This document shows, piece by piece, positions 1-33,586 of a stretch of 33,586 nt of DNA (the first letter of the stretch is position 1; every line of letters begins with the position of its first letter). The stretch lies in NCBI GenBank assembly GCA_004322425.1, contig SCVJ01000050.1:1-33586 (forward strand). Reading direction: 5' to 3'. This stretch comes from Chitinophagaceae bacterium (lineage in GTDB: Bacteria; Bacteroidota; Bacteroidia; Chitinophagales; Chitinophagaceae). A program made the translations under genes and the position numbers. The notes below the pieces were generated by a model that saw only the letters and a program-made list of their open reading frames with translations, was not told the origin of the DNA and searched no databases.

Positions 1-635
1 CCGCTTTTGTGTATCAACTTACAAAACAAGCGGAGATGACACAATTAAAAGTTGGAGAAAGTGTTGCAAATTGCCATCGTGCACCCGCCCAATGGTTTAA
101 TAAAAAACTGATCGAAATCAATGAAATAATTGCATTACTCGAAAATTGTTTTGCTGAATTAAAAGCGTTTAATCCAAAAATAAAAATTATACTTACCATA
201 AGCCCGGTGAGACATAGTAGAGATGGTGTGGTTGAAAATAATCAATCCAAAGCTCGATTAATAGAGGCTGTTCATTCGGTTGTAAAAGCAAATGAAAATG
301 TTTATTATTTTCCGGCTTATGAATTAGTGATGGATGTTTTGCGTGATTATAGATTTTACGACAAAGATTTAATTCATCCCAATTATATGGCTACCGAATT
401 TGTGTTTGAAAAGTTTGTAGAATCATTTATTGATGAACCTTCCTCCAATTTGATGGCAGAAGTTAAAAAAATAGTTATTGCAAGAAAACACAAACCCTTT
501 CAAGCTACAACAAGTTCTCATTTAGCATTCTTAAAAACGTATGCAATGCAAACTGCAGATTTGCTTAAACGATATCCCAACTTGGATTTGCAGGAGGAGT
601 TACATTATTTCACTGGTACTCCTCAAAAGAATTAA
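1..635 (+). CDS. GSCFA domain protein, C-terminal part (5' truncated)
   Basis: The frame is open from the first bases of the window (first full codon at position 3), so the true start lies upstream. The visible ~210 residues look like the C-terminal half of a GSCFA family protein: VANCHRAP near the start, an ILTISPVRHSRDG block, and IHPNYMATEFVFEKF. GSCFA proteins are common in Bacteroidota. They resemble the SGNH/GDSL hydrolase fold, but no substrate is established. The SPVRH and HPN blocks occupy places where an SGNH enzyme would carry catalytic residues; that comparison is inference. The stop codon TAA (633-635) overlaps the stop codon of the convergent neighbour. The family call is fairly safe; the activity is unknown. 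Confidence 0.8.
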   Translation, partial: AFVYQLTKQAEMTQLKVGESVANCHRAPAQWFNKKLIEINEIIALLENCFAELKAFNPKIKIILTISPVRHSRDGVVENNQSKARLIEAVHSVVKANENVYYFPAYELVMDVLRDYRFYDKDLIHPNYMATEFVFEKFVESFIDEPSSNLMAEVKKIVIARKHKPFQATTSSHLAFLKTYAMQTADLLKRYPNLDLQEELHYFTGTPQKN

Positions 636-1696
636 TTTGAATTAATCAAGTTATTGGTTTCTAAATAGTATTCCAATTTGGACAAAAATGCAATTTGGTT
701 TTTAGCTCTTGCCCAATTTTGTTCCGGATAATGTACTTGATAATAAACATTCCCATTTAGATAATCAGTTAAAAATCGCAAAGCTTGCATATAAATCATT
801 AACAAGCCAGAATAATGTATGGTTGATTTTTCAACTTCTGTCAATTCCGATTTCAGTGAAGAAAGATACCCGGAAATAAGTGCTTCGTAAATCTCTTCTC
901 TAAATTCCAATAAATCTAAATCTTCAGAATTTTCAGAAATGGTGCAAGTCATCGAACGAACCATATCTCCTAAATCAGAAAAATAGTAGCCAGATTGCAT
1001 CGTATCAAAGTCGATTGGGCAAATAATTTTATTTGTAGTTTCTTCAAAAAGTACATTGCTAAGTTTGGCGTCATGGTGCATAACTCTCAATTTATAGGAG
1101 CTGTTCGTCTTCAACTTTTCATAAAATTGCACAAGAGCTGATTTATTGAGGAGAGTATTAATTTCAACATTTGAATTTTCCTTTAGTTGAAAACTTGATT
1201 GTTTTATTGCGGTTTGAAATTGTTCAAATCGAAATGAAAGATTATGAAAATTGGGAAGTGTAGCTTTAAGGGTATGAACTGGAAAAAGAGCGAGAGTATT
1301 TGTAAGATTACCAAAACAATGGGCCACGCCAAAAGCTTGCTCTTTATTTTGAACCGTTGAAACAGTTATCGTATTTGGAAAAAATTCAAAGGCTCTCCAA
1401 ATTTCTTTTTCGGAATTTATAGCAAAATAGTTGTGATCTACAGTTTTAATTGGAGTTGGAATATGTAGTAGCTTCTTCGTTTCTAAATAATCAAAAAGTT
1501 GAATGTAGTTTTCAATCAAATCAATTGGATTTGAAAATACAGTAGAGTTTATTTTTTGCAGCACAAGCGTTTTTCCATTTTCTGTAACCTTGAAGGTGGA
1601 ATTGATTAAGCCGTTACTGAAATTGGAAATATCGACCATTAAATGGTTGAACTCAAAGCTTTCTACTATATTTAAAGGAATTTGACCTGTCTGCAC
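632..1696 (-). CDS. Aminoglycoside phosphotransferase-fold kinase, NahK-like sugar kinase candidate
   Basis: This 354-residue protein has the APH/choline-kinase fold signature: the catalytic loop HHDAKLSNVL (about residues 207-216, HxDxxxxN) and the metal-binding IDFDT (228-232). The N-terminal lobe contains LVLQKINSTVFSNPIDLIENY-type sequence, resembling N-acetylhexosamine 1-kinase (NahK) and the phosphotransferase group often annotated beside it, rather than antibiotic-resistance kinases. A sugar 1-kinase role is therefore an inference from family resemblance. The start is GTG at 1696: the next in-frame stop upstream is at 1721-1723 and no ATG lies between. A TAGCTTTG element at 1733-1726 gives a short leader to this GTG. 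An internal ATG at codon 20 is a weaker alternative. No transmembrane segments or signal peptide are seen. Confidence 0.75.
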   Translation of the reverse strand: MQTGQIPLNIVESFEFNHLMVDISNFSNGLINSTFKVTENGKTLVLQKINSTVFSNPIDLIENYIQLFDYLETKKLLHIPTPIKTVDHNYFAINSEKEIWRAFEFFPNTITVSTVQNKEQAFGVAHCFGNLTNTLALFPVHTLKATLPNFHNLSFRFEQFQTAIKQSSFQLKENSNVEINTLLNKSALVQFYEKLKTNSSYKLRVMHHDAKLSNVLFEETTNKIICPIDFDTMQSGYYFSDLGDMVRSMTCTISENSEDLDLLEFREEIYEALISGYLSSLKSELTEVEKSTIHYSGLLMIYMQALRFLTDYLNGNVYYQVHYPEQNWARAKNQIAFLSKLEYYLETNNLINSN

Positions 1697-1725
1697 TTTG
1701 TGTTTTGTTAGAATGTGAGCTTAAA

Positions 1726-1733
1726 CAAAGCTA
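1726..1733 (-). promoter_or_regulatory. Bacteroidota -7 promoter element for the APH-fold kinase
   Basis: On the minus strand this reads TAGCTTTG, a full match to TAnnTTTG, 29 bases before the GTG at 1696. I see no good -33 TTTG at 19-21 bases upstream. It lies back to back with the rpsO promoter. Confidence 0.4.
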
Positions 1734-1751
1734 TTGAAAACGAATTATTTC

Positions 1752-1782
1752 TTTGTTTTTATATTGTTTTGGATTACCTTTG
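1752..1782 (+). promoter_or_regulatory. Bacteroidota promoter of rpsO
   Basis: TTTG (1752-1755), a 19-base spacer and TACCTTTG (1775-1782) match the Bacteroidota primary sigma consensus TTTG-N19-21-TAnnTTTG. It lies about 53 bases before the rpsO ATG and inside an open frame that extends upstream of rpsO, which argues that this extension is not translated. Confidence 0.75.
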
Positions 1783-1835
1783 CCGCCACTTTAAACAGGA
1801 TGTTTCAATCGGATGAACTAAAAAAAAATAAAAAG

Positions 1836-2105
1836 ATGCCACTAACAAAAGAAAAAAAGGTTACAATTTTTACTGAATTTGCTGGAAATCAAACAAACAC
1901 TGGTTCCATTGAAGGACAAATTGCTCTTATTACAGCAAGAATGGGACAAATTTCTGATCATCTTCAGCAAAACAAAAAGGATTTTTCTACACAACGCGGA
2001 TTACTACAACTCGTAAGTAAAAGAAAGCGATTATTAAGTTATATGCAAAAGCATAATCTTACAGGGTATCGCCAATTGATTGAAAAGCTAGGAATCAGAA
2101 AATAA
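1836..2105 (+). CDS. rpsO: 30S ribosomal protein S15
   Basis: S15 binds 16S rRNA early in assembly of the small-subunit platform. The 89-residue product matches the usual S15 length and pattern: TGSIEGQIALITARM, the SDHLQ.NKKDFSTQRGL block and RKRLLSYMQKHN near the C-terminus, ending YRQLIEKLGIRK. The reading frame continues 34 codons further upstream, but that stretch is hydrophobic, unlike S15, and contains the promoter (1752-1782). The ATG at 1836 is therefore the start. pnp follows after 129 bases, the same rpsO-pnp order known from many bacteria, where PNPase and S15 expression are linked through mRNA processing. No strong terminator is visible between them, so read-through into pnp is plausible. 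Confidence 0.97.
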   Translation: MPLTKEKKVTIFTEFAGNQTNTGSIEGQIALITARMGQISDHLQQNKKDFSTQRGLLQLVSKRKRLLSYMQKHNLTGYRQLIEKLGIRK

Positions 2106-2234
2106 TTTTTCCCTCTTCTTTATTCAGAATTTTTATTTTCACAACTGGCATTTCCGGATTTATTTTTCTGTTCAACCGTTTAAAAGTCCAACTTAGAGGG
2201 TTACTATATCATTTATTATAATAATATAAAATTT

Positions 2235-4397
2235 ATGTTACAACAACCTATTCGTAAAATATTTGACATGGGCAATGGCCGCATGGTTACAATTGAAACA
2301 GGTCGCCTTGCTCGACAAGCTCATGGAGCCGTTACAGTATCTGTTGGAAATTGTATGCTGTTAGCAACAGTAGTGGCAAATAAGGAAGCAAAAGAGGGAC
2401 AAGGTTTCTTTCCATTATCGGTAGATTATCAAGAAAAATTTGCAGCAGCAGGACGTATTCCGGGCTCATTTTTTAAAAGAGAAGCGCGATTAAATGATTA
2501 TGAAATTTTAACAAGTCGATTAATTGACCGTGCATTACGCCCTTTATTCCCTGAAGATTATTTATGTGAAGTGCAGGTTTTAATATCGTTAATTTCTAGC
2601 GATAAGGAAATTATGCCCGATGCATTAGCTTGTTTAGCAGCTTCTGCTGCTTTTGCAGTTTCAGATATTCCAATTAAAGAAATTATTTCAGAAGTAAGAG
2701 TGGCTAGAGTTGATGGAGTATTTATTGTAAATCCAACTCGGAGTGAATTGGAAAAGTCTGATTTGAATTTCATTGTTGCAGCCAGCGAAAAGAATTTGAT
2801 AATGGTGGAAGGTGAAGCAAAGGAATGTAGCGAAGCCGAATTAGTTGATGTTTTAAAAATTGCACACGATGCAATTCGAATTCAAATTAAAGCACAAGAA
2901 GAACTTAGAACACTTGCCGGAGTTACAAACAAGAGAGATTACAAAAAAATAGAACAAGATGCAATTCTTCGTTCAAAAGTAGAATCATTTGCAAAGGACA
3001 AAGTTTATGCAGTTGCAAAAGGGAAATACAGTAAACATGAAAGAAGTAAAAAATTTGATGAGATCAAAACAGAGCTTGTCGATTTTTTAAAGAAAGATTT
3101 GAGCCTTGCTGATGGAGAGAATTTGCCGGATGCAACTAAAAAATTCATGAACACATACTATGGCGATTTGCAATATGACGTTGTTCGTGACATGATTTTA
3201 GATGAAAAAGTTAGATTAGATGGAAGAGATTTGGAGACCGTACGTCCTTTAGATATGGAAGTTGCTGTCTTACCATCTCCACACGGTTCAGCATTATTTA
3301 CAAGAGGTGAAACACAATCGTTAACAACAATTACTTTAGGAACTCCTTTAGATGAACTTTTGGTTGAAAGTGCAGCTGTTTCGGTGGATTCTAAATTTTA
3401 CTTACATTATAATTTCCCTCCGTTTTCAACAGGAGAAGTAAAAATGATGCGTGGCCAAAGTCGTCGTGAAGTTGGACATGGAAACCTTGCAATGCGTTCA
3501 TTAAAACAAATGATGCCAAAAGGAGATTTTGCTTATACAGTTCGTGTAGTAAGCGATATTTTAGAATCCAATGGGTCATCTTCTATGGCTACTGTTTGTG
3601 CCGGATCACTTGCCTTAATGGATTGTGGTATTCCGGTTCCAAAGCACGTTTCTGGAGTTGCAATGGGTTTAATAACAAAGGGGGATAAATATGCTGTTTT
3701 AACTGATATTTTAGGCGACGAAGATCATTTGGGCGATATGGATTTTAAAGTAACAGGAACTCGCGATGGAATTTGCGGTGTTCAAATGGATATAAAAGTA
3801 GATGGGTTGAAAATGGAAGTTATGGAGAGCGCATTAGCGCAAGCTCGTCGTGGAAGATTACACATTTTGGATGCGATGTATGCTTGTATTCCAGTGGCAA
3901 ATGAAGAAGTTAAACCACATGCTCCTCGAATGATAAAAATGTATGTTGAAAAAGAATTCATTGGAGCTGTAATAGGACCAGGTGGAAAAGTAATTCAAGA
4001 AATGCAACGAGTGACTGGAACTACTATTAGCATCGAAGAGATTAATAATATGGGCGAAGTGAGTGTATTTGGTGTAAACAAAGAAGGAGTACAAAAAGCC
4101 GAGGCTTGGATTAAAGGGTTGGTTGCTGTTCCCGTAGTTGGCGATGTTTATGAATCAACTGTTAAATCAATTATGCCATTCGGAGCTTTTGTTGAATTCT
4201 TACCGGGTAAACAAGGCCTAGTTCATATTAGTGAAGTAAGCTGGAAAAGATTAGAAACATTGGACGGTATTTTGCAAGAAGGCGATAAAGTAAAAGTAAA
4301 ATTAATTGGTACCGATCCTAAATCAGGTAAGTTTAAATTGTCAAGGAAAGCATTGATTCCAAGACCTGAGCGCCAAGATGGTCCATCTGAAAACTAA
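2235..4397 (+). CDS. pnp: Polyribonucleotide nucleotidyltransferase (PNPase)
   Basis: PNPase is the trimeric phosphorolytic 3'-5' exoribonuclease of mRNA decay. The 720-residue protein has the full architecture: a first RNase PH-like domain (from MGNGRMVTIETGRLARQA), an all-helical linker, a second RNase PH core with FTRGETQSL and the FSTGE block, a KH domain with FIGAVIGPGGKVIQEMQ (about 575-595), and an S1 domain (about 635-708; GAFVEFLPGKQGLVHISE). Length is normal. The 129-base leader is very AT-rich. It holds only a weak promoter-like pair, TTTC (2137-2140) and TATTTTTC (2161-2168) spaced by 20 bases, each lacking the final G, so transcription may come mostly from rpsO. A clear terminator follows. 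Confidence 0.97.
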   Translation: MLQQPIRKIFDMGNGRMVTIETGRLARQAHGAVTVSVGNCMLLATVVANKEAKEGQGFFPLSVDYQEKFAAAGRIPGSFFKREARLNDYEILTSRLIDRALRPLFPEDYLCEVQVLISLISSDKEIMPDALACLAASAAFAVSDIPIKEIISEVRVARVDGVFIVNPTRSELEKSDLNFIVAASEKNLIMVEGEAKECSEAELVDVLKIAHDAIRIQIKAQEELRTLAGVTNKRDYKKIEQDAILRSKVESFAKDKVYAVAKGKYSKHERSKKFDEIKTELVDFLKKDLSLADGENLPDATKKFMNTYYGDLQYDVVRDMILDEKVRLDGRDLETVRPLDMEVAVLPSPHGSALFTRGETQSLTTITLGTPLDELLVESAAVSVDSKFYLHYNFPPFSTGEVKMMRGQSRREVGHGNLAMRSLKQMMPKGDFAYTVRVVSDILESNGSSSMATVCAGSLALMDCGIPVPKHVSGVAMGLITKGDKYAVLTDILGDEDHLGDMDFKVTGTRDGICGVQMDIKVDGLKMEVMESALAQARRGRLHILDAMYACIPVANEEVKPHAPRMIKMYVEKEFIGAVIGPGGKVIQEMQRVTGTTISIEEINNMGEVSVFGVNKEGVQKAEAWIKGLVAVPVVGDVYESTVKSIMPFGAFVEFLPGKQGLVHISEVSWKRLETLDGILQEGDKVKVKLIGTDPKSGKFKLSRKALIPRPERQDGPSEN

Positions 4398-4403
4398 ATT
4401 ATT

Positions 4404-4428
4404 AAACCCTGACTTTGTCGGGGTTTTT
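4404..4428 (+). terminator. Rho-independent terminator after pnp
   Basis: The arms AAACCCTGA (4404-4412) and TCGGGGTTT (4418-4426) form a 9-bp stem with one G-U pair and loop CTTTG. The run of five T (4424-4428) overlaps the end of the stem. It begins 7 bases after the pnp stop. Confidence 0.8.
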
Positions 4429-4554
4429 ACATTGAATTGAGCAAATTATCACTTGTCACCTCAAATTGAGCTTAACAAAGGGATTGCGCTGGTGGCAAGC
4501 AAAGATCCTAAATAAGCCAATGTTAAATTTCGGTTACCTTTTAATTATCTAGCG

Positions 4555-4562
4555 TATATTTG
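4555..4562 (+). promoter_or_regulatory. -7 promoter element of plsY
   Basis: TATATTTG followed by CA, 24 bases before the plsY ATG at 4587. The upstream -33 region has only a degenerate TTTC (4528-4531). Confidence 0.5.
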
Positions 4563-4586
4563 CACCCCAACTATTTAGCTACTTTC

Positions 4587-5228
4587 ATGAGCGAATTTTT
4601 ATTACTTACACTTGCCTATTTGTTTGGCAGTATTCCAACTGCTGTATGGGTAAGTAAATATTTCTTCGGATTTGACATCCGAGATTTTGGCAGTGGTAAT
4701 TCTGGTGCTACCAATAGCTTTCGTTTGCTCGGTACATTTTGGGGAAGTGTAGTAATGGTGGTGGATACTCTAAAAGGCGTTGTAGCTGTAAAGCTAGCTT
4801 ACTTAATTCCCTTTTATTTAGATCACGAAACGCAGATGATTAATCTTCAAATAGGATTGGGACTAATTGCTGTTTTAGGGCATATTTTTCCTCTTTGGGC
4901 CGAGTTTAAAGGTGGAAAAGGGGTAGCAACTGTGTTTGGAATGACTTTGGGTATTCAGCCTATTGTTGCACTTTGTTGCGTTGGGATATTCTTATTAGTA
5001 CTTTATTTCACTCGCTTTGTTTCGTTAAGTTCTATTTTAGCTAGTATTGCTTTCCCTATTTTTATTCTTTTTATTTTCAACGAACCAGAACCACTTTACC
5101 GAATATTTGCCATTTCGGTAGGGTTATTGGTTATCCTAACTCACCAAAAAAATATTGGAAGACTATTAAAGGGAAACGAAACAAAAGTCCCCATTTTCAA
5201 AAGTCGTCAGGAAAAATATGAAGGTTAG
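4587..5228 (+). CDS. plsY: Acyl-phosphate glycerol-3-phosphate acyltransferase PlsY
   Basis: PlsY is the integral membrane enzyme that transfers an acyl group from acyl-phosphate to glycerol-3-phosphate, the first committed step of phospholipid synthesis in most bacteria. The 213-residue product shows the family's conserved cytoplasmic loops: FGSGNSGATNSFRLLG (about residues 33-48), the DTLKG element, and HIFPLWAEFKGGKGVAT (about 102-118) with the GGKG acyl-phosphate-binding loop. Several hydrophobic membrane segments separate them. The frame extends upstream to a TTG at 4560, but that overlaps the TATATTTG promoter box, so the ATG at 4587 is preferred. It stands between the pnp terminator and an unrelated small gene and is probably monocistronic. 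Confidence 0.95.
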   Translation: MSEFLLLTLAYLFGSIPTAVWVSKYFFGFDIRDFGSGNSGATNSFRLLGTFWGSVVMVVDTLKGVVAVKLAYLIPFYLDHETQMINLQIGLGLIAVLGHIFPLWAEFKGGKGVATVFGMTLGIQPIVALCCVGIFLLVLYFTRFVSLSSILASIAFPIFILFIFNEPEPLYRIFAISVGLLVILTHQKNIGRLLKGNETKVPIFKSRQEKYEG

Positions 5229-5331
5229 GAAAGTAATTAATTTTCAAAGCTCTCATTTTCAGTTAGTTATTTACTTATTTTTCAATCGACTTTCGCTGAA
5301 ATTTGAAAGTAATTAAAAGCATTAATTTAAG

Positions 5332-5339
5332 TAACTTTG
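5332..5339 (+). promoter_or_regulatory. -7 promoter element upstream of the DUF3052-like gene
   Basis: TAACTTTG, a match to TAnnTTTG followed by CA, 62 bases before the ATG at 5402. No TTTG at the standard spacing is seen; the nearest TTTG (5302-5305) is 26 bases away. Confidence 0.45.
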
Positions 5340-5401
5340 CACTTTCGTTTTTATTTTGAGTATTAAGATAAACAGCATTAATTCAAATTAAATTAACAGT
5401 A

Positions 5402-5836
5402 ATGGCGCTAGCAATTTGTGAAAAATTACAACTGACAGACGAAAAGAATCTTCTAATTCAGGGTTTACCTTCTTCAATTGAAAAACAGTTTTCAAAATTA
5501 TCTTTTGCAAAAAATGTTACTCCGCTATTAAAATTGCGAAAAATTGATTTTGCTTTAATTTTTGCTGTAAATGAAAACCAACTGAATAATATTTTGCAGG
5601 AAGTAATTCCAACTCTAAATTCTAATGCCAAATTTTGGATTGCATCTCCAAAAAATACCTCGAAAATAGTTACTGATTTGAACAAAGAAGGTAGCTGGAA
5701 TAAATTATTTGCCGAAGGATTTGATAGTGAAGAACAAGTGGCTTTGGATCATGTTTGGGTTGCAACCCGTTATAAAAAATGCAAAGAAATTCGGGTAGAA
5801 AAACCACGAAAACAGGCAGCTACTGCTGTGGCATAA
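5402..5836 (+). CDS. Small DUF3052-like protein
   Basis: This 144-residue soluble protein resembles DUF3052 proteins. It has an N-terminal strand-turn LLIQGLPSSIEKQF, a central FALIFAVNENQLNNIL, then KFWIASPKN where the family has a W-x-x-x-PK motif, and a C-terminal ALDHVWVATRYKK corresponding to the family's D-x-x-W-S-A-x-R end. A basic tail (EIRVEKPRKQ) follows. No catalytic residues or membrane segments are apparent, and no function is established for the family. The gene has its own -7 promoter box and ends 6 bases before the end of the convergent dnaG. The family assignment is by eye and moderately secure. Confidence 0.6.
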   Translation: MALAICEKLQLTDEKNLLIQGLPSSIEKQFSKLSFAKNVTPLLKLRKIDFALIFAVNENQLNNILQEVIPTLNSNAKFWIASPKNTSKIVTDLNKEGSWNKLFAEGFDSEEQVALDHVWVATRYKKCKEIRVEKPRKQAATAVA

Positions 5837-5842
5837 TTGGCG

Positions 5843-7873
5843 CTATTTAATTATTACACCTCCAATTTTTTCTGAAATTTCGATTTCCATTTTTTTTAAG
5901 TGGATATGCGTTTGAAGTAGTTCCTCTGTTTCTTCTTCGGTTTTTGCGTTTTGTAAATCAAGCTGATTTTCAAGTAGCATTCGTTTAAGCTTGCGAAGTT
6001 TAAAATAATTCACACAGGATTCAACTTCAAAAAATGTAGTATCCTCTTGTAATTTCAAATATTTTCTTAATTCTGTTTCTTTTTCTACACCAATAAGTTT
6101 AATAAAATCTTCATAAGAATTTTCGAAAAATTTCTCCTGATAACCTTCATCTTGGCTGTATTCTTTTTTCCAATAACCACTTTCCTCATACTGATTGTTG
6201 CATAATGAAACAGCCAGTGTACTAACGGATTGATCGGTATGATATATAAAAATATTTTTAGATAGTGACTGTCTATCTGTTTGAAATATTTCTTTATACG
6301 TTTTTAGAAATTGAATAACAGAAGTATTGTCAAACAAACTTTCGTCCAATATTTCTGAAAGCATATATTCGGCAATGGTACCGTCTTTCCAAGATTTGTT
6401 GCCGTGCTCCATTAAAACTCGGGCAAATTCTTTTTCCTGTAATTCGTCTTTAAAAAGAAGATTAAAAGTGGCATCGTCATAATTGGAAGCACTTGCTTTT
6501 TTTGCATTTTCCTCCAACAGTTTTGCTTCTTCAAATGGCAAAAGCTTTTCTTGAATGGAAATACGATTGCGTATGAATTTATTAACAAGTGTATGTAATC
6601 CTTCTTCATCAATTTTTAAAATCTGAGCACATTGCTTGATATAATCCTGCTGTTTTGTAAAATCTTCAACTTTATTAATTTTTGAAATTGATTCAGCAAT
6701 CTGGTTTACAATAGCTGCTTTTTTTACACTATCCGTTCCGACATCTTTTAGTGCAATTTCCAATTGAAAGAGAACAACATCTTTTTTATTCTTGGAAATA
6801 AATTCTGAAAATTTTACCGTTCCGACTTTGTGAACATAACTATCCGGATCTTCTTTTTCGGGAAGTAATACCAACTTCACATTTAATCCTTCTTCCAACG
6901 CAAGATCAAGCCCTCGCAAAGCAGCTTTTATACCTGCGGCATCACCATCATAAATAATGGTAAGGTTTCTGGAATATTTTTTTACCAGTCTTAATTGATC
7001 CGGTGTTAAAGCTGTTCCACCCGAAGCCACTACATTTTCTATACCTGCTTGATGTAATGAGATGACATCGGTATATCCTTCAACTAATAAACACTCATCG
7101 GCTTTGTCAATAGCTTGTCTAGAAAAATAACTTCCGTAAAGAATTTTTCCTTTTACATAAATTTCATTTTCCGGTGTGTTAATATATTTTGGAGCCTTAT
7201 CATTACTCTTTAAAATTCTTGCACCAAAACCAAGCACCTTACCGCTGTGATTATGAATGGGGAAAATTATTCTGCCACGGTAATTATCGAATAAAGAATC
7301 ATTCTTGGAAATAACCAATCCTGTTTTAACTAACAATTCCGAATTGAATTGTTGTCTGCTTGCTTCTTTTGTAAAACTATCGCTTTGCTCAGATGAGTAT
7401 CCCAATTGAAATTTTAGAATAATATCCTCTCGAAATCCTCTCTCTTTTAAATAACTCAACCCAATGTTTTTACCTTCATCCGAATCTAAAAGAGATTTGG
7501 TAAAAAACTTTTGTGCAAACCCGTTTATTATAAATAAAGAATCGGCAGTTTGTTGCGTTTGTTTTTGAGCATCCGATTGAAAAGTTTCCTCAACTTCAAT
7601 TCCATATTTATTAGCCAGCCAAATTAAGGAATCGACATAACTATATTTTTCGTGCTCCATTAAAAAGCTGATTGTATTGCCGCTTTTGCCACAACCAAAA
7701 CACTTATAAATTTCCTTTGCCGGCGATACTGTAAAAGAAGGGGTTCGCTCGTTGTGGAAAGGGCAGAGGCCTAAATAATTAGCCCCCCTTTTTTTGAGCT
7801 TAATAAAATCACCCAACGTATCTACAATGTCTAGTTTGCTTAGAATTTGTTGTATGGTATTTTGAGAAATCAT
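5843..7873 (-). CDS. dnaG: DNA primase DnaG
   Basis: DnaG makes RNA primers at the replication fork. With ATG at 7873 the protein is 676 residues. It has the CHC2 zinc-binding domain with C37-P-F-H40 and C58-F-G-C61, the primase core with NYRGRIIFPIHN (about 197-208), and the TOPRIM domain with LLVEGYTDV (E265) and IIYDGDAAG (D309, D311). The C-terminal region from about 430 is helical and charged, as expected for the DnaB-interacting domain, and diverges in sequence. The frame extends 8 codons to a TTG at 7897, but MISQNTIQQIL is a typical DnaG start, so the ATG is preferred. The gene is divergent from the coiled-coil gene at 8077 across about 200 bases of AT-rich sequence in which I see no perfect TAnnTTTG box. 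Confidence 0.96.
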   Translation of the reverse strand: MISQNTIQQILSKLDIVDTLGDFIKLKKRGANYLGLCPFHNERTPSFTVSPAKEIYKCFGCGKSGNTISFLMEHEKYSYVDSLIWLANKYGIEVEETFQSDAQKQTQQTADSLFIINGFAQKFFTKSLLDSDEGKNIGLSYLKERGFREDIILKFQLGYSSEQSDSFTKEASRQQFNSELLVKTGLVISKNDSLFDNYRGRIIFPIHNHSGKVLGFGARILKSNDKAPKYINTPENEIYVKGKILYGSYFSRQAIDKADECLLVEGYTDVISLHQAGIENVVASGGTALTPDQLRLVKKYSRNLTIIYDGDAAGIKAALRGLDLALEEGLNVKLVLLPEKEDPDSYVHKVGTVKFSEFISKNKKDVVLFQLEIALKDVGTDSVKKAAIVNQIAESISKINKVEDFTKQQDYIKQCAQILKIDEEGLHTLVNKFIRNRISIQEKLLPFEEAKLLEENAKKASASNYDDATFNLLFKDELQEKEFARVLMEHGNKSWKDGTIAEYMLSEILDESLFDNTSVIQFLKTYKEIFQTDRQSLSKNIFIYHTDQSVSTLAVSLCNNQYEESGYWKKEYSQDEGYQEKFFENSYEDFIKLIGVEKETELRKYLKLQEDTTFFEVESCVNYFKLRKLKRMLLENQLDLQNAKTEEETEELLQTHIHLKKMEIEISEKIGGVIIK

Positions 7874-8076
7874 ATGAGAATATTGGAATAAAACCAACTG
7901 CGTAAAATTAGGGTTTCTGTCTTAGTTGTTATTCAACTGATAATTATTTTATTGCCCTTTTTTCAAAAAATATCTCGACTTTTTGTTTTTAATTACAAAT
8001 AAGAGTAAATTGGTTCTACAAACTAGCCCTGAGAAACCAACGATTCTATTTTTATTCATCTTTAAATTAAAATCCG

Positions 8077-8457
8077 ATGGTACAGACAGATCTCTCACAG
8101 CTTTCTGCGGAATGCAATAGCTGGAGAAACGCATTGCGTTCTAACCGCGATGAGATTAATCAGTACAAACTACACTTGCTTAATGTAGTTACAAAACAAC
8201 TTTCAAAAAATCAATTGCAAGATGTGGAGCATTACCACAATCAGTTTCACATTCAATTAATTAATGTGCACGATTTAAAACAGGAAGTAAAAGTTCATGA
8301 GCGCCGTGTACATTTTGAATTGTTTGCAAACAATTCCCAGTTAAGTGAGTCCACACTTTCAATGCATGAGGAATTGTATTATCGGTATCAATTTTTGGAT
8401 GAAACATTACACAGTTTGCATACTTCGTTTTTTAATTTTTTGTCTGTTTCTAATTGA
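8077..8457 (+). CDS. Unrecognised small helical (coiled-coil) protein
   Basis: I do not recognise this 126-residue protein. It is hydrophilic, lacks a signal peptide or membrane helix, and is rich in E, Q, H, N and L. Hydrophobic spacing suggests two or three long helices, for example across HLLNVVTKQLSKNQLQDVEHY and the later LHEELYYRYQFLDETLHSLH-type region. It starts with a clean ATG and ends 47 bases before the EF-G paralogue on the same strand, so the two may be co-transcribed. Codon use looks like the neighbours'. An accessory role connected with the adjacent translation factor is possible from position only. Confidence 0.6.
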   Translation: MVQTDLSQLSAECNSWRNALRSNRDEINQYKLHLLNVVTKQLSKNQLQDVEHYHNQFHIQLINVHDLKQEVKVHERRVHFELFANNSQLSESTLSMHEELYYRYQFLDETLHSLHTSFFNFLSVSN

Positions 8458-8504
8458 AAAAGTAAAAGAACTGGTGAATTGATTTATTCAACTAAACGAT
8501 TCTT

Positions 8505-10640
8505 ATGTCAGAATTCGATACTTCACATGTAAAAAATATTGTTTTACTGGGCCATGCCGGTTCCGGTAAAACATCTTTAGCGGAGTGCATGTTATTTGAA
8601 GCTGGTGTTATTACACGAAAAGGAAGTATTACAGAACACAACACTATAGGCGATTATCACGAATTAGAACAACAACGAGGCAATTCCATCTTCAGCAAAT
8701 TGCTACACGCAAAATGGCGTGGTTACAAAATAAATATTATTGACACACCGGGTTATGATGATTTTTCTGGCGAAGTAATCGCGGCACTTCGCGTTGCAGA
8801 TACCGGAGTAATGTTATTAAATGCGTCAATGGGAGTTGAGGTGGGAACTGATATTATTTGGGAATACACCGAGAAATTTAAAACCCCAATGATTTTCGCG
8901 GTTAACAAACTGGATGAATTGGATGCTGATTTTGAACGAACTGTTAGAGAAGCCAAACTTCATTTTGGCAATAAAGTAACTGTAGTACAATACCCATTGC
9001 AAACAGGAGATGGTTTTCATGAAATAATTGATGTTTTGCGAATGACGATGTATCAATTCAAAGATGCTGGAGGGAAACCTGAAAAGTTGCCTATTCCAGA
9101 TTCCGAAAAAGAAAAAGCTGAATTATTGCATAAAGAATTAATTGAAGCAGTTGCAGGAAACGATGAACTGTTGATGGAACAATATTTTGAAAAAGGAGAA
9201 CTGAATGAAGATGAGATTAAGTCGGGATTGAGAAGTGCTATGATTCATCACGATTTATTCCCTCTTTTTTGCTTGTCAGCTCAAAAAAATATGGGAAGTG
9301 GGCGACTGATGGGATTTATTGATAATGTTTGTCCGAGTGCCAATGAAATGCCAGCACAGCTAACTAAATTAGGGGAAAAACTAAAGTGCGATGCCTCAGG
9401 TCCTGCTTGTATTTTTATTTATAAAACAATTAGTGAGCCACACGTTGGAGATCTTTCTTTTTTCAAAGTTTATTCTGGTACAATAAAAAGTGGAATGGAA
9501 TTAGAAAACGAAACCACCGGCGTTAATGAAAAGCTGGCACAACTATTTTTAGTGGAAGGAAATAAAAGAACTGCTATAAACGAATTAGTGGCCGGTGATA
9601 TTGGTGCCACACTCAAACTAAAAAATACACATACCAATAACACGTTACATATTCGAGGTAAAAATTACGAATTACCTGCTATTGAATTTCCTGCACCCAA
9701 TATGACGGTGGCAATTGAGCCCACAAAAAAAGGAGAGGAAGAAAAACTGTCCATTGCTTTGCATCAATTAAAAGAAGAGGATCCTACTTTGAAAGTAGAA
9801 GTTTCAACCGAGTTAAAACAAACATTAATCCATTGCCAGGGCGATATGCACCTCGCAGTTGCAAAATGGAAAATCGAACACAACCACAAGCTGGAGGTTA
9901 AATTTCAAAAACCGAAAATTCCATATCGAGAAACAATTAGAAAAATGGCCGATTCCAATTATCGACACAAAAAACAAAGTGGAGGATCGGGACAGTTTGG
10001 TGAAGTGTACTTGCGCATTGAACCTTGGGTGGAAGGAATGCCCGAGCCACAGGGATTAAATGTTCGTGGAAGAGATACGCACGATTTGGAATGGGGCGGC
10101 AAACTTGTTTTTTACAATTGCATTGTGGGAGGTGCAATTGACACTCGTTTTCTTCCTGCCATTTTAAAAGGAGTGATGGAAAAAATGCACAACGGACCGC
10201 TCACTGGTTCTTATGCTCGCGACATTCGAGTTTGTGTTTACGATGGTAAAATGCATCCGGTGGATAGTAATGATATTTCTTTTAAGATAGCGGGATTGCA
10301 AGCTTTTCGTCAGGCTTTTCAACTAGCCGATCCGCAAATTTTAGAACCCATTTATCACGTGGAAGCACTTTGTCCTGATGATATTACTGGTGCTGTAATG
10401 GGTGATTTGCAAACACGTCGAGCAATTGTAGAAGGAATTGATACAGAAGGAAATTTTCAAAAAATTATTGCCCGTGTACCTCAAATAGAAATGGACGGTT
10501 ATTCTTCTTCCTTGCGATCCATTACTCAAGGACGAGCCAAATTTCGTTCTTCATTTTTGGAATATTCTCCCGTTACATTTGAACTGCAACGGAGATTAAT
10601 TGATGAACACAGTAAAACCACAAAGGAGGAATTGGGGTAG
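8505..10640 (+). CDS. EF-G-like translational GTPase (EF-G paralogue)
   Basis: The 711-residue protein has the five-domain layout of elongation factor G: P-loop GHAGSGKT (16-23), switch I region with RGNSIFSK (59-66), DTPGYDDF (80-87), NKLD (134-137), and domain IV with HKKQSGGSGQFGEV. It differs from canonical EF-G: the P-loop is GHAGSGKT instead of GHIDAGKT, and switch II reads DTPGY where canonical EF-G has DTPGH, so the GTPase-activating histidine is replaced by tyrosine. These features match the EF-G2/FusA2-type paralogues, whose role is less clear than ribosomal translocation. No str operon genes (rpsL, rpsG, tuf) surround it, supporting a paralogue rather than the main fusA. Upstream is an unknown coiled-coil gene at 47 bases. 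Confidence 0.88.
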   Translation: MSEFDTSHVKNIVLLGHAGSGKTSLAECMLFEAGVITRKGSITEHNTIGDYHELEQQRGNSIFSKLLHAKWRGYKINIIDTPGYDDFSGEVIAALRVADTGVMLLNASMGVEVGTDIIWEYTEKFKTPMIFAVNKLDELDADFERTVREAKLHFGNKVTVVQYPLQTGDGFHEIIDVLRMTMYQFKDAGGKPEKLPIPDSEKEKAELLHKELIEAVAGNDELLMEQYFEKGELNEDEIKSGLRSAMIHHDLFPLFCLSAQKNMGSGRLMGFIDNVCPSANEMPAQLTKLGEKLKCDASGPACIFIYKTISEPHVGDLSFFKVYSGTIKSGMELENETTGVNEKLAQLFLVEGNKRTAINELVAGDIGATLKLKNTHTNNTLHIRGKNYELPAIEFPAPNMTVAIEPTKKGEEEKLSIALHQLKEEDPTLKVEVSTELKQTLIHCQGDMHLAVAKWKIEHNHKLEVKFQKPKIPYRETIRKMADSNYRHKKQSGGSGQFGEVYLRIEPWVEGMPEPQGLNVRGRDTHDLEWGGKLVFYNCIVGGAIDTRFLPAILKGVMEKMHNGPLTGSYARDIRVCVYDGKMHPVDSNDISFKIAGLQAFRQAFQLADPQILEPIYHVEALCPDDITGAVMGDLQTRRAIVEGIDTEGNFQKIIARVPQIEMDGYSSSLRSITQGRAKFRSSFLEYSPVTFELQRRLIDEHSKTTKEELG

Positions 10641-10728
10641 TAAAATTTACATACTTAAAAAAATAGATAGAGTTTAATAAATTGAATTTAAGAATTCTAT
10701 GTTCACTCAAATCTTGCACACAACACAT

Positions 10729-10736
10729 TATCTTTG
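10729..10736 (+). promoter_or_regulatory. -7 promoter element of the ICMT-type gene
   Basis: TATCTTTG followed by C, 28 bases before the ATG at 10765. The -33 region is poor. Confidence 0.45.
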
Positions 10737-10764
10737 CGTTCTATTTTTATAACCAACTATTATT

Positions 10765-11502
10765 ATGGCATTGCAAGAAGAAATGGAGCAGCAGGGAAAC
10801 TGGCTGTTTCGCTATCGTAGTTATCTTCCCATCATTATTCTTTTTATTGCACTGGGGGTTTTTCTGTATGAAAAAAAATCAGCAAGCCCTTGTCCAACAA
10901 CGTTATATTTTCAAATGGCTTGTTTACTAATAAGCTTGCTTGGCTTGGTTATCAGAATTTACACAGTTGGTTATACTCCAAAAAATACTTCGGGCAGAAA
11001 TGTAGAAGGGCAGGTGGCCGAATTTTTAAATACAAGTGGTATTTATTCTGTGGTGCGTCATCCTTTGTACCTCGGTAATTTTTTTATGTGGCTAGGTCCT
11101 GCGGCATTAACTGCAAACAGTTGGTTCATTATTGCTTTTTGTTTTTTCTATTGGGTTTATTACGAACGAATCATGTTTGCCGAAGAGCAATTTTTAAGAA
11201 GAAAATTTGGAGCTGCGTATGAAGATTGGGCTAAAAAAACTCCTGCATTTTTCCCGGCTTGTAAAAAAATAATTTCTTCGCAACTTACTTTTAGTTGGAA
11301 AAAAGTGTTGAAGAAAGAAAAAAATGGATTGGTGGCTGTGTTTTTAATTTTCACTTTGTTTGATATTTCGGGGAAGTGGATGACTAATCAAACAGACTAC
11401 AATTATATTCTAATCATTGCATCGGGAATTTCAGTTCTACTTTACTTATTGCTAAAATACCTGAAGAGTTACACTACGTTACTAGAAGAAGACGGACGAT
11501 AA
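10765..11502 (+). CDS. Membrane methyltransferase of the isoprenylcysteine carboxyl methyltransferase (ICMT/PEMT) type
   Basis: The 245-residue protein has several hydrophobic segments (about 23-38, 52-69, 99-135 and two C-terminal ones near 190-235). Its core carries the hallmarks of the ICMT/PEMT-type integral membrane methyltransferases: SVVRHPLYLGNFFMWLG (about 94-110), and EEQFLRRKFGAAYEDWAKKTPAFFP (about 138-162 in outline), which forms the SAM-binding and catalytic C-terminal part. Bacterial members have no prenylated protein substrate in most cases, so the acceptor is unknown; a lipid or lipid-linked group is a guess. Two extra C-terminal membrane segments follow the catalytic core, longer than minimal family members. 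It has its own -7 box and converges with the sugar-oxidation operon, ending 22 bases before it. Confidence 0.75.
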   Translation: MALQEEMEQQGNWLFRYRSYLPIIILFIALGVFLYEKKSASPCPTTLYFQMACLLISLLGLVIRIYTVGYTPKNTSGRNVEGQVAEFLNTSGIYSVVRHPLYLGNFFMWLGPAALTANSWFIIAFCFFYWVYYERIMFAEEQFLRRKFGAAYEDWAKKTPAFFPACKKIISSQLTFSWKKVLKKEKNGLVAVFLIFTLFDISGKWMTNQTDYNYILIIASGISVLLYLLLKYLKSYTTLLEEDGR

Positions 11503-11524
11503 AATATAAAAGGGTAGAAGTAAG

Positions 11525-12949
11525 TTACAGATTCAGGCTCCAACCATCTCTGTATTCTCTTTTTACAAATTGATTTGCTTCTTCAAAATTGGTAATGCTC
11601 ATATTTTTAGAATCCCATAATAATTTTTTTCTTCCTAACCATTTATCACCCCAACCTGTAAGTTTTGGATTTTTTATCAAGAAACTACGAATAGCCAAAT
11701 TTCCAATTAAAATACTTTCTGTAAAAGGTCCAGCATATTCAAATGGAGAGCTAGTTTCGGCATTGCCATAACCGGCAATACAGGCATTAACCCATTGCTG
11801 ATAATGTCCTTCGGGCACTCGTTTAATAGTTTCTTTTGGCATTTTCTTTTCCTTCATCAGTTTTGTTGGTAGCAGTTGTGGGTTTTGTCCATAACAATCA
11901 ATTAACATTTTTCCTTTTGTTCCAACAAGTAATACTCCACCATCCCAATTTCCAAAGGCTTCCTCAGGTAAAAGTTCATCGGGTCTTTGTGGTAATAATC
12001 CTCCATCAAACCACGATACTTTTATATTCCCTTTTCCATCTGTTCTTGGGTAATTGAGATGAATGATTGATGAAGCAGGGAATGCATCTTGATTTTGCGT
12101 GTCATTCCACATTTCTCTCCAAATAGTTGCCATACTGCATTCTACGGAATCGGGATATTGAATAGGTAATATTCTATAAATAGGATCCATAATATGGCAA
12201 GCCATATCGCCCAATGCTCCAGTTCCAAATGCACTCCAACCTCTCCAGTTGAACGGCAAATAAGCAGGATTGTAATCAATTTTTTTGGATGGGCCCAACC
12301 ATAAATCCCAATCCAATTCTTTTGGAATTTCATGAACACCCGAAGGTGTTGGAATTCCTTGTGGCCATACAGGACGGTTAGTCCACGCATAAGCAGTATG
12401 TACAGAACCAATCATTCCAGCTTCATACATTTCTTTGGCTTTACGAACTCCATCGCCAGAACCACCTTGATTACCCATTTGTGTAATTACTTTATATTTT
12501 CTTGCAGCTTCGGTTAATATTCTTGCTTCGTAAATATCGTGTGTCAGCGGTTTTTGAGTGTACACATGTTTGCCTAATTGCATAGCTGCAATTGTAGCTA
12601 CGGCATGTGTGTGATCGGGTGTTGAAATGGAAACAGCATCAATATTTTTATGCTCTTTTTCCAGCATCTCTCTAAAATCTCGGTAGTAAGTAGCGGAAGA
12701 AAAACTTTTACGAGAAGCCGCCGCTTCTCTATCGTCAACATCGCAGAGGGATACAATATTTACTTTACCACTTTTAAAAAATTCAGCCAAATCGCTTCTG
12801 CCTTTTCCGCCAACACCAATGCCGGCAATATTTAATTTATCGCTGGGTGCTATAAATCCTCGGCCCATTACTGAACGAGGAATTATAAAAAATCCGGCAG
12901 TTGAAAACGATATATTTCTTATAAATTTTCTTCTTGATGGATGTTGCAT
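11525..12949 (-). CDS. Tat-exported Gfo/Idh/MocA family oxidoreductase
   Basis: This 474-residue protein begins with a twin-arginine signal (SRRKFIRN, residues 5-12, then a hydrophobic stretch), predicting export in folded form with bound NAD(P). The Rossmann domain shows IAGIGVGGKGR (41-51) and ISTPDHTHA (108-116), with TQKPLTHD (131-138) holding the catalytic lysine; most cytoplasmic family members have EKP here instead of QKP. The C-terminal domain contains GALGDMACHIMDP, characteristic of the secreted subfamily found in Bacteroidota and Planctomycetes. These enzymes act on sugars or sugar acids, some in oxidation or reduction of 3-keto-glycosides. It is the last gene of a minus-strand operon, 21 bases after the small subunit, linking it functionally to the GMC dehydrogenase. 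Confidence 0.9.
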   Translation of the reverse strand: MQHPSRRKFIRNISFSTAGFFIIPRSVMGRGFIAPSDKLNIAGIGVGGKGRSDLAEFFKSGKVNIVSLCDVDDREAAASRKSFSSATYYRDFREMLEKEHKNIDAVSISTPDHTHAVATIAAMQLGKHVYTQKPLTHDIYEARILTEAARKYKVITQMGNQGGSGDGVRKAKEMYEAGMIGSVHTAYAWTNRPVWPQGIPTPSGVHEIPKELDWDLWLGPSKKIDYNPAYLPFNWRGWSAFGTGALGDMACHIMDPIYRILPIQYPDSVECSMATIWREMWNDTQNQDAFPASSIIHLNYPRTDGKGNIKVSWFDGGLLPQRPDELLPEEAFGNWDGGVLLVGTKGKMLIDCYGQNPQLLPTKLMKEKKMPKETIKRVPEGHYQQWVNACIAGYGNAETSSPFEYAGPFTESILIGNLAIRSFLIKNPKLTGWGDKWLGRKKLLWDSKNMSITNFEEANQFVKREYRDGWSLNL

Positions 12950-12970
12950 AATTTATTTCTATTCTTAATT

Positions 12971-13627
12971 TTAACTATCAAAACGAATACATTCAAACAA
13001 TTCTTTTTCGGAATAAGTCAAACCATATTGGGCTAAAACTTCAGTGGGTACTCCATTCCATTGATTGGGTGTATTTCCTTTATAGCCGATATCTTTTACA
13101 CCTTCCTGCGAAGTATAAAAACCGGTTGATGTAAGATCTCGCATTAAACTGAAAAATTTTACACCCTGACTCATTTCTGGTTTTGCTCTTTTTGGAAAAG
13201 CTATTTTATCAACTACCGATAGTTGTTCAGTTGGAGTACAATCAAAAAAAGATTTATCATACTTTTTTAAGCAGTAAATATCTAACCATCGTAATCCACC
13301 TTTCATGGGTACTTGATGGCTGGGCATATCCTTAACAATAAAAGCAATAAATTCTGGAACCTTGGCTTCACTGGCACTACCACTAATTTCATCAGCAGGA
13401 ATAATAATATCGGCAAGAACAGTAATTGTTTTCATTTCATGAACTGTAAAAAAATCAGGTTCTGACAATAATTTTTTTTCTCTTTCAAATTCTTCTTTAG
13501 CACGATCGAGATTAAATTTTGGTTCAGTTACTTTATTATTCTGTTCAGTATTAGTACATCCAATAACCACTGCACCTGTTGCTATTGCACCTGTGGCAAG
13601 AATTTTTAATGATTTTCTACGATCCAT
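12971..13627 (-). CDS. Gluconate 2-dehydrogenase subunit 3 family protein (Tat-type lipoprotein)
   Basis: This 218-residue protein matches the small (gamma) subunit family of membrane-bound FAD sugar dehydrogenases: FTVHEMKTITVLADIIIPAD (about 59-78), then a helical region and the SQGVKFFSLMRDLTSTGFYTS block (about 154-174), with GYKGNTPNQWNG near the end. The N-terminus has RRKSLKIL followed by a hydrophobic segment ending VVIGC, so both a Tat motif and a lipobox are present; the mature protein would be anchored by the cysteine at about residue 24. In characterised complexes this subunit carries the Tat signal for the signal-less catalytic subunit. The gene starts 9 bases after the GMC gene, so co-expression is expected. 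Confidence 0.88.
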   Translation of the reverse strand: MDRRKSLKILATGAIATGAVVIGCTNTEQNNKVTEPKFNLDRAKEEFEREKKLLSEPDFFTVHEMKTITVLADIIIPADEISGSASEAKVPEFIAFIVKDMPSHQVPMKGGLRWLDIYCLKKYDKSFFDCTPTEQLSVVDKIAFPKRAKPEMSQGVKFFSLMRDLTSTGFYTSQEGVKDIGYKGNTPNQWNGVPTEVLAQYGLTYSEKELFECIRFDS

Positions 13628-13636
13628 AAAAGCAAG

Positions 13637-15385
13637 TTAAAGATTATTTTTTTTCATTTCGGAAATAATATATTCACTGGCACGCATACTCAATGCCAAA
13701 ATAGTCCAAGTAATATTTTTATCAGCTTGGCTTACAAAAGCAGCACCATCCACAACGAATAAGTTTTTACAATCATGTGCTTGATTCCATTTGTTCAATG
13801 CCGATTTTTTAGAATCATTTCCCATTCTAACAGTTCCAGCTTCATGAATAATTTTTCCGGGAGCTTCCAATCCGTAATCATTCTCAGGTCCATCGTCAGC
13901 ACCCCAAGTAGTAATAGCACCCATATTGTGCATAATTTCCTTAAAGGTTTCCTTCATGTGTTTTGCTTGATTTATTTCATAATCACTCCATTTTACATTG
14001 AAGCGTAAAACAGGAATTCCGTATTTATCAACTGTAGTCGGATCTATTTCGCAATAATTATCTTCTCGAGGAATTGCTTCTCCACGACCAGCCATACCAA
14101 CTCCGGCACCATAAAAGAAACGATGATCTTCTTTCAAAGATTTTCCATAACCACCAGCTTCTTTTTGCTGTCCTTTTACTAAAAATTTACCATTTAGATT
14201 TTCCATTCCAAATCCAAAACCATAAGCAGGTTGGCTCATGCCTCCCCAATATTCAATATGATATCCTCGCGGAAAATCAAGCTTTTTATTATCCAACCAC
14301 CAAGGAGAATAAACGTGCAGTCCTCCAACTCCATCTTCATTATATCTTTTTCTATCAAACAATTGAGGTAATAATCCACCCATTGCAGCACCAGTGGAAT
14401 CGTGTAAATATTTACCGACTACATTACTACTATTTGCAAGTCCATTCGGATAACGAACAGACTTTGAGTTGAGTAAAAGTCTGGAAGATTCACAAGCACT
14501 AGCAGCAAGTATCACCACGCGACCACTTACTTCATATTCCATCATATCATCTTTATTGATATAGGAAACACCAGTTGCTAAACCGTCTTTGTTTGTTAAT
14601 ACTTCGCGAACCATTGCATTGGCAACAACATCAATATTTCCGGTTTTCATTGCAGGATAAATTAAAACATTACTCGAAGAAAAATCGGCTTTAGCCATGC
14701 TACAATTTCGATTGCACTGCCCGCAATAAAAACATGCATTACGGTCGCCGTGTTGTTCTTCTTTTTTTGTAATGATAGAAAGTCGAGATGGAATTACAGT
14801 AACGCCGGATGTTGCCGCAGCATTTTTTATCATTAGTTCATGAAGCCGAGGTTTTGGTGGTGGTAGAAAATAACCGTCAGGGTCATTTACTAAACCTTCA
14901 TTTGTTCCAAAAATTCCAATCAATTTATCAATACGATCGTAAAAAGGTTTTACATCTTCGTAACCAATAGGCCAATTATCTCCCAATCCATCAATACTTT
15001 TTCGTTTAAAATCGTGTGGGCCAAATCGAAGTGAAATTCTTCCCCAATGGTTTGTTCTTCCCCCTAACATTCTTGCTCGCCACCAATCCCATTTAGTTCC
15101 TGCTGTATGCGTATAAGGCTCTCCTTCAATATCCCATCCATAATAGCAAGCATCAAAATCTCCGAAAGGACGAAACTTAGTACTTGCACCACGACGAGGG
15201 CTATCCCAGGGATTTTTTAATTGCGTAATGTTTTTTTGTGGATCATACATGGAACCGGCTTCCAATAAACAAACTTTCAAACCAGCGTTTGCAAGAGTAT
15301 AAGCTGCCATGCCGCCACCTGCGCCGGAACCCACAATAACAGCGTCATAAAATTTTGATTGTTTCTTTATTTGAATGGATTCCAT
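13637..15385 (-). CDS. GMC-family FAD sugar dehydrogenase with four-cysteine cluster motif
   Basis: This 582-residue flavoenzyme has the dinucleotide-binding VGSGAGGG (18-25) and LLEAGS (40-45), the GGRTNHWGR block (108-116) near the flavin, and a C-terminal HEAGTVRMG (H514) and DKNITW (N557) giving the usual GMC catalytic His/Asn pair. Residues 218-228 read CFYCGQCNRNC, four cysteines (218, 221, 224, 228). A cysteine cluster in the equivalent region binds a 3Fe-4S centre in FAD-glucose dehydrogenases, so an iron-sulphur relay is likely here. The protein has no signal peptide of its own; export by hitchhiking on the Tat signal of the following small subunit is the expected mechanism. It is the first gene of a three-gene operon. 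The substrate (a sugar, glycoside or sugar acid) is not determinable from sequence alone. Confidence 0.92.
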   Translation of the reverse strand: MESIQIKKQSKFYDAVIVGSGAGGGMAAYTLANAGLKVCLLEAGSMYDPQKNITQLKNPWDSPRRGASTKFRPFGDFDACYYGWDIEGEPYTHTAGTKWDWWRARMLGGRTNHWGRISLRFGPHDFKRKSIDGLGDNWPIGYEDVKPFYDRIDKLIGIFGTNEGLVNDPDGYFLPPPKPRLHELMIKNAAATSGVTVIPSRLSIITKKEEQHGDRNACFYCGQCNRNCSMAKADFSSSNVLIYPAMKTGNIDVVANAMVREVLTNKDGLATGVSYINKDDMMEYEVSGRVVILAASACESSRLLLNSKSVRYPNGLANSSNVVGKYLHDSTGAAMGGLLPQLFDRKRYNEDGVGGLHVYSPWWLDNKKLDFPRGYHIEYWGGMSQPAYGFGFGMENLNGKFLVKGQQKEAGGYGKSLKEDHRFFYGAGVGMAGRGEAIPREDNYCEIDPTTVDKYGIPVLRFNVKWSDYEINQAKHMKETFKEIMHNMGAITTWGADDGPENDYGLEAPGKIIHEAGTVRMGNDSKKSALNKWNQAHDCKNLFVVDGAAFVSQADKNITWTILALSMRASEYIISEMKKNNL

Positions 15386-15404
15386 CTTTATAACATTTGG
15401 ATTT

Positions 15405-15412
15405 CAAATTTA
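15405..15412 (-). promoter_or_regulatory. -7 promoter element of the GMC operon
   Basis: On the minus strand this reads TAAATTTG, 19 bases before the GMC ATG at 15385. I see no convincing -33 TTTG at the right spacing. Confidence 0.45.
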
Positions 15413-15487
15413 ATATGTTCCAATTAGTAAGCTATAAAAATATTTTGAAATCTTACAAATTGCACGAAATCGGTAGTGGGTAATTTT

Positions 15488-15724
15488 TTATTGGATGCTC
15501 TTTCCAATAAAGTATCCGAATAAAAAACCAGCAATTAATCCGCCAATCCATAAAACAATATTTTCTATACCACTAAAAAAGAAAATTGAAAAACCGACAA
15601 CAGCTCCTATTATTGAAAATATTAATTTGGGATTCCCTTTTGTAGTTTGGGTTGAAGATTTGAACGAGCCCTGATAATGTTTCAAGTGATCTTTATGATT
15701 TCTGCGATGGTGTGATTTGGCCAT
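15488..15724 (-). CDS. Small unrecognised two-helix membrane protein
   Basis: I take ATG at 15724 as the start (78 residues); a TTG four codons upstream is less likely. The first ~35 residues are basic and histidine-rich (MAKSHHRRNHKDHLKHYQG), followed by two hydrophobic segments, IFSIIGAVVGFSIFFFSGI and IVLWIGGLIAGFLFGYFIG. The latter has glycine-zipper-like GG-x3-G-x3-G spacing that favours tight helix packing. It may be a small membrane-anchored protein with a cytosolic basic tail. I do not recognise a family. It is downstream of a terminator that separates it from the larger membrane protein gene at 15805. Confidence 0.6.
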   Translation of the reverse strand: MAKSHHRRNHKDHLKHYQGSFKSSTQTTKGNPKLIFSIIGAVVGFSIFFFSGIENIVLWIGGLIAGFLFGYFIGKSIQ

Positions 15725-15751
15725 TTTTAAATTCAATTTACGAAATATAAA

Positions 15752-15781
15752 ATAAAAAAAGAGTCTCTTTTGGAGACTCTT
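15752..15781 (-). terminator. Strong rho-independent terminator of the four-helix membrane protein gene
   Basis: A perfect 9-bp stem (AAGAGTCTC at 15759-15767, GAGACTCTT at 15773-15781) has a 5-base loop. On the minus strand the stem is followed by a run of T (TTTTTATTTT), as expected for transcription ending after the gene at 15805-16605. Confidence 0.88.
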
Positions 15782-15804
15782 AATAAAAATAGTTTAGTTA
15801 CTAC

Positions 15805-16605
15805 TTATTTAGTTTTGAAAGGTAAAGAAGGATTACTAATCCATTTTAGAAGTGTAGCTCCTAAAGAGTATAAAAATCCGTAGATACCAAGAATAACATA
15901 GAAAGCAGCAGCTACTTGTATAACGTCAACATAAGATCTTACAAGTGTTTCAAGGCCAGCAGCATTCCAACCACCTGCAGTTCTTGCAGCAACGGAGGTG
16001 TAGCTATTTAAATCTAAAGAAACATCAAGCTTTAAACAAGTAAATGCATGATCTAATACACCGTTCATTGCAGTTACAGCCCAGCTATAAGTTGGTGCAA
16101 TAAAAGTATTAACAGCGGAAAGAGCGCCAGAAGCTTCAGAGAAAAGGCCAGCACCATTTAATAATGTGCCTACAGTAACTACAACAGCAGAAACTAAAGC
16201 GGTTACCGCAGTTACTTCTCCTACTAGGCGGATATTGGTTTTCATGAAATCATGCAATAAAAAACGAATCACTCCAGAATCACCAGTTCCCAAAGAGTCG
16301 CCTCTTGAGCGGATAATTTGTGTTAATGGAAATGCAGCATACAAGCAAATTACAGCAGTAAGAACGCTACCGGCTTTTGAAAGCATGTCGCCATCGCCAC
16401 CTAAAAAAGAAGCTGCAGCAGTAGCAGTAGCCCAAAGCATTGATAAAAGAACTACAAAAGCAAGTAATTGATAAATACATTTAAAATAGCATCTGATTCC
16501 ATTGTTAGAATCGAAGCCATCAACCATGCCGCCAATTTTTGCTCCTAGTACACGATCATTAATCTGACCTGGGAAATCGAGAACTTGTTGATAGATTTTT
16601 TTCAT
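15805..16605 (-). CDS. Unrecognised four-helix membrane protein
   Basis: I do not recognise this 266-residue protein. It has four likely membrane segments: about 45-68 (LLAFVVLLSMLWATATAAAS), 78-97, 128-150 (very V/A/T-rich) and 226-253. There is no signal peptide; the N-terminal 40 residues are polar and include KIGGMVDGFDSNNGIRCYFKC. The segment between helices 3 and 4 (about 151-225) is a long loop, rich in A, S, N and T, with a single cysteine at 190. Composition is unusually rich in alanine and valine compared with its neighbours. The gene ends with the strongest terminator in the window. I find no motif that indicates an enzyme or transporter. ATG at 16605 is the only reasonable start. 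Confidence 0.72.
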   Translation of the reverse strand: MKKIYQQVLDFPGQINDRVLGAKIGGMVDGFDSNNGIRCYFKCIYQLLAFVVLLSMLWATATAAASFLGGDGDMLSKAGSVLTAVICLYAAFPLTQIIRSRGDSLGTGDSGVIRFLLHDFMKTNIRLVGEVTAVTALVSAVVVTVGTLLNGAGLFSEASGALSAVNTFIAPTYSWAVTAMNGVLDHAFTCLKLDVSLDLNSYTSVAARTAGGWNAAGLETLVRSYVDVIQVAAAFYVILGIYGFLYSLGATLLKWISNPSLPFKTK

Positions 16606-16841
16606 AAATAGTTTGTTTTAGAATTTAAATATATGGTATTCTTTTAATACTGCATCTTTTTGAGAACATTTTGAAATTTATTTTTTTGCACATTGTGGAA
16701 AGAATGTGAATAGCAAGTTCAAGAACAAAGATTTTAAGAATAAGAAGTCGCTACTATTTTTTTTATCTTGTTATTACTTAAAAAAAACTTCTGCTGAATT
16801 CACGATCGTAAATTCAATACTTAAAATCCATCTGCTTAAGT

Positions 16842-16849
16842 TAAATTTG
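16842..16849 (+). promoter_or_regulatory. -7 promoter element of the thiolase gene
   Basis: TAAATTTG followed by CA, 17 bases before the ATG at 16867. The rest of the 261-base gap (16606-16866) is AT-rich, and I see no other gene or hairpin in it. Confidence 0.5.
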
Positions 16850-16866
16850 CACCTCAACCATTTTAA

Positions 16867-18045
16867 ATGAAAGAGGTTTATATAATTGCTGCCGGACGAA
16901 CAGCCATTGGAAGTTTTGGAGGAGCGTTAAAATGTTTTTCTGCTACACAATTAGGTGCATTTGTCATTAAAGGTGTTTTACAAAAATCAGGAGTAAATCC
17001 ATCATTAGTGGATGAAGTTTTGATGGGATGCGTTTTACAAGCAAATCTTGGACAAGCACCTGCTCGACAAGCTGCAAAATTCGCAGGATTACCTGATAGT
17101 GTAAACTGTACTACAATAAATAAAGTGTGTGCCAGTGGAATGAAATCAATTGCACAGGCTGCACAAAGTATTCAATTAGGAGATGCAGATATTATTATTG
17201 CCGGAGGAATGGAAAGTATGAGTAATGTTCCTTTTTATTCAGAAAATTTACGATGGGGAAATAAATATGGAAATGTTGCATTAGTTGATGGATTATCAAA
17301 AGATGGATTGACAGATGTTTATAATGGAAAGGCGATGGGAATTGCAGCTGAACTTTGTGCAAAAGAATGTAGCATTTCTCGAAAAGAACAAGATGCTTTT
17401 GCAATCGAAAGTTATAAACGAAGTCAACAGGCTTGGGAAACTGGAAAATTTAATGAAGAAATTATTCCCATAGAAATTCCTCAACGAAAAGGAAATCCCA
17501 TCCAATTTATAAAAGACGAGGAACCTTTTAATGTAAAATTTGATAAGATTACTTCCTTGAATCCAGCCTTTCAAAAAGACGGAACTGTTACAGCTGCAAA
17601 TGCTAGTACTATGAATGATGGCGCTGCATTAGTATTATTAATGAGTAAAGAAAAAGCAGCTGAATTGAACCTCAAACCCATTGGCAAGATTATTAGTTAT
17701 GCCGATGCAGAACAAGCACCAGAATGGTTTACCACAACACCTTCAATTGCAGTTCCAAAGGCAGTTTCAAAAGCCGGATTAGAGATGAGTGATATTGATT
17801 TTTGGGAATTGAATGAAGCTTTTAGCGTAGTTGGTATAGAAAATACTCGTCGAATGAAATTAGATCCGACTAAAGTAAATGTGTTTGGAGGAGCTGTTTC
17901 CATTGGACATCCATTAGGTTGCAGTGGTGCAAGAATTATTGTTACCTTATTGAATGTATTAAAACAAAATGGTGGGAAATATGGTGCAGCAGGAATTTGT
18001 AATGGAGGTGGAGGTGCTAGTGCAATGGTTATTGAAAATTTATAA
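16867..18045 (+). CDS. Acetyl-CoA C-acyltransferase (thiolase)
   Basis: The 392-residue protein is a typical type II thiolase, which condenses two acetyl-CoA to acetoacetyl-CoA or carries out the reverse cleavage. Catalytic residues are visible: the nucleophilic cysteine in NKVCASGMK (C88), NEAF in the third motif, the histidine in GGAVSIGHPLGCSGAR (H348), and the second cysteine in GICNGGGGASA (C378). Length and motif spacing are those of biosynthetic acetoacetyl-CoA thiolases, but the sequence alone does not settle whether it serves fatty acid or branched-chain degradation, or synthesis. A -7 promoter box lies just upstream. pdhB follows after 69 bases on the same strand, so acetyl-CoA is a shared metabolite of the two. 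Confidence 0.95.
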   Translation: MKEVYIIAAGRTAIGSFGGALKCFSATQLGAFVIKGVLQKSGVNPSLVDEVLMGCVLQANLGQAPARQAAKFAGLPDSVNCTTINKVCASGMKSIAQAAQSIQLGDADIIIAGGMESMSNVPFYSENLRWGNKYGNVALVDGLSKDGLTDVYNGKAMGIAAELCAKECSISRKEQDAFAIESYKRSQQAWETGKFNEEIIPIEIPQRKGNPIQFIKDEEPFNVKFDKITSLNPAFQKDGTVTAANASTMNDGAALVLLMSKEKAAELNLKPIGKIISYADAEQAPEWFTTTPSIAVPKAVSKAGLEMSDIDFWELNEAFSVVGIENTRRMKLDPTKVNVFGGAVSIGHPLGCSGARIIVTLLNVLKQNGGKYGAAGICNGGGGASAMVIENL

Positions 18046-18114
18046 TCAACGTTTAATATTATAGGTTTTCTCCCAAGGTGAACTTATTTTTACAACTCAA
18101 ATTTTTTAAAAACA

Positions 18115-19104
18115 ATGGCACGATTAATTGCATATAGAGAGGCGTTACGCGAAGCAATGAACGAGGAAATGCGACGCGATGAACGAGTGTTTTTGATGGG
18201 AGAGGAAGTTGCAGAATACAATGGAGCCTATAAAGTAAGCCAAGGAATGTTGGCAGAGTTTGGTCCCAAACGAATAATTGATACACCAATTTCAGAATTG
18301 GGATTTACGGCAGTTGCTGTTGGTGCTGCGCAAAATGGACTTCGTCCAATTGTAGAATTTATGACTTGGAATTTCGCAGTATTAGCCATGGATCAAATAT
18401 TAAATACCGCTTCTAAAATGTTGGCAATGAGCGGTGGACAAATTAATTGTCCAATTGTATTTCGAGGCCCAAATGGATCTGCCGGACAATTAGGTGCGCA
18501 GCATTCAACTGCTTTTGAAAGTTATTACGCCAATATTCCAGGAATCAAAGTTGTTTCCACAAGCAACGGTTACGATGCGAAAGGGCTTTTAAAACAAGCT
18601 ATTCGTTTTGAAGAAGATCCTATAATCTTTATGGAAAGTGAAGTTAGCTATGGTGAAAAAATGGATATCCCAGATGAAGAATATTATATTCCTTTGGGAA
18701 AAGCAGATATTAAAAAAGCAGGTCGCGATGTGACTATTGTTTCTTGGAACAAAATGATGAGAGTGGCTATGGATGCAGCGAACGAATTGGAAAAAGAAAA
18801 TATTAGTGCCGAAGTTATTGATCTCCGAACAATTCGTCCATTAGATTGGATGACCATTTTGGAATCAGTTAAAAAAACAAACCGATTAGTTATCATTGAA
18901 GAACAATGGCCCTTTGCTTCTATTTCATCTGAAATCAGTTATCGAATTCAGAAAGAAGGCTTTGATTATTTAGATGCGCCAATAAGAAGAATAACCGCTG
19001 CCGATGCTCCTTTACATTATGCTCCTAATTTAATTTCTTTAGCCTTACCCGATGTTGCACGAACTGTGAAATTGGTAAAGGAAGTTATGTACCAAAATAA
19101 ATAG
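18115..19104 (+). CDS. pdhB: Pyruvate dehydrogenase E1 component, beta subunit
   Basis: E1 beta pairs with E1 alpha to form the thiamine-diphosphate enzyme that decarboxylates pyruvate and acetylates the lipoyl group of E2. The 329-residue protein shows the family blocks: REALREAMNEEMRRDERV, FLMGEEVAEYNGAYKVSQG (about 25-44) including the conserved glutamate that activates ThDP, IDTPISELGF (about 58-67), and GQLGAQHSTAFE (about 125-136). The C-terminal domain has VIDLRTIRPLD. Length is normal. The alpha subunit gene (pdhA) is not adjacent, and E2/E3 are not in the window. lipA, which makes the lipoyl cofactor used by E2, is about 13 kb away. A branched-chain 2-oxoacid dehydrogenase beta subunit is the main alternative; the overall match favours pyruvate. 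Confidence 0.9.
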   Translation: MARLIAYREALREAMNEEMRRDERVFLMGEEVAEYNGAYKVSQGMLAEFGPKRIIDTPISELGFTAVAVGAAQNGLRPIVEFMTWNFAVLAMDQILNTASKMLAMSGGQINCPIVFRGPNGSAGQLGAQHSTAFESYYANIPGIKVVSTSNGYDAKGLLKQAIRFEEDPIIFMESEVSYGEKMDIPDEEYYIPLGKADIKKAGRDVTIVSWNKMMRVAMDAANELEKENISAEVIDLRTIRPLDWMTILESVKKTNRLVIIEEQWPFASISSEISYRIQKEGFDYLDAPIRRITAADAPLHYAPNLISLALPDVARTVKLVKEVMYQNK

Positions 19105-19157
19105 TACCACTCCTTTAATTTTAATCTTACTTTTTGAAAAGACATTTAACTTAGTTT

Positions 19158-19190
19158 TTTGTTTCACAAAAGATTAAAATGATATTTTTG
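19158..19190 (+). promoter_or_regulatory. Bacteroidota promoter of lepB
   Basis: TTTG (19158-19161), a 21-base spacer, then TATTTTTG (19183-19190), 20 bases before the lepB ATG at 19211. Both elements match the consensus. Confidence 0.65.
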
Positions 19191-19210
19191 ACATTACTAA
19201 ATTTTCAATA

Positions 19211-20743
19211 ATGCCCTTACAGCACTTTTTTATTGTTTATCTCATTAGCATCTTGATTGTACTATTGCCTTCGTTTGGTTTGGCACAATTATTTAAAAAA
19301 GCTGGAGTGGCTTCTTGGAAAGCCTATATCCCTTATTATAATACTTGGGTGATGCAGGATTTAGCTAAAAGACCTAAGCATTGGGTGTTTTGGCAATTAA
19401 TACCAATTGTTGGATGGTTTATTACTCCTGGAATTTTTATTGAATTTGTGCAACTCTTTGGTCGATTTACTTTTTTGCAAAGTATTTGTGCAGCCTTATT
19501 CGCTCCAATATATTTTCCCATAATTGCAACATCTTCAAAACTAAAATTCATTGGTGTTGATGCTGCAAAAAAATATAAAAAGTCAGATTTTAGAGAATGG
19601 GTGGATGCAGCAATTTTTGCAATTGTTGCTGCAACATTGCTTCGACTTTTTGTTTTTGAAGCATACACTATTCCAACTGGCTCTATGGAAAAGTCACTTT
19701 TAGTAAATGATTTTCTATTTGTAAATAAATTCAGTTACGGCCCTAGAATTCCAAATACACCCTTATCAGTTCCATTTGTTCATAATTATCTTCCTCGTAG
19801 TAAATCCAAATCTTATTCAGAGTTGATTAAACTCCCTTACACTAGATGGTGGGCAAGTCCTGTTGAAAGAGGGGATGCTACTGTTTTTAATTTTCCCGCT
19901 GGTGATACTGTAATTAATCAAGATGGTTTTCAATCAGCCCAGCCTTATTATGATATTCAAAGAGCGGCAGAGCATGGAGACCCAGATGCAATTACTATTT
20001 TAAACAATCCATTAGATTTTCCATTGGCAGTACATCCTCCCGATAAAACTGATAATTATATTAAGCGCTGTGTTGGATTGCCAGGGGAGTGGTTATCTAT
20101 TCGTGATAATCAAGTTTACATCAACGGTTCAAAACAAGATTTACCGGATAATTCTCAAATGCATTATATCGTAACGGTAAACAGTCAATTTCTCGATCCA
20201 GAAATTATGAAAGAGGAATACGATTTAGATGCCGACAAAGGAGATTATATGATAGGTGATTCGCCCAATCAATATAAAATGTTGTTGACTTCAGCTGCAA
20301 AAGATAAAATGCAAAAAACTGGATTGATAAAAGAAATATCTGTTGACTATAGTTATCAATTTGGTGGGGGACCTACTTTTCCGCATGATGAATATCATCA
20401 ATGGTCGAGAGATAATTTTGGTCCTCTTTGGATTCCAAAAAAAGGAGCAACAATAACATTAACCAAAGAAAATTATGCTATTTACAGAAGGGCAATTCAA
20501 TCTTATGAGCATAATAATTTTTTCCAAAGAGATGGTAAATTTATTTTGAATGGAAGCGAAATAAAAGAATATACTTTTAAAATGGATTATTATTGGATGA
20601 TGGGAGATAATCGGCAAGACTCACAAGACTCACGCTACTGGGGCTTTGTACCAGAAGATAGAATTGTAGGAAAAGCATCCATCATTTGGTTTAGTTGGGA
20701 AAATGGTCCTCGCTGGAAAAGGTTATTTCGCTTTGTGAAATAA
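19211..20743 (+). CDS. lepB: Signal peptidase I, long Bacteroidota form
   Basis: LepB removes signal peptides from exported proteins at the outer face of the inner membrane. The catalytic dyad is visible: S158 in IPTGSMEKSLL and K285 in YIKRCVGLPGE. The conserved C-terminal box GDNRQDSQDSRYWGFV is at about 465-480. At 510 residues it is far longer than the E. coli enzyme. There is an N-terminal extension of about 130 residues with three hydrophobic segments and WKAYIPYYNTW, resembling the DUF5684-type domain, before the usual transmembrane anchor (about 131-148). Inserts between S158 and K285 and between K285 and the C-terminal box also add length. Long LepB proteins with such extensions are common in Bacteroidota. 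It has its own promoter. Confidence 0.95.
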   Translation: MPLQHFFIVYLISILIVLLPSFGLAQLFKKAGVASWKAYIPYYNTWVMQDLAKRPKHWVFWQLIPIVGWFITPGIFIEFVQLFGRFTFLQSICAALFAPIYFPIIATSSKLKFIGVDAAKKYKKSDFREWVDAAIFAIVAATLLRLFVFEAYTIPTGSMEKSLLVNDFLFVNKFSYGPRIPNTPLSVPFVHNYLPRSKSKSYSELIKLPYTRWWASPVERGDATVFNFPAGDTVINQDGFQSAQPYYDIQRAAEHGDPDAITILNNPLDFPLAVHPPDKTDNYIKRCVGLPGEWLSIRDNQVYINGSKQDLPDNSQMHYIVTVNSQFLDPEIMKEEYDLDADKGDYMIGDSPNQYKMLLTSAAKDKMQKTGLIKEISVDYSYQFGGGPTFPHDEYHQWSRDNFGPLWIPKKGATITLTKENYAIYRRAIQSYEHNNFFQRDGKFILNGSEIKEYTFKMDYYWMMGDNRQDSQDSRYWGFVPEDRIVGKASIIWFSWENGPRWKRLFRFVK

Positions 20744-20804
20744 AATTCTTCTTAAATTTTTAGCTCTATTTGCTGATTAACAAAAAAAGTGATATCTTAA
20801 ATAT

Positions 20805-21296
20805 ATGAAGAGTGCCCAACTAGAAATTTCATATAGTGTTTATCAAGATTCAGATGAACTTTCTGAATCAGATAAAAATCTTCTTCTTCGTGCAAGAGAA
20901 GTTACCAAATTGGCGTATGCGCCATATTCAAAATTTAATGTTGCAGCAGTGGCATTACTTGCAAATGGACAAATTGTGGAAGGAACGAATCAAGAAAACG
21001 CTTCTACTCCTGCTGGTCTTTGTGCTGAAAGAGTTTTACTTTCAACTGCATCAATGCTTTTTCCAAATATTCAAATTAATGCAATGGCCATTAGTTACGA
21101 TAATCTCCAAGGGAAAAGTATTGCACCTGCAACTCCTTGTGGAATATGCAGACAAACATTACAGGAATACGAAGACAGATTAAAACATCCTATTCGATTA
21201 ATACTCGGAGGACTTGAAGGCCAAGTTTTTATTTTTGAAAAAGCGGGTTTACTGTTGCCCTTTGCATTTACAGGAACAGCAATGAAAAAAAATTAA
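20805..21296 (+). CDS. cdd: Cytidine deaminase
   Basis: Cytidine deaminase converts cytidine and deoxycytidine to uridine forms in pyrimidine salvage. The 163-residue protein has the homotetrameric-type zinc motifs: GLCAERVLL (Zn-ligand Cys and catalytic Glu) and PCGICRQTLQE (two Zn-ligand Cys), plus the substrate-binding APYSKFNVAA at about 38-47. A short N-terminal extension of about 25 residues (with YQDSDELSESDKNLL) is present relative to the minimal ~130-residue enzyme. The stop TAA at 21294-21296 overlaps that of the convergent ogt by three bases. No clear promoter match is seen in the 61-base gap after lepB; TATCTTAA near 20791 is a weak candidate. Confidence 0.94.
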   Translation: MKSAQLEISYSVYQDSDELSESDKNLLLRAREVTKLAYAPYSKFNVAAVALLANGQIVEGTNQENASTPAGLCAERVLLSTASMLFPNIQINAMAISYDNLQGKSIAPATPCGICRQTLQEYEDRLKHPIRLILGGLEGQVFIFEKAGLLLPFAFTGTAMKKN

Positions 21297-21793
21297 AAAA
21301 GAGTTTGTACTCCGTGTGCAAATTTTGCTTCATGTTCCAATAACCATTTTTTTCGCCATAAGCCGCCAGCATAACCAATTAATTCACGATTAGAGCCAAT
21401 AACGCGATGGCAAGGAACTATGATAGCTACTTTATTTTTTCCATTAGCAGTACCCACCGCACGAATAGCTTTTACATCTCCGTATTTTCTTGCTAGCTCC
21501 AAATAACTTTGTGTTTTTCCAAATGGAATAATCATCAATGTATTCCAGACTTTTTGCTGAAATACTGTACCATTTTGATGAATCGCCAAATCAAATTGCT
21601 TTCTTTCTCCATAAAAATATTGGATGAGTTGTTCTACACAATGAATCAGAAGTGGAGGAAGATTTTTTTTCTTGACTTCTGCTTTTTGAATTTTGTCGAA
21701 AAAAGAAACTTCGGAAATATAGTATTCTGTTCCTGAAATTTTAAGAATCCCAACTGGCGAGTGATAATAAGTTGTATGAATAATTTCAGACAT
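21293..21793 (-). CDS. ogt: Methylated-DNA--protein-cysteine methyltransferase
   Basis: This 166-residue suicide enzyme transfers the alkyl group from O6-alkylguanine in DNA to its own cysteine. The active site VPCHRVIGS has C128 as acceptor, and NGKNKVAII before it and YAGGLWRKKWLLEHE after it are classic family blocks. The N-terminal domain (1-75) is divergent, as usual. The frame also allows a TTG at 21802, but the ATG at 21793 is one base past the csaA stop (21795-21797), a typical operon junction, so I choose it. It is the last gene of a minus-strand cluster with csaA and a SirB1-like gene. Confidence 0.95.
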   Translation of the reverse strand: MSEIIHTTYYHSPVGILKISGTEYYISEVSFFDKIQKAEVKKKNLPPLLIHCVEQLIQYFYGERKQFDLAIHQNGTVFQQKVWNTLMIIPFGKTQSYLELARKYGDVKAIRAVGTANGKNKVAIIVPCHRVIGSNRELIGYAGGLWRKKWLLEHEAKFAHGVQTLF

Positions 21794-21794
21794 T

Positions 21795-22133
21795 TTAGCC
21801 AATTTTTTGTCCGTTGCTTACGGGTAAATTAGGTTCCAATAAAATAACAGCATTGTTTTCATCATATATGCCCAACACAAGACATTCGCTAATAAAACCA
21901 CCAATTTGTTTGGGAGCGAAATTGACTACGGCCAGAATTTTTTTATCTTGCAACGCTTCCTTTGTATAATGATTTGTTATTTGTGCAGAAGATTTTTTTA
22001 TACCAATGATTTCTCCAAAATCAATCCAGAGTTGGTAAGCAGGTTTTCGAGCTTGTGGAAAATCTTTAACTGTAATAATTGTACCACTGCGGATATCTAT
22101 TTTTTCAAAATCACTCCAAGAAATAAAATCCAT
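21795..22133 (-). CDS. csaA: CsaA-type tRNA-binding domain protein
   Basis: The 112-residue protein is a single EMAP/tRNA-binding OB-fold domain, like B. subtilis CsaA. It has FEKIDIRSGTIITVKDFPQA (9-28), the KSSAQITNHY strand with the conserved S-A-Q-I-T, NFAPKQIGGFISECLVLG (72-89), and NLPVSNGQKIG at the end. CsaA dimers bind tRNA and have been linked to protein export and chaperone-like activity, though its role is not settled. The start is ATG at 22133, 9 bases after the stop of the SirB1-like gene; its own stop is one base before the ogt ATG. Confidence 0.93.
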   Translation of the reverse strand: MDFISWSDFEKIDIRSGTIITVKDFPQARKPAYQLWIDFGEIIGIKKSSAQITNHYTKEALQDKKILAVVNFAPKQIGGFISECLVLGIYDENNAVILLEPNLPVSNGQKIG

Positions 22134-22142
22134 GTTTTTGTT

Positions 22143-23009
22143 TTAGCTCAGTAAGTTAGCTAAATCTTCCAATTCTTTCTGCTTAGACTTATTGTTTTCC
22201 TTTTGATAGCAATCGGCGAGTTCTAATAATAACCTACGAATAATAATTGCATTATCTGCTATCGCAAAATAAGAAGAATCGATTTCAATATTAAGACGCT
22301 TAAAATAATCAGTCAAGTGTTGATTGGTAAAAATAGTACCTCCTAAAGGGTCTAAATAAAAATCAAACTTGTTTTGAAAGTCTGAATCGTGGAGAGAAAC
22401 ATTTTCCGGTTTTACATAAGCTAGAACGGTTTGTTCGGGTAACTGAATTGCTTTTACAGGGATATCTAAGAGTTCTGACAAAATCAATATTAAAATTCCA
22501 TTACTTAATTGTACTCCAATTTTGGAACCCAAAATTTTACTGATAAATATATTTTGTGGAGCACAAAATTCGTTATCGTTGGATTTTAATTTATAGTAAT
22601 TAAATAAAATGCTAGTAACAATATTCAATTGTTCCAATGGCGTAAGATAGTTATTGAGTTCGAGCCAGATAGTTCGTTTGATGGATTCAATCTTGCTTAC
22701 TATTTTCTCCTCAGAAATATCAGGAAATTCATACTTAGCAACTAACAAAGCCCCTGTAAAAAGTTCTTGTTGATCTGAAAGATGCCATTGTTTGAACTCT
22801 TCAATAAGATCGCGATAGTGTAGCCGATGAATGAGTTGTTCAATTCGTTGTTGAATTCCTTCATTGGGTATTGTTTCCCAAAGTTGCTCCAAGTTGGGTA
22901 TTATGTTTTTTCCATAACCGATAATTTTTTCAGATACTGTTACAAATACTTCTTCATCGGGATCGTCGATTAAAGAAAAAAGAGCGGCAACTTCTTTTGA
23001 TTTATCCAT
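22143..23009 (-). CDS. SirB1-like / transglutaminase-core-2 family protein
   Basis: The 288-residue protein resembles SirB1-type transglutaminase-like proteins in its middle: ILFNYYKLKSNDNEFCAPQN (about 134-153), then NIFISKILGSKIGVQLSNG (about 153-171), VKAIQLPEQTVLAYV (185-199) and DFYLDPLGGTIFT (216-228). In SirB1 members the PGHF motif carries a histidine; here the matching region is PEQTVLAY, so a catalytic activity is doubtful. The N-terminal ~100 residues are helical and may be a HEAT-like module. No signal peptide is seen. It is first in a three-gene cluster with csaA and ogt. The family is clear enough, but the function is unknown. Confidence 0.65.
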   Translation of the reverse strand: MDKSKEVAALFSLIDDPDEEVFVTVSEKIIGYGKNIIPNLEQLWETIPNEGIQQRIEQLIHRLHYRDLIEEFKQWHLSDQQELFTGALLVAKYEFPDISEEKIVSKIESIKRTIWLELNNYLTPLEQLNIVTSILFNYYKLKSNDNEFCAPQNIFISKILGSKIGVQLSNGILILILSELLDIPVKAIQLPEQTVLAYVKPENVSLHDSDFQNKFDFYLDPLGGTIFTNQHLTDYFKRLNIEIDSSYFAIADNAIIIRRLLLELADCYQKENNKSKQKELEDLANLLS

Positions 23010-23066
23010 GGGTTTTTTTGTTGTGTAAATGTCACTTTATAAACGAAAAGCCAAGTAAAATTATTT

Positions 23067-23080
23067 TCCACGAATGTGGA
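23067..23080 (-). terminator. Possible weak terminator after the methyltransferase gene
   Basis: A short hairpin (TCCAC / GTGGA, 4-base loop) lies about 33 bases beyond the methyltransferase stop on the minus strand and is followed by an A/T-rich stretch (AAATAATTTTA). With a 5-bp stem it is only a weak candidate. Confidence 0.25.
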
Positions 23081-23112
23081 GAAATGTAAAAGAAAGATAG
23101 ATTAACCAAAAA

Positions 23113-23859
23113 TTAAGCACATTTTGTTGCAACAAGCATCCAGTCCCAAGGCTTTGGAAATTTAAGCCAGGACGGAGGCTTGGAGAATTCGGTATTCCAA
23201 TTGTATTCAATTTTTTCAACCTTTGTAACATTAAATCCATGTTGATCGAGCAGAATTTCTAACTCCTCTTTAAGGAAATGTTTTGTAAATACATTGTCAA
23301 TTGCAATATTTCCTTGCAACATATTCTTAACCTGTAATGAAGATTTTTTCTTAATTATACTTTTATGGGCGTCTTTATCGGGATTCCATTTTTGTCGAAT
23401 AATGGAAGTAAGCGATGATGATTCAAGTGAAGGCACAACCATGATTAGTTTCCCCTTTTTTTTAACGCATTTGGAAAGATTAGTCAAGAATTGAGTTCTT
23501 TTTTTTTCAGAATCTGTTAGTAAAGCATTGATACAAATAGCCGCTTCACTTACTTTAATTTTTGGATTTACACCAGACATATCAATTCTTTCGTAGGAAA
23601 TATTACTTAACTCTGAATGAATTGTTTTTGCTATTTGCAAATTTTCTTTCGAAATATCAATGGCTATTACTTTCTTAAAAGAGGAAGATAGGAGAGGAAG
23701 CCATTTACCAATGGCACATCCAATATCTAAAACTGTATTGTTTTTTCCGGCTATTAATTGAATTTCTTTCTGGATAATGGATCGCTTATCATTAAACAAT
23801 ACATCAAATATTTCAGAATTATATTCAGGAGCAATTTTTTCCCAATAACTTCTGTTCAT
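23113..23859 (-). CDS. Class I SAM-dependent methyltransferase
   Basis: The 248-residue protein has the Rossmann-fold methyltransferase core: VLDIGCAIGKWLPLL (about 44-58, motif I, binding SAM), VIAIDISKENLQIAK (motif II, with the acidic residue), and AAICINALLTD in the motif IV region. The N-terminus MNRSYWEKIAPEYNSEIFD is typical of small-molecule or tRNA/lipid methyltransferases of the Methyltransf_11/25 type. The acceptor cannot be read from sequence. It starts 13 bases after the topA stop, so the two are likely one transcript; whether this pairing is functional is unclear. Confidence 0.8.
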   Translation of the reverse strand: MNRSYWEKIAPEYNSEIFDVLFNDKRSIIQKEIQLIAGKNNTVLDIGCAIGKWLPLLSSSFKKVIAIDISKENLQIAKTIHSELSNISYERIDMSGVNPKIKVSEAAICINALLTDSEKKRTQFLTNLSKCVKKKGKLIMVVPSLESSSLTSIIRQKWNPDKDAHKSIIKKKSSLQVKNMLQGNIAIDNVFTKHFLKEELEILLDQHGFNVTKVEKIEYNWNTEFSKPPSWLKFPKPWDWMLVATKCA

Positions 23860-23872
23860 AAACTGTGCAGCT

Positions 23873-26419
23873 TTATTTTTTTGGAGGTTTTGGTTTTTTC
23901 TTTACTGCCGTTTTCTTTTTTCCAAATGCTTTGGGCATTGCTTTTAGAATTATCTTTTTGATTTCGTCAATTGAAATTTCTTTTAACTCATCGGCAGTGT
24001 ACTTAGTTTCATCAGCTTTTCTCGGTAACTTAATAATCTTTTTAGAAAACTTTAGAACTGGGCCCCAACGTGCATTTTCAATTGTTATTTTTTCTGCTGG
24101 CCATTGTTGAATAATTCTATTCTCTTCTTTTTTTAATTTCGCTTCTACTAATTCATTAATATTTTCTTGAGTCAAAGCATCAAAATTGTAACGTCGAGGA
24201 ACATTAATAAACATGTCCTCATATTTTATGTACGGTCCAAATCGACCTTTACCTTTTGTGACGGGTTTTTCGTTGTATAAAGCGATTGGTGCGTCGGAAA
24301 TTTGCTTTTCAACAATTAATAGAATTGCATCAGCAAGAGTTATGCTAGACATATTTTTGTCACGAGGGATTGAAATATAACTCTCACCCCATTTTACATA
24401 AGGACCAAAACGTCCAATATTTACAGAAACATCTTTTTCTTCATATTGACCAAGCGGGCCTTGCAGATTGAATAAATTCAAAGCTTCTTCAAGTGTGATT
24501 GTTTCAATGCTTTGACCTACTGGTATTTTTGCAAATTTTGGTTTTTCTTCTTCATTCGCTTCACCCACTTGTATCATGGCTCCGAAACGACCAATCCGTG
24601 CTACAATTCTTTTCCCACTCTTTGGTTCAATACCCAATTCTCTTTCCCCTTTTGCCCTTTCTGCGGTTTCAATTGTTTTATCAACATCCACTTTGAATGG
24701 AAGATAAAAATCGTCAATCATTGAATTCCATTTCATCTTTCCTTCCGCCACTTCATCAAACTCTGCTTCGATTCTTGCGGTAAATCCATAATCCATTATA
24801 TCATCAAAATATTGTTTCAGAAAATCAGTAACCACCAACCCTAAATCGGATGGAAATAATTTTGATTTTTCTGCTCCAGTATTTTCCGATTCTTGTATAT
24901 TAGTAATTAGATTGTCTTTTAATTTTAGAATCCTAAATTGCCTTCTCACGCCTTCTTTGTCTCTCTTTTCCACATATTCTCTTTTGATGATGGTGGAAAT
25001 AGTTGGAGCGTAAGTGGATGGTCTTCCTATTCCTAACTCTTCCATTTTCTTCACTAAAGATGCTTCTGTAAATCTGGGCGCATGTCTACTAAATCTTTCA
25101 ATCGCCTTCATTTCAATAAATGGTAATTGTTGATTAATTACCAACGGCGGTAATAACCCTTCTTGGTCTTCTTCCGTAACATCGCTTTCATCTTGATCTT
25201 CGTGATAAATTTTTAAAAATCCATCAAATTTTAAAACCTCACCAGTTGCCGTAAGTTCATCCTTGTTGGTTGATATGTCAATTTTCAAAACTGTTTTTTC
25301 CAATGCAGCATCTGCCATTTGACAAGCCATAGTTCTTTTCCAAATCAATTCATAAAGTTTGTTCCAATCCGCATCTGGAACACTTGTGGTATTCATATAA
25401 GTTGGGCGAATAGCTTCGTGAGCTTCTTGAGAATTTGCATTCTTATTCTTATACGTTCTAAACTGATGGTATTCTTCCCCGTAATTATTTTTAATTGTAT
25501 TTGTAAGATCTGCTAATGCCGTATTGCTAAGATTTACACTATCGGTACGCATATAAGTTATGAAACCATTTTCATACAATTTTTGCGCAATCATCATTGT
25601 TCTTGAAACTCCATATCCCAATTTTCTGGATGCTTCCTGTTGTAATGTAGAAGTTGTAAAAGGAGGAGCCGGTGTTCTTTTACTGGGTTTTATTTGAATA
25701 TCTCGAACAATGTAATCTGCATTTTTACAACTCTCCAAGAATGTATTTGCGTCTTCATTTGTATTTTGATTTTGTCCTTCAGCCGAAAAAATTACAGGCT
25801 TTCCGGAAAGATCATTGCTTTTAAAAAGCGCTTCGACTTTAAATTTACTTTGTGGTAAAAAGGCATTGATTTCTCTTTCCCTTTCTGCAACTAATCTAAC
25901 AGCAACACTTTGCACACGGCCAGCACTTAAATTGTTTCGCATGCTTATTTTTCGCCATAAAACCGGGCTTAATTCAAAGCCAACTATTCTGTCTAAAATT
26001 CTTCGGGCTTGTTGTGCCATCACCAAATTCATGTTCACAGTGCGTGGATTTGCAACTGCTTCTAAAATTGCAGGTTTGGTAATTTCATGAAAAACAATAC
26101 GCTTCGTTGTTTGTGGATTTAAATTCAAAGCCTCACATAAATGCCAACTAATAGCCTCACCCTCTCGGTCCTCATCCGTTGCTAACCAAACTTCATCACT
26201 TTTCTTAGCTAACTGTCTTAACTCTTTGACAACCTTTTCTTTTTCTGCCGATATAATATATGTAGGCTCATACTTATTGGATAGATCAATTCCCATTCCA
26301 GCTTTTTGCAAATCTCGTATATGCCCAAAGCAACTTTTTACTTGAAAATCGGATCCTAAAATTTTTTCAATGGTCTTGGCTTTAGCGGGACTTTCGACTA
26401 TCAAAAGGTTTTTGGCCAT
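23873..26419 (-). CDS. topA: DNA topoisomerase I
   Basis: This 848-residue type IA topoisomerase relaxes negative supercoils. The N-terminal TOPRIM domain has LLIVESPAKAKTIEK (E9) and ATDEDREGEAISWHL (D82, D84), and the active-site tyrosine is Y289 in GFITYMRTDSVNLS. The C-terminal part lacks the four-cysteine zinc fingers of the E. coli enzyme and instead shows repeated TOPRIM_C-type units: GRIGRFGAMIQVG-like, NIGRFGPYVKWGE, KGKGRFGPYIKYED and ENARWGPVLKFSKK. It ends with a basic tail, KKTAVKKKPKPPKK. That arrangement is usual in Bacteroidota. Start is ATG at 26419. The promoter side holds only a near match, TATAATTG on the minus strand at 26474-26467. Confidence 0.97.
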   Translation of the reverse strand: MAKNLLIVESPAKAKTIEKILGSDFQVKSCFGHIRDLQKAGMGIDLSNKYEPTYIISAEKEKVVKELRQLAKKSDEVWLATDEDREGEAISWHLCEALNLNPQTTKRIVFHEITKPAILEAVANPRTVNMNLVMAQQARRILDRIVGFELSPVLWRKISMRNNLSAGRVQSVAVRLVAEREREINAFLPQSKFKVEALFKSNDLSGKPVIFSAEGQNQNTNEDANTFLESCKNADYIVRDIQIKPSKRTPAPPFTTSTLQQEASRKLGYGVSRTMMIAQKLYENGFITYMRTDSVNLSNTALADLTNTIKNNYGEEYHQFRTYKNKNANSQEAHEAIRPTYMNTTSVPDADWNKLYELIWKRTMACQMADAALEKTVLKIDISTNKDELTATGEVLKFDGFLKIYHEDQDESDVTEEDQEGLLPPLVINQQLPFIEMKAIERFSRHAPRFTEASLVKKMEELGIGRPSTYAPTISTIIKREYVEKRDKEGVRRQFRILKLKDNLITNIQESENTGAEKSKLFPSDLGLVVTDFLKQYFDDIMDYGFTARIEAEFDEVAEGKMKWNSMIDDFYLPFKVDVDKTIETAERAKGERELGIEPKSGKRIVARIGRFGAMIQVGEANEEEKPKFAKIPVGQSIETITLEEALNLFNLQGPLGQYEEKDVSVNIGRFGPYVKWGESYISIPRDKNMSSITLADAILLIVEKQISDAPIALYNEKPVTKGKGRFGPYIKYEDMFINVPRRYNFDALTQENINELVEAKLKKEENRIIQQWPAEKITIENARWGPVLKFSKKIIKLPRKADETKYTADELKEISIDEIKKIILKAMPKAFGKKKTAVKKKPKPPKK

Positions 26420-26608
26420 GGTAATTTTCTAGAATTTTAGTACAATTTCATTTTCTTGAAAGAGTGCAATTATAGTGCAGTTTTTTTAATTTTCTATTTT
26501 TTTTGAATTTCCTTTCTGCAAAATTGCGCTAAATATTTAAGAATAATTTTTTTTAAAGTGCTGAATAAGGTTTTTCCAATTAGGAAAATATCGTTGAAAT
26601 ATTACCAT

Positions 26609-26616
26609 TACTTTTG
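26609..26616 (+). promoter_or_regulatory. -7 promoter element of fdx
   Basis: TACTTTTG followed by C, 17 bases before the fdx ATG at 26634. No good -33 is seen. The 214-base gap between topA and fdx is divergent and strongly AT-rich. Confidence 0.45.
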
Positions 26617-26633
26617 CGAAAATTATTACACAG

Positions 26634-26969
26634 ATGTATACGGTTCAGATAAATTTTGAGCAAAAGGAATTAAGTTCTATAACACTTAATAATGTGTCGC
26701 CAGGGCAAAGCTTGCTTGAAGTAGTTTTAAAAAATGATATTGAGCTTCATCATAATTGTGGTGGTGTGTGTGCCTGTACTACTTGCCATTTATATGTTGA
26801 AAAAGGAATGGAATTTATTGAAGAAATAAGCGAAAAAGAAGAAGATTTTATTGATAGAGCGGCCAATCCAAAATTGAATTCGAGGCTGGGTTGTCAATCA
26901 ATACTATTAAATAATGAAGGAACGATTGAGATTATTATTCCCGATCAAACTCAATTTTTAGGCGAGTAA
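26634..26969 (+). CDS. fdx: 2Fe-2S ferredoxin of the ISC (adrenodoxin) type
   Basis: ISC ferredoxin passes electrons to the IscU/IscS complex during Fe-S cluster assembly. The 111-residue protein has the four cluster cysteines in the C-x5-C-x2-C...C pattern: C42, C48 and C51 in HNCGGVCACTTCHLYVE, and C87 in SRLGCQSI. An extra cysteine (C46) sits inside the first loop. The acidic EEISEKEEDFIDRA region, used by this family to bind partners, is present. Directly downstream, after 15 bases, lies iscX, which in proteobacterial isc operons also follows fdx. iscS, iscU, iscA, hscB and hscA are absent from the window. Confidence 0.92.
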   Translation: MYTVQINFEQKELSSITLNNVSPGQSLLEVVLKNDIELHHNCGGVCACTTCHLYVEKGMEFIEEISEKEEDFIDRAANPKLNSRLGCQSILLNNEGTIEIIIPDQTQFLGE

Positions 26970-26984
26970 TTTAAATTAATATTC

Positions 26985-27224
26985 ATGAATCATTTTGAAC
27001 CACCCATTAATTGGACCGATTACGAAGACATTGCTCAAAAACTTCACGAGCGCTTTGGAGATGAATTTAACGAAGGAAAAATTTATCGTGTACGATTTAC
27101 AGAACTAATTGAATGGGTTTTACAAATTCCAAACTTTTTAGGTAAACGAGAAGAAAGCAACGAAGGTCATTTAGAAATGATTCAAAGTGCTTGGGTTTAT
27201 GAATGGAGAGACTGCCAAAAATAA
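26985..27224 (+). CDS. iscX: Fe-S assembly protein IscX
   Basis: IscX is a small acidic protein that binds IscS and modulates cluster assembly, acting as an adaptor with iron dependence. The 79-residue product shows the family pattern: INWTDYEDIAQKLHERFGDEF (about 8-28), YRVRFTELIEWVLQIPNF, and the C-terminal SNEGHLEMIQSAWVYEWRD with the invariant SNE and W. A few extra residues at the N-terminus (MNHFEPP) and a longer middle compared with the ~66-residue E. coli protein account for the size. It follows fdx by 15 bases and precedes the KdsC-like gene by 44. Confidence 0.9.
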   Translation: MNHFEPPINWTDYEDIAQKLHERFGDEFNEGKIYRVRFTELIEWVLQIPNFLGKREESNEGHLEMIQSAWVYEWRDCQK

Positions 27225-27268
27225 ATTTTAGTTGAACTTCTGTAACTTCATTTTCAAATTACTCCGAA

Positions 27269-27793
27269 ATGAGTCTCCTCCAAGATTTTAAGAATATTAC
27301 ATGTTTTGTATTTGACATGGATGGAGTTCTTACCGATGGTAAAGTATTACTCGTTCAAAATAATATTCAGGCCAGACAAATGAATGTAAAAGATGGATTG
27401 GGTTTGCAAATGGCGCTAAAGAACGGCTATCGGGTTATTGTAATTTCAGGAGGCAATTCAATTGAAGCAAGGAATCGGTTGAAAAAATTAGGTCTAAAAG
27501 AAGTTTATCTGGGTGTTCAAAATAAGCTTCAGTTGCTTTCAAAAATTGTTGCAAAAGATAAGTTGATTTGGAATGAAATATTATTTATGGGAGATGATCT
27601 GCCAGATTTTTCATCAATGAAAAAAGTGGGTATTTCTTGTTGCCCCTCCGATGCGGTGATTGAGATTAAAAATATTTCAAAATATATTTCTCCTTACAAA
27701 GGTGGCGATGGATGTGTTCGGGATGTACTTGAAAAATCTTTAAAAGCCCAAGGCCGCTGGAACTTTGAAAACTCCAATGTTTCCAGTTTTTAA
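27269..27793 (+). CDS. kdsC: KdsC-like HAD phosphatase (3-deoxy-D-manno-octulosonate 8-phosphate phosphatase type)
   Basis: HAD enzyme of the tetrameric KdsC subfamily, which removes phosphate from KDO 8-phosphate on the way to lipopolysaccharide core. The 174-residue protein lacks a cap domain. Motif I is FVFDMDGVLTDG (D16, D18), motif II VISGGNS (the serine follows G-G as in KdsC), and motif III/IV is FMGDDLPDFSSM. KGGDGCVRDVLE near the C-terminus matches the substrate-binding region of KdsC (GG-x-G-x-R). CMP-sugar (KdsB) or KDO synthase genes are absent here, so the physiological substrate rests on family. Spacing to the next gene is 9 bases, and this gene likely begins the kdsC-ubiA-maf run. 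Confidence 0.85.
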   Translation: MSLLQDFKNITCFVFDMDGVLTDGKVLLVQNNIQARQMNVKDGLGLQMALKNGYRVIVISGGNSIEARNRLKKLGLKEVYLGVQNKLQLLSKIVAKDKLIWNEILFMGDDLPDFSSMKKVGISCCPSDAVIEIKNISKYISPYKGGDGCVRDVLEKSLKAQGRWNFENSNVSSF

Positions 27794-27802
27794 TCTGCAA
27801 CT

Positions 27803-28723
27803 ATGAAACTGCTATTGGCTTTTTTGAAGTTGGTTCGAGCACGAAATTTATTCTTCATTGCCTTAACACAATTTCTATTTCATGTGTGTGTCATCGTTCC
27901 CATTTTCAAAATAGAAGGAAGTCTTTTTATTTTAAGCAATCAATTATTGGGTTTACTTATTTTGTCTTCTGTTTTTATAGCAGCAGCTGGATATATTATT
28001 AATGATTATTTCGACATTGATATTGATCAAGTAAACAAACCAACAAAAAATGTAGTTGACAATATAATTTCCCGCCATTGGGCAATGTTACTGCATACCA
28101 TATTTTCATTTATCGGTGTTATTATTGGATTTTATATTAGCCGTGTGTTGAATTTTTGGTGGATTGGTGTCATTAATTTCCTTTGTACAATTCTGCTGTT
28201 TTTTTATTCTACTACATTTAAGAAAAAAAACTTGTCCGGGAATTTGATTATTTCTTTTTTAACAGCTTGGTCTGTGGGAATAATAGGCGTTGTTACTTAT
28301 TTTATTTCAGAACCATCAGATACTTCTTTTAAAATTATTCGTATCGCCCTTCTTTATTCCTCATTTGCATTTATCATTTCATTGATTCGCGAAGTGATTA
28401 AAGACATGGAGGATGTTCAAGGGGATGCTAAATATGGTGCTCGAACAATGCCCGTTGTTTGGGGGATAAACACGGCCAAAGTTTTTGTAGCAGTTTGGCT
28501 AATTGTTTTGATTTCTTCTGTATTATTATTTCAACTGTATAGCTTACCGTTTCAGTGGTGGTGGATGGAATTCTACTGTTTGTTATTTATTGTTGTTCCT
28601 TTAACATTCAGCCTGAGCTTACTTTTTAAGGCAACTAGCAAAATGCAATTTCACCAAATAAGCAATCAACTAAAATGGGTAATGTTGTTAGGTATTTTAT
28701 CGATGTTGTTTTTTGCAAACTAA
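27803..28723 (+). CDS. UbiA-family prenyltransferase (geranylgeranylglycerol-phosphate geranylgeranyltransferase-like)
   Basis: This 306-residue integral membrane protein has about eight hydrophobic segments and the two Asp-rich motifs of UbiA transferases: NDYFDIDIDQVNKPTK (about 67-82; NDxxDxxxD) and REVIKDMEDVQGDAKYGART (about 195-214, DxxED). Bacteroidota members of this type are often annotated as geranylgeranylglycerol-phosphate geranylgeranyltransferase, which makes an ether lipid; a quinone-type acceptor is an alternative that the sequence cannot exclude. It begins 9 bases after the kdsC-like gene and is followed after 9 bases by maf, indicating one transcript. Confidence 0.85.
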   Translation: MKLLLAFLKLVRARNLFFIALTQFLFHVCVIVPIFKIEGSLFILSNQLLGLLILSSVFIAAAGYIINDYFDIDIDQVNKPTKNVVDNIISRHWAMLLHTIFSFIGVIIGFYISRVLNFWWIGVINFLCTILLFFYSTTFKKKNLSGNLIISFLTAWSVGIIGVVTYFISEPSDTSFKIIRIALLYSSFAFIISLIREVIKDMEDVQGDAKYGARTMPVVWGINTAKVFVAVWLIVLISSVLLFQLYSLPFQWWWMEFYCLLFIVVPLTFSLSLLFKATSKMQFHQISNQLKWVMLLGILSMLFFAN

Positions 28724-28732
28724 AAATATAAA

Positions 28733-29299
28733 ATGCAATCAATAATACTTGCATCACAATCTCCACGAAGAAAGCAATTATTGGAATGGGCTGAAATTCC
28801 ATTTGCAGTTGTGCTTCCTGAAACTGATGAACAATTTCCATTAGATTTAAATCCATCAGATGCTGCAATTTTTATAGCAAAAAATAAGGCACAATCCGTC
28901 AAAAATAAAGTAGCTAATGATCAAATTATTTTAGCAGCAGATACTATCGTGGTTTTAAATGGTATTATCATTGGAAAGCCCGCAGATAGGGAAGATGCGA
29001 TTCAAATTTTGCATTCACTTTCAGGAATAAAACATCAAGTAATTACCGGAGTTGTTATTAGCAAAGCACAAGTTGAAATTTCATTTTCGGAAATTACCGA
29101 AGTAGAATTTTATCCACTTACCAGTAAAGAAATTGAATTTTATGTCGATCAATACAAACCTTTCGATAAAGCAGGCGCTTATGCTATTCAAGAATGGATT
29201 GGTGTTATTGGTATAAAAGCAATTCAAGGCGATTTTTATAATGTGATGGGGTTACCAATTAGTACGGTAGTTAAAAAACTTAATACTTTTTTATTGTAA
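28733..29299 (+). CDS. maf: Maf family nucleotide pyrophosphatase
   Basis: Maf proteins hydrolyse non-canonical or pyrimidine nucleoside triphosphates to the monophosphates (house-cleaning) and have been linked to septum inhibition. The 188-residue protein has the canonical N-terminal IILASQSPRRKQLLEW, IILAADTIVV (about 64-73), GKPADREDAIQIL, and the C-terminal DKAGAYAIQEWIGVIGIKAIQGD, with the AGAYAIQ block. It fits the dTTPase/UTPase (YhdE-type) side more than the m7GTPase side by eye, but this is not certain. It begins 9 bases after the UbiA gene, and a DUF2851 gene follows after 44 bases. Confidence 0.9.
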   Translation: MQSIILASQSPRRKQLLEWAEIPFAVVLPETDEQFPLDLNPSDAAIFIAKNKAQSVKNKVANDQIILAADTIVVLNGIIIGKPADREDAIQILHSLSGIKHQVITGVVISKAQVEISFSEITEVEFYPLTSKEIEFYVDQYKPFDKAGAYAIQEWIGVIGIKAIQGDFYNVMGLPISTVVKKLNTFLL

Positions 29300-29343
29300 T
29301 GATGTAATTTGTGTTGAAAGCTTAATAGGCTTCATCATTAACC

Positions 29344-30597
29344 ATGAACGAGCGGCTGCTTCAATTTATTTGGCAGTTTCAGTATTTTAATTTTTCTGAT
29401 CTAACTACAACTGCAGAGGAGTCAATCCAAATACTTCATACGGGGCAACATAATTCAAATCAAGGCCCTGATTTTTTATTTGCCAAAATTAAAATTGGAA
29501 AAACAACTTTAGTTGGTTCCGTTGAGTTACACTTAAAAACTTCAGATTGGAAAAAGCATCAGCATAGTTTCGATAAAAATTACAATAATGTTATTCTGCA
29601 TGTAGTTTGGGAAAATGATGATTCTGATATCAATCATCCTGTTTTACAATTAAAACAAAGAGTAGCTAAAATTTTACTACAGAGATATCAGGTTTTGATG
29701 CAATCAAATTCTTTTATTGCATGTACTAAGAGTGTCCATAAAGTACCAGACATCATTTGGCTAAGTTGGAAAGATCGTTTACTGTCTGAGCGCTTAATAA
29801 GAAAAGCGAATTTGAATTCAGTCTATTTGAAAAAGAATGAAAACCATTGGGAAGAAATATTTTGGTGGATGCTTGCGCAAAATTTTGGATTAAAAGTGAA
29901 TGCAAAATCATTTGCAGCAATAGCACAAAGTATTCCTATCAATGTTCTTTATAAATTCAAAAATCAACCAGTGCAATTGGAAGCAATTTTAATGGGGCAG
30001 GCGGGATTATTGCAAAATGAATATAAAGACGAATATCCAAATTTATTACGCAAAGAATATAATTTCCTCAAAGCAAAATTTAAATTTGCAGAAGTCCATC
30101 AAGCAGTACTCTTTTTAAGAATGCGTCCCAGTAATTCTCCAACAATAAGGTTGGCTCAATTGGCAATGCTCATTTCTCAATCTTCTTTTCTATTTTCTAA
30201 AATAAAAGAAGTAAAATCTGTTGATGAAATTAAAACTCTATTTAAAGTTATTGCTAGTTCCTATTGGGATAATCACTACCACTTTGATAAACTGTCGGCT
30301 TTCCAAAAGAAGAAATTGGGAAATACTACTATTCACAGTATAATCATTAATACAGTAGTGCCAATGCTCTTTTTGTATGGCGCTTATCTCAATGAAGAAA
30401 AATACAAGCGTAAAGCAATTTTGTTTTTGGAAAATCTAGCTGCAGAAAAAAATTCAATAACCAAAGGATTTGAAATGTTAAAAATTGCCAACAAGAACTC
30501 AGCTGATAGCCAAGCTTTGATTGAATTAAAGAATGAATATTGTAACCAAAAACGTTGTTTGGAATGTGCTATTGGAAATTCGATATTAAAATCATGA
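29344..30597 (+). CDS. DUF2851 family protein
   Basis: The 417-residue protein matches the DUF2851 family, a Bacteroidota-centred family of unknown function. Recognisable blocks are ERLLQFIWQFQYFN (about 3-16), IQILHTGQHNSNQGPDFLFAKI (29-50, with the GxHNxxxGPDF core), VGSVELHLKTSDWKKH (58-73) and NVILHVVWEND (81-92). The C-terminus carries CNQKRCLECAIGNSIL, with three closely spaced cysteines that could bind a metal. The N-terminal region has the feel of a nuclease-like fold (E and D residues around the GxExH-type strand), but I infer no activity. The stop TGA is one base from the stop codon of the convergent osmC gene. Confidence 0.82.
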   Translation: MNERLLQFIWQFQYFNFSDLTTTAEESIQILHTGQHNSNQGPDFLFAKIKIGKTTLVGSVELHLKTSDWKKHQHSFDKNYNNVILHVVWENDDSDINHPVLQLKQRVAKILLQRYQVLMQSNSFIACTKSVHKVPDIIWLSWKDRLLSERLIRKANLNSVYLKKNENHWEEIFWWMLAQNFGLKVNAKSFAAIAQSIPINVLYKFKNQPVQLEAILMGQAGLLQNEYKDEYPNLLRKEYNFLKAKFKFAEVHQAVLFLRMRPSNSPTIRLAQLAMLISQSSFLFSKIKEVKSVDEIKTLFKVIASSYWDNHYHFDKLSAFQKKKLGNTTIHSIIINTVVPMLFLYGAYLNEEKYKRKAILFLENLAAEKNSITKGFEMLKIANKNSADSQALIELKNEYCNQKRCLECAIGNSILKS

Positions 30598-30598
30598 C

Positions 30599-31012
30599 TT
30601 ATTCCCATACTCCCCAATCAATATTTACTTTGATGTCGGGATGAATACTAAATTGTACTGGACAATTACATCCCATTTCTTTTAAAATTGATTTTGTAGA
30701 GATATCAACAGCATGTAAATTTTTCGGAAAGTTAAAATGAAGATCAATAGCGGAAATTCTGCGAGGCTCGGCTTTCATAGTTTTCAAAATATCAATCTTA
30801 ACGCCGCTTAAATCAACACCCAGCTTTTGTGCTTTTATTCCCATTACGGTAATCATACAAGTGCCCAAACTGGTTGCCATCAAATCAGTTGGCGAGAATC
30901 TTTCACCTTTTCCATTATTATCAAGAGGGGCATCCGTTTCAAAATTATTGCCGCTTTGTAAATGAGTACAAGTGGTTCTTAAACCACCATTGTAAATTAT
31001 TGAAGATGTCAT
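30599..31012 (-). CDS. OsmC/Ohr family peroxiredoxin-like protein
   Basis: OsmC-family proteins reduce organic hydroperoxides through two conserved cysteines. The 137-residue protein has the family blocks: GERFSPTDLMATSLGTCMITVMG (about 36-58, with C52 as the first redox cysteine) and KEMGCNCPVQFSI (C115, C117). The second cysteine of the pair is in the usual C-P-V position (C117); C115 is an extra one. The central helix is GVDLSGVKIDILKTMK. It is closest to the YhfA/OsmC-like subgroup rather than Ohr by length and pattern; substrates are uncertain. Its gene starts 40 bases from the oppositely oriented outer-membrane gene, with which it may share a promoter region. Confidence 0.88.
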   Translation of the reverse strand: MTSSIIYNGGLRTTCTHLQSGNNFETDAPLDNNGKGERFSPTDLMATSLGTCMITVMGIKAQKLGVDLSGVKIDILKTMKAEPRRISAIDLHFNFPKNLHAVDISTKSILKEMGCNCPVQFSIHPDIKVNIDWGVWE

Positions 31013-31027
31013 TATATAATTTTGGCC

Positions 31028-31035
31028 TAAATTTA
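31028..31035. promoter_or_regulatory. Palindromic promoter-like element between osmC and the outer-membrane gene
   Basis: TAAATTTA is self-complementary and resembles TAnnTTTG on both strands, with only the last base (A rather than G) wrong. It is 17 bases from the ATG at 31053 in one direction and 15 bases from the osmC ATG at 31012 in the other, the same range as the clear -7 boxes in this window. Confidence 0.3.
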
Positions 31036-31052
31036 CGTTCTAACCTTGAAAA

Positions 31053-31862
31053 ATGTTAACAGTGAAAAAAATTTACCTCATTATTTCATTCACTTTGTTG
31101 AGTACTTTCCTCTTTTCTCAAAACATAGTTTCTCCAAAGGAACAAAAAGAAACCAAGCGGATTGAAAAGAAAAAGAAAATTAATGACTTGATTCGGCAAG
31201 ATGAGGAAGGGGTTCTGGTTTATAAAAAACAAAGTTTATTAGGGGTTCAATTTCGAACAAATGGTTATGGTGTTTTTTACGAGAACGGAAGAATGCGCTC
31301 TCAGCGAAACGCCACAATTTACCGACTTGATTTCACAGAAATCAAACATCCCAAAGAAGAAAAATTACCCGAGGGAGGTTTCTCATTTGGCAATCCGTAC
31401 ATCTACGGAAAGATTAATAATTTTTATCAATTCCATTTGGGCTTTGGACGTCAACATATATTGGGTCAAAAGGGAAATAAAAATGGTGTAGCACTTAGTA
31501 CTCAATACAGTGGCGGATTTCTTGTCGGATTATTAAGACCTTATTATCTCGATGTGTTGGATAATGGTACCAATAAAACAATAAAATTTACTTCACAAGA
31601 TAGCGCACTTTTTGTTGGAGGATATATTTTAGGTGGAGGAGGTTTTAATAAAGGGTGGAACGAAATGAAATTTAAACCCGGTGCTTTTCTTAAAACAAAT
31701 TTGAGATTCGATTTTGGTCGTTTTAATGAAGTAATTTCTGCATTGGAAGTTGGAGTTAGCGGCGAATTTTATTCAGAAAAAATTCCAATTATGTTATTTC
31801 AAAAAGATAAACAGTTTTACTTTCAAGGACATATTGCACTCCTCTTCGGACACCGTAAGTAA
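31053..31862 (+). CDS. Putative secreted outer-membrane beta-barrel protein
   Basis: The 269-residue protein has a signal peptide ([20 protein letters not shown], cleaved near FLFSQ-N). A short charged segment follows ([25 protein letters not shown]), then alternating hydrophobic/polar strands with many Gly, Tyr and Phe: [43 protein letters not shown] and [14 protein letters not shown], with a final aromatic/basic C-terminus. This pattern is expected for a small outer-membrane barrel, but the function is not recognised. It resembles uncharacterised proteins seen in Bacteroidota beside housekeeping genes. It is 17 bases upstream of lipA. Confidence 0.62.
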
Positions 31863-31867
31863 TTTGT

Positions 31868-31875
31868 TATTTTTG
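31868..31875 (+). promoter_or_regulatory. -7 promoter element placed almost on the lipA start
   Basis: TATTTTTG, a match to TAnnTTTG followed by CA, ends only 4 bases before the lipA ATG at 31880. A transcript started from it would have almost no 5' leader. The -33 region has only a weak TTCG (31844-31847) at a 20-base spacing. Confidence 0.4.
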
Positions 31876-31879
31876 CATC

Positions 31880-32797
31880 ATGGTTGAACTTCCCACAATT
31901 TCTACAACATTAGTTACAAATGTAAAAAAGCCTAGTTGGCTTCGTGTAAAACTACCTATTGGCGAGAGTTATAAGCATGTTCGACAATTGGTAGATACGC
32001 ATAAACTCCACACTATTTGCGAAAGTGGAAATTGTCCAAATATGGGCGAATGTTGGGGAGCTGGAACGGCTACCTTTATGATTTTAGGAAATATTTGTAC
32101 ACGTAGTTGTGGTTTTTGTGCGGTAGCAACAGGTCGTCCAGAACCTATAGATTGGGATGAACCGCAGCGAGTTGCCGAAGCTATAAATTTGATGAAAGTG
32201 AAACATGCAGTCATTACTTCCGTCGATAGAGATGAACTTAAAGACGGAGGTGCCAAAGTTTGGTATAATACCATTCGTGCGGTTAAAGCATTGAATCCGG
32301 AAACAACCTTGGAAACATTAATCCCGGATTTTAAAGGGGAGAAGGAAAATATTCAATTCATCATTGATGCAGCACCCGAAGTTGTTAGTCATAATATAGA
32401 AACAGTAGAGCGACTAACACGTCAAGTTAGAACTCAAGCTAAATATGAACGAAGCATGGGAGTTTTAAAATATTTAAAATCAAAAGGTGTTCGAACTAAA
32501 AGTGGAATCATGTTAGGTTTGGGTGAACAGAAAGAAGAGGTTATTCAAACAATTACAGATTTGGCTGAAAATGGTTGCGATGTAGTAACCATCGGGCAGT
32601 ATTTACAACCTACCAAAAATCATTTACCAGTTCATAGGTTCATTCATCCCGATGAATTCGCAGCGTACCAGGAAATAGGATATAAGTTAGGAATCGACTA
32701 TGTGGAAAGTGGTCCATTAGTTCGTTCATCCTATCACAGTGAGCGACATGTATTTTCTGGTATGGGAAGAGCTAAATGGCTGGAGCAAACTGCCTAA
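31880..32797 (+). CDS. lipA: Lipoyl synthase
   Basis: LipA inserts two sulphur atoms into octanoyl groups on the E2/H proteins, using radical SAM chemistry. The 305-residue protein has the auxiliary cluster motif [12 protein letters not shown] (C47, C52, C58), the radical SAM motif CTRSCGFC (C73, C77, C80), and the C-terminal RSSYHSE serine motif that helps hold the auxiliary cluster. The body includes [18 protein letters not shown] and LETLIPDF. Length is normal. A promoter-like box ends 4 bases upstream of ATG. The lectin gene starts 9 bases after the stop, so the two may share a transcript. The enzyme supports pyruvate dehydrogenase, whose E1 beta is at 18115. Confidence 0.97.
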
Positions 32798-32806
32798 CTT
32801 TCTTAA

Positions 32807-33586
32807 ATGAAAAAAATTGTAACCTTTTTTTTTCTCATTTTTACTTTTGAAAACATTTCCTTTTCTCAATATATTATAAATGGATCTGCCATACAGAACA
32901 GTTGTAATTGCTATACCCTTACAGTCGCACAAAATAATTTAGGCGGAAGTGTTTGGCAAGCCAATAAAATTAATCTTAGTAATTCTTTCGACTTTACTTT
33001 CAATGTCTATTTAGGTTGTGCCGATGCAACAGGAGCCGATGGAATCGTTTTTATTTTACAACCCTTAAGCACTAGCCTTGGTATTAGTGGTGGTGGGATG
33101 GGCTTTGGTGGCGTATCTCCTTCTATTGGAATTGCTTTGGATACTTGGCAAAATACAGATTATAACGATCCTGTTTTTGATCATGTAAGCATACAGTCGA
33201 ATGGAAATTCTGTTCATGGTGCTGATCTTGCCGGGCCGGTACAAACTTCTGCTATCAATGTTAATATTGAGGATTGTCAATGGCACCTCTTTAGAGTTTC
33301 TTGGAATAGTACCACTCACTGGCTTCGTGCATATTTTGACGATAGTCTTCGTGTTGAAGCACAGGTAAATTTGGTAACATCTATATTTAATAATGATCCA
33401 TGGGTGTACTGGGGATTTTCAAAGCAAATGAAAATGGATATTGCATGGTTGTATAGTGATTCAGCCCAGAAAAAAACGCTTACTACACAAGTACCGTTTC
33501 AACCTGTTAAAGATTCGATTGCCAACTATTCAATTGATTTTTTTCCAAAAAAATTATTTAACGTGTGGCCGATGGAAACAGCCGTA
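32807..33586 (+). CDS. Secreted L-type (legume-like) lectin domain protein, N-terminal part (3' truncated)
   Basis: The 260 codons visible (ATG at 32807, no stop before the window end) encode a signal peptide (MKKIVTFFFLIFTFENISFSQ) and a lectin domain of the legume-like type, as found in many Bacteroidota secreted proteins: GGSVWQANKINLSNSFDFTF (about 48-67), GADGIVFILQPLSTSLG (about 77-93), GGGMGFGGVSPSIGIALDTWQN, NDPVFDHVSIQSNGN, LAGPVQTSAINVNIEDCQWH, and WVYWGFS. The aspartate and asparagine residues in DTWQN and NDPVFDH are in the metal/sugar-binding loops of this fold. After WVYWGFS the sequence departs from the usual lectin end and continues into an unfamiliar stretch. The protein is likely much longer, perhaps with further domains and a sorting tail beyond the window. 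A role in adhesion or glycan binding is inferred. Confidence 0.82.
   Translation, partial: MKKIVTFFFLIFTFENISFSQYIINGSAIQNSCNCYTLTVAQNNLGGSVWQANKINLSNSFDFTFNVYLGCADATGADGIVFILQPLSTSLGISGGGMGFGGVSPSIGIALDTWQNTDYNDPVFDHVSIQSNGNSVHGADLAGPVQTSAINVNIEDCQWHLFRVSWNSTTHWLRAYFDDSLRVEAQVNLVTSIFNNDPWVYWGFSKQMKMDIAWLYSDSAQKKTLTTQVPFQPVKDSIANYSIDFFPKKLFNVWPMETAV

Follow-up and report, generated by a model that had tools for sequence, protein, structure and literature searches.

A likely LacABC-type glycoside dehydrogenase with an extra conserved cysteine in its Fe-S loop, encoded in a Chitinophagaceae genome

What do the products of three closely spaced genes in a Chitinophagaceae bacterium oxidise, and where do the electrons go? 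The genes lie on contig SCVJ01000050.1 (33,586 nucleotides, the whole of which is called the window here), and an earlier note, made from the letters alone, had described them as an exported module comprising a GMC flavoprotein, a small subunit with a Tat signal and lipobox, and a Tat-bearing Gfo/Idh enzyme. Open reading frames and Pfam matches bear this three-gene set out, and the spacings of 9 and 21 bases claimed for it are exact on the minus strand (Table 1). We consider it likely that the GMC protein and its small subunit are the envelope-bound dehydrogenase of a LacABC-type 3-ketoglycoside pathway. Such a pathway is known in outline in related bacteria; what sets this branch apart is an extra, strictly conserved cysteine, C221.

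Table 1. Features of the dehydrogenase locus, in window coordinates
Feature	Position	Strand	Basis
GMC flavoprotein, catalytic subunit, 582 aa	13637..15385	-	ORF; PF05199 and PF00732 matches; among solved structures, nearest to the catalytic subunits of FDH and BcGDH
Small subunit, 218 aa	12971..13627	-	ORF; PF13618; Tat signal and lipobox (residues 1-24); C-terminal C213
Gene 3, Gfo/Idh/MocA oxidoreductase, 474 aa	11525..12949	-	ORF; twin-arginine N terminus; related to BT_2158 glycoside 3-dehydrogenase
Fe-S loop C218-x2-C221-x2-C224-x3-C228	14702..14734	-	Sequence; alignment with BcGDH
H514, His of GMC His/Asn pair	13844..13846	-	His in 129/130 aligned rows, the remaining row a gap
N557, Asn of GMC His/Asn pair	13715..13717	-	Asn in 125/130 aligned rows
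H113, aligned with BcGDH His105 (possible covalent FAD link)	15047..15049	-	Alignment
QKP motif of Gfo/Idh enzyme, residues 132-134	12548..12556	-	Sequence; QKP in 34/35 rows, EKP in 1

The small subunit starts MDRRKSLK...VVIGC, in which the twin arginine and the lipobox cysteine C24 are recognisable by eye; it scores 113.2 bits against PF13618 (cut-off 23.4), a type of small subunit that we take to be a LacABC component. The RR motif is present in 111 of 112 small-subunit rows, and TatC was found in the host genome. A search for the gamma subunit of the Burkholderia FAD-glucose dehydrogenase (BcGDH) as a homologue gave no PDB match by profile (up to an E-value of 10) and no Foldseek match at an E-value of 0.001. 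No signal peptide is visible on the GMC protein itself, so the earlier note's description of the module as exported applies to it only if it rides with this subunit, crossing the inner membrane already folded. An open reading frame matching the small-subunit profile lies on the same strand and within 900 bases of a GMC gene of at least 60% identity at all 80 loci kept (77 of 80 with a stricter choice of open reading frame), and because of this, and because C218, C224 and C228 are kept in 128 of 130 aligned GMC proteins, we regard these features as above chance. Most loci do not show the full row of three genes: of the 73 that have room for it, 11 have gene 3 directly after the small subunit. 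Where the downstream sequence extends for at least 5.5 kb (64 loci), a PF06439-type gene is present downstream on the same strand in 12. Neither gene, therefore, usually adjoins the GMC gene, which counts against the pathway reading.

The four cysteines claimed for the GMC protein (CFYCGQCNRNC) and the pair H514/N557 are all present in its translation, and H113 is found in 92 of 92 GMC proteins of at least 60% identity versus 4 of 38 others; of its BcGDH counterpart, His105, it is written that a covalent bond to FAD "might form" (PMC6719666). In VIA-align the best matches are to fructose dehydrogenase (FDH; Z 37.4-40.1 for six entries and 33.5 for 8xcn), with BcGDH at Z 34.8-35.1, followed by the C-glycoside oxidase 7dve (33.6) and, near in fold, pyranose 2-oxidases (31.4-33.4). 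Foldseek likewise ranks FDH and BcGDH at the top, and in profile comparison the best match, spanning almost the entire protein, is the large subunit of Gluconobacter FDH (PDB 7w2j; E 7.1e-59). In the AlphaFold2 model, residues 203-237, which include the cysteine loop, have a pLDDT below 50. We saw no enzyme of this GMC clade whose reaction has been measured, and its closest relatives of solved structure act on glucose or fructose.

Is the substrate then a free sugar, oxidised at C1 or at some other carbon in the manner of FAD-glucose dehydrogenase, fructose dehydrogenase and pyranose 2-oxidase, with the keto-sugar genes unrelated? The structural neighbours favour this, but FDH and BcGDH share only 22-26% identity with the GMC protein, and we consider it very improbable given how PF06439 goes with the GMC gene from genome to genome. 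Among 98 genomes of the host's family (69 GMC-positive, five of these with GMC proteins of only 34-36% identity, and 29 GMC-negative), strong PF06439 matches occur in 68/69 versus 1/29, where weak matches in six GMC-negative genomes were counted as absent (with all matches at E <=0.001 the latter becomes 7/29). This supports the link with keto-sugar chemistry that the earlier note had drawn. Relatives of gene 3 and of a cytochrome c described below each occur in 66/69 versus 1/29 genomes; the Fisher test applied to these counts ignores the kinship of the genomes. The exceptions are, for the cytochrome, G014, G027 and G030 (GMC-positive, no match) and G015 (GMC-negative, with one); for gene 3, G019, G041 and G069 (no relative) and G012 (a relative and no GMC); and for PF06439, G069 (no match) and again G012 (a match and no GMC). 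Also against a free-sugar reaction are clusters in one piece, which run GMC, small subunit, Gfo, Gfo, TIM, cytochrome c and PF06439 at two Bacteroidota loci (L015, L026) and lack the first Gfo at three more (L029, L035, L038); the family scan was made on L015. Pointing the same way are related gene sets on two proteobacterial plasmids, one from Xanthomonas sacchari, which includes cytochrome c, and one from Pseudoalteromonas, where cytochrome c is not among the annotations of the stretch. Also encoded in the Pseudoalteromonas cluster are CutC and a BadF/BadG-type ATPase family protein.

No cytochrome gene, the three-heme type included, adjoins the genes of interest among the open reading frames of the window, as the earlier note had remarked, and the genome-wide search for an acceptor that it recommended yielded a candidate. 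In the host genome, profile searches gave just one gene each for PF13618 and PF06439 (the latter at C157:288-902, 169.4 bits), with no evident backup copy of either. Adjoining the PF06439 hydrolase gene is a monoheme c-type cytochrome gene, split by the break between contigs C22 and C157, the ends of which overlap by 120 bases inside it; one CxxCH is present in this cytochrome, in that of the sister genome and in all 10 of cluster 8. Together the two contigs hold the cytochrome, the hydrolase, a second Gfo/Idh, two TIM-barrel enzymes and an MFS-type transporter, and in the sister genome (G093) this cluster and that of the dehydrogenase are on one contig, about 220 kb apart. Across the family, the cytochrome c gene starts within 1.6 kb of a listed PF06439 start in 57/67 genomes. 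A point against is that the host genome has further cytochromes c; a point in favour of the route set out next is a cytochrome oxidase subunit II gene clustered with NrfD-type and multiheme genes.

From the gene content, family membership, conservation, co-occurrence and linkage observed, we infer a route in which the GMC complex would oxidise a sugar residue of a glycoside, probably at the C3 hydroxyl, and electrons would pass from FAD through the Fe-S cluster of the C218-C228 loop to the monoheme cytochrome c, a putative lipoprotein, and on to an oxidase. The PF06439 hydrolase would then cleave the 3-keto-glycoside, and the further Gfo/Idh and TIM-barrel enzymes, with the MFS-type transporter, would provide for uptake and then reduction or isomerisation of the 3-keto sugar. 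In the host, the pathway would be split, with the dehydrogenase and gene 3 in the window and the remainder on C22/C157. The periplasmic oxidation of a sugar or glycoside that had been proposed, with its Fe-S relay and with a small subunit bearing the Tat signal, is supported; of the parallel drawn with FAD-glucose dehydrogenases the relay stands, but 3-ketoglycoside formation of the LacABC type is closer than oxidation of glucose at C1. Could the substrate be a compound containing GlcNAc, not a glucoside or galactoside? The C22 cluster runs on into genes for CutC, an asparaginase-2 family protein, a GH20 hexosaminidase and a glucosamine-6-phosphate isomerase family protein, and CutC and the BadF/BadG-type ATPase are part of the Pseudoalteromonas cluster. 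These are matters of adjacency, however, and the genes may be a separate amino-sugar operon; we think such a substrate quite unlikely.

The role of gene 3 is a further question. Its product begins MQHPSRRKFIRN, has a Pfam GFO_IDH_MocA match and matches PDB 8tdf (E 3.8e-101). The QKP motif, which had been singled out as a departure from EKP, is no anomaly but usual among the relatives examined (34/35 rows, which include the window gene, two rows being the same gene), although the 8tdf chain has EKP. The NCBIfam equivalog model of the BT_2158 glycoside 3-dehydrogenase (NF058561) covers residues 5-461 with 497.1 bits, below its cut-off of 750. BT2158 is described as a periplasmic glycoside 3-dehydrogenase, and its deletion left no growth on trehalose, leucrose or palatinose (PMC11300592). 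It is conceivable, if rather unlikely, that the 3-keto glycoside is the product of gene 3, in the way that BT2158 forms it in Bacteroides, and that the GMC enzyme takes other substrates, or only reoxidises, in parallel first steps. The score to the BT_2158 model, the phenotype of the BT2158 deletion and a co-occurrence with GMC as tight as that of the cytochrome favour this; the missed cut-off tells against it, as does the importance of a putative LacABC-type dehydrogenase itself for the use of lactose, salicin and other glycosides by Pedobacter (PMC9007349). The two accounts are compatible, not mutually exclusive. With the GMC complex as the dehydrogenase, the gene 3 enzyme would most likely hold a nicotinamide cofactor tightly and exchange hydride in the periplasm between 3-keto and hydroxy sugars.

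The Fe-S relay proposed by analogy with FAD-glucose dehydrogenases agrees with the loop in three of its cysteines: C218, C224 and C228 align with the [3Fe-4S] ligands of BcGDH, Cys212, Cys218 and Cys222, at the same C-x5-C-x3-C spacing (as to ligand positions). C221 is extra, being present in 92 of 92 GMC proteins of at least 60% identity versus 1 of 38 others. Ferredoxins have four cysteines as CxxCxxCxxxC, the spacing found in all 92 close relatives, and switch between [3Fe-4S] and [4Fe-4S] at the position equivalent to C221. C221 may, we predict as a proposal only, make the cluster [4Fe-4S]. More broadly, and tentatively, we suggest as a possibility somewhat short of probable that in Bacteroidota a large branch of respiratory glycoside 3-dehydrogenases has a four-cysteine [4Fe-4S] cluster (C-x2-[C]-x2-C-x3-C) in contrast to the three-cysteine [3Fe-4S] cluster of BcGDH (C-x2-[N/R/A]-x2-C-x3-C), and that it was gained independently once more in an Alteromonas lineage.

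Is C221 instead no ligand, but the partner of the small-subunit C-terminal C213 in an inter-subunit disulfide? Both C221 and C213 are present in 84 of 92 close pairs, C213 partners none of the 19 GMC proteins with R or A at 221 (small subunit found alongside), and BcGDH offers a precedent in Cys213, disulfide-bonded to gamma Cys152 (PMC6719666). On the other side, the joint occurrence may reflect just one clade, small-subunit cysteines other than that of the lipobox vary (C119 in 60/83 and C130 in 67/83 rows), and C221 is kept in the Alteromonas GMC protein L107 and in six pairs lacking C213 (L103, L140, L141, L142, L143 and L145). Because of those six, C221 is probably not only a disulfide partner, and we hold a purely structural role to be on the unlikely side. 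If the proposed [4Fe-4S] cluster is real, the relay potential and the electron partner, a separate monoheme cytochrome, would change. Such a natural [3Fe-4S]/[4Fe-4S] variant would also have practical value, since research on electrode enzymes with direct electron transfer includes relatives of the GMC enzyme. Two gaps can now be tested: the electron-accepting cytochrome, for which there is a definite candidate gene, and whether the cluster of this branch has changed.

How, then, does the locus compare with known systems? Gluconobacter FDH (7w2j) shares the three cysteines in alignment but has Asn at the 221 position and fructose as its substrate. Fructose dehydrogenase has a multiheme subunit, and LacABC a c-type cytochrome partner. 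BcGDH (PDB 6a2u/8grj) resembles the window enzyme in its GMC fold, His/Asn pair, three equally spaced Fe-S cysteines and "hitchhiker" small subunit, and differs in having Asn at 221, with its own extra cysteine, Cys213, elsewhere (PMC6719666), and in a three-heme subunit, whereas the host's candidate cytochrome is monoheme and outside the operon. In Rhizobium radiobacter a monoheme CYTc is the acceptor of a glucoside 3-dehydrogenase, and the likeness is by description, to an FAD enzyme named as acting at C3 with a separate monoheme c acceptor (PMC9915066). There is probably no closer parallel than LacABC of Caulobacter crescentus and Pedobacter, a periplasmic multi-component dehydrogenase linked to a DUF1080 (PF06439) hydrolase, in a pathway described as also having a transporter, two epimerases and a reductase and as extending to Bacteroidota (PMC9007349), a likeness drawn from description and gene families. 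A Caulobacter control genome was positive for PF13618 and PF06439, and the host has the GMC protein with its His/Asn pair, the PF13618 small subunit alongside and PF06439 in its genome. Where the host differs from LacABC is in a pathway split over two loci, a cytochrome candidate placed with the hydrolase and a BT2158-like Gfo/Idh in the dehydrogenase operon.

The earlier note described three genes spaced 9 and 21 bases apart, and this arrangement, on the minus strand throughout, is confirmed by the open reading frames and their Pfam families (see table). Its further description of the module as exported holds for two of the proteins: by eye, a twin-arginine motif opens both the small subunit, where a lipobox cysteine comes next, and the Gfo/Idh protein (hereafter gene 3). 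For the GMC protein, which shows no signal peptide, it holds only if the small subunit carries it as a passenger; TatC was found in the bacterium's own genome. All three genes recur in the sister genome (L002, contig SYIK01000005.1), at 91, 77 and 89% identity. The search for GMC relatives, run on one genome per species, confirmed at least 590, of which the best 80 were retained. Each of these 80 loci has, on the same strand and no more than 900 bases from the GMC gene, an ORF that fits the small-subunit profile (77 of 80 with a stricter ORF choice). Because a BT2158-like gene lies directly 3' in 11 of the 73 loci with room, the three-gene order of the window is a minority form. No NCBIfam family matched the small subunit at E 0.001, and all NCBIfam matches to the GMC protein were far under their cut-offs.

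Genes of the three-gene locus and its neighbors in the window
Feature	Position	Strand	Family
GMC flavoprotein	13637-15385	-	Pfam GMC_oxred_N/C
Small subunit	12971-13627	-	Pfam Gluconate_2-dh3 (PF13618)
Gfo/Idh enzyme (gene 3)	11525-12949	-	Pfam GFO_IDH_MocA
266-aa protein	15805-16605	-	no convincing family
Membrane methyltransferase-like protein	10765-11502	+	
Elongation factor G2-type protein	8505-10640	+	EFG2_Bacteroid

As to the neighboring genes, a 266-aa protein with a start near-identical to that of the window's also adjoins the GMC operon in the sister genome. The methyltransferase-like protein gives a full-length match of 246.5 bits to the model for Leptospira lipid A Kdo2 1-phosphate O-methyltransferase (cut-off 325), and the elongation factor passes its model's cut-off of 1000 with 1017.7 bits.

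By sequence and by fold (Foldseek, VIA-align), the solved structures nearest to the GMC protein are two catalytic subunits, one from Gluconobacter fructose dehydrogenase (FDH), an enzyme that also has a multiheme subunit, and one from Burkholderia cepacia FAD-glucose dehydrogenase (BcGDH). VIA-align matched 497 residues to 9jqa_A (Z 40.1, 3.5 Angstrom) and 488 to 8grj_B of BcGDH (Z 35.1, 3.5 Angstrom), with a C-glycoside oxidase (7dve_A, Z 33.6) and pyranose 2-oxidases (Z 31.4-33.4) ranked close behind. In the phmmer alignment, the three [3Fe-4S] cysteine ligands of BcGDH (PMC6719666) pair with residues C218, C224 and C228 here, at identical C-x5-C-x3-C spacing, whereas in the alignments both BcGDH and FDH have Asn where the window protein has a fourth cysteine, C221. 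A covalent flavin is possible, given that H113 aligns with His105 of BcGDH and is conserved in 92 of 92 close relatives (4 of 38 others). The AlphaFold2 model of the GMC protein (37 aligned sequences) has a mean pLDDT of 73.6, but the modeled geometry of the cysteine loop is uninformative because residues 203-237 fall below 50. The small-subunit model (mean pLDDT 74.0) had no PDB structure match at E 0.001 and the small-subunit profile none in the PDB up to E 10; the absence of the BcGDH gamma subunit from that search excludes nothing.

Is C221 a peculiarity of this protein? We aligned 130 GMC proteins including that of the window, 92 of them at 60% identity or more and 38 more distant, keeping GMC ORFs longer than 400 aa and hmmsearch matches with E no higher than 1e-20; two sets of 20 regions were hand-picked to span identity. 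C218, C224 and C228 are kept in 128 of the 130, and C221 is present in all 92 proteins of at least 60% identity, while the 38 distant proteins have R (33), A (1), N (1), C (1) or a gap (2) at this position. The sole distant cysteine belongs to a GMC protein of an Alteromonas sp. I4 plasmid (L107, 2510-4222; loop CHYCGPCENGC), and in the part of a FastTree tree that was read, support values aside, it sits among the R-bearing proteins, which suggests a separate gain of C221. The two remaining proteins, in which the cysteine loop is missing altogether, are encoded on Pantoea and Rhizobium plasmids (L114 and L116), and no small-subunit gene was found next to either GMC gene; this branch seems to have lost the Fe-S relay. 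Both also have Gly aligned at the catalytic Asn position.

With C221, the loop of the window's GMC protein reads C-x2-C-x2-C-x3-C, the cysteine spacing seen in [4Fe-4S] ferredoxins; a different residue in the second position is reminiscent of those ferredoxin variants that hold [3Fe-4S]. No four-cysteine or [4Fe-4S] GMC sugar dehydrogenase appears in the titles and abstract openings retrieved by searches of open-licence papers, some of them aimed at such an enzyme. Alternatively, C221 could be the disulfide partner of C213, the C-terminal cysteine of the small subunit, instead of a cluster ligand. We favored this at first because the two cysteines co-occur and the paralogues lack both. Of the 92 close pairs, 84 have C213, and all 20 distant pairs for which a small subunit was found are without it. 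However, after L013 (at a contig end) and L077 (which ends early, possibly through a frameshift) were set aside from the eight close relatives without C213, six pairs were left that keep C221 without C213 (L103, L140-L143 and L145), and these weaken the case for a disulfide. At eight loci (L012, L015, L026, L028, L029, L032, L035 and L038) a second GMC gene on the minus strand, about 33% identical to the first and divergent from it, encodes Arg at the C221 place; at five of these eight loci a small subunit was found beside it.

Against the BT_2158 glycoside 3-dehydrogenase model gene 3 scores 497.1 bits, and its PDB matches include 8tdf (E 3.8e-101) and 8tdh (E 2.7e-98); membership in the NCBIfam BT_2158 family itself is rejected, the cut-off being 750. 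BT2158 itself has been reported to act in the periplasm as a glycoside 3-dehydrogenase, and its deletion mutant fails to grow on trehalose, leucrose or palatinose (PMC11300592). The QKP motif of gene 3, flagged in the earlier note as a departure from EKP, is no anomaly but the usual form, found in 34 of the 35 rows compared, gene 3 included (52-100% identity; rows L139 and L154 are one gene). Tat-exported Gfo/Idh enzymes have a tightly bound cofactor. As the periplasm is not known to contain a free nicotinamide pool, the likeliest role of gene 3 is that of a Tat-exported enzyme that would exchange hydride between sugars through a bound cofactor.

No cytochrome c gene lies at the window operon, just as had been noted, but the genome has a candidate elsewhere. 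On contig C22, genes for Gfo/Idh, TIM-barrel and cytochrome c proteins extend to the contig's edge, with a transporter and another TIM-barrel gene running divergently, and the genome's one PF06439 gene (DUF1080, 3-keto-disaccharide hydrolase) is at the start of contig C157; the ends of the two contigs share an exact 120-base overlap within the cytochrome gene. The genome has one PF13618 gene. In the sister genome the cytochrome region is unbroken (L119) and lies about 220 kb from the GMC operon on the same contig. A single CxxCH is present in the candidate cytochrome, in its counterpart from the sister genome and in all 10 members of its cluster. From its gene content the pathway appears complete but split over two loci, which explains the missing cytochrome gene. 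On C22 the cluster runs on (L097, 4799-11010) into CutC, asparaginase-2, GH20 hexosaminidase and glucosamine-6-phosphate isomerase family genes, which hint that amino sugars may be involved. On contig C209 (L083, 36-1827), a small cytochrome c comes immediately after a PF07995 protein of the glucose/sorbosone dehydrogenase family; the two are another possible sugar dehydrogenase and cytochrome of this genome.

Other genomes hold these genes in one piece. At L015 and L026 a single cluster comprises the GMC, small subunit, BT2158-like Gfo/Idh, second Gfo/Idh, TIM-barrel (AP_endonuc_2 family), cytochrome c and PF06439 genes; families were scanned on L015, plus one L026 transporter and two L029 genes. 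The same set is found at L012 as far as the cytochrome, where the available stretch stops, at L028, with the TIM-barrel uncalled, and at L029, L035 and L038, minus the BT2158-like gene. Divergent from the one-piece clusters are transporter genes, another TIM-barrel enzyme and the second GMC, some with a small subunit. A Xanthomonas sacchari plasmid combines GMC, small subunit, DUF1080, cytochrome c, isomerase, Gfo/Idh and nucleoside permease genes, and a Pseudoalteromonas plasmid has the same kind of set with no cytochrome annotated within the stretch.

Of 98 family genomes from 97 genera, 69 have GMC relatives (E up to 1e-60). In 64 of them a relative reaches 60% identity or more across the matched part, and in the other five the identity is only 34-36%. 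A strong PF06439 match is present in 68 of the 69 GMC-positive versus 1 of the 29 GMC-negative genomes, and cytochrome and gene 3 relatives are each present in 66 of 69 versus 1 of 29 (Fisher p 3e-22, 5e-20 and 5e-20, respectively, relatedness being ignored). If weak PF06439 matches (E up to 0.001) are included, 7 of the 29 GMC-negative genomes become positive; the weak-only genomes, all GMC-negative, were scored absent (G001, G005, G015, G020, G026 and G044). PF06439 exceeds the Pfam cut-off in 71 of the 98 genomes versus 69 scored as strong. Among the exceptions are G014, G027 and G030 (GMC without a cytochrome match), G015 (cytochrome without GMC), G069 (GMC without PF06439) and G012 (PF06439 and gene 3 without GMC; 72% complete). 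In at least 57 of 67 genomes the cytochrome gene starts no more than 1.6 kb from a PF06439 start, the C157 half of the cut gene being used for G000.

LacABC, a known glycoside 3-dehydrogenase, includes a PF13618-type small subunit and a c-type cytochrome, and a 2024 paper in Nature reportedly concerns a broad-specificity 3-keto pathway. In Caulobacter crescentus, the 3-ketoglycoside pathway is described as lacABC together with a transporter, a reductase, two epimerases and a hydrolase of the DUF1080 type; in Pedobacter sp. GW460-11-11-14-LB5, lactose, salicin and other glycosides are substrates for which a putative dehydrogenase is important (PMC9007349); the monoheme CYTc of R. radiobacter is described as the electron acceptor of glucoside 3-dehydrogenase (PMC9915066). 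The window system probably works like these, and oxidation at C3 is predicted. We conclude that it is a system of a known kind, in which the Fe-S loop is of a variant form found across the clade and the gene arrangement is split.
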